Source: Limobrevibacterium gyesilva
GTDB taxonomy: Bacteria; Pseudomonadota; Alphaproteobacteria; Acetobacterales; Acetobacteraceae
NCBI RefSeq assembly: GCF_025989185.1
Contig: NZ_JAPDNT010000024.1
Span: 1-64,000, forward strand
Direction: 5' to 3'
Length of the DNA: 64,000 nt
Below the pieces are notes generated by a model. That model made no database searches. It saw nothing but the letters and a program-made list of their open reading frames with translations, and was not told the origin of the DNA. This document shows positions 1 to 64,000 of the stretch, piece by piece. Within the stretch, counting starts at the first letter, position 1. Each line of letters opens with the position of its first letter. The translations under genes were made by a program, and so were the position numbers.

Positions 1-1762
1 CGGCCGGATCGCCGGCGAAGGCGCGGCTGCCCAGGCGCACGTCGCCGCAGCGCAGCCCCTGCCCCGCCACTTCCTGCACGCCCTCGGCCGCCGCAACCGG
101 CCCTGCCGCCGCAACCAACGAGCGCGCCAGCGGATGCCGGCTGGCGGCCGCAAGCGCCGCCGCCGCGTGCAGGGCGGCGCGGTCGAGCCCCGGCGTCTCC
201 ACCAGGGCCAGCACCGGCTCGGTCAGCGTGCCGGTCTTGTCGAACACCACCGTGTCGGCCTCGGCCAGCCGTTCCAGTGCGGTCGGGGATTTCAGCAGGA
301 TGCCGCGCTGGAACAGCCGCCCGGTGGCGATCACCTGCACCGCCGGCACCGCCAGCGCCAGCGCGCAGGGGCAGGTGATGATCAGCACCGCGCATGCGGT
401 CAGCAGCGCGGTCCCGAACGGTGCGCCCTGCACGTACCACCACCACAGGAAGGTCAGAGCCGCGGCGGCATGCACCGTTGGCGCGTAGCGGCGTGCCACG
501 CGGTCGGCCAGCACCACGAAGCGGCCGCGCCGCGCCTCCGCCGCCTCGATGAGGCGCGCGCATTCGGCCAGAAGTGTCGCGCTGCCGGTGGCGGTGGCGC
601 GCACCGTGATCGGCTCGCCCAGGTTCAGCGTGCCGGCGAACACCTGTGTGCCCGGCCCCGCCTGCACCGGCAGGCTCTCGCCGGTGACCAGGCTGGTGTC
701 GAGCGGCGCCGCGCCGCGCTCCACCACGCCGTCCACGCCGATGCGCTCGCCCGCGGCCACCAGGATGCAGGCACCGGGGGCCACGTTTTCCTGCGGGCTG
801 CGGCGGGTGGTGCCATCGGGCTGGATCACCGCCACCTCGGTGGCGCGCAGGGTCAACAGTTGTTCCGCGGTGGCGCGGGCGCGGCCCCGTGCACGATGGT
901 CGAGCACGCGGCCGATCAGCAGGAAGAACAGCAGCGAGACAGCCGAATCGAAATAGGCATGCTCGCCGCCGCGCATCGTCTCGGCCAGGCTCATCGCCGT
1001 CACCAGGATCACGCCGATGCTGACCGGCACGTCCATGTTGGTGCGGCGCTGGCGCAGGGCGGCAAAGGCGGAGCGGAAGAACGGCATGCCGGCATAGGCA
1101 ATGGCGGGCATGGCCACCAGGGCGGAGACCCAGTGCAGCAGTTCGCGCGTCGCCGGCCCCATGCCCTGCGCCAGCCCGGCCCATACCGCCACCGAGGACA
1201 GCATCACGTTCGCCGCGGCGAAGCCCGCCACCGCGAGCGCGCGCAGCAGCGCCTGCCCCGTCCGATCGGCGGCGGCGGCGAGGCAGGCGGCATCGAACGG
1301 AACCAGCCGATAGCCCAGCCGCTCCACCGCCGCCACGAACCGGTCGGCTTCGGCCGCGCCGCCTTCCCAGACCAGCCGCAGCCGGCGCGTGGTCATGTTC
1401 ACGCGGCCCTGCAGCAACGCCGGATCCTGCGCCAGCGCAGATTCGATCAGCCACACGCAGGCGCCGCATTGCAGCCCGTCGACCGCCAGAGTCAGCGTGT
1501 TCCGGGCCTTGGCATCAGTGGTGACGTAGCGCGACAGGTCCCAGCGATCGGCCCCTTCCGGCCGCGGCGCGCGGGCGGCGGGGTCCAGCACGCGCCGCGC
1601 ATAATAGCTGCCGAGGCCCAGGCCCTGGATGGTCTCGAACGCCGCGGCGCAACCCGGGCAGCAGAAGCGCCGCCCGGCCGGCGCCGGCAGGCCGCAATGA
1701 GCGCAGACAGTGTCGGCGGCCGCCGTTGCGATACCGGCGGCGCCGAGGACCGCGCCGCTCAC
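1..1762 (-). CDS. ccoI: Copper-translocating P1B-type ATPase CcoI/FixI (3' end outside window)
   Basis: Membrane ATPase that supplies copper for cbb3 oxidase assembly. About 587 residues are visible; family members run to roughly 720-800, so the C-terminus lies beyond base 1. Read from a GTG at 1762, the protein has an N-terminal cysteine cluster (CAHC at 20-23, CCPGC at 34-38), an HMA metal-binding CGAC at 99-102, transmembrane helices, TGES, the ion-channel CPC motif in ITCPCALA near residue 462, and the phosphorylation motif DKTGT near 508. The N-terminal cysteine cluster before the HMA domain is typical of FixI. It starts 7 bases after the ccoH stop, so it is the last visible gene of the operon. 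The exact start is less certain than the identity. Confidence 0.95.
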   Translation of the reverse strand, partial: MSGAVLGAAGIATAAADTVCAHCGLPAPAGRRFCCPGCAAAFETIQGLGLGSYYARRVLDPAARAPRPEGADRWDLSRYVTTDAKARNTLTLAVDGLQCGACVWLIESALAQDPALLQGRVNMTTRRLRLVWEGGAAEADRFVAAVERLGYRLVPFDAACLAAAADRTGQALLRALAVAGFAAANVMLSSVAVWAGLAQGMGPATRELLHWVSALVAMPAIAYAGMPFFRSAFAALRQRRTNMDVPVSIGVILVTAMSLAETMRGGEHAYFDSAVSLLFFLLIGRVLDHRARGRARATAEQLLTLRATEVAVIQPDGTTRRSPQENVAPGACILVAAGERIGVDGVVERGAAPLDTSLVTGESLPVQAGPGTQVFAGTLNLGEPITVRATATGSATLLAECARLIEAAEARRGRFVVLADRVARRYAPTVHAAAALTFLWWWYVQGAPFGTALLTACAVLIITCPCALALAVPAVQVIATGRLFQRGILLKSPTALERLAEADTVVFDKTGTLTEPVLALVETPGLDRAALHAAAALAAASRHPLARSLVAAAGPVAAAEGVQEVAGQGLRCGDVRLGSRAFAGDPA

Positions 1763-1769
1763 CGCAGGC

Positions 1770-2264
1770 TCACCGCACCACGACCCGGTGCGTGCTGCGC
1801 AACGTCTGCTGGCCGGATGCGGCGGCGATCAGCAGGTCCCACTGCCCCGGTTCCGCCAGCGGCGCCTCGGCGACGTAGCGGCCGGGGGCGGTGGCGCGGA
1901 ACACGACGTGGCTGGTTGTCTCCGCGCCCAGCGGGCGCCGTGCCGTGGCGCTCAGGCGCGCACCCTCAAGCGGCTGTCCTTCGCGCCCGGTCAGCAGCAC
2001 GACGGGCCGCCCCGCCTCCACCGACACCGCCAGCGACCAGCCGAGCGCCGCCTGGCGTTGCGATGCCGCAAGCACCTTGTCATAGGCGTTGCTGCGATCG
2101 AACACGTCGTCGGCCGCCAGCCCGGGGAAACCATGCACCGCGGAATACGCCATGCCGAGGTTCACCAGGATCACGACCCCCATCGCGCCCGCCACGACCC
2201 ACGGAAAGAACCGCCACGGCGATGCCGGCGCGCTGCGGAACGGGGTTGATCGGATGGTGGGCAT
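1770..2264 (-). CDS. ccoH: cbb3 oxidase assembly protein CcoH/FixH
   Basis: 164-residue FixH-family protein needed for cbb3 oxidase maturation. One N-terminal transmembrane helix (about residues 20-42, FFPWVVAGAMGVVILVNLGM) is followed by a periplasmic domain beginning YSAVHGFPGL and containing an AYDKVLAASQRQAALGW segment, both usual for the family. It sits between ccoG (23 bases upstream) and ccoI, the standard ccoGHI order. Length matches the family. Confidence 0.93.
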   Translation of the reverse strand: MPTIRSTPFRSAPASPWRFFPWVVAGAMGVVILVNLGMAYSAVHGFPGLAADDVFDRSNAYDKVLAASQRQAALGWSLAVSVEAGRPVVLLTGREGQPLEGARLSATARRPLGAETTSHVVFRATAPGRYVAEAPLAEPGQWDLLIAAASGQQTLRSTHRVVVR

Positions 2265-2287
2265 CGCCTGCTCTCCCTTGCTGTCGG

Positions 2288-3766
2288 TCAGCGCCCGGCA
2301 CGCCCGCCGGGGCCCATGAACACCGAGCGATAGGACGTCTGCTCGCCGGTGGCGGCGTTGCGCAGCGTGAAGGTGATGTCCTGCGACCCGTCCACCAGCC
2401 GCGCCGGCTGGCCGAACACCAGAACGCGGAACGTGCCGACACTGTCAGCCTCGGCGGTCAGCGTCAGGATGGGCATGCGGGCGTCGTTCTCCTCGGCCAC
2501 CGCCATGCCGGCCGCTTCCAGCCCCTGCAGCGACAATGCGAAATCCGCCGCCTCGTGCGTCTTGTTGACGATCTTCACGGTGTAGCCGTTGCGCAAGGCG
2601 CCATCGCGCACCTTCACGAACAGCGGCGCGCGATCGTGCTGCACGGACAGTTCGATATGCGCGCGGGTCGCCAGCGCCACGCCCATGACCGTTCCCGCCA
2701 GGAGCAGCGCCGCGACATAGATCACCGTGCGCGCACGCAGCAGCCGGATCGGCTCGCGCCGGCCCTCGGCCCGCGCCTTCTGCCGCGCCAGCGTGTCCCA
2801 GGTGATCAGCCATTTCGGCTGGCCCGTCCTGACCATGATCTCGTTGCAGGCATCGACGCACAGGCCGCAATTGATGCATTCGAGCTGCACGCCGTCGCGG
2901 ATGTCGATGCCGGTGGGACACACGTTCACACAAGCCCTGCAGTCCACGCAGTCGCCGAGCTTCTTCTCCGCCGCCGCGTCGCGCTTGCCGTGCCCGCGCG
3001 GCTCGCCGCGCCAGCCCTGATAGGTCACGATGAAGCTCTGCTCGTCCAGCATCGCCGCCTGGAAGCGCGGCCACGGGCACATATACGTGCACACCTGCTC
3101 GCGCGCCCAGCCGGCGAGCACATAGGTGGTGGCGGTGAACAGGAAGGCGAAGCCGTACACGGCCGATGACGCCTGCCCGGTCCAGAACGCGCGAGTCACC
3201 GTCGGCGCGTCGGCGTAGTACATGATCCAGGCGCCGCCGGTCCAGAACGCGACGCCGAGCCAGACCGCGTGCTTGGCCACCTTGCGCCAGGCCTTGTCGA
3301 AGCTCGCGGGGCCCTGGTCGCGGCGCATGCGCGCATTGCGGTCGCCCTCGATGCGCTGCTCCACCCACATGAACAGGTCGGTCCACACCGTCTGCGGGCA
3401 GGCGTAGCCGCACCAGACGCGGCCCGCGAGGCTGGTGACCAGGAACAGGCTGACCGCACCGAGGATCAGCGCGCCGGTGAGGTAATAGATATCCTGCGGC
3501 CAGAACTCGAGATTGAAGAAATAGAACCGCTCGTTCTGCAGGTCCAGCAGCACCGCCTGGCTCGCCCGGCCCGGGCCGCGATCCCAGCGGATCCAGGGCA
3601 GCGCGTAATAGACGGCCAGGCAGATGACCAGGACCGCCCACTTGAACGTCCGCGCCGGCCCGTGCACCGCGCGCGGATAGACCCGCACACGGTCGGCGTA
3701 GAGAGGCGCCTCGCTCATCTTCTCTTCCCCGGCTGACGGCTTGCGCGGCTTGGCCAGGCGGCTCAT
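2288..3766 (-). CDS. ccoG: cbb3 oxidase accessory ferredoxin-like protein CcoG/FixG
   Basis: 492-residue membrane iron-sulfur protein, the CcoG/FixG/RdxA family. It has several transmembrane helices, a CGYACPQTVW motif after the second helix, and a ferredoxin region with two 4Fe-4S clusters, DCVDCRACVNVCPTG followed by CINCGLCVDACN. The C-terminal Ig-like periplasmic domain is the normal tail. CcoG is linked in the literature to copper reduction during cbb3 assembly. It follows ccoP after 16 bases. An internal methionine at residue 17 is an alternative start. Confidence 0.95.
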   Translation of the reverse strand: MSRLAKPRKPSAGEEKMSEAPLYADRVRVYPRAVHGPARTFKWAVLVICLAVYYALPWIRWDRGPGRASQAVLLDLQNERFYFFNLEFWPQDIYYLTGALILGAVSLFLVTSLAGRVWCGYACPQTVWTDLFMWVEQRIEGDRNARMRRDQGPASFDKAWRKVAKHAVWLGVAFWTGGAWIMYYADAPTVTRAFWTGQASSAVYGFAFLFTATTYVLAGWAREQVCTYMCPWPRFQAAMLDEQSFIVTYQGWRGEPRGHGKRDAAAEKKLGDCVDCRACVNVCPTGIDIRDGVQLECINCGLCVDACNEIMVRTGQPKWLITWDTLARQKARAEGRREPIRLLRARTVIYVAALLLAGTVMGVALATRAHIELSVQHDRAPLFVKVRDGALRNGYTVKIVNKTHEAADFALSLQGLEAAGMAVAEENDARMPILTLTAEADSVGTFRVLVFGQPARLVDGSQDITFTLRNAATGEQTSYRSVFMGPGGRAGR

Positions 3767-3782
3767 GAGGTCATCCTCCGGC

Positions 3783-4652
3783 CTACTCGCCGCCGCCCAG
3801 CGAATGCACGTAGAGCGCCAGACTCTTGATGGTCGCTTCGTCCAGCCGCTGGTTCCAGTTCGGCATCACGCCCTGGCGCGGATTGGCGATCTGCGCGCGC
3901 ACCGTCTCGCGGCTATCGCCATACAGGTGCACCGCACCCTTCAGCGCCGGCGCCCCAACGTCCCGCTTGCCCTCGCCGTTGTCGCCGTGACAGGCGGCGC
4001 AGTTCTCGCCGTAGATCGCACGGCCCTTCGCCATGTCCGCGCCGGCCGTGCCCTTGCCGTACAGCGTCATCACGTAATCGGCCACCTGCGCGATCTCCTC
4101 GGGCTTGAGGATGCCGTCGGCGCCGAAGCGCGGCATCTGGCTCACGCGTGCGTCCGGATGTCCGCTGCGAATGCCATAGGTGATGGTCTGCTGGAGGTCG
4201 GCGAGCTTCCCGCCCCAGATCCAGGCGTCGCCGGCCAGCGCGGGATAGCCCGGCCGGCCTTCGCCGCTCGGCCCGTGGCAGGGCTGGCAGTTGTTGGCAA
4301 ACGCGATCCGGCCCGCCGTGGTGGCCACCGCCATCAGCTGCGGGTCCTGCCGCACCTCGGCGATCGGCGTCGCCGTCAGCTTGTCCATGGTGACGGCGCG
4401 CTGCGCGGCCAGCGCCTTCACGTCGTTCGTGACCTGCACGCGCGTCGAGGCGCCGAGCACGCCAGGGAAGTAGCCGCTGATCCCCGGCACCGACGGATAC
4501 AGCACGCACCACACAACGGCCCAGACGCAGGTGGCATACAACGTGTACAGCCACCATTTCGGCAGCGGCGTGTTCAGCTCCTTCAGTCCGTCCCACTCGT
4601 GGCCGGTGGTGTCCTGACCGGAAATGGAGTCCTTTTCGATCTTGGTCGGCAC
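3783..4652 (-). CDS. ccoP: cbb3 oxidase dihaem subunit CcoP/FixP
   Basis: 289-residue membrane-anchored dihaem cytochrome c that passes electrons to CcoO and CcoN. It has a single helix (about residues 33-53) followed by two cytochrome c domains with CQPCH at 122-126 and CAACH at 218-222. A methionine in SQMPRFG is a likely haem ligand. The start is GTG at 4652, preceded by AAGGAG, which overlaps the ccoQ stop codon and therefore couples the two genes. Confidence 0.96.
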   Translation of the reverse strand: MPTKIEKDSISGQDTTGHEWDGLKELNTPLPKWWLYTLYATCVWAVVWCVLYPSVPGISGYFPGVLGASTRVQVTNDVKALAAQRAVTMDKLTATPIAEVRQDPQLMAVATTAGRIAFANNCQPCHGPSGEGRPGYPALAGDAWIWGGKLADLQQTITYGIRSGHPDARVSQMPRFGADGILKPEEIAQVADYVMTLYGKGTAGADMAKGRAIYGENCAACHGDNGEGKRDVGAPALKGAVHLYGDSRETVRAQIANPRQGVMPNWNQRLDEATIKSLALYVHSLGGGE

Positions 4653-4664
4653 AGGGAGTGCTCC

Positions 4665-4820
4665 TTATCGGTCGTCTTCGAGGGGGATCCTGGCATCACG
4701 CTCGAAGCGCATGCGGCGCCCGGGCAGATACAGCGAGATCAGCATCAGCACGAAGACCGTGAGCATGACCACGACCGAATGGTGCCGCAGCCACAGCAGG
4801 ATCTCGAGGAAGTCGTGCAT
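4665..4820 (-). CDS. ccoQ: cbb3 oxidase small subunit CcoQ/FixQ
   Basis: 51-residue single-helix protein starting MHDFLEILLW and ending in a short charged tail (RFERDARIPLEDDR). Size, topology and position between ccoO and ccoP fit CcoQ, which helps stabilise the core complex. The frame ends in TAA inside the ribosome-binding site of ccoP, and the start is 9 bases after the ccoO stop. Confidence 0.92.
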   Translation of the reverse strand: MHDFLEILLWLRHHSVVVMLTVFVLMLISLYLPGRRMRFERDARIPLEDDR

Positions 4821-4829
4821 CCCGCCCGC

Positions 4830-5549
4830 CTATTGCTGCAGTTGTTCGGTGCTGGTGTCGGCGAAGTCGACCATCGTGCCGAGCACCTGCAGATAGGCCA
4901 CCAGCGCGTCGAGCTCCGTCGGCGCGCGCCCGTTGCCGGCGACCGTCACCGCCTTGGGGTAGCGCTTCAGCAACGCCTCGTTGTCCGCCGCGGGATCGGC
5001 CTGGGCTTCCAGGTCCTTCCGGGCGTTGGCGATCTGCTCGTCGGTATAGGGAACGCCCACGCCGCGGTTCTTGCGCAGATGCTCTTCGATGATGTCGTAG
5101 TTCAGCGGCGTCTGCGCGAGGAACGCGTATTTCGGCATCAGGCTCTCCGGCACCAGCGCCTGCGGGTTGATCAGGTGGGCGTAGTGCCAGTCGTTCGAAT
5201 ACTTGCCGCCGACGCGCGCCAGGTCGGGGCCGATGCGCTTGCTACCCCACTGGAACGGATGGTCATACATGCTCTCGGCGGCCAGGCTGTAGTGGCCGTA
5301 GCGCTCCACCTCGTCCTTCAGCGCGCGGATCTGCTGGCTGTGGCAGAGATAGCAGCCCTCGCGCACATAGATGTTGCGGCCCATCAACTCCAGCGGCGCA
5401 TACGGGCGCACGCCCTTCACGTGCTCCACCGTGGTCTCGATGGTGAACAGGGGCACGATCTCGATGATGCCGCCGATCGCGATCGTGATCGCGGTCAGCA
5501 CCAGCATCAGCACCGCGTTCTTCTCGATTGTCTCGTGGCGAATGAACAC
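4830..5549 (-). CDS. ccoO: cbb3 oxidase monohaem subunit CcoO/FixO
   Basis: 239-residue monohaem cytochrome c subunit. It has an N-terminal membrane anchor (about residues 11-35) and one CYLCH haem site at 66-70, followed by conserved [14 protein letters not shown] and [16 protein letters not shown] segments. I place the start at GTG 5549 because GGGAG lies about 10 bases upstream and the gene then begins just after the ccoN stop. A longer frame to 5597 would overlap ccoN and adds an unconserved arginine/proline-rich stretch. Confidence 0.94.
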
Positions 5550-5553
5550 GGTC

Positions 5554-7074
5554 CTATTCTCCCGCCAGGGCGGCGCCGGCCGGCAGGGCCGCGTCACGCC
5601 GTTCGGTTACCGAAACCTCGGTAGTCGGGCTGTAGACCGTCATGATCAGGTTGTAGACCATGATCAGGGCGCCGATCAGGAACAGCACGCCACCGAGCAT
5701 GCGGATCACGAAATACGGATGCACGGCGTTGACCGCCTCCGCGAAGGAATACTGCAGGAACCCGAACTGGTCGTAGGCGCGCCACATCAGGCCTTCCATG
5801 ATGCCGGCGACCCACATCGAGGTGATGTAGAAGACGATCCCCAGCGTTGCGATCCAGAAATGCCAGGAGACCAGCCTGGTCGAATAAAGGCGGGCGCGGT
5901 TCCACAGCAGCGGCACCAGGTAGTAGGTGGCGCCGAAGCTGATGAAGGCCACCCAGCCCAGCGCGCCGGAATGCACGTGGCCGATCACCCAGTCGGTGTA
6001 ATGGGCGAGCGCGTTCACCTCGCGGATCGACATCATCGGCCCCTCGAAGGTGGACATGCCGTAGAAGCCGACGGCGGCGACGGAGAAGCGCAGCGCCGGA
6101 TCGGTGCGCAGCTTGTCCCACGCGCCCGACAGCGTCATCAGCCCGTTGATCATGCCGCCCCAGCTCGGCATCCACAGCATCACCGAGAACACCGCGCCCA
6201 GGGTCTGCGTCCAGTCCGGCAGCGCCGTGTAGTGCAGGTGGTGCGGGCCGGCCCAGATATACATGAACGTCAGCGACCAGAAATGCACGATCGACAGCCG
6301 GTACGAATAGATCGGCCGCCCCGCCTGCTTCGGGATGAAGTAGTACATCATCCCCAGGAACGGCACCGTCAGGAAGAACCCGACGGCGTTATGGCCATAC
6401 CACCACTGGATCAGGGCGTTCTGCACGCCGGCATAGGCGGAGTAGCTCTTGGCTGCGTAGATCGAGACCGGCAATGCAATGTTGTTGCCGATATGCAGCA
6501 CGGCGATGGTCAGGATGAACGTCATGTAGAACCAGTTGGCCACATAAATATGCGGCTCCTCGCGCTTCAGCACGGTGCCGATATACGCGACCCCGTAGGC
6601 GACCCAGACCACCGTGAGGAACAGGTCGATATGCCATTCCGGCTCGGCGTATTCCTGTCCCTGGCTGTAGCCCATCACATAGCTGAGCGCGGCCATGACG
6701 ATGAAGAACTGGTAGCCCCAGAACACGAAGTTCGCCAGCGCCTCGCCACCGAACAGCCGCGCCCGGCAGGTGCGTTGCACCACATAGAACGACTTGGCGA
6801 ACAGCGCCGATCCGCCGAAGGCGAAGATGGCGGCCGAGGTGTGCACCGGCCGCAGCCGCCCGAAATTGAGGAAGGAGAGCCCGAAGTTGAGCGAGGGCCA
6901 GGACAGCTCCAGCGCGAGATACACGCCGACGAGGAACGCCACGACCGCCCAGAACACGCTGGCGATCAGGAACTTCCGCACGACGTCCATGTTGTAGACC
7001 TCGGCGCGGGCAGAGACATGCTCCGCCGCCGCGGCGCGGCCCAGCCCGATACCGGCGAGCGCGATGTCAGACAT
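5554..7074 (-). CDS. ccoN: cbb3 oxidase catalytic subunit CcoN/FixN
   Basis: 506-residue haem-copper oxidase subunit I of the C type, which reduces O2 at a haem b3/CuB centre with high oxygen affinity. Ligand histidines are in recognisable contexts: [36 protein letters not shown] and [10 protein letters not shown]. About 12 transmembrane helices are present. ATG 7074 overlaps the last 8 bases of the upstream small gene, suggesting coupled translation; GTG 7092 is an alternative. It is the first structural gene of the ccoNOQP operon. Confidence 0.97.
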
Positions 7075-7276
7075 GGCGGCCGACCCGGACACGCGCGGCG
7101 TCCTTCCGGTCGAAATGGCGCCTGATCAGCCCCAGCTCGAACACCAACGCGAAGCCGGCCAGCGAGAGGCCGAAGATGTAGATCTCGTTGTCCAGCGCGC
7201 CGGAGGCCATCACCAGGCCGAGAAATCCCAGCACCAGCATGAGCAGCCCGACGACAACTTCGCTGACCTCTTCCAT
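7067..7276 (-). CDS. Small membrane protein leading the cbb3 operon
   Basis: 69-residue protein with two predicted membrane segments ([20 protein letters not shown] and [20 protein letters not shown]), ending in a basic tail. It overlaps ccoN by 8 bases, so it is very likely co-transcribed and co-translated with the oxidase. The longer in-frame start at 7384 is rejected because a FixK/FNR-type box occupies 7371-7384, which would lie inside that coding region. I do not recognise a named family; function is unknown but a role in cbb3 biogenesis is a reasonable inference from position. Confidence 0.75.
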
Positions 7277-7370
7277 TCCATACCCCGCAGACCTGAGGGC
7301 ACACCCGCGCGGCTGTGCCGTCGATTCGTTCATCCGGTGCGGAACCTGGGTGACGGCGAAGCCGCCGGCA

Positions 7371-7384
7371 TTGATCTGCGTCAA
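7371..7384. promoter_or_regulatory. FixK/FNR-type box in the ccoN-safE divergent region
   Basis: TTGATCTGCGTCAA matches the FNR/FixK consensus TTGAY-N4-RTCAA at every defined position. Its centre is about 101 bases from the ATG of the small gene before ccoN and about 63 bases from the divergent GTG at 7441, leaving room for a class II promoter on either side. Low-oxygen activation of cco operons by FixK/FNR proteins is well established in alphaproteobacteria, so this is the expected switch. Confidence 0.85.
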
Positions 7385-7440
7385 TGCCGCGCCGCGGCCC
7401 GCACAACAGACTGGCCGATCATGAGGGGGATGCGGCGTTC

Positions 7441-8199
7441 GTGAGCGAGCACCTGTCGATGCTGGCGGCGCTGTGCGGCCCGCTGCTCGCTTCGGGGCTG
7501 CCCTGGGGCCTGCCGTTCGGGCTGTTGCTGGCGGGGCTGGCTGGCAGCACCATGCATTGCGCCCCGATGTGCGGGCCGTTCGTGCTCGGCCAGGTTTCCG
7601 ACCGTCTCGCGCGCGTGCCGGCGGCCCGCCTGTGCGAAATGTCGCGGCTCGGCGCCGCCCTGCTGCTGCCGTACCATGTCGGGCGCCTGACCACCTACAC
7701 GCTGATCGGCGCCGCTTCCGCCGGGCTCGGCGGGTTGCCCTGGCTGGACCGGCTCGCCGGCCCTTTGCTGCTGTTCGGGGCGCTGCTGTTCCTGCTGCAG
7801 GCGGCGGGCCGGATCGCCCCGGCGCTGCGGCGCCTCGCCCCGGGCCTGGACCGCGCCCCGCCCCGCTGGGTGCACGCCATCGGCGCGCTGACGCAGCGCA
7901 TCGACCGCACCCGCTGGACCGGCGGCCTCATGCTGGGCCTCGCTTTGGGGTTCCTGCCCTGCGGCTTCCTCTATGCGGCCATCGCCATCGCCGCATCGAC
8001 CGGCAGCGCCGGCGCCGGCGCGCTGGCCATGCTGGCCTTCGGCCTCGGCACCGTGCCCAGTCTCGTCGTGGTCGGGCTGGCCGGGCGGGCGGCCGGGCAT
8101 GCCTGGCAGCGGGCGGTGCTGGCGGCCGCGCCGGTGCTCATGTTCGCCAACGGGACGCTGCTGGCAGTCCTCGCCCTGCAGCGGCTCGGAACCTTCTAG
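7441..8199 (+). CDS. SafE/DsbD_2-type sulfite exporter or cytochrome biogenesis membrane protein
   Basis: 252-residue membrane protein with about six helices. MHCAPMCGPFV near the N-terminus and LGFLPCGFLYAA in the middle form the paired cysteine-proline motifs typical of the TauE/SafE (DsbD_2, UreH-like) family. Such genes often lie beside cco clusters and are suspected of helping metal or thiol handling for cbb3 assembly. Start GTG 7441 is preceded by GAGGGGGA; an upstream ATG at 7384 would touch the FixK/FNR box. It is divergent from the cbb3 operon. Confidence 0.8.
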   Translation: MSEHLSMLAALCGPLLASGLPWGLPFGLLLAGLAGSTMHCAPMCGPFVLGQVSDRLARVPAARLCEMSRLGAALLLPYHVGRLTTYTLIGAASAGLGGLPWLDRLAGPLLLFGALLFLLQAAGRIAPALRRLAPGLDRAPPRWVHAIGALTQRIDRTRWTGGLMLGLALGFLPCGFLYAAIAIAASTGSAGAGALAMLAFGLGTVPSLVVVGLAGRAAGHAWQRAVLAAAPVLMFANGTLLAVLALQRLGTF

Positions 8200-8276
8200 C
8201 AGCGCCCGCCGCCTTGCCTTACCGTTCCTTCCAACACCCCACGCAATGGCGGTGACGAAAAAAGGGAGGAACGATC

Positions 8277-10313
8277 ATGACCACACGCAGGGCCCTTCTC
8301 GGCTACGCTTCGGCCATGGCCGCGGCCGCACCGACGGCCGAAGCACTGGCGCAGGCCGTCGCCGCCAGCGGACAGATCACGCAGTCCGGCCTGGTCGGCA
8401 CGCTGGAAGGCGCGACGCAGGCCACCGTCACGCCCGCCGCGTTCAAGGAGGCGCCGCAACTTGCCGAGCTGGTCAAGCAAGGCAAGCTGCCGCCCGTCGC
8501 CCAGCGCGTGCCGTCCGAGCCCCTGGTGATCAAGCCGCTGGAGCGGATCGGCCGCTACGGCGGCACCTGGCGGCGCGCCTTCATCGGCCCGTCGGACGGC
8601 GAGAACGGCAACCGCATCATGGCCTCCGACAAGCTGCTGTTCTGGGACTTCACGGGCAGCAAGATCGTGCCCAGCGTCGCCAAGGCCTACGAGCTCAGCA
8701 AGGACGGCAAGACCACGACGCTGTTCCTGCGCAAGGGCATGAAATGGGGCGACGGCTCGCCGTTCACCGCGGACGATTTCGTGTTCTGGTACGAGGACCT
8801 CTACCTTAACAAGGATGTCGTGCCGTCGCCGATCGCCGACATGGCGGCCGGCGGCAAACAGGGGCGGCTGGTGAAGATCGACGAGACCACGGTCCAGTTC
8901 CAGTTCGACAGCCCGTACTACCTGTTCCCCTCCATGCTGGCGGGCGACACGCTGATCGGCGGCGGGCAGGCGGTGCGCCAATCCTCCGGCAACACCTATG
9001 CGGCCTATGCGCCGGCGAAATACCTCAAGCAGTTCCTGCCGAAATACTCGTCCGAGGCCGAAGTGGCGCGCCGCGCCAAGGATGCCGGATTCGACTCCTG
9101 GGTGCGCATGCTGCACGTGATGAAGGACTGGCAGCTGAACCCCGAGCTGCCCACCCTGGGCCCGTGGAAGACGGTGCGCCCGATCAACACGCCCACCTGG
9201 GCGATGGAGCGCAACCCTTATTATTACGCTGTGGACACGGACGGCAACCAGCTGCCCTATTTCGACAGCATCGTCATGACGCTGGCCGAGAATATCGAGG
9301 TGGTGAACCTGCGCGCCATGGCCGGCGAATACGACCTGCAGGAACGCCATATCGATCTCGCCAAGCTGCCGGTGATCCTGGAGAACAGGAGCCGCGGCAA
9401 ATACGATGTCCATCTGGACCTCGCCTATAACGGCGCCGACACCGCGCTGCACATCAACATGGGCTACAAGGCCGATGCGGAGGTGGGCAAATGGCTGCGC
9501 ACCGCCGACTTCCGGCGTGCACTGGCGCTGGGCATCGATCGCGACCAGATGAACGAAACCTTCTGGCTGGGGCTGGCGACCCCCGGCTCGACCGCGCCGG
9601 CGGAGGTGATGCCGGAAAGCCCGGGCCCGGAGTGGCGCAAGAAATGGTCGGTGCACGACCCTGCCGCTGCCAACAGGATGCTGGACGCCCTGGGCCTGAC
9701 CAAAAAGGACAGCGCCGGCTACCGCCTGCGCACCGACAACGGCCAGCGCCTGGTGATCCAGCTGCTGGCGGTCAAGGCGTTCATGGACTGGCCGATGCAC
9801 GCCGAAATGATCGCCCAGCACTGGCGCCAGATCGGCATCTACGCCGACGTGAAAGAGGCCGAGCGCGGTCTCGCCTTCCAGCGCATCGCCGCCAGCGACC
9901 ACCACATCCTGGTCTGGACGAATGGCGGCACCGAGCTGCTCTACCTGTATCCGTCCTGGGCGCTGCCGGTCGACATCTCCAACGGCGCGTATGGCATGGA
10001 CCATGCGCGCTGGTACGCCTCGAATGGCCAGCAGGGCACCAGGCCGGAGGATCCGCACATGTTGCGGGCGCTGGAGCTGCTGCGCGCCGCGGCCGGCCAG
10101 CAGGAGGAGGAGCGCAACAAGACCGCGCAGGAGATCTGGAGGATCATGGTCGACCAGCAGTTCCATATCGGCACCTGCGGCCAGTCGCCGGCGCTGATGG
10201 GGGTGCGGCTGGCCAGCCAGCGCCTGGGCAACATCCCCGGCCGCACCTGCATCGCGCAGCACTGCCGCACGCCCGGCAGCTCGCATCCGGAGACCTGGTT
10301 CTACAAAGCGTAA
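8277..10313 (+). CDS. ABC importer substrate-binding protein, family 5 (copy 1)
   Basis: 678-residue periplasmic binding protein of the SBP_bac_5 family (peptide, opine or nickel type), longer than the usual 500-550 residues. The N-terminus MTTRRALLGYASAMAAA with a cleavage-like ALAQA is a Tat-like export signal. Family landmarks include KDGKTTTLFLRKGMKWGDG and FTADDFVFWYEDL. GGGAGGAA precedes the ATG. It is the first gene of a full importer operon and is closely similar along its whole length to the next gene. The substrate cannot be read from sequence. Confidence 0.9.
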   Translation: MTTRRALLGYASAMAAAAPTAEALAQAVAASGQITQSGLVGTLEGATQATVTPAAFKEAPQLAELVKQGKLPPVAQRVPSEPLVIKPLERIGRYGGTWRRAFIGPSDGENGNRIMASDKLLFWDFTGSKIVPSVAKAYELSKDGKTTTLFLRKGMKWGDGSPFTADDFVFWYEDLYLNKDVVPSPIADMAAGGKQGRLVKIDETTVQFQFDSPYYLFPSMLAGDTLIGGGQAVRQSSGNTYAAYAPAKYLKQFLPKYSSEAEVARRAKDAGFDSWVRMLHVMKDWQLNPELPTLGPWKTVRPINTPTWAMERNPYYYAVDTDGNQLPYFDSIVMTLAENIEVVNLRAMAGEYDLQERHIDLAKLPVILENRSRGKYDVHLDLAYNGADTALHINMGYKADAEVGKWLRTADFRRALALGIDRDQMNETFWLGLATPGSTAPAEVMPESPGPEWRKKWSVHDPAAANRMLDALGLTKKDSAGYRLRTDNGQRLVIQLLAVKAFMDWPMHAEMIAQHWRQIGIYADVKEAERGLAFQRIAASDHHILVWTNGGTELLYLYPSWALPVDISNGAYGMDHARWYASNGQQGTRPEDPHMLRALELLRAAAGQQEEERNKTAQEIWRIMVDQQFHIGTCGQSPALMGVRLASQRLGNIPGRTCIAQHCRTPGSSHPETWFYKA

Positions 10314-10328
10314 CGCGGACAGGGAACG

Positions 10329-10358
10329 CGTGGCGGCGGGGATGGCACTGCCGCCACG
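10329..10358 (+). terminator. Intercistronic hairpin between the two binding-protein genes
   Basis: CGTGGCGGC (10329-10337) and GCCGCCACG (10350-10358) form a perfect 9-base-pair stem with a 12-base loop and no U-tract. Located 15 bases after the first binding-protein stop, it could stabilise the upstream message or partly terminate transcription, as known for other operons in which binding protein outnumbers permease. Role is inferred. Confidence 0.5.
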
Positions 10359-10405
10359 GTTCGCCTAATGTTAGCGCAAGCATACGAAGACGTGGGGGGA
10401 ACGAA

Positions 10406-12439
10406 ATGACGACGCGCAGGCGCTTGCTGGGATATGGTGCGGCCATGGCGGCCGTAGGTGCGCCGACGGCGCAGGCATTGGCGCAGGCCGTCAGCGGCCA
10501 GTTCGCGCAATCCGGGCTGGTTGGCGCCCTGCAAGGACCGACCCAGGCCAACACGGTGCCTGCCAGCTTCAAGGAAGCGCCGCAACTGGCTGAGCTGGTC
10601 AAGCAGGGCAAGCTGCCGCCCGTCGCCCAGCGCATCCCCGCCGAGCCGATGGTGCTGAAGCCGCTGGAAAGCGCGGGCCGCTACGGCGGCACCTGGCGGC
10701 GCGCCTTCATCGGCCCGTCGGACGGCGAGAACGGCAACCGCATCAACGCCTCCGACAAGCTGCTGTTCTGGGACTACAACGGCAACAAGATCGTCCCCAG
10801 CGTCGCCAAGGGCTGGGAGATGAGCAAGGACGGCAAGACCACCACGCTGTTCCTGCGCAAGGGCATGAAATGGGCCGACGGCGCCCCCTTCACCGCCGAC
10901 GACTTCGTGTTCTGGTTCGAGGATCTCTACAGCAACAAGGACATCGTCCCCACGCCGATCTCGGACATGACTCCGGACGGCAAGCCCGGCCGGGTGGTGA
11001 AGATCGACGAGACCACCGTCCAGTTCCAGTTCGACACGCCGTTCTACCTGTTCATCGACCTGCTCGCCGGCGACACGCTGATCGGCGGCGGCCAGTCGGT
11101 GCGCCAGGCCACCAGCTTCACCTATGGCGCCTATTCGCCGGCCCATTACCTCAAGCAGTTCCTGCCGAAATACTCCTCGGAAGCCGAGGTCACGAAGCGC
11201 GCCAAGGAAGCCGGCTTCGATACCTGGGTGCGCGCGCTGCACGTGAAGAAGGACTGGCAGCTCAACCCCGCGCTGCCGACCATCGGGCCCTGGAGGACGG
11301 TGCGCCCGATCAACACGCCGACCTGGGCAATGGAGCGCAACCCGTACTACTGGGCAGTCGACACCGACGGCAACCAGCTGCCGTATATCGACAACATCGT
11401 GATGACCCTGGCCGAGGACCTGGAGGTGGTGAACCTGCGCGCCATGGCCGGCGAATTCGACGAGCAGGAGCGGCATATCAGCCTGGCCAAGCTGCCGGTG
11501 ATCCTGGAGAACCGGGAGCGCGGCAAGTACGACGTGCATCTCGACCTCGCCTTCAACGGCGCGGACACGGTGTTCCTGTTCAACATGAGCTACAAGGGCG
11601 ATCCCGAGATCGCCAAATGGATCCAGACCACCGATTTCCGCCGTGCGCTGTCGCTGTCGATCGACCGCGAGCAGATGAACGAGACGTTCTGGCTCGGCCT
11701 CGGCACGCCCGGCTCGATCGCGCCGAACGAGAGCCTGCCGCAGAGCCCGGGGCCGGAGTGGCGGACCAAGTGGTCCACCTACGACCCCGCCACTGCCAAC
11801 AAGATGCTGGACGCGATCGGCCTGTCCAAGAAGGACCGTGACGGCTATCGCCTGCGCACCGACAACGGCCAGCGCCTGGTGATCCAGATCCAGGCCGTCA
11901 ACGCTCTGCTGCCCTGGGTGCAGCACTCGGAAATGGTCAGCCAGTTCTGGCGCAAGGTCGGCATCTACGCCGACGTGAAGGAGATGGAGCGCAACCTCAA
12001 CCTGCAGCGGATCATGGGCAACGACCACCACGTCGCGGCCTGGCAGAATGGCGGCAGCGAGCTGCTGTACCTGTTCCCGCGCCACACTTTGCCCGTCGAT
12101 CCCACCGAGCCGTTCCTGGGGCCGGAGATCTGCAAGTGGTACGCCTCCGACGGCAAGCAGGGCACGCCGCCCGCTGACGCCAACCTGCTGCGCGCCCTGC
12201 AGCTGTTCCGCGGCGCCGCTGGCCAGCAGGAGGATGAGCGCAACAAGACCGCGCAGGAGATCTGGCGCATCCTGGTCGACAACCAGTACGGCATCGGCAT
12301 CTGCGGCCAGTCGCCGGCGGCCCAGGGCGTGCGCATCGTCGGCCGGCGGCTTGGCAACATCCCCGGACGCGCCTGCATCGCGCAGCATTGCCGCACCCCC
12401 GGCAGCTCGCATCCGGAGACGTGGTTCTATAAGGCATGA
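10406..12439 (+). CDS. ABC importer substrate-binding protein, family 5 (copy 2)
   Basis: 677-residue paralogue of the preceding gene, near-identical over long stretches (for example GGTWRRAFIGPSDGENGNR and the C-terminal CIAQHCRTPGSSHPETW) and with the same Tat-like N-terminus MTTRRRLLGYGAAMAA. GGGGGGAACGAA precedes ATG 10406. The frame is open for a long way upstream through copy 1, but that is only an out-of-phase shadow. Its stop overlaps the following permease start (ATGA), so this copy is translationally coupled to the transporter. Confidence 0.92.
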   Translation: MTTRRRLLGYGAAMAAVGAPTAQALAQAVSGQFAQSGLVGALQGPTQANTVPASFKEAPQLAELVKQGKLPPVAQRIPAEPMVLKPLESAGRYGGTWRRAFIGPSDGENGNRINASDKLLFWDYNGNKIVPSVAKGWEMSKDGKTTTLFLRKGMKWADGAPFTADDFVFWFEDLYSNKDIVPTPISDMTPDGKPGRVVKIDETTVQFQFDTPFYLFIDLLAGDTLIGGGQSVRQATSFTYGAYSPAHYLKQFLPKYSSEAEVTKRAKEAGFDTWVRALHVKKDWQLNPALPTIGPWRTVRPINTPTWAMERNPYYWAVDTDGNQLPYIDNIVMTLAEDLEVVNLRAMAGEFDEQERHISLAKLPVILENRERGKYDVHLDLAFNGADTVFLFNMSYKGDPEIAKWIQTTDFRRALSLSIDREQMNETFWLGLGTPGSIAPNESLPQSPGPEWRTKWSTYDPATANKMLDAIGLSKKDRDGYRLRTDNGQRLVIQIQAVNALLPWVQHSEMVSQFWRKVGIYADVKEMERNLNLQRIMGNDHHVAAWQNGGSELLYLFPRHTLPVDPTEPFLGPEICKWYASDGKQGTPPADANLLRALQLFRGAAGQQEDERNKTAQEIWRILVDNQYGIGICGQSPAAQGVRIVGRRLGNIPGRACIAQHCRTPGSSHPETWFYKA

Positions 12440-13425
12440 TTGCCTTCCTGCTCCGCCGGTTGGCGCTGGGGGTCATGACGATATGGCTGATATCGGTCCT
12501 GTCGTTCGTGATCATCCAGTTGCCGCCCGGTGACTTCGTCGATGCCTACATCGCGCAGCTGGCCTCGTCCGGCAGCAGCGTCTCGGCCGAGGAAGCCCAG
12601 GCGATGCGGCTGCAATACGGGCTGGGCCAGCCCTTCTACGTGCAGTACGGCAAGTGGATCAGCCGTGTCGTGGTGGGCGATTTCGGCGAATCGATGGAAT
12701 GGCGGCGGCCGGTCACCCAGGTGATCGGCGACCGCCTGTGGCTGACCCTGCTGCTGTCGCTGGGCGCGCTGATCGTCACCTGGACCCTCGCCTTGCCCAT
12801 CGGCATCTACTCGGCGGTGCGGCAATACTCCGTGGCCGACTACATCTTCACCCTGGTCGGCTTCATCGGCATCGCCGTGCCGAACTTCCTGATGGCGCTG
12901 ATCATCATGTATTTCGCCTTCAAGTTCTTCGGCGCCAGCGTCGGCGGCCTGTTCTCTGCCGAGTTCGCCATGGCGCCGTGGAGCTGGGCAAAGGCCTGGG
13001 ACCTCGCCAAGCACCTGCCGCTGCCGGCGGTGATCCTGGCCCTTGGCGGCACCGCCCAGCTCATCCGCATCATGCGCGCCAACCTGCTGGACGAATTGCG
13101 CCGGCCCTATGTGGTGACGGCCCGGGCAAAGGGCCTGTCGGAGACGCGGGTGATCCTGAAATACCCGGTCCGCGCGGCGCTCAACCCGTTCGCCAGCAAC
13201 ATCGCCTATCTGTTCCCGTATCTGGTGTCCGGCAGCATCATCATTTCCATCGTGCTCGGCCTGCCGACGGTCGGCCCGCTGCTGGTGAAGTCGCTGGTCG
13301 CCCAGGACATGTTCCTAGCCGGCACCATCGTGCTGCTGCTGGGCGTGCTCACTGTCGTCGGCACCTTCATCTCCGACCTGGTGCTGATGTGGGTCGACCC
13401 CCGCCTGCGCCATCAGATGGATTGA
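12436..13425 (+). CDS. ABC importer permease, DppB/OppB type
   Basis: 329-residue inner-membrane permease with the N-terminal IAFLLRRLALGVMTIWLISV helix and six helices typical of DppB. The ABC-ATPase coupling loop is seen in NLLDELRRPYVVTARAKGLSE (EAA-type motif). It overlaps the upstream binding protein by 4 bases and is followed 2 bases later by the second permease. Confidence 0.93.
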   Translation: MIAFLLRRLALGVMTIWLISVLSFVIIQLPPGDFVDAYIAQLASSGSSVSAEEAQAMRLQYGLGQPFYVQYGKWISRVVVGDFGESMEWRRPVTQVIGDRLWLTLLLSLGALIVTWTLALPIGIYSAVRQYSVADYIFTLVGFIGIAVPNFLMALIIMYFAFKFFGASVGGLFSAEFAMAPWSWAKAWDLAKHLPLPAVILALGGTAQLIRIMRANLLDELRRPYVVTARAKGLSETRVILKYPVRAALNPFASNIAYLFPYLVSGSIIISIVLGLPTVGPLLVKSLVAQDMFLAGTIVLLLGVLTVVGTFISDLVLMWVDPRLRHQMD

Positions 13426-13427
13426 CC

Positions 13428-14558
13428 ATGTTCGGTTTCATCACCGGGCGTCGCGCCCCCCAACTCAGCAAGGCCGAGCGCTTCGCGGTCGCCACCCAGC
13501 TGCAGCTCACCTGGTGGCGCTTCCGGCGGCACAAGCTCGCCATGATCAGCGGCGTGGTCGTGCTGCTGTTCTACGGGCTGGCGATCGCGGCCGACTTCCT
13601 GGCCACCACCGATCCGCACGCGACCGACGCCCGCACCAGCTACATCGCGCCGCAGCCGATCCATTTCTTCGACGAAGACGGCGCCTTCCGGCCCTACGTC
13701 AACGGGCTGAAGGGCGTGCGCGACCCCAAGACGTTCAAGCTGATCTACACCATTGATCCCAACCGGCGCACCTACCTGCAATTCTTCGCGCCGGGCTATC
13801 GCTACTCCTTCCTCGGGATCGAGACGGATATCCATCTGATCGGCCTGAAAAACCCGCAGCGGGGCGATGGCATCTACATCCTCGGCACCGACCTGCTCGG
13901 GCGCGACCTGTGGTCGCGGCTGATGGTGGCCACCCGGGTGTCGCTCACCATCGGCCTGATCGGCGTCTCCATCAGCCTGTTCCTCGGCGTGCTGCTCGGC
14001 GGCGTCTCCGCCATCTATGGCGGCGTGGTCGACACGGTGATCCAGCGCGTGATCGAGGTGGTCCGCTCCATGCCGACGATCCCGCTCTGGCTGGGGCTGG
14101 CGGCGGCGCTGCCGAATTCATGGAGCGTCATGCAGATCTACTTCGCCATCACCATCATCATCTCGCTTCTGGCCTGGACCGACCTCGCCCGCGTGGTGCG
14201 CGGCAAGTTCCTGTCCCTGCGCGAGGAGGACTTCGTGATGGCCGCCGAACTGGCGGGTGCATCGCAAGGCAGGATCATCTTCCGCCACATGCTGCCCAGC
14301 TTCGCCAGCCACATCATCGCCGCCGTCAGCCTTGCCTTGCCGGCGATGATCATCAGCGAGACCTCGCTGAGCTTCCTCGGCCTCGGCCTGCGGCCGCCGG
14401 CCATCAGCTGGGGCATCCTGCTGCAGGACGCGCAGTCGATCCAGACGCTGGCCCTGGCACCCTGGCTGCTGGCCTCCGCCGTGCCGGTGATTCTGGTGAT
14501 CCTGGCCTTCAACTTCCTCGGTGACGGTTTGCGCGACGCGGCGGATCCCTATGGCTGA
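13428..14558 (+). CDS. ABC importer permease, DppC/OppC type
   Basis: 376-residue permease. An N-terminal helix (KLAMISGVVVLLFYGLAIAA) is followed by a periplasmic insertion of roughly 100 residues, then the binding-protein-dependent permease domain with the EAA-type loop MAAELAGASQGRIIFRHMLP and the C-terminal NFLGDGLRDAADP. The insertion between helix 1 and the core is characteristic of DppC/YejE-like proteins that pair with long binding proteins. ATG 13428 follows the upstream stop by 2 bases. Confidence 0.93.
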   Translation: MFGFITGRRAPQLSKAERFAVATQLQLTWWRFRRHKLAMISGVVVLLFYGLAIAADFLATTDPHATDARTSYIAPQPIHFFDEDGAFRPYVNGLKGVRDPKTFKLIYTIDPNRRTYLQFFAPGYRYSFLGIETDIHLIGLKNPQRGDGIYILGTDLLGRDLWSRLMVATRVSLTIGLIGVSISLFLGVLLGGVSAIYGGVVDTVIQRVIEVVRSMPTIPLWLGLAAALPNSWSVMQIYFAITIIISLLAWTDLARVVRGKFLSLREEDFVMAAELAGASQGRIIFRHMLPSFASHIIAAVSLALPAMIISETSLSFLGLGLRPPAISWGILLQDAQSIQTLALAPWLLASAVPVILVILAFNFLGDGLRDAADPYG

Positions 14559-15546
14559 GCCGATCCTTTCGGTCCGCAACCTGCAGACCCAGTTCGCCGC
14601 CCAGGAAGGCGTCGTGCACGCCGTGGATGGCGTCGATTTCGACGTGTTCGAGGGCCGCACCCTCGGCGTGGTCGGCGAGAGCGGCTGCGGCAAGAGCGTC
14701 ACCGCACGCAGCATCCTCGGCATCGTCGAGTCTCCCGGCCGCGTGGTCGGCGGGCAGATCCTGCTGCGCCCGGCCAAGGGGGGCGCGCCGATCGACCTGC
14801 TGACCCTGTCGCCCAAGGCGATGCGCGACATCCGCGGCCCTGAGATCGCGCTGGTGTTCCAGGAGCCGATGGCCTCGTTCAGCCAGTACTACACGATCGG
14901 CAACCAGATCACCGAGGCGATCCGCCTGCACATGGGCATGGACGCCAATGCCGCCCGTGCGCGCGCCATCGACCTGCTGGACATGGTCGGCGTGCCGCAG
15001 CCCTCGCGCCGGGTGGACGAATACCCGTTCCAGCTCTCCGGCGGCCTGCGCCAGCGCGTCATGATCGCCATGGCGCTGGCCTGCGACCCGCGCGTGCTGA
15101 TCGCCGACGAGCCCACCACCGCGCTCGACGTCACCACCCAGGCGCAGATCCTGGACCTGCTGCGCGAGCTGCAGCAGAAGCGCGGGCTGGCCATCATCCT
15201 GATCACCCACGACATGGGCGTGATCGCGGAAATGGCCCATGACGTCGCGGTGATGTATCTCGGCCGCGCCGTGGAAACCGGGCCGGTCGGGGAGATTTTC
15301 TCGAGCCCGAAGCATCCCTACACCCGCGCCCTGCTGCGCTCGATCCCCACCGTCCTGGCCAAGCCCCGCACCCGCCTGCCGACCATCGCCGGCTCCATCC
15401 CGCATCCGTTCAACCGCCCCACCGGCTGCCCCTACCACCCGCGCTGCAGCGAGATCATCACCGGCCTGTGCGAGACCGCCGAGCCGCCCGCGGTCGGCGA
15501 GGCCAGCCGCGAGGTGCGCTGCTTCCTGCACGGAGGCCGGCCATGA
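14551..15546 (+). CDS. ABC importer ATPase, DppD/OppD type
   Basis: 331-residue ATPase with Walker A GESGCGKS, signature LSGGLRQRV, Walker [10 protein letters not shown] and H-loop ITHDMG. The C-terminal oligopeptide/dipeptide domain carries [10 protein letters not shown], part of the cysteine motif typical of this subfamily. ATG 14551 overlaps the permease stop by 8 bases. Confidence 0.95.
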
Positions 15547-16553
15547 CCACGCTGCTGGAGGTGCGCGGCCTGCGCAAATACTTCCCCATCCGCAAGGGGC
15601 TGCTGCGCCGGGTGGTCGGCCAGGTGCGCGCGGTGGACGGCGTCAGCTTCACCATCCGCAAGGGCGAGACGCTGGCCCTGGTCGGCGAGAGCGGCTGCGG
15701 CAAGACCACGGTCTCCCGCTGCATCCTGCGCGCGCTGGCGCCCAGCGCGGGCGCCATCAATTTCAGCATCGGCGGCCGCACGGTCGATCTCGCCGCGCTG
15801 AAGCGGCGGCAGTTGCGGCCGCTGCGCCGGCACATGCAGATGGTGTTCCAGGACCCCTACTCGTCCTTGAACCCGCGCATGGTGGTGGGCGACATCATCG
15901 GCGAGCCGCTGCTGATCAACGGCATGACCGACCGGGCCGAGCGCCGCAAGCGCGTCGCCGAGCTGATGGAGCTGGTGCAGCTTCCCGCCGCCTATCTCAA
16001 CCGCTTCCCGCATGCCTTCAGCGGCGGCCAGCGCCAGCGCATCGGCATCGCCCGCGCCCTCGCCCTGAACCCCGAGCTGATCGTGGCCGACGAGCCGGTC
16101 TCCGCCCTCGACGTCTCCGTGCAGGCGCAGATCCTCAACCTGATGCTGGATCTGCAGGACCGGCTGCAGCTCACCTACCTGTTCGTGGCCCACGACCTCA
16201 GCGTGGTGAAGCATGTCAGCGACCGGGTGGCGGTGATGTATGTCGGCCGCATCGTCGAGCTGGCCGAGACCGAAGCCCTGTACAACCGCCCGCTGCACCC
16301 CTACACCGAGGCACTGCTGTCCGCCGCCCCCACGCCGGTGCCGGGTGTTGCCAGCAACCGCATCGTTCTGGAACGCGAGATCGCCGACCCCGCCAACCCG
16401 CCGCCCGGCTGCGCCTTCCACCCGCGCTGCCGCCACGCCCAGGACCGCTGCCGCCAGCAGACGCCGGAGCTGGAGGAAGTCGAGCCGGGCCGCTGGGTCA
16501 GCTGCCTGCGTGCCCGCGAGCTGTCGCTACAGGGGATCGCCGACCCCGCCTGA
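15543..16553 (+). CDS. ABC importer ATPase, DppF/OppF type
   Basis: 336-residue ATPase, partner of the preceding one. Walker [11 protein letters not shown]-loop [14 protein letters not shown], signature FSGGQRQRI and Walker [13 protein letters not shown] are intact. The C-terminus holds [15 protein letters not shown], the Cys-rich domain of this subfamily. ATG 15543 overlaps the upstream stop by 4 bases, and it is the last gene of the importer operon. Confidence 0.95.
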
Positions 16554-16585
16554 CGTCGCGCGAACCTGACCTGAAGGAGGGAACC

Positions 16586-17614
16586 ATGACCAGCGAACCG
16601 CTTGCGCCGGACGCCGTCTCGCCGGCCGGCATCATGCAGCTCGGCATGGCCTTCTGGGGCTCCAAGACGCTGCTCAGCGCCGTCGAGCTGGGCGTCTTCA
16701 CCGCGTTGGCCACTGGCCCGAAGACGCTCCCCGAGCTGCAGGAAGGGCTCGGCCTGCACCCGCGCGCCGCCCGGGACTTCCTCGACGCGCTGGTGGCGCT
16801 GCGCATCCTGGACCGCCAGGACGGGCGCTATGCCAACACGCCCGAGGCGGACCGCTATCTGGACCGGGCCAAGCCGTCCTATGTCGGCGGCCTGCTGGAG
16901 ATGGCCAACCGGCGGCTCTACGGGTTCTGGGGCAACCTCACGGAGGCGCTGCGCACCGGCCAGCCCCAGAACGAGAGCAAGGACGGCAGCAACCCGTTCA
17001 CCGCCCTCTACGCCAGCCCCGAGCAGCTGCAGACCTTCCTGGGCGCCATGACGGGGGTCAGCCTGCCCATTGCGCAGGCGATTGCGGCCGCCTTTCCGTG
17101 GGGCGACGTGCGCTCTTTCGTCGATGTCGGCTGCGCCCAGGGCGGCTGCACCGCGACAATCGCGGCAGCGCACCCGCATCTGAGCGGAACCGGCTTCGAC
17201 CTGCCCGCGGTGCAACCGGTGTTCGAGGCCTACATCGCCGGGCGCAACCTCGCCGGGCGCGTCCGCTTCCAGCCCGGCAATTTCTTTGCCGACCCGCTGC
17301 CCACGGCCGACGTCATCGTCATGGGGCATGTCCTCCACGACTGGGACCTTCCCACGAAGCAGGCGCTCATCGGCAAGGCTTATGCCGCCCTGCCATCAGG
17401 CGGCACCCTGCTGGTCTACGACGCGATCATCGACGACGCCCGGCGCGAGAACGCATTCGGCCTGCTGATGAGTCTGAACATGCTGATCGAGACGCCGGGC
17501 GGCTTCGACTACACCGGGGCCGACTGCATGGGCTGGATGCGCGCCGCCGGCTTCAGCGCCACCCGGGCGCAGGGCCTGCACGGATCGCACGCCATGATCA
17601 TCGGGACGAAATGA
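16586..17614 (+). CDS. SAM-dependent O-methyltransferase-family protein
   Basis: 342-residue protein of the caffeate/hydroxyneurosporene O-methyltransferase group. An N-terminal dimerisation/winged-helix region (about 15-85, [17 protein letters not shown]) precedes a Rossmann methyltransferase domain with the SAM loop [10 protein letters not shown] and the family motif MGHVLHDWD. In most relatives the SAM loop is DVGGGxG; here a Cys-Ala-Gln replaces it. AAGGAGGG precedes the ATG 32 bases after the importer operon, so it may be co-transcribed. Substrate is unknown. Confidence 0.82.
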
Positions 17615-17631
17615 CGCCGCCCCGGCGTTTC
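17614..17631 (+). terminator. Short hairpin terminator after the methyltransferase gene
   Basis: ACGCCG and CGGCGT form a 6-base-pair stem with a 3-base loop, followed by TTTCG. The stem overlaps the stop codon. A weak but plausible intrinsic terminator. Confidence 0.4.
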
Positions 17632-17740
17632 GATTCATGCCGATGCCAATGTGATCCCTTTCCAGTTCGTTCCGATGGGCGGTTACGATACGTAGCTTGA
17701 CCCGACAGGCTCAGTCGCGGCGAACATAGCGTGCTGACCT

Positions 17741-17779
17741 GTCGTGCCGCGTTCCGATCCCCGGCACGCACGGCACGAC
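17741..17779. promoter_or_regulatory. Inverted repeat upstream of marR
   Basis: GTCGTGCCG at 17741-17749 and its exact complement CGGCACGAC at 17771-17779 are separated by 21 bases, within the 241-base gap before the MarR gene. An autoregulatory operator or leader hairpin are both possible. The spacing is wide for a typical MarR site, so this stays tentative. Confidence 0.3.
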
Positions 17780-17855
17780 TCACCGATGCCGACCGGGACG
17801 ACGGTTGCTCCGCGAGGGGCCGCGCGCGCTCCCGATCCATTGAAAGGGTGCTGAC

Positions 17856-18218
17856 TTGTCTATCCAGGTTTCTTCCGACCTTGCCGTCGGAATGTTGCGG
17901 GAAATCATCGTATCGCTTGTCCGGCGCGACGGTCCCTCGCTCTCCGCCCACCAGCTGGGCGTCTACCTCACCTGCTACCTCCAGGATCGCGATCACACGG
18001 TACGCGGGCTCGCGGCCGAGCTCAACGTATCGAAGTCCGTGATCACCCGGGCCCTCGACAAGTTGACCGAGCTGGAACTGGCCCGCCGCCGCCCGGACCC
18101 CTCGGACCGCCGCAGCGTCCTGGTGGAGCGCACCGAAGCAGGCCTGCGCCTGCTCGATGAGCTGCGCGACATCACCATCGAGAACGCCAAGACCTGGGTC
18201 GAGGACGTCGCCGCCTGA
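17856..18218 (+). CDS. MarR-family transcriptional regulator
   Basis: 120-residue winged-helix regulator, slightly short for the family. The recognition helix region is VRGLAAELNVSKSVITRALDKL, followed by the wing with the characteristic DPSDRRSVLV. The start is TTG 17856 with AAGGGTG upstream; the next in-frame ATG is at 17892. Neighbours are a methyltransferase upstream and a dehydrogenase downstream; which of them it controls is unknown. Confidence 0.85.
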   Translation: MSIQVSSDLAVGMLREIIVSLVRRDGPSLSAHQLGVYLTCYLQDRDHTVRGLAAELNVSKSVITRALDKLTELELARRRPDPSDRRSVLVERTEAGLRLLDELRDITIENAKTWVEDVAA

Positions 18219-18223
18219 CTCCA

Positions 18224-18250
18224 CCCCCGCCGACGCGCGGGGGTACTTTC
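18224..18250 (+). terminator. Intrinsic terminator of marR
   Basis: ACCCCCGC (18224-18231) pairs perfectly with GCGGGGGT (18238-18245) around a 6-base loop, followed by ACTTTCC. It lies 5 bases after the marR stop. Confidence 0.65.
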
Positions 18251-18336
18251 CACACGACCCTGGCTGGCGCGGGCAGACGCTGTATGCTGCCGCGCGTGAA
18301 GCAGCGTCCGCAAGGACGCCCAGGGAGATGGCCGCC

Positions 18337-19695
18337 ATGAACCTCGCGACCATGCTCGCCGCCCGCGCCGAGTCCGGGCGGCCCATCCGCATCGGTCTGA
18401 TCGGCGCCGGCAAGTTCGGCACGATGTTCCTGGCCCAGCTCCGTCGCACCGCCGGCATGCATCTCGTCGCCATCGCCGACCTCGCGCCCGCCCGCGCCCG
18501 CGCCAACCTCGCCGCCTGTGGCTGGCCCGCGGAGCGCTACGCTGCCGGCTCGTTCGCCGAAGCCTGGCAGCACGGCACGACCTTTGTCACCGACGACGCG
18601 CCGTCCGTGCTCGCGCATGACGGCATCGAAATGGTGGTGGAGGCCACCGGCGACCCCGCCGCCGGCATCCGCCACTGCCTCGGCGCCATCGCCAGCGGCA
18701 AGCACATCGTCATGGTCAACGTGGAAGCCGATGCGCTCGCCGGCCCCTTGCTGGCCCGGCGGGCTCGCGCTGCCGGGGTGATCTACAGCCTGGCCTACGG
18801 CGACCAGCCGGCGCTGATCTGCGAGCATGTGGACTGGGCCCGCACCTGCGGGTTCGAGGTGGTCGCGGCCGGCAAGGGCACCCGCTACCGCCCGGCGTTC
18901 CACCGCTCCACCCCCGACACGGTGTGGGAAAACTTCGGCCTGACGCCGGAGAAGGCCGCCCGCGGCGGCATGAATCCCAAGATGTTCAACAGCTTCATCG
19001 ACGGCAGCAAGTCCGGCATCGAGATGACGGCGGTGTGCAACGCCACCGGCCTGACCCCGCAGCCGAACGGCCTCGCCTTCCCGCCGGCGAGCTGCACCGA
19101 CCTCGCCCGCGTCTGCAAGCCCGCCGCGCGTGGCGGCACGCTCACCCACAAGGGCACGGTCGAGGTGGTGTCCTCGCTCAACCGCGACGGGACGCCGGTG
19201 GCGAACGACCTGCAGATGGGCACCTATGTCGTGGTGGAGGCGGGGCACCCTTACGTCCGCCACTGCGCCGAGGAATACCGGATGCTGCCCGACGACAGCT
19301 TCGAGCACATGGCGCTGTATCGCCCCATCCACATGATCGGGCTGGAGATCGGCATCTCCGTCGCCTCCATCGCCCTGCGCGGCGAGCCGACCGGCGCGCC
19401 GAACGGCTTCCGCGCCGACGTGGTCGCCACCGCCAAGCGTCCGCTCGCCGCCGGCGAGGTGCTGGATGGCGAAGGCGGCTACTGCGTGTGGGGCAGGCAG
19501 ATGCCGGCCGACCGGTCGCTGGCCTTGGGCTGCCTGCCGCTGGGGCTCGCGCATCGGGTGACGCTGAAGAACCCGATCGCCGAGGGCCAGGTTGTGCGCT
19601 GGCGCGACGTCGCGATCGACGAGTCCGACCCCGGCGTGCGCATTCGCCGCGAGATGGAAGCGGTCTTCGCCCGCCCTGACGCGCTTCCGGCGTGA
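18337..19695 (+). CDS. NAD(P)-dependent dehydrogenase of the COG4091 (homoserine dehydrogenase-like) group with SAF domain
   Basis: 452-residue enzyme with an N-terminal Rossmann fold (IRIGLIGAGKFGTMFLAQL) and a dehydrogenase middle region. The C-terminal part (VVATAKRPLAAGEVLDGEG) looks like a SAF domain. This layout matches predicted homoserine dehydrogenase-like proteins of COG4091, some of which act in uncommon sugar-acid pathways. AGGGAG sits 9 bases before ATG 18337; the upstream ATG 18328 is only 1 base from it. A perfect hairpin covers its stop codon. It converges on an FGGY kinase, so a carbohydrate role is possible but unproven. Confidence 0.8.
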   Translation: MNLATMLAARAESGRPIRIGLIGAGKFGTMFLAQLRRTAGMHLVAIADLAPARARANLAACGWPAERYAAGSFAEAWQHGTTFVTDDAPSVLAHDGIEMVVEATGDPAAGIRHCLGAIASGKHIVMVNVEADALAGPLLARRARAAGVIYSLAYGDQPALICEHVDWARTCGFEVVAAGKGTRYRPAFHRSTPDTVWENFGLTPEKAARGGMNPKMFNSFIDGSKSGIEMTAVCNATGLTPQPNGLAFPPASCTDLARVCKPAARGGTLTHKGTVEVVSSLNRDGTPVANDLQMGTYVVVEAGHPYVRHCAEEYRMLPDDSFEHMALYRPIHMIGLEIGISVASIALRGEPTGAPNGFRADVVATAKRPLAAGEVLDGEGGYCVWGRQMPADRSLALGCLPLGLAHRVTLKNPIAEGQVVRWRDVAIDESDPGVRIRREMEAVFARPDALPA

Positions 19696-19714
19696 CGGCG
19701 CACGCCGGAAGCGC
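19681..19714. terminator. Bidirectional hairpin between the dehydrogenase and FGGY kinase genes
   Basis: GCGCTTCCGGCGTG (19681-19694) and CACGCCGGAAGCGC (19701-19714) form a perfect 14-base-pair stem with a 6-base loop. The left arm includes the last codons and part of the stop of the plus-strand gene. No U-tract follows on either side, but the symmetric position between convergent genes suits a shared terminator. Confidence 0.65.
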
Positions 19715-19744
19715 AGCAGCCCCCTGTTTCAGCGCGCGACGTCA

Positions 19745-21355
19745 TCAGGCGGCGCCCTTGCTCGCTCCGGCGAGTCCCTCCAGCGCCAGCGCGGCAGCCG
19801 CGGCCTCGTTGCGGGCCTCGAAAAGCTTGAGATAGATGCCATAGGCAACACCGTGCGCCGCCTTCCAGCGCGGATCGGCCTGCGAGCGCATCTGCGACGG
19901 CGCCATGCGGTCCAGCGCCACGAACAGGTCGGGCTGCACCCCCGCCGCCACCGCGGCCACCATGGCGGTGCCCAGCAGGACCGGCTCGGCCGTGCGCGAG
20001 AGCGTCAGGTCGCATCCCAGCGCATCGCGGTACAACCGCACCAGCAGCCGGTTGCGCGCATGCCCCCCTGACAGCGCCACCCGGTTGATGGCATAGCCGT
20101 GCCCGTTCATGTGCGCGATGATCTGGCGCGCCTGCAGCACCAGCGCCCGGGCGGTCGCGTAATAAGTCTCCAGGAAGGCGCCGTAGCCGATATCTTCGCC
20201 CTGGCCGGTGACCAGCGCCCGCAGGCTGCCATCGCCCAGCGGCGAGCGGTTGCCGAGCCAGTCCGGCACGATGTGGCGGCGCGCCGCGAAGCCGGGGCCC
20301 ACGCGGTCCAGCAGGTCCAGGATCTCCGCGGCCGTATCCTCGTGGGTCTCGGGCGTGGCCAGCCGTGGCCCGCCGGGATGGTGCGCCAGCAGCGCATCCA
20401 GGGCCGCGCCGGTGCAGGACTGGCCGCCTTCATGCAGCCACATGTCCGGCAGCACGGCGCCGTAGAACGGCCCCCAGATGCCGGGGATCATCCGCCGCTG
20501 CGCGGTCACCGCCATGAAACAGGTCGAGGTGCCGCCGATCAGCGCCAACGTCGAGTCCGCCCGCCCGGCGATGCCGCGGCCCAGCACCCCCAGCATGCCC
20601 GCCTCGGCGTCGATCAGCCCCGCGGCCACCGGAATGCCTGCGGTGAGTCCCAGGAACGCGGCGACGTCCGGGCTCAGCGTGCCATGCGCCTGGCCGACCG
20701 GCACCGGCGGGTCGGACATGGCCCCCATCGTCCAGACTGCCTCGAGGCCGAGCCGCTCCAGCAGGCGGTACCGCCAGCCGCCATTGGTTTCATCCTTCGG
20801 CAGGTACGGCCATTTGGCCGCCCGCGGGCACAACGAGTGCGCGTCCACGCCGGTGGCCCGGCGCGCCAGCTCATCGCACAGGTCGCGCACGCCGGTCACC
20901 CGCGCCCAGGCCGCCGGCGCCCGCCGCTTCAGCCACAGCAGCTTCGGCAGATGGTTCTCGGGCGAGAGCACGCCGCCCATATGCGCCAGCCACCCATCGC
21001 CGGTGCGGGTGATCTCGTGCGCCTCGGCCTCCGCGCGATGGTCCATCCAGCAGAACACGTCGGCACCGCCTTCCAGCGGCGCGGCCCCGTCATGGCCGAG
21101 CACCAGCGAGGCGGTGGCGTCGAACGCCAGGCCCACCACCTGCTGGCCGGCCCCGGGAACGCTCTCCAGGCAGGCATGGATGGCCGCGCAGACGGCGTTC
21201 CAGACGGAGTCCATCCGGTAGACCGCATGGTCCTCGTGCGGCCGCAGCAGGCTCAGCTCCTGCGACGCGGTGCCCAGCACGCGCCCGGCCGGATCGAACA
21301 ACCCCGCGCGGGCGGCGGCGGTTCCGACATCGACGGCGAGCAGGAGTGCGGTCAT
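19745..21355 (-). CDS. FGGY-family pentulose/carbohydrate kinase
   Basis: 536-residue sugar kinase. The N-terminal ATPase fold opens with LLLAVDVGTAAARAGLFD, which is the phosphate-1 motif; GLAFDATASLV, ENHLPKLLWLKR and the C-terminal VALSGGHARNRLLVRLYRDALG complete the FGGY pattern. Similarity is to the D-ribulokinase-like (FGGY/YDR109C) branch rather than glycerol kinase. It phosphorylates a free pentulose or related sugar in the cytoplasm; the substrate is not determined. ATG 21355 chosen; a GTG two codons upstream is possible. Confidence 0.88.
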   Translation of the reverse strand: MTALLLAVDVGTAAARAGLFDPAGRVLGTASQELSLLRPHEDHAVYRMDSVWNAVCAAIHACLESVPGAGQQVVGLAFDATASLVLGHDGAAPLEGGADVFCWMDHRAEAEAHEITRTGDGWLAHMGGVLSPENHLPKLLWLKRRAPAAWARVTGVRDLCDELARRATGVDAHSLCPRAAKWPYLPKDETNGGWRYRLLERLGLEAVWTMGAMSDPPVPVGQAHGTLSPDVAAFLGLTAGIPVAAGLIDAEAGMLGVLGRGIAGRADSTLALIGGTSTCFMAVTAQRRMIPGIWGPFYGAVLPDMWLHEGGQSCTGAALDALLAHHPGGPRLATPETHEDTAAEILDLLDRVGPGFAARRHIVPDWLGNRSPLGDGSLRALVTGQGEDIGYGAFLETYYATARALVLQARQIIAHMNGHGYAINRVALSGGHARNRLLVRLYRDALGCDLTLSRTAEPVLLGTAMVAAVAAGVQPDLFVALDRMAPSQMRSQADPRWKAAHGVAYGIYLKLFEARNEAAAAALALEGLAGASKGAA

Positions 21356-21420
21356 GGCCACGCAGTGTCAGGCCCGGCCGGCGGGATGTCCACACGGCCG
21401 GCCATAACAATCCGGCAGCC

Positions 21421-22476
21421 TTACGCGACGGCGGCGCGCGGCGCCTTGGCGTCGATCAGCCGCTGGTAGACGCGCAGGTAGTCCTCGGCCATGCGGCGGC
21501 TGGTCCAGCGCTTCTCGAACTGGCCGCGCACGCGGGCGCGGTCCAGCATGTCCAGCCGCCCGCAGGCGGCAACCGCCTCGTCGACATTCTCGACGATGAA
21601 GCCGGTGATGCCGTCATCCATCACCTCCGGCACGCTGCCGCGGCGCATGGCGATGACCGGGCAGCCGCAGGCCATGGCCTCGATCATCACCAGGCCGAAC
21701 GGCTCCGGCCAGTCGATCGGGAACAGCAACGCCTTGGCGCCGGACAGGAAGGCCGGCTTCTGCGCATCGTTGATCTCGCCGATGAATTCCACATGGGCAT
21801 GCGCCAGCAGCGGCTCGACCGATTCCTTGAAATACTCGGCATCCGCCTTGTCCACCTTGGCGGCCACCTTCAGCTTCACGCCCAGCGTGCCGGCGATCTG
21901 GATGGCGCGCTCGATGCCCTTTTCCGGCGAGATACGGCCGAGGAAGGCGAAATAGTCGCGCTCGCCCGCCACCGGCTGCGGCGTCAGCAGGTCCTTCGGC
22001 ATGCCGTGCAGCACCGTCGCCGCCCAGCCCAGGTCCGGCACCGGCCTGCGCTGGCTGTTGGAGATGGAGATCAGCGGCACGTCCGGGAACATGCGGTAGA
22101 CAGCGGCGAACTCAGGCAGGTCCAGCCGCCCGTGCAGCGTGGTCAGGAACGGCACGTTCTGGCGCGAGAACAACGAATTGGGGAAATAGTCGATGTGGAA
22201 ATGCATCACATCGAACTGGTCCTTGCGACGATAGACGTATTCGACCAGCAGGTTGTAGGTGGCCACCCAGTCGCGCACGTCCGGGTCGAGGCGCAGCGCG
22301 CGCGGCCAGGGCGCATCCAGCTTCGCCGAGGTGACCGAGTCGCCCGACGCGAACAGGGTCACGTCATGGCCCATCGCCACCAGTTCCTCGGTGAGCGAAT
22401 ACACGACACGCTCGGTGCCGCCATACAGCTTGGGGGGCACTGCCTCGAACAACGGTGCAATCTGGGCGATACGCAT
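21421..22476 (-). CDS. Glycosyltransferase family 4 protein (copy A)
   Basis: 351-residue GT-B fold retaining glycosyltransferase. N-terminal MRIAQIAPLFEAVPPKLYGG with TERVVYSLTEELVAMGHDV and C-terminal donor-site EPFGLVMIEAMACGCPVIA are typical of family 4. DYFAFLGRISPEKG marks the start of the second Rossmann domain. It is preceded 101 bases upstream by a clear paralogue in the same orientation. Likely cytoplasmic, acting on an unknown sugar acceptor in envelope or polysaccharide synthesis. Confidence 0.9.
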   Translation of the reverse strand: MRIAQIAPLFEAVPPKLYGGTERVVYSLTEELVAMGHDVTLFASGDSVTSAKLDAPWPRALRLDPDVRDWVATYNLLVEYVYRRKDQFDVMHFHIDYFPNSLFSRQNVPFLTTLHGRLDLPEFAAVYRMFPDVPLISISNSQRRPVPDLGWAATVLHGMPKDLLTPQPVAGERDYFAFLGRISPEKGIERAIQIAGTLGVKLKVAAKVDKADAEYFKESVEPLLAHAHVEFIGEINDAQKPAFLSGAKALLFPIDWPEPFGLVMIEAMACGCPVIAMRRGSVPEVMDDGITGFIVENVDEAVAACGRLDMLDRARVRGQFEKRWTSRRMAEDYLRVYQRLIDAKAPRAAVA

Positions 22477-22577
22477 GGCCTGAAGCCTCTCCGGTCGGTT
22501 GGACGTGCGCTGGTTAGGCATTGAACGTGGCGAAAACGCGGCGTGTCCGTGTCCGGCATGCCGCGTTCGGCCCGATG

Positions 22578-23615
22578 TCATGCGGTTCGCCGTTTTTTCA
22601 TCAACCGTTCGTACAACGCCACGTAATCCTCCGCCATGCGCCGTGCGGTCCAGCGCTGCTCGAACCGCTTGCGCACCGCTTCCCGGTCCAGCGTGTCCAG
22701 CCGCGCGCACGCGGCCACCGCCTGGTCCACGCCATCGACGATGAAGCCGGTAAGCCCGTCCTCCACCACCTCCGGCACCGAGCCGCGGCGGAAGGCGACC
22801 ACCGGGCAGCCGCAGGCCATGGCCTCGATCATCACCAGCCCGAACGGCTCCGGCCAGTCGATCGGGAACAGCAGCGCCCGGGCGCCGGACAGGAAGGCCG
22901 GCTTGGCCGCGTCGTCGATCTCGCCGATGAACTCCACGGCGACCCCGTCCAGCAGCGGCGCCACCACCTCGGCATGGTAGGGCGCGTCCTCCTCGCCGAT
23001 CTTGGCCGCCACCTTCAGCTTTACGCCGCACGCCCTGGCGATGCGAATGGCGCTCTCGATGCCTTTCTCCGGCGAGATGCGGCCGAGGAAGGCGAAATAA
23101 TCCTGCTCCCGCGGGACCGGCCGCAGCAGGTCCCGGGGCATGCCGTGCAGCACCGTCGCCGCCCAGCCCAGCCCCGGCGCCGGCGCGCGATGGCTGTCGG
23201 AGATCGACACCAGGTTCGCGTCGGGAAACAGCCCGTAGATGCCCGGCACCCAGGCCTGGTCCATCCGCCCGTGCAGCGTGGTCAGGAACGGCGTGTCCTG
23301 GCGCGTGAACACCGAGAACGGATGGAAGTCGATATGGAAGTGCAGGACGTCGAAATCCGCCGCCTGCCGCCGCACCAGCTCGATCATCCGGGCATAGGGC
23401 GCAGCGTTGTACTCGAAATTGCGGGCAAACCGCTCGGCCACCTCGCGCACCGGCACCAGCCGCGCCGAGGTCGTGCTGTCCCCGGTCGCGAACAGCGTCA
23501 CGTCGTGGCCCATCGCCACCAGTTCCTCGGTCAGCCAGTGCACCACGCGCTCGGTGCCGCCATAGCGCCGCGGCGGAACCGACTCGAACAGCGGCGCGAT
23601 CTGGGCGATTCGCAT
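22578..23615 (-). CDS. Glycosyltransferase family 4 protein (copy B)
   Basis: 345-residue paralogue of the downstream gene, with the same N-terminus (MRIAQIAPLFESVPPRRYGG) and the same donor-site motif EPFGLVMIEAMACGCPVVA. The two differ mainly in the acceptor-side loops (residues 60-130), suggesting tandem duplication followed by change in acceptor. Start ATG 23615 has GAGG upstream; the longer frame to 23693 has no supporting homology. It is divergent from an ABC exporter. Confidence 0.9.
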   Translation of the reverse strand: MRIAQIAPLFESVPPRRYGGTERVVHWLTEELVAMGHDVTLFATGDSTTSARLVPVREVAERFARNFEYNAAPYARMIELVRRQAADFDVLHFHIDFHPFSVFTRQDTPFLTTLHGRMDQAWVPGIYGLFPDANLVSISDSHRAPAPGLGWAATVLHGMPRDLLRPVPREQDYFAFLGRISPEKGIESAIRIARACGVKLKVAAKIGEEDAPYHAEVVAPLLDGVAVEFIGEIDDAAKPAFLSGARALLFPIDWPEPFGLVMIEAMACGCPVVAFRRGSVPEVVEDGLTGFIVDGVDQAVAACARLDTLDREAVRKRFEQRWTARRMAEDYVALYERLMKKRRTA

Positions 23616-23785
23616 GGCAGGCAGGACCTCTCGACTGGCTGGGGGGCCGTGGAATGGGAGGCGAATATGGCGGAATGCCGGCGCCCCGGCCACGACAGCA
23701 GGGAATGGCGGCAGACGCTGTCAAAATTGGGCCGCATTGCCGGCGCAACGTCCCGGCACTGCGACACCAGAGAAGTACCCCGCCC

Positions 23786-25570
23786 GTGAAGCACGTGCCG
23801 CCCGCCCCCATCACCCGCTACCAGGGCCGCCCCCTGGCCTTCCTGCTGCACTACGTGCGCCGGCACCGGCTCGGGCATGGCGTGATCCTCGCCGCCGTCG
23901 TGCTGGCGGTGGTCGCCTCGGTCTGCACCCAGTACGGCCTCAAGGGCCTGATCGACGTGGTCTCCCACGGCCCCGGGGGGGGCGGTGGCGACGTGTGGGC
24001 GGCCTTCGGCGTGCTGTGCGCCCTGATCGCGGCCGACAACCTGATGTGGCGCGTCGGCGGCTGGGTGGCGGCGCATGTGTTCGTGCGCGTCACCGGCGAC
24101 GTGCGCAGCGACCTCTTCGTCCACCTGGCCGGCCACGCCCCCAGCTATTTCTCCGAGCGCCTGCCGGGCACCATGGCCAGCCGCATCACCGCCACCTCGA
24201 ACGCCATCTTCCAGACCGAGAACACCAGCGCCTGGAACGTGCTGCCGCCGTGCCTCGCGGTGGGCGTGGCCATCATCCTGATCGCTTCGGTGAACCCCGC
24301 CATGGCCGCGGCGCTCGCCGCCGTCAGCCTGGCCATGGCCGCCGTGGTCTTCTGGCTCGCGCGCAACGGCACGCCCATCCACCGCACCTTCGCCACCAGG
24401 GCCGCCAGCGTGGACGGCGAGCTGGTGGATGTCATCAGCAACATGCACGTGGTGCGCGCCTTCGGCGCCACCTGGCGCGAGCACGGCCGCATCACCGGCC
24501 GCATCAACGAGGAAATGGCCGCCCGCCGCCACAGCCTGCTGTACCTGGAAAAGCTGCGGCTGCTGCACGCGGTGATGACCGCGCTGATCACCGCCGGCCT
24601 GCTGGCCTGGGGCGTGGTGATGTGGCAGCGCGGCCAGGCCTCCGCCGGCGACATGGTGCTGATCTGCTCGCTCGGCTTCACCATCCTGCACGGCACCCGC
24701 GACCTCGCGGTGGCGCTGGTGGACCTCACCCAGCACATCGCCCGGCTGGACGAGGCGATCTCCTCCCTGCTCACCCCGCACGAGTTGCCGGATGCCACCA
24801 ACGCGCCGGCCCTGCAGCCCGGTCCCGGCCGCGTCGCCTTCGAGCATGTCCGCTTCGGCTATCCCGGCCGCGCCCCGGTGCTGAAGGACCTGAACCTGGT
24901 GATCGAGCCCGGCCAGCGGGTCGGCCTGGTGGGTGCGTCCGGCGCCGGCAAGTCCACCGTCATCGCCCTTCTGCAGCGCTTCTACGACGTGCAGTCCGGC
25001 CATGTCCGCATCGACGGCCAGGACATCTCGACCATCACCCAGGAAAGCCTGCGCGGCATGCTCGCGATCGTGCCGCAGGACATCAGCCTGTTCCACCGCA
25101 CGGTGCTGGAGAACATCCGCTACGCCCGTCCCGAGGCCACCGAGGCGGAGGTCCTCGCCGCCGCCACCATCGCCCGCTGCCGCGACTTCATCGAGGCGCT
25201 GCCCGAAGGCTTCGCCACCATGGTCGGGGACCGCGGCGTGAAGCTGTCCGGCGGCCAACGCCAGCGCCTGGCGATCGCCCGCGCCCTGCTGAAGGACGCG
25301 CCGGTGCTGCTGCTGGACGAAGCGACGTCGGCGCTGGACAGCGAGTCCGAGCAGGCGATCCAGGTGGCGCTGGACAACCTGATGCACGGCCGCACCGTCA
25401 TCGCCATCGCCCACCGCCTCTCCACCCTGCGCAACTTCGACCGCATCGTGGTCATGGATGCCGGCCGCGTCATCGACGACGGCCCGCCGGACGCGCTGGC
25501 CGCGCGCCCGGGGCCGTATCGCGAGTTGCTGCGCAAGCAGATGATGGAAGACCTGCCGCAGGTGGCCTGA
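23786..25570 (+). CDS. ABC exporter half-transporter (fused membrane and ATPase domains)
   Basis: 594-residue MsbA-type exporter. Six transmembrane helices fill the first 330 residues, with SYFSERLPGTMASRI as the intracellular coupling region. The nucleotide-binding domain has Walker A GASGAGKST, signature LSGGQRQRL, Walker B LLLDEATSALD and H-loop AHRLST. It would work as a homodimer moving lipid, glycolipid or drug. GTG 23786 is the most conservative start, though its ribosome site is weak. Divergent glycosyltransferases make a glycolipid substrate conceivable. Confidence 0.9.
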   Translation: MKHVPPAPITRYQGRPLAFLLHYVRRHRLGHGVILAAVVLAVVASVCTQYGLKGLIDVVSHGPGGGGGDVWAAFGVLCALIAADNLMWRVGGWVAAHVFVRVTGDVRSDLFVHLAGHAPSYFSERLPGTMASRITATSNAIFQTENTSAWNVLPPCLAVGVAIILIASVNPAMAAALAAVSLAMAAVVFWLARNGTPIHRTFATRAASVDGELVDVISNMHVVRAFGATWREHGRITGRINEEMAARRHSLLYLEKLRLLHAVMTALITAGLLAWGVVMWQRGQASAGDMVLICSLGFTILHGTRDLAVALVDLTQHIARLDEAISSLLTPHELPDATNAPALQPGPGRVAFEHVRFGYPGRAPVLKDLNLVIEPGQRVGLVGASGAGKSTVIALLQRFYDVQSGHVRIDGQDISTITQESLRGMLAIVPQDISLFHRTVLENIRYARPEATEAEVLAAATIARCRDFIEALPEGFATMVGDRGVKLSGGQRQRLAIARALLKDAPVLLLDEATSALDSESEQAIQVALDNLMHGRTVIAIAHRLSTLRNFDRIVVMDAGRVIDDGPPDALAARPGPYRELLRKQMMEDLPQVA

Positions 25571-25591
25571 CGGCAACGTTCGCCTCGCTCA

Positions 25592-25618
25592 GCGGACGGG
25601 CGGCGACCGCCCGTCCGC
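25592..25618. terminator. Bidirectional hairpin after the ABC exporter
   Basis: GCGGACGGGCGG (25592-25603) and CCGCCCGTCCGC (25607-25618) form a perfect 12-base-pair stem with a 3-base loop between two convergent genes. No U-tract is present. Confidence 0.6.
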
Positions 25619-25619
25619 G

Positions 25620-25781
25620 TCAGGCCGAGAACGGTCCGGCCGGCGGCTTCCCGTGAGAAGCCGGCTTCGCACCGCCCCGGTGGATCCGGCTCCATTGCGC
25701 GGAGAAATAGGCCAGCACGGCACTGAAGCCACAGAAGGCCGCAATGACCACAAGAAGGTAGAGTAGCTGACCTGTCGGCAT
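25620..25781 (-). CDS. 53-residue single-helix membrane microprotein, FixK/FNR-box controlled
   Basis: Small protein MPTGQLLYLL... with one hydrophobic helix (about residues 5-27) and a basic, glycine/proline-rich C-terminal tail. AGGGGA is placed 8 bases before ATG 25781, a good ribosome site, and a FixK/FNR-type box lies 58 bases upstream. No family recognised. The size and topology resemble small subunits or assembly factors of membrane complexes, but that is only an analogy. Confidence 0.72.
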   Translation of the reverse strand: MPTGQLLYLLVVIAAFCGFSAVLAYFSAQWSRIHRGGAKPASHGKPPAGPFSA

Positions 25782-25838
25782 GGCTGGTCCCCTGCAAAGA
25801 CATCGGCCGGATTCCAGCGAAACGGCGCCGCCGCGGCA

Positions 25839-25852
25839 TTGATTCAGGTCAA
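25839..25852. promoter_or_regulatory. Second FixK/FNR-type box
   Basis: TTGATTCAGGTCAA fits TTGAY-N4-RTCAA at every defined position. For the minus-strand microprotein its centre would sit at -41.5 of a start near 25804, leaving a 23-base leader; TGGAAT at 25811-25816 (minus) is a 4-of-6 match to a -10 box. It could also influence the divergent DUF2270 gene, whose ATG is 174 bases away. Confidence 0.72.
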
Positions 25853-26025
25853 ACCAGGGGCGTGCGTCCCCCTTGTCCGGCCGAGCAACGCGATCACCTT
25901 TCCCGGCAGGCTCCACCAAGGCCGACGAGGGCCGCATGCGGGCGAGCCTGCCTCCGACGAACCGCGCAACGGTCCACTGATCCGGGAGAAGACGGCCGTC
26001 CAGGAAACAAGGGAGAGCAGCAGCC

Positions 26026-26733
26026 ATGAGCGAAGGCCATGACGCGGGCAGGCCCGCATCGTTCAACGCGGCGGAAATTGGCGCATTGGCCCATCTGTAT
26101 CGCGGAGAGCTCTATCGCAGCACCGTCTGGCGGACACGCCTGGACGCCACGACCAATTGGGCCGTCGTTTCCACCGGTCTCGCCTTGTCGCTGACGTTCA
26201 GCTCACCGTCGGCGTCGCCGTTGCCGCTGGTCGTGGTTGGCCTGCTGGTTGCCGTATTCCTGAACATCGAGGCGCGACGCTACCGCTTTTTCGACTTCTG
26301 GCGCGTGCGCGCGCACATCCTGGAGACCCAGTTCTTCGGGCCGATCCTGCTCGGGCGGGGCGTGCAGATCGGCAACGGCTGGAACGAGACCCTTTATCAG
26401 GACTACCGCATGCCGCGCCTCCACATCACCTATCCGGACGCGCTGGGCCGCCGCCTGAGGAAAAACTACAGCTGGATCTTCGCGATCCAGGTCACGGCCT
26501 ATCTTGGCAAGCTGGTCATCCATCCTGCCCCGATTGCCTCGCTGGACGATCTGTGGGCGCGCGCCGCGATCGGCCCGGTCCCGGGGCAGCTCGTGCTGCT
26601 GGCCGGGCTGGCCTTTCACGCGACCTGGCTGGCGATCGCACTTCTGACGTTGAAAGGCCGTCGCGGCAGGGGGCAGTCCAGGACGCTTCCCGCGCGCGAC
26701 TCTGTCCTCGAACTCGCACGGGAAGCAGCATGA
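26026..26733 (+). CDS. DUF2270 integral membrane protein
   Basis: 235-residue protein recognised as DUF2270 by LAHLYRGELYRSTVWRTRLD, the paired helices TNWAVVSTGLALSLTF and LVVVGLLVAVFLNIEARRYRFFD, and the following WRVRAHILETQFFGPIL. Two more helices lie near the C-terminus. Function of the family is unknown. GGGAGAGCAGCAGCC precedes the ATG. It is divergent from the microprotein and FixK/FNR box. Confidence 0.85.
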   Translation: MSEGHDAGRPASFNAAEIGALAHLYRGELYRSTVWRTRLDATTNWAVVSTGLALSLTFSSPSASPLPLVVVGLLVAVFLNIEARRYRFFDFWRVRAHILETQFFGPILLGRGVQIGNGWNETLYQDYRMPRLHITYPDALGRRLRKNYSWIFAIQVTAYLGKLVIHPAPIASLDDLWARAAIGPVPGQLVLLAGLAFHATWLAIALLTLKGRRGRGQSRTLPARDSVLELAREAA

Positions 26734-26793
26734 GGATATCGTTTCCGGCCCGCCGGAGCTCGCGCCCCTCCGGAACAAAGCCGTCCGCCCGGC

Positions 26794-28026
26794 CTACCCC
26801 AGCATCCCCGCCACCGCCCCGCTGGTGCAGGTGGCGAGCGTGCCCGCCAGAATGGAGCGGAACCCCAGCGCCACGATCTCCTGCCGCCGCTCCGGCACCA
26901 TCGCGCCCAACCCGCCGACCAGGATGCCCAGGCTGCCGAAATTGGCGAACCCGCACATCGCGTAGGTCATGATCAGGCGCGAGCGTGGCGACAGCGTCTC
27001 CGGCGGCAGCGCCGCGAGGTGCAGATAGGCCACGAACTCGTTCAGCACCGTCTTCGTCGCCATCAGCGCGGCCGCGTCCGGCGCCTCGGACCAGGGAATG
27101 CCGATCAGCCACATCACCACCTGGAACGGCCACGCGAAAATGCGCTGCAGCGTGAGCGCATGGTCGAACGGCAGCACGGCGAGCATCATGTTCAGCAGCG
27201 TCACCAGCGCCACCGTCACCAGCAGCACGGCAACGATGCCCACCAGCACCGGAATACCGTCGGCCGTGCCTTTCACCACCGCATCGAGCGCACTGACCGG
27301 CGCGTGCGGCAGCGCCAGCCGCGCCGCCTGCTCGCCCGGTCCGAACGGCACCATCAGGGCCGCGATTGCCAGCGCCGCCGGCGTGCTGATGACCGAGGCG
27401 ATCAGGATGTTGCCGAGCGCATTCGGGATCACCGGCCCCAGGATCGCCGCGTAGATCACCATCACCGTGCCGGCGATGCCCGCCATGCCGCAGGTCATCA
27501 GGGCAAAGATCTCGCCGCGCTGCATGCGCGCCAGCCACGGCCGCACCAGCAGCGGCGCCTCGATCATGCCCACGAACACATGCACCGCCGCCCCCAGCGC
27601 CAGCGCGCCGCCCACGCCCAGCCAGCGCCGCAGCAGCCAGGCGAAGCCGCGCATCACCTGCTGCAACACGCCCCAATGGAACAGCAGCGACGCCAGTGCG
27701 GAAATCACCAGCACCAGCGGCAGCGCCTTGAACGCCAGGATGAAGCTGGCGCCGGGATGCGTCTCCACGAACGGCAGCGGCGGGCCGGCGAGATAGCCGA
27801 ACACGAAGCTTGTGCCGGCATCGGTCGCACGCTGCAGTGCGTCGGCGGCGTCGTTCAGCAGCAGGATCGCGCGCGTGGCCGGGGGAAACCCGATCAGCAG
27901 CAGCGCCAGCGCCGCCTGCAACAGCACCCCGCCGATCACCGTGCGCCAGGGAATGCGGGCCCGGTCCTCGCTCAGCACCCAGGCCAGCGCCAGCAGCGCC
28001 GCGATCCCAGCCAGACCCTGCAGCAT
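26794..28026 (-). CDS. Concentrative nucleoside transporter (CNT/NupC family)
   Basis: 410-residue inner-membrane cation-coupled nucleoside symporter, complete for the family. The gate domain (LLNDAADALQRATDAGTSFVFGYL), the core (VFVGMIEAPLLVRPWL and LMTCGMAGIAGTVMVIYA) and the C-terminal NEFVAYLHL and YAMCGFANFGSLGI motifs are all present. GGAGAACCAGG precedes ATG 28026. It closes a same-strand run of catabolic genes, suggesting uptake of a nucleoside whose base or sugar is degraded by neighbours. Confidence 0.93.
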   Translation of the reverse strand: MLQGLAGIAALLALAWVLSEDRARIPWRTVIGGVLLQAALALLLIGFPPATRAILLLNDAADALQRATDAGTSFVFGYLAGPPLPFVETHPGASFILAFKALPLVLVISALASLLFHWGVLQQVMRGFAWLLRRWLGVGGALALGAAVHVFVGMIEAPLLVRPWLARMQRGEIFALMTCGMAGIAGTVMVIYAAILGPVIPNALGNILIASVISTPAALAIAALMVPFGPGEQAARLALPHAPVSALDAVVKGTADGIPVLVGIVAVLLVTVALVTLLNMMLAVLPFDHALTLQRIFAWPFQVVMWLIGIPWSEAPDAAALMATKTVLNEFVAYLHLAALPPETLSPRSRLIMTYAMCGFANFGSLGILVGGLGAMVPERRQEIVALGFRSILAGTLATCTSGAVAGMLG

Positions 28027-28057
28027 CCTGGTTCTCCGGAGGTCTGGCCGGCGCCGC

Positions 28058-29164
28058 TCAGTAGCCTTCGTTCAGCGTCAGCAGCGGGAAGGCGCTGTGC
28101 ACATGCGGCGACACCACCGGCGGCGCCGGATGCACGAAGCTGCGGTCCAGTTGCGCGAAGCTGGTGGCGCCGACGAGTCCCAGGCACTCCTCGATTTCGT
28201 CCTCGAGGATCTCCAGCAGCCGCACGATCCCCGGCGCCCCCTCGGCCGCCAGGCCATACAGATACAGCCGGCCGAGCACCACCAGGTCCGCCCCCAGCGC
28301 AATGCCCTTCAGCACGTCGCTGCCGCGGCTGAATCCGCCATCGACATATACTTTCGCGCGCCCGGCCACCGCCGCGATCACTTCCGGCAGCACGTCGACC
28401 GCGCCGCGCCCATGATCGAGCTGGCGGCCGCCATGGTTGGAGACGTAGACGACGTCCACGCCCAGGCTGCAGGCCCGCTCGGCATCCTCGGCGGTGGCGA
28501 TGCCCTTGATGATCAGCGGCAGCTTGTGCTTCGCCTTGAACCGCTCGACATGGCCCCAGTTCAGCCCGGCCTGATATTCCATCCCGGTGTTGTTGGCGCG
28601 CCAGGGCTTGCGGAACCGCTTGGCGAGGTCGCGCTCGCGCCGGCTGTAATGCGCCGTGTCCACGGTGATGCAGAACGCGTCATAGCCGGCATCGGCCGCG
28701 CGCCGCGCGTGGTCGTCGATGAACGCGTCGTCGCCACGCACATACAGCTGGAACACTTTCGGCCCCGTGCCCGCGGCGGCCACCTTCTCCAGCGACGGCT
28801 GCGTCACCGAGCTCACGAACACCGGCACGCCATAGGCGCCCGCTGCCTGCGCGACCGTGGCGCCGCCGCCGGCGTCGAAGGATTCCAGCGACCCTACCGG
28901 CGCCAACGCTACCGGCAGGCGGATCTTCCGGCCGAGGAAACTATGGCTGCAATCGACATTGGCGACATCCACCAGCACGCGCGGCCGGAAGGCGATGCTG
29001 TCCAGCGCCAGGCGATTGCGGCGCAGCGTCGTTTCGGTCTCGGTGCCGCCGACCAGATAGTCCCAGATGAACTGGTTCAGCTTCAGCCGCGCCGCCTTGA
29101 CGAACTCATGCAGGTTCAGGAACTCGGCGTCGGTCGCGTTCCGCCCATCGGTGTTATCGCGCAT
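28058..29164 (-). CDS. FMN-dependent alpha-hydroxyacid dehydrogenase/oxidase
   Basis: 368-residue enzyme of the glycolate oxidase/L-lactate dehydrogenase (LldD) family, which oxidises alpha-hydroxyacids to 2-oxoacids. FMN and active-site signatures include ALAPVGSLESF, QLYVRGDD, KGIATAEDAERA and the catalytic histidine motif SNHGGRQLDH, followed by VDGGFSRGSDVLKGIALGA. Substrate is not clear. It lies between the FAH-family and CNT genes, with gaps of 69 and 31 bases. Confidence 0.93.
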   Translation of the reverse strand: MRDNTDGRNATDAEFLNLHEFVKAARLKLNQFIWDYLVGGTETETTLRRNRLALDSIAFRPRVLVDVANVDCSHSFLGRKIRLPVALAPVGSLESFDAGGGATVAQAAGAYGVPVFVSSVTQPSLEKVAAAGTGPKVFQLYVRGDDAFIDDHARRAADAGYDAFCITVDTAHYSRRERDLAKRFRKPWRANNTGMEYQAGLNWGHVERFKAKHKLPLIIKGIATAEDAERACSLGVDVVYVSNHGGRQLDHGRGAVDVLPEVIAAVAGRAKVYVDGGFSRGSDVLKGIALGADLVVLGRLYLYGLAAEGAPGIVRLLEILEDEIEECLGLVGATSFAQLDRSFVHPAPPVVSPHVHSAFPLLTLNEGY

Positions 29165-29233
29165 GGCTTGTTTCCCCGTCCGGAATTGCCCGCGATCCTG
29201 CGACAGGGTGCGCCGCGCGGCAAGGCGCGCCGG

Positions 29234-30412
29234 TCAGAGCAGACCGCGCTGCGCCAGATTGCGCATCAGCGCCCCGGCCCCGAAGCTCCAGCGTTCGCAC
29301 TGGTCGGTCGGGCGGATGCGGTTCACCAGCCGGCCCAGCTTCGGTGCCGAGATGGTGACGATGTCGCCCTCGCGATGCGTGAACCCCTTGCCCGGCGCCT
29401 CGCGGTCCTCGATCGGCGCGAACATCGTGCCGAGATACAGCACCGCCCCATCCGGAAAGGCGTGATGCGCGTTCAGCATCTGCCCTGCGAGGTCGGCAGG
29501 GTCGCGGCTGATCCGCGCCATCGACGACGATCCCTCCAGGCGGAAATTGTCGGCCCCCTCCACCGTCAGCGACACCACGGTCTGGCGCACGTCGTCCAGC
29601 GAGAAGCTTGCATCGAAGAAGCGGATGAACGGCCCCACGGCGGTCGAGGCGTTGTTGTCCTTGGCCTTGCTCAGCAGCAGCGCCGAGCGCCCCTCGATAT
29701 CGCGCAGGTTCACGTCGTTGCCCAGCGTGGCCCCCTGGATGCGCCCGGCGGAATTCACCACCAGCACGACCTCCGGCTCGGGATTGTTCCAACTCGATCC
29801 CGGATACACGCCGGCATCCATGCCGGTGCCGACAGCGGCCATCGGCTGGGACTTGGTGAAGATCTCGGCGTCCGGCCCGATGCCCACTTCCAGGTACTGG
29901 CTCCAGGCGCCCTGCCCGATCAGCACCTGCTTCAGCGCCATCGCCTCCGCCGAACCGGGCCGCAGCTTTGCGAGATCGTCGCCGATCAGCCGCTGCACCT
30001 CGGTGCGCAGATGCGCCGCCGCCGCCAGATCGCCGCGCGCGCGCTCCTCGATCACCCGCTCCAGCATCGAAATCGCGAAGGTCACGCCCGCCGCCTTCAC
30101 CGCCTGCAGGTCGATCGGCGCCAGCAGCCACGGCTTGCCGGCATCGCGCGCCTCGACCGGCGTGTTGGCCAGGATGGCGTCGAGGCTGCCGAGAGTCTCG
30201 CCCTCGGCCGCCCGCAACGCCGCCGCCGGATCGTCCGCCTCGCACAGATCGCGCATGGTCGGAAAGCTGCGCGAGACATCGAACACGCCCTGCCCGCGGA
30301 TCGCCACCACCGACGGCCCCTGCACATCCGGCCGCCACACCCGGCCGGCCAGCGCACCGGTTGTCCCGTCGACCGGCAGCACCGATGCGATGGCGTCATG
30401 GAACGTGGTCAT
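29234..30412 (-). CDS. Fumarylacetoacetate hydrolase-family protein
   Basis: 392-residue FAH-superfamily protein. Metal-binding and fold motifs appear in the C-terminal part: GIGPDAEIFTKSQPM, NPEPEVVLVVNSAG, GATLGNDVNLRDIEGR and KDNNASTAVGPFIRF. The family cleaves C-C bonds in 2-oxo or 1,3-diketo acids or hydrates sugar-derived 2-keto-3-deoxy acids; related sequences are annotated in sugar-acid breakdown. GGAGGAAAG precedes ATG 30412. Confidence 0.88.
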   Translation of the reverse strand: MTTFHDAIASVLPVDGTTGALAGRVWRPDVQGPSVVAIRGQGVFDVSRSFPTMRDLCEADDPAAALRAAEGETLGSLDAILANTPVEARDAGKPWLLAPIDLQAVKAAGVTFAISMLERVIEERARGDLAAAAHLRTEVQRLIGDDLAKLRPGSAEAMALKQVLIGQGAWSQYLEVGIGPDAEIFTKSQPMAAVGTGMDAGVYPGSSWNNPEPEVVLVVNSAGRIQGATLGNDVNLRDIEGRSALLLSKAKDNNASTAVGPFIRFFDASFSLDDVRQTVVSLTVEGADNFRLEGSSSMARISRDPADLAGQMLNAHHAFPDGAVLYLGTMFAPIEDREAPGKGFTHREGDIVTISAPKLGRLVNRIRPTDQCERWSFGAGALMRNLAQRGLL

Positions 30413-30473
30413 GGCGGCGCTTTCCTCCGGTTGTTGCGGGCGACTCTAAGCGGCACCCGCAACCACCGGCAAG

Positions 30474-31415
30474 TCAGCGTCCCAGCACGTCCCCCGCGCC
30501 GGTGCGTTCCACGATCAGACCGTAATGCTCGGGCCGCCGGTGCTTCGCGAAGTTGAAGATGCTGGTCTTGTAGCTGTTGCACAGATCGAGGTCGCAGCGC
30601 GCCACCTGCAGCTCGTCGCCCAGCGTCGTGCACTGCACCACCACCTCGCCGGATGGGGCGATGACGCAGGACTGGCCGATCTGGTCGACACCCTCCTCCA
30701 CCCCAGCCCTGGCGACACCCACCACCCATGTCCCGTTCTGATAGGCGCCGGACTGCATCACCAGCTGGTTGTGGAAATTGCCGAGGTCGTCGGTCTCCGG
30801 CATCGCCGGATTGTGCACCGGCGTGTTGTAGCCCAGCAGGATCAGCTCCGCCCCCTGCAGGCCCATCACCCGGTACGATTCCGGCCAGCGGCGATCGTTG
30901 CAGATCATCATGCCCACCCGTCCGCCGAAGGCGTGCCACACGGGGAAGCCGAGATTGCCGACCTCGAAATACCGCTTCTCCAGGTTCTGGAATGGATCGC
31001 CAGGCCGCCGGTCGGTGTAGCCCGGCAGGTGGATCTTGCGGTACTTGCCGATGATCTCGCCGTCCTTGCCCACCAGGATGGCGGTGTTGAAGCGCCGCTT
31101 GCGCCCGTCCTCGAAGGCCAGCTCGGCATAGCCGAGATGGAACCCCACCTTCAGCCGCCGCGCCGCATCGAACAGCGGCTGCACCGCGGGGTTCGGCATC
31201 GCCCGCTCGAACCAACTGTCCAGCTCGTCCTCGTCGTCGATCCACCAATGCGGGAAGAACGCCGTCAGTGCCGCTTCGGGATAGACAACCAGGTCGCAGC
31301 CCATGCGGGCGGCGTCCTCCATCAGCGCCACCAGCCGGACGACGACGTCCTGGCGGCTCTCATTGCGGCTGATCGGACCAAGCTGGGCGATGCCGACGTT
31401 CAGAATACGGGCCAT
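30474..31415 (-). CDS. N-carbamoyl-D-amino acid hydrolase-like amidohydrolase (nitrilase superfamily)
   Basis: 313-residue cytoplasmic hydrolase. The catalytic triad is seen as glutamate in YPEAALTAFFP, lysine in KYRKIHLPG and cysteine in MMICNDRRWPE, with the Asn-Asp-Arg-Arg-Trp context of D-carbamoylases. Length is close to the roughly 304 residues of characterised enzymes. ATG 31415 chosen because the first 22 codons of the longer frame are unconserved and basic. Products would be a D-amino acid, CO2 and ammonia if the substrate is as in relatives. Confidence 0.88.
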   Translation of the reverse strand: MARILNVGIAQLGPISRNESRQDVVVRLVALMEDAARMGCDLVVYPEAALTAFFPHWWIDDEDELDSWFERAMPNPAVQPLFDAARRLKVGFHLGYAELAFEDGRKRRFNTAILVGKDGEIIGKYRKIHLPGYTDRRPGDPFQNLEKRYFEVGNLGFPVWHAFGGRVGMMICNDRRWPESYRVMGLQGAELILLGYNTPVHNPAMPETDDLGNFHNQLVMQSGAYQNGTWVVGVARAGVEEGVDQIGQSCVIAPSGEVVVQCTTLGDELQVARCDLDLCNSYKTSIFNFAKHRRPEHYGLIVERTGAGDVLGR

Positions 31416-31458
31416 GCTGCTCCTCCGTTGCCCCGCGACTCTGCCATGGCGCGCGCGA

Positions 31459-34260
31459 TCAGCCCAGCGCACCCACCTCATGCGTCACCGCCGTTCCGAT
31501 CTCGCGCACCAAGGCGAACAACCGCTGCATCGGCGCGAAGATCTCGGCGTGCTCGCGCATATAGGCCTCCACCGCGCGCGGCGCCCGCGGCTCGCCGTAG
31601 TCGCGGTCGGCGGCGGGATCGGGGGCGGCGGGAAACGCCTCGGCCAGAAATGCCAGCGCCGCCGGCACGTCCAGCCGCAGGATGCGCAGATCGAGCGCCG
31701 CGCGCGTCACCCCGTGGCGCGGCGAGAAATCGGGGATCGCGGTGGCCAGCAGCCAGATGCGATGGATCAATGTCAGCCGCAGCGCATGCAGCAGCATCTC
31801 GCGCGTGGCCATGCGCGGCACATCCGGCCAGGCCGCGCGCAGGGCCACGTGGTCGGCCTGGATGCGCCGGAACATCGCCTGCGCCGGCGCCCACAGATCC
31901 AGCCGCTCCAGCCCGCGCGCCACCAGCACCAGCGCCTCCCGCCGGCCGGGGAGGCGAGCATGCGCGGCCCGGTCCAGCCACGTGCCGGGGTCCAGCGTGG
32001 CCACCACCGCGCGCAGCACGTAGACGTCGGAATGCGCCGCCGCATGCGCCGCCAGATCGAGCGCACCGCCGAAGCGCGGGCTGCCCTCGCGCAGCTCGGT
32101 GAACGTTTCGGGATGGCGCGCGGCGGCCGTGCCCAGGCCCTGCAGCGTGTTCGCGAGCCAGCCGAGCTGGTGCAGGATGGCGTTGTTCGGGATCGCGCGC
32201 AGCTCGCGCGGATGGCGGATGGTCGCCGGCCCGCCCATCCCGTCCGTCTGCCGCGCCGCCGGGCGCGAGCCCGTGGCGTCCAGCAACGCCGGCCCGAACG
32301 CGCCCAGCAGCGCCGCGTAGCCGGGGGCCTCGACCAGCTCCTGCATGCCGGCGCGGCTGGTGGCGAAGAAATCGGCGGCGAAATCGGCCTCGTCATAGAT
32401 CGGATCGCCGGCCGGCACCGCATCCGGCGGGAACGCGTGCTCGGCGATGCGCGTCACCGTCGCCAGCGCCAGTTCCGGGGTGCCGAACAGCAGATAGCCA
32501 TCCCCGCCCTGGAACGCGCTCTCCTCGCGCACCGCAATCCCCGCGGCAGCCAGCGCGCGCCGGCACCAGGGCGGCGACAGGTAGTCCAGCCGCGCCGCCA
32601 GCGATCCCGGATGCGCCCCGCGCCCGACGCTCTCGCCATGGGTGTCGAACAGCACCACCTCGACATCGGCCAGCCCGTGCCGGCCCAGCGCCTCGGCGAT
32701 CTTCAGCCGCAGCCGCTCGATCAGATAGCTGGCGGCGATCTGCCCGACATAGCGGCCGGAATCCGAGTAGCCGAACTGCACGGCCAGCCGCCCGGTCGTC
32801 CGCAGATAGGCGCGCCAATGCGGGCTGCGCAGCGCCTCCTCCACCACTCGCGCGCCATGTTCCAGCGCGTCCGCCGTCTCGAACAACGGGCTGATCTCGA
32901 CATGCCGCTCCACGCCGAACAGCCGCGCCAGCCACAGCGCCGCCAGCAGCGTGTAGCCGGTCTCGGTCTCCGCGATCAGGAAGCGGATCGGCGTCGCGCC
33001 GTCGATCAGCTTCACGATCTGCGCCACCGTCATCATCAGCCGCGCCGCCGAGGCCTGCTCGGCCAGCACCGCGCCGAAATCCACGCCGACCGGCCGCACC
33101 GCGTCCAGCGCCGCGTTGATGTCCGACAGCAGCCCGCGCCGGCGTGACGGGTCCTCCGGCGGGTCGGCCAAGCCCAGGCGCTGGCGCACCACGTTATGCA
33201 CCTGCGCGGAATTGAGCCGCACATGCGTGTGCGCAAGCGACATGCCGTGCGCCAGAAGCCCCGCCCGCGCCACCGCCAGATCGAGCTTTCCCGCCTCCGG
33301 TGCCATGGCGATCGCGTCGTCGAACAGCGGCAACAGCGCGTCGGGCGTCACGAAGGCGGCATCCCGCCAGTCCACCAGCGCATGCGCGAACGCCACCGCC
33401 TGGTCGGGATCGGCCGTCTCCGGGCAGGCCGCGATCTGCGCGGCCACCGCCGCCAATGCCGCCGCCACCAGCTCCGCCAGCCGAGCCGCCGCCGGCACGC
33501 CGGCAACCTGTGCGTGCAGGCGGTCGAGTTGCAGCCGCTTCATGCGCAACCGCAGCCTTAGCGTATCCCACCAATGGATGTCGGTGCGCCCATCGGTGTC
33601 GTAGCCAACCCAGCTCGCCAGCACGACCGGGCGTGGCGTGATCGCCGTCCACCGCCCCGGCCAGGCATCGCGCGCCGCCGCCAGCAGCGATGCGGTCAGC
33701 CGGTCCAGCGCGTCGCGCCCATGCGTCATGGCGGCGACGGCCTGGGCGAATTCCTCCTCCAGCGTGATGCCGGCGGGGCGGTGCGACACGAAGCAGGCAT
33801 CGGGCGGCCGGCCCGACGCCGCCTCCGCCAGCGCATGGGCTACCGGCTGGGGCAGCGCGAAGGTCGGATGCGCCGTGAAGACGGCGGCGAAGCGCGGCCG
33901 CTCGACCAGGGCCCGGAACGCCGCCAGCGGCACCGCGCTGTCGGCCGGATCGGGCCGCACCAGCCGCGCCGCCAGCCGCGCCAGCGCCGCCGCGTTGCCG
34001 GCATCGCCTGCGCCCACATAGGCGGCGAGCCGGCCGGCGCGATCGGCGAAGGCGCTGTCGCGCAGGAACCGCACCAGCGTTTCCAGCTCGGCCGCCGACA
34101 CCTGGCCGGCATCGATCCGCCGCGATATCGCCAGCGACACCGCCAGCACCGGATTTCCTGACGGGTCCTCTTGCAGCCGCTCGCGCATGCGCTCGGTCAG
34201 CGCCAGCAGGTCGCGAGCGAGCGGAACGGCAGCAACAGGGTCCGGCACGGAATGCTGCAT
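31459..34260 (-). CDS. Divergent phosphoenolpyruvate carboxylase-like protein
   Basis: 933-residue protein with clear but patchy similarity to PEP carboxylase. FTAHPT (catalytic His at 131), PLFET (458-462), GYSDS (497-501), a SRPAAR segment and a following RAIP are retained. However the GGDRDGNP motif reads GYDTDGRTDI at 219-228, and the HGRGGSxGRGG loop reads HGESVGRG at 541-548, losing one of the two arginines. The C-terminal QNTG is missing; it ends THEVGALG. It may still be a carboxylase or may have changed function. Start ATG 34260 has no obvious ribosome site; the frame is open to 34296. Confidence 0.75.
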   Translation of the reverse strand: MQHSVPDPVAAVPLARDLLALTERMRERLQEDPSGNPVLAVSLAISRRIDAGQVSAAELETLVRFLRDSAFADRAGRLAAYVGAGDAGNAAALARLAARLVRPDPADSAVPLAAFRALVERPRFAAVFTAHPTFALPQPVAHALAEAASGRPPDACFVSHRPAGITLEEEFAQAVAAMTHGRDALDRLTASLLAAARDAWPGRWTAITPRPVVLASWVGYDTDGRTDIHWWDTLRLRLRMKRLQLDRLHAQVAGVPAAARLAELVAAALAAVAAQIAACPETADPDQAVAFAHALVDWRDAAFVTPDALLPLFDDAIAMAPEAGKLDLAVARAGLLAHGMSLAHTHVRLNSAQVHNVVRQRLGLADPPEDPSRRRGLLSDINAALDAVRPVGVDFGAVLAEQASAARLMMTVAQIVKLIDGATPIRFLIAETETGYTLLAALWLARLFGVERHVEISPLFETADALEHGARVVEEALRSPHWRAYLRTTGRLAVQFGYSDSGRYVGQIAASYLIERLRLKIAEALGRHGLADVEVVLFDTHGESVGRGAHPGSLAARLDYLSPPWCRRALAAAGIAVREESAFQGGDGYLLFGTPELALATVTRIAEHAFPPDAVPAGDPIYDEADFAADFFATSRAGMQELVEAPGYAALLGAFGPALLDATGSRPAARQTDGMGGPATIRHPRELRAIPNNAILHQLGWLANTLQGLGTAAARHPETFTELREGSPRFGGALDLAAHAAAHSDVYVLRAVVATLDPGTWLDRAAHARLPGRREALVLVARGLERLDLWAPAQAMFRRIQADHVALRAAWPDVPRMATREMLLHALRLTLIHRIWLLATAIPDFSPRHGVTRAALDLRILRLDVPAALAFLAEAFPAAPDPAADRDYGEPRAPRAVEAYMREHAEIFAPMQRLFALVREIGTAVTHEVGALG

Positions 34261-34316
34261 ACGCGAAGACTGCGCGCGCGGCCGCGCCCGGCGCAAGCGT
34301 TCCGGCGCGCGCTATT

Positions 34317-35447
34317 CTACAGCCGGCGCAACGCCGCGCAGACCTGCGCCACCTGCTCGTCGGTCAGCTCGGGGAACATGGGCAGGCTCAACACTTCGGC
34401 GCTGGCGCGTTCGGTCTGGGCGCAGCGCGCGGGGCCCATCGCGACGCGGCCGCGATAGGCCGGCTGCAGATGCACCGGCATGGGATAGTGAATACCGGTG
34501 CCGATGCCCTCCGCACGCAGCCGCGCCTGCAGCCCGGTGCGGTCGGCCGCGCGCAGCACGTACTGGTGGAACACATGCGCAGCCCCGGCCCGCCGCGCCG
34601 GCGGTTTCAGTGCGCCGCCCATCAACGCGTAATCATACGCCGCCGCAATCGCCTGCCGCCGCGCGTTCTGGGCATCGAGATGCGCGAGCTTCACCCGCAG
34701 CACTGCCGCCTGGATCTCGTCCAGCCGCGAGTTCACGCCCACCTCGTCGGAGATGTAGTGGGTGTGCCAGCCATATTGCCGCAGCGCCGCCACGCGGGTC
34801 GCCAGCGCGTCGTCATGGGTCGCCACCACGCCGCCATCGCCCAGCGCACCGAGATTCTTCGTCGGATACAGGCTGAAGCAGGATATTTCCGTGAAGGTTC
34901 CGAGCTTCCTGCCGTCCAGCGTCGCCCCATGCGCCTGGCTGCAATCCTCGATCACCGCCACGCCATGCGCCGTGCAGGCCGCCATGATCGGCGCCAGATC
35001 GGCGGCCTGGCCGTACAGATGCACGGGGATCACCGCCCGGATCGGCGGCAGCCCGGCCGGCGGCCTGTCCAGCACCGCCGCCAGTTCCACCGGGTCCATC
35101 GTGTAATGCGCGGGATCGATGTCGATCAGCACCGGCGTGGCCCCCACCATCTCGATCGCCGCCACCGTCGCCACGGCGGTGTGCGAGACCGTGGCCACCG
35201 CGCTGCCCGGCCCTATGCCCAGCGCGCGCAAGGCCAGCGCCAGCGCATCGGTGCCATTAGCGCAACCCACCGCCCGGGCGGTGCCGAGCCACGCGGCATA
35301 CTCGCCCTCGAACGCACGGCCCTCGCCGCCCAGGATGTACCAGCCCGAGGCCAGCGCGCGCGCGACCGCCGCGTCGATCTCGGCCTGCAGCGCGCGATAG
35401 CCCGCGCCGGGATTGGCCTGCGGAATGGTAATGACGGGAGCGTTCAT
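34317..35447 (-). CDS. DegT/DnrJ/EryC1/StrS-family sugar aminotransferase
   Basis: 376-residue PLP enzyme that aminates nucleotide-linked keto sugars. The pocket motifs VGCANGTDALALALRALGIG, VIEDCSQAHGATLDGRKLGT and the Schiff-base lysine in FSLYPTKNLGALGDGG are present, with the downstream NSRLDEIQAAVLRVKL dimer motif. GAGGG precedes ATG 35447. It follows the epimerase by 9 bases, forming a two-gene sugar unit likely used for O-antigen, capsule or glycoconjugate synthesis. Confidence 0.93.
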   Translation of the reverse strand: MNAPVITIPQANPGAGYRALQAEIDAAVARALASGWYILGGEGRAFEGEYAAWLGTARAVGCANGTDALALALRALGIGPGSAVATVSHTAVATVAAIEMVGATPVLIDIDPAHYTMDPVELAAVLDRPPAGLPPIRAVIPVHLYGQAADLAPIMAACTAHGVAVIEDCSQAHGATLDGRKLGTFTEISCFSLYPTKNLGALGDGGVVATHDDALATRVAALRQYGWHTHYISDEVGVNSRLDEIQAAVLRVKLAHLDAQNARRQAIAAAYDYALMGGALKPPARRAGAAHVFHQYVLRAADRTGLQARLRAEGIGTGIHYPMPVHLQPAYRGRVAMGPARCAQTERASAEVLSLPMFPELTDEQVAQVCAALRRL

Positions 35448-35456
35448 GTCCGACCC

Positions 35457-36428
35457 TCAGAGATAAGAAGCCAGCCGCGGACGATACCAGTCGAGCGACC
35501 GCCGGATACCATCCTCCAGCGACACTCCCGGCGCCCAGCCGGTCGCCGCCCGGAAGGCGCTATCGTCGGCGTGATAGCTGCCGATGTCGATGCTGGCCCG
35601 GTCGGCCGGGAACTCCCGCGTGGTGAAGGTGGCGTCGGGTCCGGCCACCGCCTGCATCAGCTCGGCGATCTCCAGCAGACTCGCCGGCGGCGACCCGCCG
35701 ATATTGTAGACCTTGCCATGGCATTCCGGCGTCGCCGCCGCGGCCAGGAACGCCTCGGTCACGTCGTCGACATAGGTCATGTCGCGCAGCTGCGCGCCGC
35801 CCCACACCTCGAACGGCTTGCGCTCCAGCACGCAGCGGATCCAGATGCCCAGGAAGGTCTGGCGCGCATCGCGGATGCGCAGGCGCGGGCCGTAGCAGTT
35901 GGTCAGCCGCAGGCTCACCACCGGCCGCCCGGCGGTGCGGTGCTCGATCATCCAGTACTGCTCGCCGGCGAACTTGGACACGCCGTTGGCGTCCGGCGGA
36001 TTCACGGGGTGCGCCTCGTCCACCGGCAGGTGCAGCGGGCGGCCGTAGAACTGCCGGGTGGAGGCGTGCACCACCACCGCGGTCGGCGCCGCCTCCCGCA
36101 CCGCCTGGATCAGCCGCACCTGCGCCACCGCATTCACGGCGATGTCGGCCAGCGGGTCCTTCTGGCCGCCCATGTGGCTGGTCTGGGCGGCGAGGTTGAA
36201 GATCACGTCCACCCCCTCGCAGATCGGCCGCAGATCCACCTCGCGGATATCGGCGCGCACCAGGTCCACATTGGCCCCGTCCAGATTGGCCGGGTTGGCG
36301 CCGCCACCGAACAGGAACCCGTCCAGCGCCGTCACCCGCGCGCCGTGCCCGGCCAGCGCATGGCACAGATTCGAGCCAAGGAAACCCGCGCCGCCGGTGA
36401 CCAGGACCTTCCGGTCTTTCCACTCCAT
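35457..36428 (-). CDS. NAD-dependent sugar-nucleotide epimerase/dehydratase
   Basis: 323-residue extended SDR. The N-terminal NAD-binding motif is VTGGAGFLGSNL; AAQTSHMGGQKDPLAD and a Tyr-based catalytic region with NGVSKFAGEQYW follow. The usual YxxxK appears shifted to GVSKFAGEQY, so the catalytic tyrosine is not evident at the standard position. AAGGAG precedes the ATG. Operon partner of the DegT aminotransferase. Confidence 0.88.
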   Translation of the reverse strand: MEWKDRKVLVTGGAGFLGSNLCHALAGHGARVTALDGFLFGGGANPANLDGANVDLVRADIREVDLRPICEGVDVIFNLAAQTSHMGGQKDPLADIAVNAVAQVRLIQAVREAAPTAVVVHASTRQFYGRPLHLPVDEAHPVNPPDANGVSKFAGEQYWMIEHRTAGRPVVSLRLTNCYGPRLRIRDARQTFLGIWIRCVLERKPFEVWGGAQLRDMTYVDDVTEAFLAAAATPECHGKVYNIGGSPPASLLEIAELMQAVAGPDATFTTREFPADRASIDIGSYHADDSAFRAATGWAPGVSLEDGIRRSLDWYRPRLASYL

Positions 36429-36564
36429 CGCCGTCTCGCTCCTTGCGTCGTGCGGGTACTAGATCGTTGCTCTAGAGTTGCATCGTGGCGGAACTACGCC
36501 GCGATTGCGACGAAGCCGGACCGAAACCGCTTTTATTCATGTCCGGCGAGCCTGGGCGGCGCCG

Positions 36565-36915
36565 TCACGGCAGCGCCGCGATCCCGGTGATCTCCACGCG
36601 CCAGCCGGGGTTGGCCAGCTTCGCCTGCACGGTGGCGCGGGCGGGCGGGTTTTCGCGGTCGAACCAGGCATCCCAGGCCCGGTTCATGCCGGCGAAATCC
36701 GCCATGTCGGCCAGGAAGATCTGCACCGACAGCAGCCGCGCCTTGTCGGTCCCGGCCTCGGCTAGCAGCGCGTCGATCTGGCGCAGGATGTCGGCCGTCT
36801 GCCCCTCGGCATCCAGGCTGGCATCGTCGGCCACCTGACCGGCCAGGTACACAATGGCGCCATGGACGACGGCGCCGGACAGGCGACCCTCGGGCTGCAG
36901 GCGGCGGATGGTCAT
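36565..36915 (-). CDS. RidA family protein (reactive enamine/imine deaminase type)
   Basis: 116-residue Rid/YjgF/UK114 protein, which in characterised members hydrolyses reactive enamines and imines produced by PLP enzymes. Recognisable features are VHGAIVYLAGQVADDA, ILRQIDALLAEAGTDKARLLSVQIFLADM and the C-terminal NPGWRVEITGIAALP. The central RxxV arginine of active RidA is seen in PPARATVQAKL. ATG 36915 has GGAGATCGCCGC upstream and is preferred over 36936. Confidence 0.88.
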   Translation of the reverse strand: MTIRRLQPEGRLSGAVVHGAIVYLAGQVADDASLDAEGQTADILRQIDALLAEAGTDKARLLSVQIFLADMADFAGMNRAWDAWFDRENPPARATVQAKLANPGWRVEITGIAALP

Positions 36916-36978
36916 GCGGCGATCTCCTCGGGGCATGGAATCGGTGTCGCCGCAGATTGCCGCCTTACCCTGGACCTG

Positions 36979-37857
36979 TCACCCGACGTAGTGGGGCCGG
37001 TGCAGCCAGCTTCGCGCCAGGCTCTCCCGCGGCCCCGCCGCCAGGCTCGCCAGCCACAGCCCGCCCGCCGTCAGCACGATGGCCGGGCCGGCGGGAATAT
37101 CGGTATGGAAGGACAGCACGAGGCCGCCATAGGACGCCACCAGCGCCAGCGCCACGGCGGCGCGCACCTGGCCCGGCAGCTCGGCCGCCCAGTGCCGCGC
37201 CGCCACCGCCGGCAACATCATCAGCCCCACCGACATCAGCGTGCCCAGCGCGGTAAACCCGCCGACGACGCACAGCACCACCAGCGCCAGGAACGCCAGG
37301 TGATACACGCCGCCGCGTCCGCCCACCGCCTGCATGAAGCCGGGATCGAAGCTCTCCAGCACCAGCGGCCGCCAGATCACGGCGAGTCCCAGCACCGCGG
37401 CGCTGGCCACCCCGGCCATCAGCAGCAGTGCCGCGTCGTCCACCGCCAGCACGCTGCCGAACAGCAGATGCGTGAGGTCCATCCCGCGCTGCGCCGAGAT
37501 GATGGCCACGCCCAGCGCCAGCGCGATCAGATAGACGCCGGCAAGCTGGCTGTCCTCCCGCCCGCCGGTGGCGCGCGTCAGCCACCCCGCCAGCAGCGTC
37601 ACCGCCAGCCCGGCGACGAACCCGCCCAGCCCCATGGCCCACAGCGACAGCCCGGCCGCGGCGGCCCCCAGCGCGATGCCCGGCAGGATGCCGTGCTGCA
37701 GCACGTCGCTGGTCAGACTCATGCGCCGCAGCACCAGGAACACCCCCAGCGGCGGCGCCGCGATCGACAACGCGAAGCACCCCGCCAGCGCCCGGCGCAT
37801 GAAGCCCATGGCGAACGGATCAAACAGGATGGCGGTGATCAAGCGGCGTCCCGGCAT
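36979..37857 (-). CDS. znuB: Zinc/manganese-type ABC importer permease (ZnuB family)
   Basis: 292-residue permease of the ABC-3 family with eight or nine helices. LVLRRMSLTSDVLQHGILPGIALG is the hallmark segment, with LLFGSVLAVDDAALL and GFTALGTLMSVGLMMLPAVAA as further family motifs. It overlaps the ATPase gene by 19 bases, so the two are one unit. No periplasmic ZnuA gene is in the window. Zinc as substrate is inferred mainly from the upstream Zur-like palindrome. Confidence 0.85.
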   Translation of the reverse strand: MPGRRLITAILFDPFAMGFMRRALAGCFALSIAAPPLGVFLVLRRMSLTSDVLQHGILPGIALGAAAAGLSLWAMGLGGFVAGLAVTLLAGWLTRATGGREDSQLAGVYLIALALGVAIISAQRGMDLTHLLFGSVLAVDDAALLLMAGVASAAVLGLAVIWRPLVLESFDPGFMQAVGGRGGVYHLAFLALVVLCVVGGFTALGTLMSVGLMMLPAVAARHWAAELPGQVRAAVALALVASYGGLVLSFHTDIPAGPAIVLTAGGLWLASLAAGPRESLARSWLHRPHYVG

Positions 37858-38579
37858 AGTTCCGGCCGCTCCGCCCAGGCCTCGGCGACCAGCCGGGCGC
37901 GCAGGCGGTTCGCGGCGGACAGCGTGGCTACCGTCGGTCCCCAGGCGATGGGGTCGCGCGCCAGCAGCAGCGTCTCGGGAAACTCCCGCGCCACCAGGTC
38001 CAGGTCGTGCAGCACGGCGATGACGCTGCGCCCTTCGCCGTGCCAGCGATGGATCAGCTTCAGCAGGTCGGCGGCGGTGCGTGCATCGACGGCGGTGAAC
38101 GGCTCGTCCAGCAGCAGCACCGGCGCATCCTGCAGCATCAGCCGCGCGAACAGCACGCGCTGGAACTGCCCGGCCGACAGGCTGCCGGCCAGCCGCCGCT
38201 CGAATCCGGCCAGCCCGACGCTGCGCAGCGCAGCGCCGACCCGCTCCGCGGCATCCGCCGGCAGCGCGCGGAACGCTCCCATGCGGCCCCAGGCGCCCAT
38301 CGCCACCACGTCCCGGCAGGTCACGGGGAAGCCGCGATCCAGCGCACTTGCCTGCGGCAGCAGGCCGATGCGGTCGCAGGACAGGCCGCCGCGGTCGACG
38401 CGGCCCTCATGGGCCGTGTGCAATCCGGCGATGGCGCGCAGCAGCGTGGTCTTGCCGGCGCCGTTCGGGCCGACCACCGCGGTCAGGCAACCCGGCGCGA
38501 AGCGCCCCGACAAATGGTGCACGGCCGGGTGGCGCTCATGCACGCAGGTCAGATCGGACAGCGTGATCGCGGGCGTCAT
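37839..38579 (-). CDS. znuC: Zinc/manganese-type ABC importer ATPase (ZnuC family)
   Basis: 246-residue ATPase with Walker A VGPNGAGKTTL, Q-loop LLPQASALDRGFPVTCRDVVAMG, signature LSAGQFQRVLFAR and Walker B VLLLDEPFTAVD. The DRGFPVTCRDVVAMG segment and SAGQFQR signature are typical of metal-uptake ZnuC/MntB ATPases. ATG 38579 overlaps the stop of a 34-residue upstream ORF by 4 bases (ATGA). Confidence 0.88.
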   Translation of the reverse strand: MTPAITLSDLTCVHERHPAVHHLSGRFAPGCLTAVVGPNGAGKTTLLRAIAGLHTAHEGRVDRGGLSCDRIGLLPQASALDRGFPVTCRDVVAMGAWGRMGAFRALPADAAERVGAALRSVGLAGFERRLAGSLSAGQFQRVLFARLMLQDAPVLLLDEPFTAVDARTAADLLKLIHRWHGEGRSVIAVLHDLDLVAREFPETLLLARDPIAWGPTVATLSAANRLRARLVAEAWAERPELCRDAA

Positions 38580-38680
38580 GCCAGCGCCCACCACGCGACC
38601 AGCCAGATCGCGACCGTGAGCGCCGCCGCCAAACCCAGCCGCGCGCCGACGCCGGCACCGAGGGCAAGAGGATCTTCCAT
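38576..38680 (-). CDS. 34-residue hydrophobic microprotein at the head of the znu operon
   Basis: Short ORF MEDPLALGAGVGARLGLAAA... ending in LTVAIWLVAWWALA, predicted to form one membrane helix. Its stop overlaps the znuC start (ATGA), and its ATG begins 1 base after a Zur-like palindrome, too close for any ribosome-binding site. If transcription starts at the predicted site, the message is leaderless and begins at this ATG. It may be a real small subunit or a translated leader that couples to znuC. Too short to assess by homology. Confidence 0.5.
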   Translation of the reverse strand: MEDPLALGAGVGARLGLAAALTVAIWLVAWWALA

Positions 38681-38681
38681 A

Positions 38682-38694
38682 GTTATAGTATAAC
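38682..38694. promoter_or_regulatory. Zur-like operator
   Basis: GTTATAGTATAAC is a perfect 13-base palindrome, the core of the TGTTATAnTATAACA-type Zur operator known from proteobacteria. It lies between divergent znuCB and DUF445 genes and overlaps the -10 box of the znu-side promoter, so zinc-bound Zur would block it. The flanking positions match the longer consensus only partly. Confidence 0.72.
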
Positions 38695-38716
38695 GTATCC
38701 ACCCCTTGCGGGTAAA
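38687..38716 (-). promoter_or_regulatory. Predicted promoter of the znu operon
   Basis: On the minus strand TTTACC (38716-38711) and TATACT (38692-38687) are separated by 18 bases, a fair sigma-70 layout. The -10 box lies inside the Zur-like palindrome, and the expected start point coincides with the A of the microprotein ATG at 38680. Confidence 0.5.
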
Positions 38717-38745
38717 CCGCGCCGGCATGGTAGCGTGCGGCGGAC

Positions 38746-40023
38746 ATGACCCTTCCCTCCGCCGACCCCGACATCGCAGCCCGTGCCGCCCTCGCCCGCC
38801 ACCGCGCCATCGCCACCGGCCTGCTGCTGATCATGGCCGCGCTCACCGTAGGCAGCTACTGGCTGCCGCAAGGCACCGCCACCGAAATCCTGCAGGCCGC
38901 CGCCAAGGCCGGCTTCGTCGGCGGCATCGCCGACTGGTTCGCCATCACCGCCTTGTTCCGCCACCCGCTCGGCCTGCCCATTCCGCACACCGCCATCATC
39001 CCCGCGCAGAAGGCTCGCCTCGGCCGCGCCCTCGGCCGCTTCGTCGCCACCCATGTGTTCACCGAGGCCGAGGTGGCGCGCACGCTGGGCCGGCTCGACC
39101 TGACCGGCATCCTGCGCCGCTACCTCGCCGACCCGGCCTCCACCCGCCCGGCCGCCGAGGCGCTCGCCGCCATGCTGCCGCGGCTGCTGGCCACCATCGA
39201 GGACGGCCGCGCCCGCCGCGTCGCCGCCCGCATCATCCCCCGCCTGCTCGGCGGCCCCGACGCCGGCCGGGTGGTCGGCCGCGCCCTGCGCCAGCTGGTC
39301 GAGGGCGGCCGCCACCAGGAGGTGTTCGGCTTCATCCTCGGCCAGCTCAAGACCCTGCTCGCCGAGCGCGAGGAAGCCATCCAGGCCGCCATCGAGGAGC
39401 GGGTGCGCGAACAGGGGGGGCGCCTCGTCGGCTGGGCGCTCGGCGCCTCGATCGCCCGCCGCGTGCTCGGCCTGATCAGCGCCGAGCTCGACAAGATGGA
39501 GCCCGACGGCTCCGAGCTGCGCGCCGCTTTCGACGAATGGATGCGCCGCGAGATCGCCCGCATCGAGGACGAGCCGGCCCGCGCCGCCGAGATCGGCGCG
39601 GCGCTGCGCCGCGTGCTGGCGCACGAGACGGTGCGCGCCTGGTTCTGGGACGTGTGGTCGCGCCTGCGCCTGGCCATGGAGGCCGATGCCGGCCGCCCGA
39701 ACGGCCGCACCGTGGCTTTCCTGGAAGGGGCGCTGGCCAATCTCGGCGTCTTGCTGGAAAGCGATCCCACCGCCCGCGCCCGCGTGCAGCATGCCGTCGA
39801 AGGAATCGCCAGCAGCCTGCTGCCCGCCGCCCAGGCGCAGATGTCCGACTTCATCGCCGACGTCGTGACCGGCTGGGACACCGCGACCATCACCGACAAG
39901 CTCGAACTGCGCATCGGCAAGGACCTGCAATACGTGCGCATCAACGGCACGCTGGTCGGTTTCCTCGTCGGCGGCCTTGTCTACGCCGTGCTGCGCGCGA
40001 CATTCGGTCACGTCAGTTTCTGA
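38746..40023 (+). CDS. DUF445 membrane protein
   Basis: 425-residue DUF445 (YjiN-like) protein. An N-terminal helix (IATGLLLIMAALTVGSYWLP) is followed by the family motif GFVGGIADWFAITALFRHPLG with PIPHTAIIPAQKARLGRALG, a long helical domain rich in Ala/Arg/Glu, and a C-terminal helix (GTLVGFLVGGLVYAVLRATFG). Function unknown. It is divergent from the Zur-like promoter. Confidence 0.9.
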   Translation: MTLPSADPDIAARAALARHRAIATGLLLIMAALTVGSYWLPQGTATEILQAAAKAGFVGGIADWFAITALFRHPLGLPIPHTAIIPAQKARLGRALGRFVATHVFTEAEVARTLGRLDLTGILRRYLADPASTRPAAEALAAMLPRLLATIEDGRARRVAARIIPRLLGGPDAGRVVGRALRQLVEGGRHQEVFGFILGQLKTLLAEREEAIQAAIEERVREQGGRLVGWALGASIARRVLGLISAELDKMEPDGSELRAAFDEWMRREIARIEDEPARAAEIGAALRRVLAHETVRAWFWDVWSRLRLAMEADAGRPNGRTVAFLEGALANLGVLLESDPTARARVQHAVEGIASSLLPAAQAQMSDFIADVVTGWDTATITDKLELRIGKDLQYVRINGTLVGFLVGGLVYAVLRATFGHVSF

Positions 40024-40036
40024 AGGAATGCCCGCG

Positions 40037-41068
40037 ATGCACCTGTCCGTGCTCGACCAGTCCACCGTGGTGACCGGCCGCGCGCCCGACACCTCCATCC
40101 GCGAGAGCCTGGCGCTGGCGAAGCATGCGGAGGCGCTGGGCTACCACCGCTACTGGGTGGCCGAGCACCACAACTCCGACAGCATCGCCGGCAGCGCCCC
40201 GGAGATCCTGATCAGCGCCATCGCCGCCACCACCCAGCGCATCCGCGTCGGCAGCGCCGGCGTGATGCTGCCGCACTATTCCAGCCTGAAAGTGGCCGAG
40301 CAGTTCCGCGTGTTGGAGGCGATCGCCCCCGGTCGCATCGACCTGGGCCTGGGCCGCGCCCCGGGCTCGGACGGGCTGACCGCGCACGCGCTCAACCCCA
40401 ACGCCGCCGTCGCCGCCGACCATTTCCCCGCCCAGATCCGCGACCTGCTGGCCTGGCTCGCCGGCGAGCGGCTGGTGGAAAAGCACCCGTTCCGCGACAT
40501 CCGCGCCCAGCCCCAGGGGGCCACGGTGCCGGAGGTCTGGATCCTCGGCAGCTCCGACTACGGCGCCCAGGTGGCCGCCCATTTCGGCCTGCCCTACTGC
40601 TTCGCGCATTTCATCACCGACGGTCAGGGCGCGGCCGAGGCGATCGAGCTCTACCGCACCACCTACCGCCCCAGCGCCCGCCACCCCGAGCCCTACGCCG
40701 CCGTCTGCGTCTGGGCCCTGGCGGCCGACACCCAGGACGAAGCGGCGCGCCTGTTCAGCAGCCGCGGCCTTGCCCGGCTGTGGCGCGACCGCGGCGTGTT
40801 CGCGCCGCTGCCCTCGCCCGAGGAAGCGGCGAGCTTTGACTACACTGATAGCGACCTGGCGCGGCTGGAGCGTATCCGCGCCCGCGCCATCCACGGCACG
40901 CCGGATGTGGTGGCGGCCCGGCTGCGGGCGCTGTCGGAGGCGTTGGGAGTGCAGGAGGCTGCGGTGCTGACCACCGTGCACGACCCGGCGGCGCGGCGGC
41001 GCAGCTACGCGCTGCTGGCCGCAGAATTTGGCCTAGCCGCGAAAGATGTTGCGCTCGCCGCCCAATGA
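40037..41068 (+). CDS. Luciferase-like (LLM) flavin-dependent monooxygenase
   Basis: 343-residue TIM-barrel enzyme of the bacterial luciferase-like family, which uses reduced flavin and O2 to oxidise unknown organics. RYWVAEHHNSDSIAGSAPEILI, RVGSAGVMLPHYSSLKVAEQFRVLEAIAPGRIDLGLGR and VWILGSSDYGAQVAA are group motifs of the YhbW/MsnO8-like branch. AAGGA lies 9 bases before ATG 40037, which is preferred over ATG 40028. Follows DUF445 after 13 bases, possibly co-transcribed. Confidence 0.9.
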   Translation: MHLSVLDQSTVVTGRAPDTSIRESLALAKHAEALGYHRYWVAEHHNSDSIAGSAPEILISAIAATTQRIRVGSAGVMLPHYSSLKVAEQFRVLEAIAPGRIDLGLGRAPGSDGLTAHALNPNAAVAADHFPAQIRDLLAWLAGERLVEKHPFRDIRAQPQGATVPEVWILGSSDYGAQVAAHFGLPYCFAHFITDGQGAAEAIELYRTTYRPSARHPEPYAAVCVWALAADTQDEAARLFSSRGLARLWRDRGVFAPLPSPEEAASFDYTDSDLARLERIRARAIHGTPDVVAARLRALSEALGVQEAAVLTTVHDPAARRRSYALLAAEFGLAAKDVALAAQ

Positions 41069-41326
41069 CGAGCGCCGGGCGCGCCAGACCCGCCAGCGGA
41101 AAGCGCCCCAGGCGATCAGTGCCGCGCCGGCGGCGATCGGGATCAGCATCAGCGCGAACCACAGCGCCAGGGCGGCCAGCGCCAGGCCGGCGGCAACCAC
41201 GGCGATGATCAGCGCCGCACGGAACACCCGCGTGGCCAGACTCGCCGGCGGCGGATCGAGGAACTCGCCCTCCGGCGTCATGTTCAGATCGCGGTCGTCG
41301 CCCGGCCGCCGAATGATGATCCTCAT
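41033..41326 (-). CDS. Small two-helix membrane protein, unknown function
   Basis: 97-residue protein. An acidic N-terminus (GDDRDLNMTPEGEFLDPP) is followed by two closely spaced hydrophobic segments (LIIAVVAAGLALAALALWFALMLIPIAAGAALIAWGAF) and a basic tail. It overlaps the end of the plus-strand monooxygenase by 36 bases tail to tail. Codon use fits a real gene, but no family is recognised. Confidence 0.6.
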   Translation of the reverse strand: MRIIIRRPGDDRDLNMTPEGEFLDPPPASLATRVFRAALIIAVVAAGLALAALALWFALMLIPIAAGAALIAWGAFRWRVWRARRSSLGGERNIFRG

Positions 41327-41380
41327 GCGCGCAACGTGGCCCGGTCCTCGCGGCGCTTCAAGCCTCGCCGCCGTTACGGA

Positions 41381-41830
41381 TCATCCATTCGCGGGCTGAG
41401 GCCCAGGCCCGACCACCAGCACCGTCCCGTCCACGCCGACGACCCGCAGCACGGCCCCCGTCTCCGGCACCGGCGCCCCGGCCGCCAGCCGCGCCGTCCA
41501 GTCGCTGTCGCCCACGCGCACGCGCCCTTCCCGCCCCTGGAACGACAGCGCTCGCGCCGAGCGCCCCACCAGCCCCGATTCCGCCGTGTTCAGCCGGCTC
41601 GTCCGGGTGGCGCGGCGCAGCCGCAGCGCCACGCCGATGGACGCCGCCGCAAACGCCGCGAACACCGCCACCTGCCAGCCGAAGCCCGGCGCCACCAACA
41701 GCATGACGCCGCCGGTGCCAAGGGCCGCGAGCCCGAGCCACATCATGTACACGCCCGGCGCCACCACCTCGATCACCAGCAGCGCCAGCCCGGCGGCGAG
41801 CCACGCCAGGGCAGGATGCGCCGCTATCAT
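41381..41830 (-). CDS. NfeD-family membrane protein
   Basis: 149-residue NfeD-like protein with three or four helices (LAWLAAGLALLVIEVVAPG and MMWLGLAALGTGGVMLL) and a C-terminal OB-fold domain (LSFQGREGRVRVGDSDWTAR). NfeD proteins partner with SPFH/slipin proteins, and here the gene overlaps the slipin stop by 4 bases (ATGA), the expected pairing. The long open frame reaching to 43681 is a shadow. Confidence 0.9.
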   Translation of the reverse strand: MIAAHPALAWLAAGLALLVIEVVAPGVYMMWLGLAALGTGGVMLLVAPGFGWQVAVFAAFAAASIGVALRLRRATRTSRLNTAESGLVGRSARALSFQGREGRVRVGDSDWTARLAAGAPVPETGAVLRVVGVDGTVLVVGPGPQPANG

Positions 41831-42795
41831 GCGGAGGTGGCGGGCACGGAACCGGCTGGCGGCGAGGCCGGCGGACGCACCACCCCCGTTGGCGCCCGCA
41901 ACAGCTCCATCGCCTGCGTGATGCCGCCGGCAATGGCCGTGGCCTCCATCGGCACCACCACCAGGCGGCTGTTCGGCGAACTCGCCATCGCATTGAACGC
42001 CTGCACGTAGCGGTCGGCGATGAAATAGCGCAGCGCGGACTCGCCGCCCTCCCGCGCCGCATCGGCCACCATGCGCGTCGCCGCCGCCTCGGCCCGGGCC
42101 AGCCGCTCGCGCGCCTGGGCGTCGCGCTCCGCCGCCTGCTGGCGGCCCTCGGCGGCCAGCACCTGGCTCTGCTTCTGCCCTTCGGCGCGCATGATCGCGG
42201 CCTCGCGCTCGCCGTCCGCCTTGGCCACCGTGGCGCGGCGCTCGCGTTCCGCCGTCATCTGCAGGTTCATGGCGCGGATCAGGTTCTCCGGCGGCTCGAT
42301 CTTGCGAATCTCGACGCGGCTGACCTTTACGCCCCAGGGCTCGGTGGCGCCGTCCAGGATGGTCAGCAGCTGGGTGTTGATGCGCTCGCGCGACGACAGC
42401 GCGGCATCCAGTTCCAGCTCGCCCACCACCGCGCGGATATTGGTCATCGCCAGCGTGCTCAGCGCCTGGTCGAGCCGCGCCACCTGATAGGCGGCCTTCT
42501 CGGCTTCCATGACGCGGAAATAGATCACCCCGTCCACCGTCACCGTCGCGTTGTCGCCGGTGATCACGCTCTGCTCGGGAATGTCGAGCACCTGCTCCTG
42601 CACGTTCAGCTTCTGTCCGACCCGGTCGATATAGGGGATGATGAAGTTCAGCCCGGGCTGCAGCTTGCGGATGAAGGCGCCGAAGCGCTCGACCGTCCAG
42701 ATCTGGCCTTGCGGCACCGTCTTGGCGCCCGAGAACACCGTGACCACCACCAGCACCAGCAGCAATATCCAGATCAGAACGAACGAACCGTTCAT
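41827..42795 (-). CDS. qmcA: SPFH/band 7 protein (QmcA/slipin type)
   Basis: 322-residue membrane-anchored SPFH protein. An N-terminal helix (FVLIWILLLVLVVVTVFSG) is followed by VPQGQIWTVERFGAFIRKLQPGLNFIIPYID and a band 7 domain (YQVARLDQALSTLAMTNIRAVVGELELD). A long Ala/Glu/Arg coiled coil (AIMRAEGQKQSQVLAAEGRQ) allows oligomerisation. It forms membrane microdomain scaffolds in relatives. Operon with NfeD. Confidence 0.93.
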   Translation of the reverse strand: MNGSFVLIWILLLVLVVVTVFSGAKTVPQGQIWTVERFGAFIRKLQPGLNFIIPYIDRVGQKLNVQEQVLDIPEQSVITGDNATVTVDGVIYFRVMEAEKAAYQVARLDQALSTLAMTNIRAVVGELELDAALSSRERINTQLLTILDGATEPWGVKVSRVEIRKIEPPENLIRAMNLQMTAERERRATVAKADGEREAAIMRAEGQKQSQVLAAEGRQQAAERDAQARERLARAEAAATRMVADAAREGGESALRYFIADRYVQAFNAMASSPNSRLVVVPMEATAIAGGITQAMELLRAPTGVVRPPASPPAGSVPATSA

Positions 42796-42877
42796 GAAGC
42801 CCCCCTTGTCGGCCGGCCCATTGGCGGCACGTCCCCGACGCTTCTAGCATGCGATCGTGATCGGGAGGAACGATGCG

Positions 42878-43663
42878 ATGGTGACAGGAGCAGCAACGCC
42901 GCTGCCGGTGGACCTGACCGGCCTGCGGGTGGCTATCACGGCCGGCGCCAACGGCATCGGCCGCGTCATGGCCGACAGCTTCGCCGCCTGCGGCGCCGGC
43001 GTCTTCATCTCCGATATCGACACCGCGGCGCTGAAGGAAAGCGGCCACCCCGGCATGCTCGCCGACGCCGGCGACCTCGGGGCCATCGAGTCGTTCATGG
43101 ACGCGGCGCTGGCGCACCATGGCGGGCTCGACGTGCTGGTGAACAACGCCGGCATCGCCGGCCCCACCAAAAGGGTCGAGGACATCACCCCGGAGGAGCT
43201 GGACGCCACCCTGCGCATCGATCTCTCGGCGATGTTCCACACCGCCCGCCGCGCGGTGCCGGCGCTGCGCCAGTCCGGCGGCGGCAGCATCATCAACCTC
43301 AGCTCGGCCGCCGGGCGCTTCGGCTTTCCGCTGCGCAGCCCCTATGCGGCCGCGAAATGGGGCGTGGTGGGCTTCACCAAGACGCTGGCGATCGAGCTCG
43401 GCCCCGACGGCATCCGCGTCAACGCCATCCTGCCCGGCCTGGTGGACGGCCCGCGCATCCGCGCGGTGATCCGCGCCAAGGCGCAGGCGGCCGGCGTCAG
43501 CGACAACGAGCAGACCGAGCGCATGGTGGCGAACACCAGCCTGCGCTGCTTCGTCACCCAGCAGGACATCGCCAACATGGCGCTGTACCTGTGCAGCCCG
43601 TTCGGCGCCACCATCAGCGGCCAGGCGCTGGCCGTGGACGGGGACATGCAGGTGCTGATCTAG
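42878..43663 (+). CDS. SDR-family oxidoreductase
   Basis: 261-residue classical short-chain dehydrogenase/reductase. The cofactor loop is TAGANGIGR, NNAG is present as LVNNAGIAG, the catalytic serine is in NLSSAAG and the YxxxK is YAAAKWG. Substrate unknown. GGGAGGA lies 7 bases before ATG 42878, which is preferred over GTG 42857 upstream of that site. It is divergent from the slipin operon. Confidence 0.93.
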   Translation: MVTGAATPLPVDLTGLRVAITAGANGIGRVMADSFAACGAGVFISDIDTAALKESGHPGMLADAGDLGAIESFMDAALAHHGGLDVLVNNAGIAGPTKRVEDITPEELDATLRIDLSAMFHTARRAVPALRQSGGGSIINLSSAAGRFGFPLRSPYAAAKWGVVGFTKTLAIELGPDGIRVNAILPGLVDGPRIRAVIRAKAQAAGVSDNEQTERMVANTSLRCFVTQQDIANMALYLCSPFGATISGQALAVDGDMQVLI

Positions 43664-43778
43664 CCCGGCTCGCAGACGCATCCTTAACGTTGCGACGTCA
43701 TTCTCAACGGCGTCCGGCTCCCGTCGTGCCGTTCACACGAATGGGTGAGCGGCCCGCGCGTCCCCTGAGGATTCAGCC

Positions 43779-44528
43779 ATGCGCCGCGCCTGCCTGCTGA
43801 TCGCGCTTGCGATGACCGCCGGATTGGCCGCCCCCGCCAGGGCCAGCCCGTCGGTGGCCGTGTATGGCGGCACGGACGGCGTGGGCACCATCTTCATCGC
43901 CACGAGACTGCAGGAAACCGGCAGCTTCGGCGCCGTCACCATCCTTGACGGCAGCGAAAGCGCGGCGGCGCTCGGTTCGTACGACAGCATCCTGTTCTAT
44001 ACGAATATCGGCGGCGACAGCGGCTTCGCCGACAAGATGGCCGGCTATGTGGCTGGTGGCGGGCATCTGGTGGCCTCCACCTTCCTCTGGCTCGCCGATT
44101 CCCATGGCGGCAGCGACGGCCTGGGCCTGCTGGCGCCGTACCTGCCGTTCACCGGCTATCGCGGCAACTCGACCGGTCTCACCCTGGGCGCCTACGACGC
44201 GCAAAGCCCGCTGATGGCCGGGGTCGACACCCTGTACAGCGTGTACCACGACGACACCACGCTGGCCCCCGACGCCACGCTGGTCGCGTCCTGGAGCAAC
44301 GGCATGCCGCTGGAGGCCGTCAGCGCCGACGGCGTGGTCGGCATCACCCTGTTTCCAAACGATTCCTACGGCTACATCTCCGGCGACTATGTCCGCCTGT
44401 TCAGCAATGCGCTGCTGACCCCGACGCCACGCAGCTTTGCGGCCAGGGTCGCCGTATCCGAACCGGCCTCGCTGGCCGTGCTCGGCGCCGGCCTGATCGG
44501 CCTCGGCTGGGTGCGCCGCCGCGCCTGA
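43779..44528 (+). CDS. PEP-CTERM sorting-signal exported protein
   Basis: 249-residue secreted protein. A signal peptide (MRRACLLIALAMTAGLAAPARA) is followed by a globular domain of unrecognised type, and the C-terminus has the PEP-CTERM signal VSEPASLAVLGAGLIGLGWV and RRRA. The first residue of the usual V-P-E-P is Ser. Exosortase would cleave there and attach the product to the outside. No exosortase gene is in this window. GAGG precedes the ATG. Confidence 0.8.
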   Translation: MRRACLLIALAMTAGLAAPARASPSVAVYGGTDGVGTIFIATRLQETGSFGAVTILDGSESAAALGSYDSILFYTNIGGDSGFADKMAGYVAGGGHLVASTFLWLADSHGGSDGLGLLAPYLPFTGYRGNSTGLTLGAYDAQSPLMAGVDTLYSVYHDDTTLAPDATLVASWSNGMPLEAVSADGVVGITLFPNDSYGYISGDYVRLFSNALLTPTPRSFAARVAVSEPASLAVLGAGLIGLGWVRRRA

Positions 44529-44539
44529 CGCAACGCCCC

Positions 44540-44568
44540 CCTGCATCGGCCGGGGAATCCGGTGCAGG
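44540..44568 (+). terminator. Hairpin terminator of the PEP-CTERM gene
   Basis: CCTGCATCGG (44540-44549) pairs with CCGGTGCAGG (44559-44568), ten base pairs with one G-U, around a 9-base loop. No T-run follows. It lies 7 bases before the protease ATG. Confidence 0.4.
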
Positions 44569-44575
44569 ATGGCGC

Positions 44576-45331
44576 ATGCTCCGCCTCGGCCGCATCCTCC
44601 TGGCCTGCGTCGCCGCCGTGATCGCGCGGCCGGCGGGGGCACAGCCGCCGCCGCCCATCGCGCTGCCGGGCATCGGGCCGCACGACATGCGCGTGATGGT
44701 GGACGCGCGGGCACCTCCCTGGACCGCCCTGGCACGGCTGCAGATCGCCGGGGCGGCGCGCTGCACCGCCGTGCTGATCGGCCCGCGCACGGCGCTGACC
44801 GCGGCCCATTGCCTGTATGCCGCCCGCTTGCGCGGCTTCATGCCGCCCCCGTCGGTGCACATCCTGGCCGGCTATGCCCGCGGGACCTTCGCGCGGCACA
44901 CGACCGTGACGTCGTACCGGATCGCGGCCGGCTACGATCCGACCCGGCACGATGCCACGCGCGGCGCGGATGTCGCCGTCCTGACCCTGGCCGACGCGAT
45001 CGTGCCGTCGGCCGCGGCCCTGCAACTGACCGCCACGCCGGCGCGCGCCGGCGTGGCCATCATGCTGGGCGGCTACAGCCAGGACCGCGCCGAGGTCATC
45101 CTGGCCGATCCGCATTGCCGCATCACCGGCGCCGCCATCGACACGGGGGGCCACGCCTTGCTGCGGCATAGCTGCGCCGCCACAAGGGGCACCAGCGGCG
45201 CCCCCCTGCTCGGGCGAACGGCGGACGGAAGCTGGCGGATCGAGGGCATCCAGGTCGCCGCCCGGGTGGCGCAGGAGGGCGGCGCGGCCGTTCCGGTCGC
45301 GACGATCCGGGCGTTGCTTGGCGGCAGCTGA
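44576..45331 (+). CDS. Secreted trypsin/V8-like serine protease (S1 fold)
   Basis: 251-residue protein with signal peptide (LLACVAAVIARPAGA) and an S1-family catalytic triad: His in TAAHCLY, Asp in ADVAVLTL and Ser in GTSGAPLLG. Two other cysteines (CRI and SCAAT) may form a disulfide near the active site. Short for the family. It would act in the periplasm or outside the cell. It begins soon after the PEP-CTERM gene, but a hairpin separates them. Confidence 0.85.
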   Translation: MLRLGRILLACVAAVIARPAGAQPPPPIALPGIGPHDMRVMVDARAPPWTALARLQIAGAARCTAVLIGPRTALTAAHCLYAARLRGFMPPPSVHILAGYARGTFARHTTVTSYRIAAGYDPTRHDATRGADVAVLTLADAIVPSAAALQLTATPARAGVAIMLGGYSQDRAEVILADPHCRITGAAIDTGGHALLRHSCAATRGTSGAPLLGRTADGSWRIEGIQVAARVAQEGGAAVPVATIRALLGGS

Positions 45332-45353
45332 CGCAGCTTCGTCCGGCCCGGCG

Positions 45354-47231
45354 TCAAGGACCGGCCAGCACCACCTTGGCGCGCAGGTCCCGCCGGATGT
45401 CCGCCAGCGCCGCCGCAGCCTCGCGGCGCAGTTCGCCCGTACACAATGGCTGGTCGATGGTCGTGACCAGCTCGCGCCGCACGCGGACCACCTGGCCCTC
45501 GGCGGTCCAGCGCGCCGTATAGGTGAAGAACGGCGTCTCGATCCGCCGGTCCTTCGGCAGCCGCTGCGGCACGCGGCCCTCGGGAACTTCCAGGGACAGA
45601 TCCTCGCTCTGGCGGCCGGAATAGCAGGGCGTGGCCTCCGTCTCCGGCAGCGTCGGGCGGTTCAGCGGGCCCAGCAGGTAGTCGCCGGGGCGCACCAGAA
45701 GCTGCAGCCCCAACGGCGGGGCGAAACTGTCGCCGTCCAGGATTTCCGGCTGCGGGTCCAGCTTGAACTGGCCGGTGACGAAGAAGGACTGCCCGAAGCT
45801 GTCCGGCGGCGGGAAGACGAACACCCCCGTGCCCTGCTGCCCCAGCGCCACCAGCTGCCGCCGTGCCGCCGGTTCATGCCCCGCGGTCTGCACCCAGCGC
45901 GCGGTCAGCCGCAGCGCGATCGCCGCCGGGCCGGTCGCCTCGGTGACGGTCGTGCCCATGATGGCGCCGTCGAGCTGCATGTGTGCCTCGGTGCGCGTGC
46001 TGATCGTCGCCGCGCCCGGGGCCAGTACCGGCAGCCGCCGCACCGCCTCGCCGTCCACGCCCACCATCACCGCGGGCTTGCCGTATTCCTGGAACGGCAA
46101 TGTGCCGAATGCGGCGACGCCCGACGTCGTGTCCGCGAACAGGTCGAACTCCGGCAGGTAGCTGATGGCGTGGTTCAACTGCGCCATCGTCGGCGGGCCG
46201 CTCAACGTATAGGCGTTGTCCAGGTTCACCAGCACGGTGCGGGCCTCGATGCCCTTCGCCTTCAGCAGCGCCTCGAACAGGACGGTGTGGTCCTTGCAGT
46301 CGCCATAGCCGTTGGCCAGCACCGACTCGGCCTCGTGCGGCTCCACCCCGCCGGCGCCGAGATAGAGTGCGACATAGCGGATGCGCGCGCTGACCCATTC
46401 GTAGATGGCGCGGGCCTGGCCGCGGCGGTCCGCGATGCCCGCCGTGATCTCGTCGGCGCGGGCCTGGATGCGCGGCGTCACCGCCACTTTCGGGTCGGCC
46501 AGTCTGGCGTAGGCTGCGGCCATCGCGGCGTAGTCGGGGAAGCTGGACACGTACATCCGCGGCAGCCGGTCCCACGCCGAGACCACCGCCAGGTCCTCCG
46601 CCACCACGTCGGTCGCGCGATAGCGCCAAGCGTAGCGCACCATGCCGTCCTGCTCGGTGCGGGCGAAATCGACGCCGAAATTCTCGACCTGCAGCGGATA
46701 GGAAGCGGGTGCCACGATGGTGATCGCCACCTCCTCCCACGCGACCGCCCGGTTGAAGTTGATGTTCCAGAAGAACTGCCCGGGGAACAGCGGCTTGTCA
46801 GTCTCCTCGCGATAGCCGATCACCTCGCGGTCGCCGGCGGCGAGGTCGGGGAAGACCGCGATCTTCTGCTGCATGTCGCGGAAGATCGGCACGTTCGGCA
46901 CCCCCGGCGCCTGCTGCGTGCGGACCTGGGAGAGATCGACGGGCACCCGCGTGCCGTCGCGCTTCTGCGTGTAGGCCTCGAGAATGTCGAGGCGTTGCAG
47001 CGACGGGTTGAAGCCGATGGCGTACTGCCCGATCTGCGCGGCCGCGGCCATGCTGGACGGGCTCTGCTCACGGTACTCGGTGATGGTGGAGGTGCCGTCC
47101 GGCCGCACCGTCATGTCGATGATGAGCTTGTGCACGACGATCGACGGCTGCACCGCCCAGGCGGGGCGTACCGCGGCCACGAGGCACAGCAGCAGCAGGG
47201 CCGCGAGGACGCGGGTCGCCCGGATGGGCAT
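45354..47231 (-). CDS. DUF3857 plus transglutaminase-like domain exported protein
   Basis: 625-residue protein. A signal peptide (VLAALLLLCLVAAVRPAWA) is followed by DUF3857 (roughly 30-200) and a transglutaminase-like fold with the catalytic cysteine in NGYGDCKDHTVLFEALLKAKGI, the histidine in QLNHAISYLPEF and aspartate in LFADTTSGVAAFGTLP. All three triad residues are present. The C-terminal third is mostly beta. Such proteins are periplasmic, with unknown biochemical role. It is convergent with the serine protease. Confidence 0.9.
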   Translation of the reverse strand: MPIRATRVLAALLLLCLVAAVRPAWAVQPSIVVHKLIIDMTVRPDGTSTITEYREQSPSSMAAAAQIGQYAIGFNPSLQRLDILEAYTQKRDGTRVPVDLSQVRTQQAPGVPNVPIFRDMQQKIAVFPDLAAGDREVIGYREETDKPLFPGQFFWNINFNRAVAWEEVAITIVAPASYPLQVENFGVDFARTEQDGMVRYAWRYRATDVVAEDLAVVSAWDRLPRMYVSSFPDYAAMAAAYARLADPKVAVTPRIQARADEITAGIADRRGQARAIYEWVSARIRYVALYLGAGGVEPHEAESVLANGYGDCKDHTVLFEALLKAKGIEARTVLVNLDNAYTLSGPPTMAQLNHAISYLPEFDLFADTTSGVAAFGTLPFQEYGKPAVMVGVDGEAVRRLPVLAPGAATISTRTEAHMQLDGAIMGTTVTEATGPAAIALRLTARWVQTAGHEPAARRQLVALGQQGTGVFVFPPPDSFGQSFFVTGQFKLDPQPEILDGDSFAPPLGLQLLVRPGDYLLGPLNRPTLPETEATPCYSGRQSEDLSLEVPEGRVPQRLPKDRRIETPFFTYTARWTAEGQVVRVRRELVTTIDQPLCTGELRREAAAALADIRRDLRAKVVLAGP

Positions 47232-47312
47232 GCGGTGTCTCCGTACGGTCAGGGCGCCGGCAGTCTGGCAGCCGCCACTGCGCGGAACAACCGGACACGG
47301 CTGGGCGCGGCA

Positions 47313-47627
47313 TCAGCCGCCCAGCGCCGCCTCCACCGTGCGCACCGCCTGCAGGGGCAGGGCCGCGCGCCCCACCACCTGACCGCCGACGCAGGCGAGC
47401 CAGCCCGCCCCTTCCGGCGGGCTCGGCCGCAACTCGATGATACGGGCCTCATCGTCGCGGGCAACGGCGCGATAGCTGCGCCAGCCCCACCGCACCGGCC
47501 CCAGAATGCGAACGACGCGGGCGATGGGTTCGCCCGCGTCGTCTATGCCGATCCACTCAAGGGTCCGGGGCTCCCCGGACCCTTCATCAATCCGTCCGCG
47601 CATCCAGTGCAAGCGCGGATTGTGCAT
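47313..47627 (-). CDS. Small soluble protein downstream of fusA, unknown function
   Basis: 104-residue protein MHNPRLHWMRGRIDEGSGEP... with no membrane segment and no recognised family. It has charged and aromatic residues (RWGWRSYRAV and DEARIIELRPSP) typical of a folded small domain. GGGAGG lies 4 bases before ATG 47627, and it begins 31 bases after the fusA stop on the same strand. Its 5' end encodes a perfect long hairpin. Confidence 0.65.
   Translation of the reverse strand: MHNPRLHWMRGRIDEGSGEPRTLEWIGIDDAGEPIARVVRILGPVRWGWRSYRAVARDDEARIIELRPSPPEGAGWLACVGGQVVGRAALPLQAVRTVEAALGG
47559..47584 (-). repeat. Perfect 26-base palindromic hairpin inside the post-fusA ORF
   Basis: AAGGGTCCGGGG (47559-47570) and CCCCGGACCCTT (47573-47584) are exact complements with only two bases between them. 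It is roughly 75 bases past the fusA stop on the same strand and inside the coding region of the small protein. It may terminate or slow fusA transcription, or block translation of the small gene. Confidence 0.6.
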
Positions 47628-47658
47628 TCAGCCTCCCGCCATCACGCGGACATCCCCA

Positions 47659-49746
47659 TCAGGCGCTCTTGGCCATGATTTCGTCCGCGATGTTGCGCGG
47701 CACCGGATCGTAGTGGTGGAACTGCATGGTGAAGCTGGCGCGCCCCTTGGTCATGCTCCGCAGGTCGGAGATGTAGCCGAACATCTCCTTCAGCGGAACG
47801 TGAGCGCGCACCATCACGGTGGAGCCGCTGCTCTCCTGGTTCTGGATCATGCCGCGGCGGCGATTGAGGTCGCCCACCACGTCGCCCACATGGTCGTTCG
47901 GGGTGGTCACCTCGACGTCCATGATCGGCTCCAGGATGATCGGGCCGGCCTTCTTCATGCCTTCGCGGAAGCAGGCCTTGGCGGCGATTTCGAAGGCCAG
48001 CGCCGACGAGTCGACGTCGTGGTACTTGCCGTCGATCAGCGTGTACTTGAAGTCCACCGTCGGGAAGCCGGCCAGCACGCCGGTGTCGGCCTGCATCTTG
48101 ATGCCCTTCTCGACCGCCGGGATGTATTCCCGCGGAACCGAGCCGCCGACGACCTTGTTCTCGAACAGGATGCCCGCATTGCGCTCCTGCGGCTCGAAGA
48201 CGATCTTCACCTCGGCGAACTGGCCCGAGCCGCCGGTCTGCTTCTTGTGGGTGTAGGTTTCGGTGTGCGCCTTGCTGATGGTCTCGCGATAGGCCACCTG
48301 CGGCGCGCCGATATTCGCCTCCACGCCGTATTCGCGCCGCAGACGGTCGATGATGATCTCCAGGTGCAGCTCGCCCATGCCGGACAGGATGGTCTGGCCG
48401 GTTTCCTGGTCGGTCTTCAGGCGCAGGCTGGGGTCCTCGCCCGCCAGCTTCTGCAGGCCGATCGTCATCTTCTCCACCGAGTCCTTGGTCTTCGGCTCCA
48501 CGGAGATGTCGATCACGGGCACCGGGAAGGCCATGCGCTCCAGCACCACGGGGTCCTCGGGGCTGGCCAGCGTGTCGCCGGTGCCGGTGTCCTTCAGGCC
48601 CACGAAGGCGGCGATGTCGCCGGCATGCACTTCCTTGATTTCCGCACGCTTGTCGGCGTGCATCTGGAACATGCGGCCGACCCGCTCCTTGTGCTCCTTG
48701 GTCGTGTTCAGCACCGTGTCGCCGCTCTTCAGCGTGCCGGCGTAGACGCGCACGAAGGTCAGCGTGCCGTACTTGTCGTTGATGATCTTGAAGGCCAGGC
48801 CGGCGAACGGCGCGTTCGGGTCGGCCTTGATCCGGCGGCGGTCGCTGTGCTCGCCGTCCTCCTCGCCTTCCTCGGCGGCGACCGAAATGCCGGGCACGTC
48901 GACCGGGCTGGGCAGGTAGTCCAGCACGGCGTCCAGCAACGGCTGCACGCCCTTGTTCTTGAACGCGGTGCCGCACAGCACCGGGCGGAATGCGCCGCTG
49001 ATCGTGCCGGCCTTGATGCAGCGCTTCAGGGTCGCGACCTCGACGTCGCCCTTGTCGAAATATTCCTCCATCGCCGCGTCGTCCATCGACAGGGCGGTGT
49101 CCAGCAGCAGCTGGCGGTATTCCTGCACCTTCTCTTCCAGCTCGGCCGGAATCGGCTCGTCACGGAACTTGGCGCCCAGCTCGCCGCCTTCCCACACGAT
49201 CGCCTTCATCTCCACCAGGTCGACCACGCCGATGAACTGGTCTTCCGCGCCGATCGGCAGCTGCAGCGGCAGCGCCACGATGTCCAGCTTCTCCTTCAGC
49301 GTGTCGAACGCGCGGTAGAAGTCGGCCCCGGTGCGGTCCAGCTTGTTGATGAAGATGATGCGCGGCACGTTGTAGCGGTCGGCCAGGCGCCAGTTCGTCT
49401 CGGACTGCGGCTGCACGCCGGCCACGCCCTCGATGATGAACACGGCGCCGTCGAGCACGCGCAGGCTGCGGTTCACCTCGATGTTGAAGTCGATATGTCC
49501 CGGGGTGTCGATGATGTTGATGCGGTGGGCCTTCCACTCGCAGGTCACCGCGGCCGAGGTGATCGTGATGCCGCGCTCACGCTCCTGGTCCATGTAGTCG
49601 GTCGTGGTGTTGCCGTCATGCGTCTCGCCAAGCTTGTGCGAAACGCCCGTGTAATACAGGATGCGTTCGGTCGTGGTGGTCTTGCCCGCGTCGATATGGG
49701 CGGTGATCCCGATGTTGCGGATCTTCTCAAGCGGCGTTCCGGACAC
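47659..49746 (-). CDS. fusA: Translation elongation factor G
   Basis: 695-residue GTPase that translocates tRNA and mRNA on the ribosome, near the family's usual length. The G-domain motifs [19 protein letters not shown] and NKLD are present, and all five domains are covered through to [50 protein letters not shown] is somewhat different from the usual [17 protein letters not shown] version. GTG 49746 follows GGAGG by 5 bases and gives the usual short N-terminus [11 protein letters not shown]. Longer alternatives start at 49758 and 49773. It is not in a ribosomal-protein operon here. Confidence 0.95.
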
Positions 49747-49773
49747 GATGGCCTCCATTTGCCCATTGGGCAT

Positions 49774-50023
49774 AGCACAACGGGCGCGGCGAGGCCCCTG
49801 CCTTGCACGCCCGAGACGCCCCGGCCCGACGAGCCGGTTTCAAACTGCGCGTCAAATGCCCCTAAGGCCGCCGTTTTGCAAGTGCGTTTCACGATAGCTT
49901 TCGCGACGATGCTGCATAACGCATCACGCCGGCCAACGCGAAACGGGGGCGTCCCCGCACTGGCCCGGCATCATGACGAATTCATCACGCGCGCTCAACA
50001 CAACTCCTTGCTATCGTGCGGTT
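49774..50023. other. Divergent intergenic region, fusA to DUF1800
   Basis: 250 bases without a supported gene. It contains TTTCGCG near 49899 and CGCGAAA near 49938 as an inverted repeat about 30 bases apart, and a small GATGC...GCATC repeat inside it. Promoters for both flanking genes should lie here, but I cannot assign boxes reliably. Confidence 0.4.
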
Positions 50024-51322
50024 ATGGACACGCACACGGCACATGCCCTCATCCGCTTCGGACTGGGGCGGCGGGGGGCGGAAGACCCTCCCCACGACCC
50101 CCAGGCCTGGCTCGCCGGGCAGCTCGACGGCCCCGACCCGGCTCTCGCCGTCCCCTGCCACACCGGCACCGAAGGCCTGGAAGCGATCCGCACCTTCCGG
50201 CAGACCCCGCTCCCCGAGCGCAAGCCCGAAACCAACCCCATGCGCGCCATCTTCCGCGCCGACACGGCCGCGACCATGGACGGCATCGTGGCTTCGCAGG
50301 CGCCGTTCCGCGAACGGCTGGCCTGGTTCTGGGCCAACCATTTCACCGTCAGCCTGCACGCCGGCGAATGCGCCGCCCTGGTCCACGCCTTCCTGCGCGA
50401 GGCGATCCGTCCCCACGTCACCGGCCGTTTCGCCGACATGCTGCTGGCGGTGATGCGCCACCCGGCGATGCTGCTCTACCTCGACAACGCCCAGTCGACC
50501 GGCCCGAACAGCCCGCTGGGCCTGAAGCAGCGCCGCGGCCTGAACGAGAACCTGGCGCGCGAATGCCTGGAGCTGCACACCCTCAGCCCGGCCGCCGGCT
50601 ATACCCAGGCCGACGTGACCGAGTTCGCCAAGGTCATCACCGGCTGGTCCATCGTGCTGCAGCGCAATCCGCCCGGCTTCATCTTCCGCACCGAAAGCCA
50701 CGAGCCCGGCGCGAAGACGGTCATGGGCCGCACCTATCCCCCGGGCGAGCAGGGCGGCATCCAGGCCCTGGCCTGGCTCGCCGACCACCCCGCCACGCAT
50801 CGCCACCTCGCCGCCAAGCTGGTCCGCCACTTCGTCGCCGACGACCCGCCGCCGGCCCTGGTGCGGCGGATCGAGGGCGTGCTGCGCGACACCCATGGCG
50901 ACCTGAAGGCGGCATCGCTGGAACTCATCCGCCTGCCCGAGGCGTGGCAGCCGCTGGCCAAGCTGCGCAGCCCGGCCGACTATGTCGTCGCCGTGATGCG
51001 CGCCCTCGACCTGCCCGACGGCAACCGCCCGGCCGCCCAGAACGTCATGGCCACGCTCGGCCAGCCGCTGTTCAACGCCCCGCTGCCCAATGGCTGGCCG
51101 GACACCGCCGCCGACTGGTCCGGCCCCGAGGCGATCCTGCGTCGCGTCGACTGGACCTATGCCGTCTCCGCCCGCGCTGGCCGTCTGGACCCAGGCGCGA
51201 TCGCCCGCGACAGCCTCGGACCGCTGCTGCCGGACGCCACGCTCGCGCAGATCGGCCGTGCCGGCTCGAAACGCGAGGCGTTCACGCTGTTGCTGGCTTC
51301 CCCCGAATTCCAGAGACGCTGA
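50024..51322 (+). CDS. DUF1800 family protein
   Basis: 432-residue DUF1800 protein, recognised by HALIRFGLGRRG at the N-terminus and by RERLAWFWANHFTVSL, LNENLARECLELHTL and a C-terminal PLPNGWPDTAADWSGPEAILRRVDW. It has no evident export signal. The family nearly always lies directly before a DUF1501 gene, as here. Molecular function is unknown. ATG 50024 is chosen because it is where family similarity begins. Confidence 0.9.
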   Translation: MDTHTAHALIRFGLGRRGAEDPPHDPQAWLAGQLDGPDPALAVPCHTGTEGLEAIRTFRQTPLPERKPETNPMRAIFRADTAATMDGIVASQAPFRERLAWFWANHFTVSLHAGECAALVHAFLREAIRPHVTGRFADMLLAVMRHPAMLLYLDNAQSTGPNSPLGLKQRRGLNENLARECLELHTLSPAAGYTQADVTEFAKVITGWSIVLQRNPPGFIFRTESHEPGAKTVMGRTYPPGEQGGIQALAWLADHPATHRHLAAKLVRHFVADDPPPALVRRIEGVLRDTHGDLKAASLELIRLPEAWQPLAKLRSPADYVVAVMRALDLPDGNRPAAQNVMATLGQPLFNAPLPNGWPDTAADWSGPEAILRRVDWTYAVSARAGRLDPGAIARDSLGPLLPDATLAQIGRAGSKREAFTLLLASPEFQRR

Positions 51323-51324
51323 AC

Positions 51325-52500
51325 ATGAAACTCACCCGTCGCTCCGCCCTGCTCGGGCTTGCCAGCGCCGTCAGCCTCGGCCGCGCCTCGCTGGCGCTGG
51401 CCGAGGCCCCCACCGACCGCCGCTTCGTGGTGGTGATCCTGCGCGGCGCGCTGGACGGCATGGCCGCCGTGGTGCCGTACGGCGACCCCGCGCTCGCCGG
51501 GCTGCGCGGCGAGCTGCTGCCGCCACAGCCCGGCGAGCCCAACGGCCTGCTCGACCTCGGCGGATTCTTCGGGTTGCACCCGGCGCTGGGCGGCCTGCAC
51601 GCGCTCTACCAGGAGAACCAGCTGCTGCCGGTGCACGCCGTCGCCGGCCCGTATCGCAGCCGCAGCCATTTCGATGCCCAGGATTACATGGAATCGGGCG
51701 CCAGCCATCGCCTGACCAGCGGCTGGCTGAACCGTGTCGCCGGCCAGCTCTCCGGCCGCGCCGCCGGCGACCTAGCCCTGGCCGTCGGCGGCACGGTACC
51801 GGTGCTGCTGCGCGGCCCCACCCGCGTGGGCAACTGGGTGCCGCCGACTACCGTGCATCCCGAACCCGACCTGTATGCCCGCCTCGCCGCCCTGCACGCG
51901 CACGACCCCGTCACCGGGCCGGCCATCGCCGACGGCCTGAGGGAACGCGGCTTCAGCGCCGCCGTGCTCGCCGGCGTGGAGCAGCCACCCAACCGTTTCG
52001 CCTTCTCCGCCCTGGCTGGCGCCGCCGGGCACCTGCTGGCGGCGCCCGACGGCCCGCGGCTGGCGGCGCTGGAGATCGGCGGCTGGGACACGCATTCCAG
52101 TCAGCCCGGCCGCCTGAACGGGCCGCTTGGCCAGCTCGACGCGGGCCTGGTGGCGCTGCGGGAGGCGCTCGGCGAGGTCTGGGCCAGGACCACGGTGCTG
52201 GCCATGACCGAATTCGGACGCACCGTGCGCGTCAACGGCACGCGCGGCACCGATCACGGCACCGGCACGGTCGCCTTCGTCCTGGGCGGCGCCGTCGCCG
52301 GCGGCCGGGTTCAGGCGGACTGGCCCGGCCTCAAACCCGACCGCCTGTTCGAGAACCGGGACCTGCAGCCGACCGCGGACCTGCGCGCCGTGGCCAAGGG
52401 CCTGCTCGCCCAGCACCTGGGCCTGGACGCCGCCGCCCTGGCGAAGGTGTTCCCGGACAGCCAGGCGGCCGGCACGATGCGCGGCCTGCTGCGGACCTGA
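51325..52500 (+). CDS. DUF1501 family protein (Tat-exported)
   Basis: 391-residue protein. KLTRRSALLGLASAVSLGRA with ALA is a convincing Tat signal. Landmarks are FVVVILRGALDGMAAVVPYGDP, FDAQDYMESGA, EIGGWDTHS, TVLAMTEFGRTVRVNGTRGTDHG and FVLGGAVAGG. The fold is related to the alkaline phosphatase/sulfatase superfamily. It starts 2 bases after the DUF1800 stop, and the pair probably forms one exported system of unknown role. Confidence 0.92.
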   Translation: MKLTRRSALLGLASAVSLGRASLALAEAPTDRRFVVVILRGALDGMAAVVPYGDPALAGLRGELLPPQPGEPNGLLDLGGFFGLHPALGGLHALYQENQLLPVHAVAGPYRSRSHFDAQDYMESGASHRLTSGWLNRVAGQLSGRAAGDLALAVGGTVPVLLRGPTRVGNWVPPTTVHPEPDLYARLAALHAHDPVTGPAIADGLRERGFSAAVLAGVEQPPNRFAFSALAGAAGHLLAAPDGPRLAALEIGGWDTHSSQPGRLNGPLGQLDAGLVALREALGEVWARTTVLAMTEFGRTVRVNGTRGTDHGTGTVAFVLGGAVAGGRVQADWPGLKPDRLFENRDLQPTADLRAVAKGLLAQHLGLDAAALAKVFPDSQAAGTMRGLLRT

Positions 52501-52515
52501 GCGGCCGCGCCGGTA

Positions 52516-53550
52516 TCAGACGCTGCTGCCGAGGTCCTCGGCGAGCAGCTTGTGCAGATCCGCCGACATCTTGAGCTCTTTCATCAGCTTGTCCTGCTCG
52601 GGCAGCATGCGCTTGCGGATATCCGCGATTTCGGCGGCCTCGGGGGCGACCATCTGCAGGCCATGCGCCTTCAGCTCCTCATACGCCTTGTCCTGGGATG
52701 CCGCCATGTTCGCGCGATAGGCGGCAATGTTCTCCCGCCACAGATCCACCACCAGCTTCTGCAGGTCCGCCGGCAGCGATGTGTAGAAGCTGTCGCTGAT
52801 CATCGGCACATAGGCGTTCACGTTCTGGTGGTCCTGCAGCGAGTATTTCAGCCCGGCTTCCCACAGCTTGGAGCTGAAGCAGCTTTCGTTGGTCGAGATC
52901 AGGCCGTCGAACGTCCCCTGCGACAGCGCCAGCGGCACGTCGGGCCAGGCCGTGGTGTTCGGGTTGCCGTCGAAGAAGCGCGTGCGCCAGGCGAGCGCGG
53001 CGCCGCCGGCATTGCGGATCTTCATGCCCTTGAGGTCGGCGAAGCTCTTGAGCGGGCGGCCGGCGGAGTACCAATGCTCCATCCCCAGCTCCAGCCACGG
53101 CCCCAGCACATGCACCCGCAGCTTGGCCTTGCTCTGGGCGTTGATGAACGCGCCGGTCTTCCCGTCCAGCGCCTTGCGCACGACTTCCAGCGGCTGGCCA
53201 TACAGCATGGGCAGATTGACCACGTCGTTGTCGGGAATGAACCCGGTCATCACCCAGGTGCCCGGGCAGGCCATCTCCACCTGACCCTGCACCAGTGCCT
53301 TGGCCACGTTGGCGTCCTTGAACAGGGCGCCGGCGCTGAACAGCTCGGTCTTGATCCGCCCGCCTGAGCCGGCTTCCAGCTTCTTCAGGTAATCGCCCAT
53401 CGACACGTTGCGCATGTGCGTGGGCGCCGTGTCCAGCGAGCAGCGCAACCGGATCGGTTCGGCGGCGGCCGCGCGCCGCGGCAACGCGCCGCCGGCCGCG
53501 ACGGCCGCGGCAGCAATGGCGAGGCGGCGGCGGGTGATGTTCTTCTGCAT
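52516..53550 (-). CDS. TRAP transporter substrate-binding protein (DctP family)
   Basis: 344-residue DctP-type periplasmic solute receptor for a tripartite ATP-independent transporter. Signal peptide-like N-terminus (RRRLAIAAAAVAAGGALPRRAAA) with an RRR pair, so Tat export is possible. KLEAGSGGRIKTELFSAGALF, LKGMKIRNAGGAAL and the ligand-binding arginine region are standard. GGGGGGAACC precedes the ATG. No DctQ or DctM permease is in the window, so it is an orphan binding protein or pairs with a distant permease. Confidence 0.9.
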   Translation of the reverse strand: MQKNITRRRLAIAAAAVAAGGALPRRAAAAEPIRLRCSLDTAPTHMRNVSMGDYLKKLEAGSGGRIKTELFSAGALFKDANVAKALVQGQVEMACPGTWVMTGFIPDNDVVNLPMLYGQPLEVVRKALDGKTGAFINAQSKAKLRVHVLGPWLELGMEHWYSAGRPLKSFADLKGMKIRNAGGAALAWRTRFFDGNPNTTAWPDVPLALSQGTFDGLISTNESCFSSKLWEAGLKYSLQDHQNVNAYVPMISDSFYTSLPADLQKLVVDLWRENIAAYRANMAASQDKAYEELKAHGLQMVAPEAAEIADIRKRMLPEQDKLMKELKMSADLHKLLAEDLGSSV

Positions 53551-53654
53551 TCTGGTTCCCCCCTGTTGAGCCGGCAGTCGTTTTCTGAGCCGACAAAAGT
53601 TTTCAAGAGGTTACCATACATCTCGAAACAGGCAAACGCCGCCCCGGTCCGCCT

Positions 53655-53691
53655 TCATGCCGGCGGTCGTGACGAACGACCGCCGGCATGA
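53655..53691. terminator. Strong hairpin after the YeiH family gene
   Basis: TCATGCCGGCGGTCGT (53655-53670) and ACGACCGCCGGCATGA (53676-53691) form a perfect 16-base-pair stem with a 5-base GACGA loop. It is the strongest hairpin in the window, 23 bases past the YeiH stop on the minus strand. No U-tract follows. Confidence 0.7.
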
Positions 53692-53713
53692 CTTCACGGT
53701 GCTGGCGGCCGCC

Positions 53714-54778
53714 TCAGAGCTGCGCCGTCCAGGCCTGAACGACGAGGCTGGAGACCGCGACCACCGCCCAGGTGCCCAAGCCCAGCAGCAGCGGCCCGAA
53801 GCCGGCGCCGGCGAAGGCGCGCCAATGCGCCTGCAGCCCGACCGCCGCCAACGCCACCACCAGCACGAAGCGCGCCAGCAGCTGCAGCGTGGGCGCCGCC
53901 GGGCCCACCAGCCCGAGCGTGTTCGCGAGCGAAGCGAGGACGAACAGGCCGATGAACCACGGGATCACCTTGCCGATGCGCCCCAGCAGGTTCGTCTTTT
54001 CGGCCCGGTGTTCCGGGTCCAGCCAGGGCATCAGCAGGCCGAAGCCCAGCACCAGCGGAATGATCAGCGTGGTCCGCGTCAGCTTCACGATGGTGGCGTA
54101 CGCCCCGGCCTCCGGGCTGTACGCGAACGCCGCCGCGACCACCGCCGAGGTGTCGTTCACCGCCGTGCCGGACCACAGGCCGAACCCGGTGTCGGACAGA
54201 TGCAGCATGTGCCCGAACCACGGGAAGATGATCACGGCCAGCATGTTGAAGAAGAAGATGACGGAGATGGAATAGGCGATCTCCTCGGTCTTGGCGCGCA
54301 GCACCGGCGCCAGGGCGGCGATCGCCGAGGCGCCGCAGATCGTCGTGCCCATGCCGATCAGGCAGCGCATGCGCCAGTCCACGCCCAGCGAGCGCCCGAC
54401 CAGTAGCGGGAACGCCAGGCCCAGCGTCAGGGTCAGCGCCAGCAGCGGCAGCGAATTGGCCCCCGTGTGCGCGACGTCGCCCAGATTCAGCGTCGCCCCC
54501 AGTATGACGATGCCGGCGCGCAGCGCGAAGCCGCTGACCTCCTTGATCCGCAGGCGTCCGGCGACCGGAGCGTGGCCGACCAGGTTGGTGATGGCGACGC
54601 CGATGACGATGGCGATGATGGGGGCGCCGATCACCGGCAGCAGCCGCCCGGCTGCCTCCGCCACCAGGGCGATCACAACGCACACCGCAACGCCCGCAAT
54701 CAGCGGCCGGTTCGACGTGGAGGCGGCCCGAACCGGCGCCGCCCGCGCCGGCGCGGGGGGATGCGCAGTCTCGTTCAT
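53714..54778 (-). CDS. YeiH family putative sulfate exporter
   Basis: 354-residue multi-pass membrane protein of the YeiH/UPF0324 family, with about 10 helices. Motifs include IGVAITNLVGHAP, GFALRAGIVILGATLNLGDV, MGTTICGASAIAALAPVLRAK and WSGTAVNDTSAVVAAAF. A transport role for sulfur compounds is proposed for the family, not proven here. Co-directional with the DctP-like gene downstream, but a long hairpin lies between. Confidence 0.88.
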   Translation of the reverse strand: MNETAHPPAPARAAPVRAASTSNRPLIAGVAVCVVIALVAEAAGRLLPVIGAPIIAIVIGVAITNLVGHAPVAGRLRIKEVSGFALRAGIVILGATLNLGDVAHTGANSLPLLALTLTLGLAFPLLVGRSLGVDWRMRCLIGMGTTICGASAIAALAPVLRAKTEEIAYSISVIFFFNMLAVIIFPWFGHMLHLSDTGFGLWSGTAVNDTSAVVAAAFAYSPEAGAYATIVKLTRTTLIIPLVLGFGLLMPWLDPEHRAEKTNLLGRIGKVIPWFIGLFVLASLANTLGLVGPAAPTLQLLARFVLVVALAAVGLQAHWRAFAGAGFGPLLLGLGTWAVVAVSSLVVQAWTAQL

Positions 54779-54809
54779 GAAGATCCTTGTTCGAAGTTGT
54801 CCGACGGGG

Positions 54810-55508
54810 TCAGCCAGTCGCCGGGGCTATCGGCGGGCAGCAATTCTGCACTGCCGTCTCCGCCCGCGCCACCCAGTCGCCGCCCGCCCGCGCGAACAGC
54901 GGGGTGGCGAAGGCGGCGGCCACCGGAACCGAGTCGGGCCAGCCGGCCTGCCAGCGGTTGCCTTGCGCCATGGCCACGCACAGCGCCACCGGCTCCACCC
55001 CAGCGGCGCGCAGCAGCGCCAGCCCGGCCAGCGACGACGAGCCGGTGCTGATCACGTCGTCCACCAGCAGCACCCGCCGCCCCTGCAGCCGCGGCAGCAG
55101 GCGCGGGTCCAGCCACATCCGCCGCCCGGCCATGGGCGAGGTGATGCTCACCAGCGGCACCGACAGCGCCGCGTCGTACCACAGCTTGCGCGACGTGCCC
55201 GGCGCCACCCAGTTGGCATGCCCCAATGCCCGCGCCACCGTTGCGCCATAGACATGCCCCAGCGTCGGCAGGCCCACTACCACCTCGGGCGCGAAACGCC
55301 GCGCCTGTCCGGCCATCCAGTGGCTGATCCGGTCGAGCACCGGGAAGCTCGCCTGGTTGGCGATCATGCCGGCCACCGCCGCGTCACCCAGGTCGCGCAG
55401 CGGCAGGCGCAGCCTCGTGCCGTCCGGCATCGTGGCATCGAAAAAGCCGCTCCAGACCGCGGGAGCGGGGCGGTCCGAAGGTGGAAGGAAGTCCTGCCAG
55501 TACTGCAT
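54810..55508 (-). CDS. Phosphoribosyltransferase-domain protein
   Basis: 232-residue protein with the PRPP-binding motif VLLVDDVISTGSSSLAGLALL. The flanking PEVVVGLPTLGHVYGATVARALGHANW and SVPLVSITSPMAGRRMWLD are consistent with a purine-like PRTase fold. ATG 55508 is preferred to the longer frame, whose N-terminus is unlike the family. Activity and base specificity are not determined. Confidence 0.82.
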   Translation of the reverse strand: MQYWQDFLPPSDRPAPAVWSGFFDATMPDGTRLRLPLRDLGDAAVAGMIANQASFPVLDRISHWMAGQARRFAPEVVVGLPTLGHVYGATVARALGHANWVAPGTSRKLWYDAALSVPLVSITSPMAGRRMWLDPRLLPRLQGRRVLLVDDVISTGSSSLAGLALLRAAGVEPVALCVAMAQGNRWQAGWPDSVPVAAAFATPLFARAGGDWVARAETAVQNCCPPIAPATG

Positions 55509-55631
55509 GCGCCGAATCGTTGCACGCACCCGCGCGCGCGGCAAGGAAGCCGCGCACGCAACGACGCGGGCATGTAAAGACTCCGCGAGATGTATTATAG
55601 CCATGACAACCAAACGAGGAGGGGAACCATC

Positions 55632-56855
55632 ATGACCGACAAGACTCGTCCGGACGCTGCGCGCCTGTCACGCCGCGCGGCCCTGGCCACCGGGGCCGCC
55701 ACGCTGGCGCTGCCGCTCGTCGCCCGCGCCCAGGCGCCCGTCGTGAAGGTCGGCCTGATCCACCCCGTCACCGGCGCGCTCGCCGGGGCCGGCCAGCGCT
55801 GCCGCATGGGCGGCCAGATGGCCATCACCGACATCAATGCCGCCGGCGGCATCAAGGCGATGGGGGGCGCGAAGCTCGAAGCCCTGCTGGGCGACGCCCA
55901 GGGCCGGCCGGAGATCGCCGCCAGCCTGGTGGACCAGATGGCCGAGGCCGGCGCCTCCGGCTTCACCGGCTGCTTCGCCTCCGCCCTCGGTCTCGCCGCC
56001 ACCCAGGCGGCGGCCAAGTACAACATCCCCTTCTCGATCGACAGCGGCATCGCCGACGCGCTGACGACTCGCGGGCTGAAGAACGTGTTCCGCTTCTTCC
56101 CCAACAACACCACCGCCACCACCGACGCCATGGCCGCACTCGACCAGATCAACCGCAAGGCCGGCTCGCCGGCCAAGACCGCCGTCATCGTGCACGAGGA
56201 CAGTGAATTCGGCACCAACTCGGCGAAGCTGCAGGCCGCCGCCCTGCCCAAGATCGGCATCGAGGTGAAGGCGCTGATCCCGCACGCGACCCCCACGCGC
56301 GATTTCACCAACATCGTGCTGCGCATCAAGTCGGAGAAGCCCGACCTGGTGGTCATCACGAACTACGAGAACGAATACGTGCTGCTGGCGCGCACCCTGG
56401 TGCAGCAGCGCGTCGACCTCGTTTCGACCTTCTCGATCTCCGGCGGCGGCTTCAGCCTGAAATTCGCCAAGGAGGCGCCGGCGGTCGCCGAGAACATGAT
56501 CGACTTCAACCACTGGTACAATCCGAAGGACCCACGTGCGCTGGCGTTCCGCAAGCGGATCGAGGACAGCGGCCAGATCTTTTCCTGGGAGTACCCGTTC
56601 GGCTACTTCGCCGTGCGCCTGCTGGCCGATGCGTGGGAGCGTGCCGGCAGCGCCGACAAGGACAAGACCATCGCGGCCCTGGCCGCCTCCACCTTCTCCG
56701 ACCATTTCATGCCGTATGGCCCGACGAAGTTCACCGATGGCCAGAACGCGGGCAGCCATCCGGTGGCGCTGCAGATCCAGAAGGGCGACATCAAGGTGAT
56801 CTGGCCGGAGGCGTTCGCCGACGCCCCGGCGGTGTTCCCGCGCCCGAAGGCGTAG
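55632..56855 (+). CDS. Branched-chain amino acid-type ABC importer binding protein
   Basis: 407-residue periplasmic-binding protein of the Leu/Ile/Val family. LSRRAALATGAATLALPLVARAQA is a Tat-like signal. VGLIHPVTGALAGAGQRCRMGGQMAI and DINAAGGI follow as the usual start of the mature domain. GAGGAGGGGAACC precedes the ATG. It is first in a five-gene importer operon. The ligand may be an amino acid or related compound. Confidence 0.93.
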   Translation: MTDKTRPDAARLSRRAALATGAATLALPLVARAQAPVVKVGLIHPVTGALAGAGQRCRMGGQMAITDINAAGGIKAMGGAKLEALLGDAQGRPEIAASLVDQMAEAGASGFTGCFASALGLAATQAAAKYNIPFSIDSGIADALTTRGLKNVFRFFPNNTTATTDAMAALDQINRKAGSPAKTAVIVHEDSEFGTNSAKLQAAALPKIGIEVKALIPHATPTRDFTNIVLRIKSEKPDLVVITNYENEYVLLARTLVQQRVDLVSTFSISGGGFSLKFAKEAPAVAENMIDFNHWYNPKDPRALAFRKRIEDSGQIFSWEYPFGYFAVRLLADAWERAGSADKDKTIAALAASTFSDHFMPYGPTKFTDGQNAGSHPVALQIQKGDIKVIWPEAFADAPAVFPRPKA

Positions 56856-56861
56856 CCTTTC

Positions 56862-57728
56862 TTGGCTGAGATCATCGCGGCGGCCCTGGTCAACGGGCTG
56901 CTGACGGGCGGCGTGTATGCGCTGGTGGCGCTCGGGCTGACGCTGATCTACGGCGTGCTGCACATCGTCAACTTCGCGCATGGCAGCCTGCTGATGGTGG
57001 CCATGTTCGCGGCCTGGCTGCTGGCGGCCCAGGGCGGGATCGATCCCTACCTGGCGCTGCCGCTGGTCGCCGCCTTCATGTTCGGCGTCGGCTGGGCGCT
57101 CTATCGCTTCGTCATCGGCCGCGTGTCCCACGGCGAGGACCGGGCGATCCTGCTCGCGACCCTCGGCGTCGCCGTGGTGCTCGACAACCTCGCTCTGGTG
57201 ATCTTCACCGGCGACACCCGCCAGCTCGAAACCGACCTCACCTTCCGGGTCTGGGAAGTGGGGCCGCTGCTGGTGTCGGTGCCGAAGGTGATCTCGTTCG
57301 TCGTATCCCTGCTGCTGGCCGGCGCGCTGTGGGCGTTCATGGCGCGCACCGACACCGGCCGGGCCATTCGCGCGGTGGCGCGCGAGCCCGACGGCGCGCG
57401 GCTGATGGGCATCCGCCCCGACCGCATCTTCGCACTCGCCTATGGCATCGGCATCGCCTGCCTGGGGGCGGCCGCCTGCCTGCTGCTGCCGACCTTCTAT
57501 GTCTCGCCCAGCGTCGGCAACGTGTTCGTGCTGGTGGCCTTCACCATCGTCGTGCTCGGCGGCATGGGCAGCTTTCCCGGCGCGGTGGTGGGCGGCCTGC
57601 TGATCGGCGTCACCGAAAGCCTGGGCGGCCTGCTTTTGGGCGAATCGCTCGGGCCCATCGGCATCAGCCTCGTGTTCATCGCGGTGCTGCTGCTGAAGCC
57701 CACCGGCCTGTTCGGATCGGTGCGATGA
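56862..57728 (+). CDS. Branched-chain amino acid-type ABC permease (LivH family)
   Basis: 288-residue permease with the family motifs GLLTGGVYALVALGLTLIYGVLHIVNFAHG and VLGGMGSFPGAVVGGLLIGV. Start is TTG 56862, 6 bases after the upstream stop; no clear better codon is in frame. It overlaps the next permease by 4 bases. Confidence 0.93.
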   Translation: MAEIIAAALVNGLLTGGVYALVALGLTLIYGVLHIVNFAHGSLLMVAMFAAWLLAAQGGIDPYLALPLVAAFMFGVGWALYRFVIGRVSHGEDRAILLATLGVAVVLDNLALVIFTGDTRQLETDLTFRVWEVGPLLVSVPKVISFVVSLLLAGALWAFMARTDTGRAIRAVAREPDGARLMGIRPDRIFALAYGIGIACLGAAACLLLPTFYVSPSVGNVFVLVAFTIVVLGGMGSFPGAVVGGLLIGVTESLGGLLLGESLGPIGISLVFIAVLLLKPTGLFGSVR

Positions 57729-58657
57729 AGCCAGTTCTTGCCCTTCTCGTCGCCGTGGTTGCGCTGGCGCCGTTCGCGTCATCGTCGCAGTACCTGGTCA
57801 ACATCGCCATGCTCACGGCGTTCTCGGCGTTCATCGGCCAGGGCTGGAACATTTCCGGCGGCTTCGGCGGGCTGACCAGCTTCGGCCATGCCGTCTTCTT
57901 CGGTGTCGGCGCCTACACCGTGGCCATCCTGCAGACGCGCTGGGGCATCAATCCCTGGCTCGGCCTGCCCGCCGCCTTCGTGCTCGGCGGCCTGGTCGGC
58001 GCCGGCATCGGCTTCCTGTCGTTCCGCGCCGGCCTGCGCGGCAGCTATTTCGCCCTGGTCACGCTGGCCTTCGCCGAGGTGTTCCGGGTGCTCTCCAACA
58101 GTTCGGACCTGACCCATGGCGGCCTGGGCATCAACGTGAAGCTGCAACTCGGCGCCGCCAACTTCCAGTTCGCCGACCGGCGCGCCTCCTACGCCGTCGT
58201 CCTCGTCCTGCTGGCGGGGGCCACGGCCATCGCGGCCTGGCTGAAGCGCAGCCGCTTCGGCGCCCGGCTGGTGGCCGTGCGCGAGAACGAGGACGCAGCC
58301 CAGGCGCTCGGAGTCGGCCTGGTGCGCACCAAGACCGCGGCGCTGGCGCTGTCCGGCGCGCTGACCGCGCTCGGCGGCGTCGTCTACACCCAGACCTATC
58401 TGTATATCGACCCCTCCATCGCCTTCGGCGTGGAACGCAGCGTGGAGATGCTACTGGTGGTGATGATCGGCGGCGCCGGCACGGTCTGGGGCCCGATCCT
58501 CGGCGCGATCGCCCTGCATCTGATCGCCGACGTCTCCCGCACCTGGATCGACACGCCCGGCTTCGCGCCGATGCTGTACGGCGTGGTGCTGCTGGCGATC
58601 ATCGCCGCCCTGCCCGGCGGGATCGCCGGGCTGAAAGGGCGCCTCGGCCGTGCTTGA
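57725..58657 (+). CDS. Branched-chain amino acid-type ABC permease (LivM family)
   Basis: 310-residue permease with GQGWNISGGFGGLTSFGHAVFFGVGAY and the C-terminal GGAGTVWGPILGAI typical of LivM. ATG 57725 overlaps the LivH stop (ATGA). It overlaps the first ATPase by 8 bases. Confidence 0.93.
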   Translation: MKPVLALLVAVVALAPFASSSQYLVNIAMLTAFSAFIGQGWNISGGFGGLTSFGHAVFFGVGAYTVAILQTRWGINPWLGLPAAFVLGGLVGAGIGFLSFRAGLRGSYFALVTLAFAEVFRVLSNSSDLTHGGLGINVKLQLGAANFQFADRRASYAVVLVLLAGATAIAAWLKRSRFGARLVAVRENEDAAQALGVGLVRTKTAALALSGALTALGGVVYTQTYLYIDPSIAFGVERSVEMLLVVMIGGAGTVWGPILGAIALHLIADVSRTWIDTPGFAPMLYGVVLLAIIAALPGGIAGLKGRLGRA

Positions 58658-59384
58658 GGTCCGCGCCCTGTCGAAACGCTTCGGCGGCCTGCAGGCGGTG
58701 AAGGCGGTGGACCTCGATGTCCGCGCGGGCTCGATCACCGGGCTGATCGGCCCGAACGGCGCCGGCAAGACCACCACCTTCGCGATGATCGCGGGCTTCA
58801 TCCGCCCGGACTCCGGCAGCGTCCGCCTGGACGGCGCGGACGTCACCCGCCTGCGCCCGGACCGCATCGCCGCGCGCGGCATGGTGCGCACCTTCCAGGT
58901 CACCCAGCCCTTCGCCGGTCTCTCGGTCGCCGAGAACATTCGCGTCGGCGCCTTCCTGCGCACCGCCGACGCCGCCGAGGCCACCGCCCGGGCACGCGCG
59001 ATCGGCACGCGCCTGGGCCTCGGCGCCTTCCTCGACCGCCCGGCCGCCGCCCTCACCGTCGCCGGCCGCAAGCGCCTGGAAGTGGCCCGCGCGCTCGCCA
59101 CCAATCCGAAGCTGCTGCTGCTGGACGAGGTGATGGCCGGCCTCAATCCGTCGGAAATCAACGAGATCGTCGCCCTGATCCGTGACGTGCGCGCGGGCGG
59201 CGTCACCATCCTGCTGATCGAGCACATCATGCAGGCGGTCGCCGCGCTGGCCGAACAGGTCTACGTGCTGGCCGAGGGGGCGCTGATCGCCAGCGGCACG
59301 CCACGCGACATCGCCGGCAACCCCGCGGTGATCGAGGCCTATCTCGGCCACGGCGCCGCCGCGCGGATGGCCCGCCATGCTTGA
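58650..59384 (+). CDS. Branched-chain amino acid-type ABC ATPase (LivG family)
   Basis: 244-residue ATPase. Walker A is GPNGAGKTT and Walker B LLLLDEVMAGL with H-loop IEHIMQAV. The usual LSYGQQRRLEIAR signature is LTVAGRKRLEVARAL, a variation also seen in some LivG-like clades. Start GTG 58650 overlaps the LivM stop by 8 bases. Confidence 0.92.
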   Translation: MLEVRALSKRFGGLQAVKAVDLDVRAGSITGLIGPNGAGKTTTFAMIAGFIRPDSGSVRLDGADVTRLRPDRIAARGMVRTFQVTQPFAGLSVAENIRVGAFLRTADAAEATARARAIGTRLGLGAFLDRPAAALTVAGRKRLEVARALATNPKLLLLDEVMAGLNPSEINEIVALIRDVRAGGVTILLIEHIMQAVAALAEQVYVLAEGALIASGTPRDIAGNPAVIEAYLGHGAAARMARHA

Positions 59385-60093
59385 GGCCCCCTTGCTTGCG
59401 GTACGCGCGCTGACTGCCGGCTACGGCCCGTTCCAGGTGCTGCACGGCATCGACCTCGACGTCGCCGCCGGCGAGATCGTTGCCGTGCTCGGCGCCAACG
59501 GCGTGGGCAAGACGACGCTCAACCGCACCCTCTCCGGCGTGACCCGCGCCCGCGCCGGCAGCATCCGCTTCGACGGCCAGGACATCACCCGCGCCGGCCA
59601 CGACGCCATCGTCGCGGCCGGCCTGATCCAGGTGCCCGAAGGCCGCAAGATCTTCCCCAACCTGTCGGTGCGCGACAACCTGCTGCTCGGCGCCTGGCTG
59701 CGCGGCCGGCCCGAGCGCACCCGCAGCCTGGAGCGCGTGCTCGCCATCTTCCCCCGCCTGCGTGAGCGCCTTTCCCAGTCAGCCGGCTCGATGAGCGGCG
59801 GCGAGCAGCAGATGCTCGCCATCGGCCGCGGCCTGATGGCGCAACCGCGCCTGCTGATCCTCGACGAGCCTTCGCTCGGCCTGTCGCCGCTGCTCACCGA
59901 GGAGTTGTTCGCCCTGATCACGAGCCTGCACGCGGAGGGCTTGTCGATCCTGCTGGTGGAGCAGAACGTGGTGCAGTCGCTGGCCGTCGCCGGGCGCGCC
60001 TATGTCATCGAGCATGGGCGCGTTGCGTTGTCGGGGGCGGCTGCCGATCTTGCCGACGATCCGCGGCTCAAGGCCGCCTATCTGGGAATCTAG
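59377..60093 (+). CDS. Branched-chain amino acid-type ABC ATPase (LivF family)
   Basis: 238-residue ATPase with Walker A GANGVGKTT, signature MSGGEQQMLAIGRGLM, Walker B LLILDEPSLGLSP and H-loop LLVEQNV. ATG 59377 overlaps the LivG stop by 8 bases. Last transporter gene of the operon; an M20 peptidase follows 3 bases later. Confidence 0.94.
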   Translation: MLEAPLLAVRALTAGYGPFQVLHGIDLDVAAGEIVAVLGANGVGKTTLNRTLSGVTRARAGSIRFDGQDITRAGHDAIVAAGLIQVPEGRKIFPNLSVRDNLLLGAWLRGRPERTRSLERVLAIFPRLRERLSQSAGSMSGGEQQMLAIGRGLMAQPRLLILDEPSLGLSPLLTEELFALITSLHAEGLSILLVEQNVVQSLAVAGRAYVIEHGRVALSGAAADLADDPRLKAAYLGI

Positions 60094-60096
60094 CCG

Positions 60097-61224
60097 ATGG
60101 ACCCGAACGCCCTGCCCTTCGATGCCGACGCCATGCTGCAGGGACTGCGCCCCTGGGTGGAATGCGAAAGCCCCACCTTCGACGCCGCGGCGGTCGGCCG
60201 CATGATGGACATCGCCGCCCGCGACCTCGCTTTGATGGGCGCGCGCATCGAGCGCATCGCCGGGCGCATGGGCTTCGGCGACTGCATCCGCGCCAGCTTC
60301 CCGCACCCGTCGCGGGAGCCTGGCATCCTCGTCATGGGCCATCTGGACACGGTGCACCCGATCGGCACGCTGCCCCGCCTGCCCTGGCGCCGCGACGGCG
60401 CGCGCTGCTACGGCCCGGGCATCTACGACATGAAGGGCGGCAACTACCTGTCCCTGGAAGCGCTCCGCCAGGTGGCCCGCGCCGGTGTGGCCACCAACCT
60501 GCCGGTCACCGTGCTGTTCACCAGCGACGAGGAGGTCGGCAGCCCGAGCACCCGCGACCTGATCGAGGCCGAGGCCGGCCGCCACAAATACGTGCTGGTG
60601 CCCGAGCCGGCCCGCCCCGACGGCGGCGTCGTCACCGGCCGCTATGCCATCGCCCGCTTCAACCTGGAGGCCACCGGGCGGCCCAGCCATGCCGGTGCGA
60701 GGCTCGCCGACGGCCGTAGCGCCATCCGCGAGATGGCCCGCCAGATCCTGGCGATCGAGGAGATGACCACCGACGACTGCACCTTCAGCGTCGGCGTGAT
60801 CCATGGCGGCCAGTGGGTGAACTGCGTGACCACCACCTGCACCGGCGAAGCGCTGAGCATGGCCAAGCGGCAGGAGGATCTGGACCGCGGCGTCGCCGCC
60901 ATGCTGGCCCTGCGCCCCAGCGGCAACGACGTGCAGTTCGCGGTCACCCGCGGCGTCACCCGCCCGGTGTGGGAGCCCGATGCCAGCGGCGCGGCGCTGT
61001 ACGAGCACGCCAGCCGCATCGCGCAATCGCTCGGCTTCGCCATCCCGCCGCAGAGCGCCGGCGGCGGATCGGACGGCAACTTCACCGGCGCCATGGGCAT
61101 CGCCACGCTGGACGGGCTGGGCGTGCAGGGCGGCGGCGGCCATACGCTGGAAGAGCACATCCTGGTCGACAGCCTGGCCCGGCGCGGCCGGCTGATGGCG
61201 GGGCTGCTGGCGACGCTCGCCTGA
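60097..61224 (+). CDS. M20-family metallopeptidase (carboxypeptidase G2-like)
   Basis: 375-residue metal-dependent hydrolase. Metal-ligand motifs are GHLDTVHPIGTLP, YDMKGGNYLSLEAL and FTSDEEVGSPSTRDLIE, with the C-terminal GGGGHTLEEHILVDSLA supplying the last histidine. The dimerisation domain is in the middle (RPSHAGARLADGRSAI). It likely releases an acyl- or peptide-linked amino acid that is brought in by the upstream importer; spacing of 3 bases supports one operon. Confidence 0.9.
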   Translation: MDPNALPFDADAMLQGLRPWVECESPTFDAAAVGRMMDIAARDLALMGARIERIAGRMGFGDCIRASFPHPSREPGILVMGHLDTVHPIGTLPRLPWRRDGARCYGPGIYDMKGGNYLSLEALRQVARAGVATNLPVTVLFTSDEEVGSPSTRDLIEAEAGRHKYVLVPEPARPDGGVVTGRYAIARFNLEATGRPSHAGARLADGRSAIREMARQILAIEEMTTDDCTFSVGVIHGGQWVNCVTTTCTGEALSMAKRQEDLDRGVAAMLALRPSGNDVQFAVTRGVTRPVWEPDASGAALYEHASRIAQSLGFAIPPQSAGGGSDGNFTGAMGIATLDGLGVQGGGGHTLEEHILVDSLARRGRLMAGLLATLA

Positions 61225-61226
61225 CC

Positions 61227-61901
61227 ATGGGCCTGCGGCGCATGCGCGTCCTCTGGCGAATGGTGAGCGCACGGCGGCGGCTTTTCACCGGGGTGCTGTG
61301 CGGCCTCGTCGCCGGCGCCCTGCTGCCTGCCGCAATCCTGCCGCTGACGCGCGGCATCCTCGCCTGGGATATCGGCTGCGTGGTCTTCCTGGCCCTGGCG
61401 GCGCGGATGTTCACGAGCGAGCCGGTCCACCAGATCGCCCGGCACGCCGCCCGCGAAGAGGAGGGAGAATGGACTATATTCTGGATGACGGTCGGTGCCG
61501 CCATCGTCAGCTTCGCCGCCATTGTCGGCGAGTTCACCGTCTCGAAGGATGTCTCCCCCGAGCAGCGCGGCCTGCATGTCGCGCTGGTGGCCGTCACGCT
61601 GCTGGTGTCGTGGCTGATGACCCATACGCTGTTCGCGCTGCGCTACGCCCACGAATACTACGAAACCCTGCCGGGCGGCGCCGGGGTTGCGCGCGGGCTG
61701 GAATTCCCCGGCGGCGATGCCCCGGACTATTGGGATTTCTTCTATTTCGCGCTGGTCCTGGGCATGACCTTTCAGGTTTCCGACGTGACCATCCACTCGC
61801 GCAAGCTGCGCCGGCTGGCCGCCGCCCACGGGCTGCTGGGGTTCGTGTTCAACACCGTCATCCTGGCGCTATCGGTCAATATCGGCGCAAGCCTGCTGTA
61901 G
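61227..61901 (+). CDS. DUF1345 membrane protein
   Basis: 224-residue protein with about five helices. TLFALRYAHEYYE and the PDYWDFFYFALVLGMTFQVSDV segment are DUF1345 hallmarks. Function unknown. It follows the peptidase by 2 bases, so it is transcribed with it. Confidence 0.9.
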   Translation: MGLRRMRVLWRMVSARRRLFTGVLCGLVAGALLPAAILPLTRGILAWDIGCVVFLALAARMFTSEPVHQIARHAAREEEGEWTIFWMTVGAAIVSFAAIVGEFTVSKDVSPEQRGLHVALVAVTLLVSWLMTHTLFALRYAHEYYETLPGGAGVARGLEFPGGDAPDYWDFFYFALVLGMTFQVSDVTIHSRKLRRLAAAHGLLGFVFNTVILALSVNIGASLL

Positions 61902-62085
61902 CAGCCGTCCAGCCGTGACAGATTGTAACCTCTTGCCATCTTGGCGTGGCCCTCACGCTGTCGTAACACGCACATGCGCGTGATCACGTCAGAGGCCATG
62001 GTCCAAACCGCCGCCCTTCCCGTTCGACTCCGCGCACGAACCGATACCTGGTTCTCCTCCCTCATGCCCCCCGTGATCTGACCGG

Positions 62086-63723
62086 ATGACCCTCCGCGCC
62101 CGCGCGACACGCGTCGTGCCCTTTCTGCGTGACGAAGCCGCCAGCATCGCCGCCATGACGGCATTGCTCATCACTTTGTGCCTCGTCCTCACCGTCGCCA
62201 TCCGCTCGCCGCTGAAAGACGACGTGGCCTGGCTGCTCTACGTGGCCCGCAAATGGCTGGCCGGGCAGCGGCTGTATGAGGATCTGATCGAGGTCAACCC
62301 GCCGCTGATCGTGTGGATCTACGCCCTGCCCGCGGGCCTCGCCAACTGGCTCGGGGCTGCGCCGAAGCTGATCGCGGCGCCGTTCTTCGCCGCCCTGGTG
62401 CTGGGCTCGGCGTGGTGGAGCGCCTGCCTGCTGCAAGGGCGCTCGCCGCTGTTCGCCCGCCGCGTGCCGGTGTTCGCGGTGATCGGCATCGCCTTGCTGG
62501 GAATGCCCGGCGTGGAGTTCGGCCAGCGCGAGCACCTGCTGGTCGCCGCCGCCCTGCCCTATCTCTGCCTGTTCGCCCGCGAGCTCGACGGCGAGCGCGA
62601 GCCGCGCCTGAACGCCGCCCTCGCCGGCCTTGTGGCCGGGCTCGGCTGTGCGCTGAAACCCACTTATGTCCTCGCCTTCGTGCTGATGGAGCTGATCGCC
62701 GCCCTGCGCGGCCGCCGCCCCGTGCGCGCCGCCACCATCGCCGCCGCTGGGGCCATGGGCGCCTATGGCCTCGGCGTGCTGCTGTTCTGCCCGGCCTTCA
62801 TGGAGAAGGCGGTGCCGCTAGCGCTGGCGCTGTATGGCGGCACCGACACGCCCTATTGGCAGATCCTGGCGGAAAGCTCGCGGCTGCTGTTCGGGCAGGT
62901 CGTGATCGTGCTGCTGTGCTGGTCGAGCAGCACCACGCTGGCCCGCCGCTCGCCGTTCCTGCGCCATCTGCTGCTGGCGCTCACCGCGTTCGCCATCGGC
63001 ACCACCGTGGTGTTCGTGATGCAGGGCAAGAACTGGTTCTACCACCGTCTGCCGGCCACCACGACCACCATCCTGGCGCTGCTGCTGTGGTCCGCGGCGG
63101 TGCTGCCGCGCCGCCCCTTCGCGGCCCTGTCCGGCCTGACCTGGGCGCGGGCGCGCGACCTGGTTCCGGTGCCGCTGGTGCTGGCCTCGCTGGTGGCCTT
63201 CGCGATTTCGGACTACGACCGGATGAAGCCCTGGGTCGAAGCCGCGGTCGAGCCCGAGACCTCTACCGAGGTCAAGCTGGAGCGGCTCGTGCGCAAGGAG
63301 AAGGCGCGCACCTACATCGCCTTCTCCGAATGGATCGCGCTGGGCTTCCCGGTGGTGAACAACACCGGCGTGGCCTGGGCCAGCCGGTTCGATTCGATGT
63401 GGGCGCTGAAGGGCGAGCTGTGGCGCGCGCGCCAGGATGGGACCGCGCCCAAGGAGTGGCCGATCCGCCGCTGGATCGCCCGCGATTTCGTCGCCGGCTG
63501 CCCCGACCTCGCCGTGGTCGATACCCGCGAGGGGATCAACTATGTCGGCGTGCTGGTGGCCTCCGACAACGCGTTCGCGCAGGCCTGGTCGCATTACCGC
63601 CAGATCGCCGCCTTCGACGGGTTGCGGGTGCTGAAGCGCGACGGCAATAGCTGCACGTCGGTGCCGCCGCTGCGCCGAGCCACCCTGCAACATCTGTCCG
63701 CCGCCGCCATGGAGCCGCCCTGA
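62086..63723 (+). CDS. Multi-pass GT-C-like membrane protein
   Basis: 545-residue protein with about 10-11 helices and a C-terminal periplasmic domain of roughly 150 residues. The first loop (IRSPLKDDVAWLLYVARKWL, then LYEDLIEVNPPL) has the acidic pair expected of GT-C glycosyltransferases, though no further specificity can be assigned. Other segments are ALLWSAAVLPRRPF and FVMQGKNWFYHRLPAT. Substrate unknown; a role in envelope glycan transfer is likely. Confidence 0.7.
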   Translation: MTLRARATRVVPFLRDEAASIAAMTALLITLCLVLTVAIRSPLKDDVAWLLYVARKWLAGQRLYEDLIEVNPPLIVWIYALPAGLANWLGAAPKLIAAPFFAALVLGSAWWSACLLQGRSPLFARRVPVFAVIGIALLGMPGVEFGQREHLLVAAALPYLCLFARELDGEREPRLNAALAGLVAGLGCALKPTYVLAFVLMELIAALRGRRPVRAATIAAAGAMGAYGLGVLLFCPAFMEKAVPLALALYGGTDTPYWQILAESSRLLFGQVVIVLLCWSSSTTLARRSPFLRHLLLALTAFAIGTTVVFVMQGKNWFYHRLPATTTTILALLLWSAAVLPRRPFAALSGLTWARARDLVPVPLVLASLVAFAISDYDRMKPWVEAAVEPETSTEVKLERLVRKEKARTYIAFSEWIALGFPVVNNTGVAWASRFDSMWALKGELWRARQDGTAPKEWPIRRWIARDFVAGCPDLAVVDTREGINYVGVLVASDNAFAQAWSHYRQIAAFDGLRVLKRDGNSCTSVPPLRRATLQHLSAAAMEPP

Positions 63724-63766
63724 CCGCCGTCGCCATCGTGGCGCGGCATTCACAGGAGGACCGGAC

Positions 63767-64000
63767 GTGACCGACGATCTGGCCGATCTGCTCCGCGCCC
63801 GCTTCGGCATCGCCCCGGACGTCCCGGCGGAGCTTGCCGGGCAGGCGACGCTGGCGGGAATTGCGGGCCACCGCAGCATCCGCGCCTTCGCCCCGCGCCC
63901 GGTCGCCCCCGAACTGGTCCGCACGCTGGCCGCTGTCGCCCTTTCGGCGCCCACCAAGAGCGACCTGCAGCAGGCCGACATCGTGATCGTCGAGGACCCC
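63767..64000 (+). CDS. Nitroreductase-family protein (5' part)
   Basis: The first 78 codons of an FMN-dependent nitroreductase-like protein. GHRSIRAFAPRPVAPELVR and ALSAPTKSDLQQADIVIVED are the usual N-terminal motifs. GTG 63767 has AGGAGGA upstream. It runs past the right edge of the window. Confidence 0.85.
   Translation, partial: MTDDLADLLRARFGIAPDVPAELAGQATLAGIAGHRSIRAFAPRPVAPELVRTLAAVALSAPTKSDLQQADIVIVEDP

Follow-up and report, generated by a model that had tools for sequence, protein, structure and literature searches.

A divergent gene of the phosphoenolpyruvate carboxylase (PEPC) family, here designated DIV, was located on the minus strand at 34260..31459 of the window, the whole 64,000-nucleotide stretch of DNA that was analysed. 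It encodes a protein of 933 amino acids, with an ATG start at 34260 and a TGA stop; an in-frame TTG upstream offers an alternative start (945 amino acids), and frame 1 of the plus strand over 31459-34260 contains stops. Motif coordinates, all on the minus strand, were computed as 34260 - 3(n-1), where n is the residue number. The motif FTAHPT-F (residues 128-134, 33859..33879) carries H131, which corresponds to the retained E. coli H138, and F134, an E141F substitution. The loop GYDTDGRTDI (residues 219-228, 33577..33606) takes the place of GGDRDGNP, and its Y220, T222 and R225 correspond to E. coli positions 251, 253 and 256. PLFET (residues 458-462, 32875..32889) provides the metal ligand E461 (E506), and QFGYSDSGR (residues 495-503, 32752..32778) contains Q495 (M538Q), the metal ligand D500 (D543) and R503 (K546R). 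The loop DTHGESVGRG (residues 539-548, 32617..32646) contains D539 (H579D), T540 (G580T), H541 (R581H), E543 (G583E) and R547, the retained R587. The C-terminal GALG (residues 930-933, 31462..31473) replaces (Q/R)NTG and keeps the final glycine.

The initial annotation had described a PEPC-like protein with FTAHPT, PLFET and GYSDS intact, with GYDTDGRTDI and HGESVGRG in place of GGDRDGNP and HGRGGSxGRGG, and with no C-terminal QNTG. All of these features were found as quoted in the DIV translation, where GYSDS occupies residues 497-501, HGESVGRG occupies residues 541-548 and the protein ends in ...HEVGALG. The description of the first arginine of HGRGG as replaced by histidine and the second as kept also held, as H541 aligns with R581 and R547 with R587 of E. 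coli Ppc. The substitutions H579D, K546R, M538Q, E141F and N256R (E. coli numbering) are additional to those listed at that stage.

The end of DIV is overlapped by 23 bases by a nitrilase-superfamily carbon-nitrogen hydrolase gene (30474..31481, minus strand), whose product scored 118.7 against the N-carbamoylputrescine amidase model, below the cut-off of 410.25. An FAH-family gene (29234..30412, minus strand) lies 61 bases downstream of the hydrolase gene, and an FMN-dependent alpha-hydroxyacid dehydrogenase family gene (28058..29164, minus strand) and a NupC/CNT nucleoside transporter family gene (26794..28026, minus strand) are next in the same-strand run. The surroundings were compared at 120 loci, with flanks that extend about 8 kb at most and less where a contig ends; one locus of the 120 (L126) contains a canonical PEPC. 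Nitrilase and FAH genes were found near DIV at two loci: the order DIV, nitrilase, FAH of the window is repeated at L094, and at L059 the pair lies about 5.7 kb from DIV on the opposite strand. They were not seen at the remaining 118 loci. The initial annotation had set carbamoylase and FAH-family neighbours against a place in a central-metabolism operon; nitrilase-superfamily and FAH genes do adjoin DIV, but the arrangement is mostly local and the argument drawn from it is weak. A conserved pathway joining DIV with the nitrilase, FAH and FMN dehydrogenase genes was rejected on the same count of 2/120.

The most frequent of the tested window neighbours was DUF445 (23/120 loci). In Sphingobium, DIV is preceded by genes for a 2-hydroxyacid dehydrogenase, an APH-type kinase, an enolase (523.5 bits against 300) and an FAH protein. 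SDR and 2-hydroxyacid dehydrogenase genes surround DIV in Burkholderia and three Paraburkholderia genomes, with the dehydrogenase after DIV; the Burkholderia locus also has RraA, and the Paraburkholderia cluster also includes an amino-acid ABC transporter and a GntK-like kinase. A SucCD/MtkAB-type pair precedes DIV in Phyllobacterium and in four of the five sampled genomes of genus g96. The two CoA-ligase beta subunits scanned (L036 and L119) passed the succinate-CoA ligase cut-off and missed that for malate-CoA ligase, and identification of the pair as malate thiokinase was accordingly not adopted. Several of the neighbouring steps run in the direction of phosphoenolpyruvate (PEP) or consume C4 acids; this would fit a PEPC without proving one.

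Fold and clade membership

In the Pfam scan the protein matched PF00311 with 64.7 bits (gathering score 22.4); the best stretch, residues 337-553, covers just 223 of the 919 model positions, and PF00311 was the only match to all of Pfam at E 0.001. A second PF00311 match was not found in the source genome, and PF14010, the archaeal-type PEPC family, had no match in the window protein, the source genome or 13 other genomes. The curated NCBIfam PEPC equivalog NF000584 returned 66.3 bits against a cut-off of 815, and DIV is therefore a new variant and not a canonical member. A single-sequence search of the PDB returned 12 sequences at E <= 1, all of them PEPCs (best E 2.4e-10). The profile PDB search with alignment A1 was set aside as evidence, as 6 of the 51 rows of that alignment are canonical PEPCs.

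A structural model was built with AF2 from the window protein and 60 relatives (alignment A2), with a mean pLDDT of 89.9 and a pTM of 0.91; a low-confidence stretch, residues 667-675, immediately follows R666 (E. coli R699). The top Foldseek match was E. coli PEPC 1jqn (TM 0.59/0.63, 16 % identity). With VIA-align, the score to 1jqn was Z 28.1 over 731 residues and the best score was Z 29.7 to maize 6mgi over 750 residues. The first 23 structure matches are all bacterial or plant PEPCs, with 727-760 residues aligned and Z 25.4-29.7 for 22 of them (20.9 for 1fiy), and below them come an archaeal-type PEPC (Z 15.6) and pyruvate kinases (at most 14.8). From this ranking the modelled protein is predicted to have the PEPC fold from end to end.

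Phylogeny was assessed by a quick LG+G4 search on 72 of 104 aligned rows; 32 were omitted, including L231, which was too short. The 42 clade members form one side of a branch with SH-aLRT support of 100 and a stem of 1.06 changes per column. Another group, also with support of 100, is formed by 23 canonical rows, which include E. coli, a Paraburkholderia and the Paracoccus serine-cycle PEPC. The long rows of a third group and L145 were poorly placed. Identity between the DIV clade and canonical PEPCs is 17-20 %. Scores are bimodal: among 179 clade ORFs, duplicates included, none of those listed exceeds 55 bits against E. coli Ppc, and against the window protein none of 35 canonical ORFs exceeds 41 bits. 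The tree places DIV outside canonical PEPC in a separate clade, and DIV is a member of a large, old and uniform PEPC branch with rewritten catalytic loops. A published description of this clade was not found in the open-licence PMC literature.

Active-site residues across the clade

The active site of PEPC is a textbook example of conservation, and its HGRGG loop and bicarbonate-site lysine count among the defining features. In the main alignment, with 56 clade members (window included) and 40 canonical PEPCs among its 104 rows, E141F, M538Q, K546R, G580T, R581H and G583E occur in 56/56 clade members, against the E. coli-type residue in 40/40 canonical sequences. Position 256 is R in 56/56 clade members (38 N and 2 H in the canonical group), and none of these seven fixed substitutions is present in the 40 canonical PEPCs. 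Two further positions vary within the clade: R253 (40/40 canonical) is mostly L (24) or T (21) and is T in all 61 rows of alignment A2, and H579 is D in 40 members, N in 14, S in one and H in one. Residues H138, W248, D252, D254, G255, R396, L504, E506, D543, G582, R587, G588, R699 and R713 are invariant in every row of both groups, and the most distant of the clade members concerned are about 28 % identical to the window protein. The positions tested in an earlier alignment, of 98 clade members, agreed with this, with H138 in 97 and one gap, and W248, R396, E506, D543, R587, R699 and R713 in 98/98. The inhibitor-site residues K773 and N881 are H and A in the window protein, and mostly likewise in the clade.

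An ordinary PEPC whose loops only seem rewritten through alignment error is highly improbable. The identity of just 17-20 % to canonical PEPCs leaves room for such an error, but invariant anchors (HPT, W-G-D-DG, PLFET, G-SDS and G-RG) beside the substitutions fix the register, the 56 and 40 sequences split cleanly at seven columns, and a branch with support of 100 sets off each group. DIV and L040 share 77 % identity and differ at 17/13/42 % of codon positions 1/2/3, as a gene under constraint would; together with the fixation of seven substitutions in 56/56 members, this pattern argues that the loop changes are not due to chance.

We take W248, L504 and M538 to line the CO2 pocket, R396, R581 and R713 to be the phosphate-holding arginines, and Flaveria Lys600 to be equivalent to E. 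coli K546. The roles assigned to E506, D543, H138, R396, R587, R699 and R713, and to K773 and N881 at the inhibitor site, are likewise assumed in part. On these assignments two of the three phosphate arginines are kept in the clade and R581 is the one lost. The other part of the roles of the first seven residues comes from PMC11832675 and PMC10176493, that for K773 and N881 from PMC3615186, and H138, H579 and R587 are cited as important for E. coli PEPC. A hydrophobic pocket holds CO2 during the reaction (PMC10176493), and in Flaveria PEPC replacement of the bicarbonate-site lysine (Lys600) by Arg or Thr raised the Km for PEP and bicarbonate (PMC6363079). On this reading of the aligned residues, the clade keeps the metal site, the pair that acts in carboxylation and most of the contacts to the phosphate, with the charges around phosphate and bicarbonate relaid.

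Of the residues that define PEPC, the GGDRDGNP motif, the HGRGG loop with H579 and R581, the lysine K546 and the C-terminal QNTG are absent, and DIV is therefore placed outside canonical PEPC; the metal ligands E506 and D543 and residues H138, R396, R587, R699 and R713 are present in 56/56 members including the window protein. From these kept residues and the fold, DIV is nevertheless expected to work as canonical PEPC does. The loss of H579, R581 and K546 and the poor match to the PEPC model would agree with a weak or inactive relative with a regulatory or structural job. Inactive enzyme relatives, however, usually lose metal ligands and active-site residues, and here 56/56 members share both metal ligands and six more active-site residues unchanged, which makes this alternative very unlikely.

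The fixation of K546R, R581H and M538Q raises the question of chemistry. There is a modest chance that the clade lacks canonical PEPC chemistry, either handling CO2 or bicarbonate by another geometry or carboxylating, or making from an enol phosphate, another product, in which case genes annotated as 'ppc' in acetic acid bacteria would have to be reconsidered. If the coordinated substitutions reflect a change of specificity, DIV could be a PEPC-fold enzyme with the same metal and enolate chemistry and another reaction, for instance on a different enol phosphate, by hydrolysis of PEP or by carboxylation with CO2 in place of bicarbonate. In favour of this explanation, seven residues within or next to catalytic motifs, with the bicarbonate-site lysine and the pocket methionine among them, were switched jointly on a long stem and then frozen. 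The retention of H138 and R587 in 56/56 members speaks against it, as does the distribution described below, and we consider another reaction unlikely.

Distribution and reported activities

The window protein was matched at E <= 0.001 in 57 of 100 genomes, the source genome included, with weak matches in G018 and G068. In a sample of 150 genomes of the family Acetobacteraceae, PF00311 was found in 104, in the DIV form in 103, in the canonical form in three and in both forms in two, the forms being separated by bit score (44-74 for DIV, above 700 for canonical); 46 of the 103 DIV carriers also match the window protein directly in the 100-genome search. DIV is the sole PF00311 protein in 101 of these 103 carriers, and 18 of 22 named DIV genomes have no other PF00311 protein, the remaining four (three Paraburkholderia and a Methylopila MAG) also having a canonical PEPC; this, too, argues against an inactive relative. 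Named carriers among the best 80 of 250 matches include Komagataeibacter, Gluconacetobacter, Rhodopila, Acidisoma, Belnapia, Stella and Paraburkholderia.

In the class sample (n = 387), 68 genomes have DIV (above 200 bits against the window protein, the outlier G447 included) and 40 a canonical PEPC (above 140 bits, including G435, which is atypical, and G503, where the hit is partial, and excluding fragments of 93.5 bits in G315). Both occur in one genome, G415, against 7.0 expected (one-sided Fisher p 0.003, uncorrected for kinship), and the majority of genomes have neither form. Among DIV carriers outside the family, 61 of 62 match PF00311, and G415 alone carries an additional canonical PEPC. 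Such rare co-occurrence in the class sample speaks against another reaction. The two forms occur together in all three Paraburkholderia, the Methylopila MAG, G415 and two family genomes, and there DIV is no simple stand-in; the Paraburkholderia case, with its cluster of SDR, 2-hydroxyacid dehydrogenase, ABC transporter and kinase genes, favours another reaction. As 43 of the 150 family genomes match neither PF00311 nor PYC_OADA, although G041 and G018 among them show pieces of DIV, the role is not indispensable. Strict complementarity of anaplerotic enzymes in the family was rejected on this count and on the presence of DIV in five of the eight PYC_OADA-positive genomes.

In five Komagataeibacter genomes, including K. 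xylinus K2G30, DIV is the sole PF00311 protein, and no canonical or archaeal-type PEPC, PYC_OADA domain or ATP-PEPCK was found (GTP-PEPCK was outside the search); these genomes are drafts of strains other than those assayed in the literature. The source genome has an ATP-PEPCK. PEPC activity was measured with a commercial kit in extracts of Gluconacetobacter xylinus CGMCC 2955, and the network of this strain includes a PEP-to-oxaloacetate flux (PMC4047042). Attribution of the Komagataeibacter activity to DIV proceeds by elimination and across strains, and a sole PEPC candidate in a group with reported PEPC activity argues against another reaction. A commercial purified Acetobacter PEPC is inhibited by aspartate and malate (PMC5259782), which suggests a PEPC in that genus; given the altered K773/N881 site of the DIV clade, this enzyme may be another protein. 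The ppc named in Gluconobacter oxydans is GOX0102, judged possibly unimportant in the wild type (PMC6191907), and that of Acetobacter pasteurianus 386B is APA386B_587 (PMC3751514), annotated as a frameshifted pseudogene (PMC6915089). An assay of a DIV clade member of known sequence was not found in the open-licence PMC literature.

Proposed function and relation to known carboxylases

The initial annotation had left a choice between a noncanonical carboxylase and a different enzyme. The PEPC fold, the metal ligands, the carboxylation-step residues and the position as sole candidate in five Komagataeibacter genomes favour the carboxylase, and a different enzyme is less likely. DIV is probably a functional PEPC that belongs to an old, separate clade and uses an alternative active site, its activity being assigned by elimination. 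Weighing against a PEPC are the loss of H579 in 55/56 members and of R581 and K546 in 56/56, the raising of both Km values by Arg or Thr at the bicarbonate-site lysine in Flaveria (PMC6363079), the failed curated model, the coexistence with the canonical form and the inhibitor-site mismatch with the commercial Acetobacter enzyme.

The modelled fold, the clade, the fixed substitutions, the retained residues and the distribution are results of the analysis; the activity, the substrate and the job of each substituted residue are what we infer in the following scheme. PEP and a divalent metal would be bound through E461 and D500 (E506 and D543) and the arginines R348 and R688 (R396 and R713), and the phosphate of PEP would be transferred to bicarbonate. 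The resulting CO2 would be joined to the enolate by H131 and R547 (H138 and R587) to give oxaloacetate, which would feed the TCA cycle. The charges near phosphate and bicarbonate would be rearranged, with H541, R503, D539 and T222 in place of R581, K546, H579 and R253 and with R225 gained nearby; in the CO2 pocket Q495 would replace M538, and F134 would be a near neighbour of the catalytic histidine.

In a large clade, whose members are the sole PF00311 proteins of most carriers studied, the HGRGG loop and the bicarbonate-site lysine are replaced uniformly, and the supposedly fixed PEPC active site can probably be built a second way. Many acetic acid bacteria and relatives seem to have no enzyme of this kind besides DIV. 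Should DIV prove active, nature would have solved bicarbonate-dependent PEP carboxylation in a second way, useful in dissecting residue roles and in the engineering of carbon fixation; should it not be a PEPC, acetic acid bacteria, which include cellulose and vinegar producers, would depend on some other enzyme for anaplerosis while metabolic models name ppc.

Among known systems, the archaeal-type PEPC (PF14010, 3odm) shares with DIV a structural match over 464 residues (Z 15.6), but 3odm is shorter (530 residues) and DIV has no PF14010 match. The methylotroph serine-cycle PEPCs compared were Methylosinus Ppc1 (PMC3615186), Paracoccus L037 and L161/L166 of G415. The inhibitor site K773/N881 also departs in Paracoccus and in Methylosinus Ppc1. 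The Paracoccus and G415 cases nevertheless have canonical catalytic loops and are among the 40 canonical rows; the Paracoccus enzyme falls in the canonical clade, and the G415 row is outside the tree. Identification of DIV as a serine-cycle PEPC was rejected, as the G415 gene between mtkAB and an mcl-like gene is canonical and DIV lies elsewhere in that genome. From the bacterial and plant PEPCs (EC 4.1.1.31, PF00311, E. coli Ppc, 1jqn) DIV differs in having GYDTDGRTDI for GGDRDGNP, DTHGESxGRG for HGRGGSxGRG, the substitutions K546R, M538Q and E141F and no QNTG, and in forming a separate clade at 17-20 % identity; it shares with them the predicted full-length fold (Z 28.1), E506 and D543, H138, W248, R396, L504, R587, R699, R713 and the C-terminal glycine.

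Start and neighbourhood of the window gene

The start of the divergent phosphoenolpyruvate carboxylase (PEPC) gene is tentative: an in-frame TTG at window position 34296 offers an alternative start that would lengthen the protein by 12 residues (window 31459-34296). The order and strand of the divergent PEPC, nitrilase and FAH genes in the window are repeated at L094:484-6078, where the nitrilase and FAH proteins are 77-78 % identical to those of the window. The locus on a Sphingobium plasmid (L035:5445-12817) contains a row of genes encoding a 2-hydroxyacid dehydrogenase, an APH-family kinase, an enolase, an FAH-family protein and the divergent PEPC. This cluster looks like a dedicated path to C4 acids by way of 2-phosphoglycerate and PEP. 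Copies with 68-72 % identity to the window protein (among the best 80 of 250 matches) were found in records titled Solirubrobacterales (L041), Nitrosovibrio (L056) and Acidobacteria (L073), and these taxon titles may be wrong.

A third set of PEPC-like proteins

Alphaproteobacterial genomes of 1.8-2.4 Mb contain open frames of 1062-1164 aa for PEPC-like proteins of a third, very divergent set. The frames are located on the minus strand at L226 (6358-9849), L227 (6526-9711) and L229 (6242-9508), on the plus strand at L230 (7118-10564), and as a tandem pair at L228 (5586-8912 and 9014-12487, both minus). Most of the proteins contain a GDKDGN or GDRDGN motif, and a GYSDS or GRG string is mostly absent from them (L226-L230). 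They score 47-112 bits against the canonical-PEPC profile and form long branches in the 72-row tree.

Genomes suited to functional comparison

Genome G415 contains both PEPC forms. Its serine-cycle cluster (L161:8385-17218) comprises hpr-like, mtkA, mtkB, canonical ppc and mcl-like genes, and the divergent PEPC gene lies away from it (L142:7998-10865), making G415 a natural setting for asking what a second, divergent PEPC contributes beside canonical ppc. According to PMC6915089, the annotation of Acetobacter pasteurianus 386B lists ppc as a pseudogene with a frameshift; if this ppc is the divergent PEPC gene, strain 386B would be a natural knock-out.
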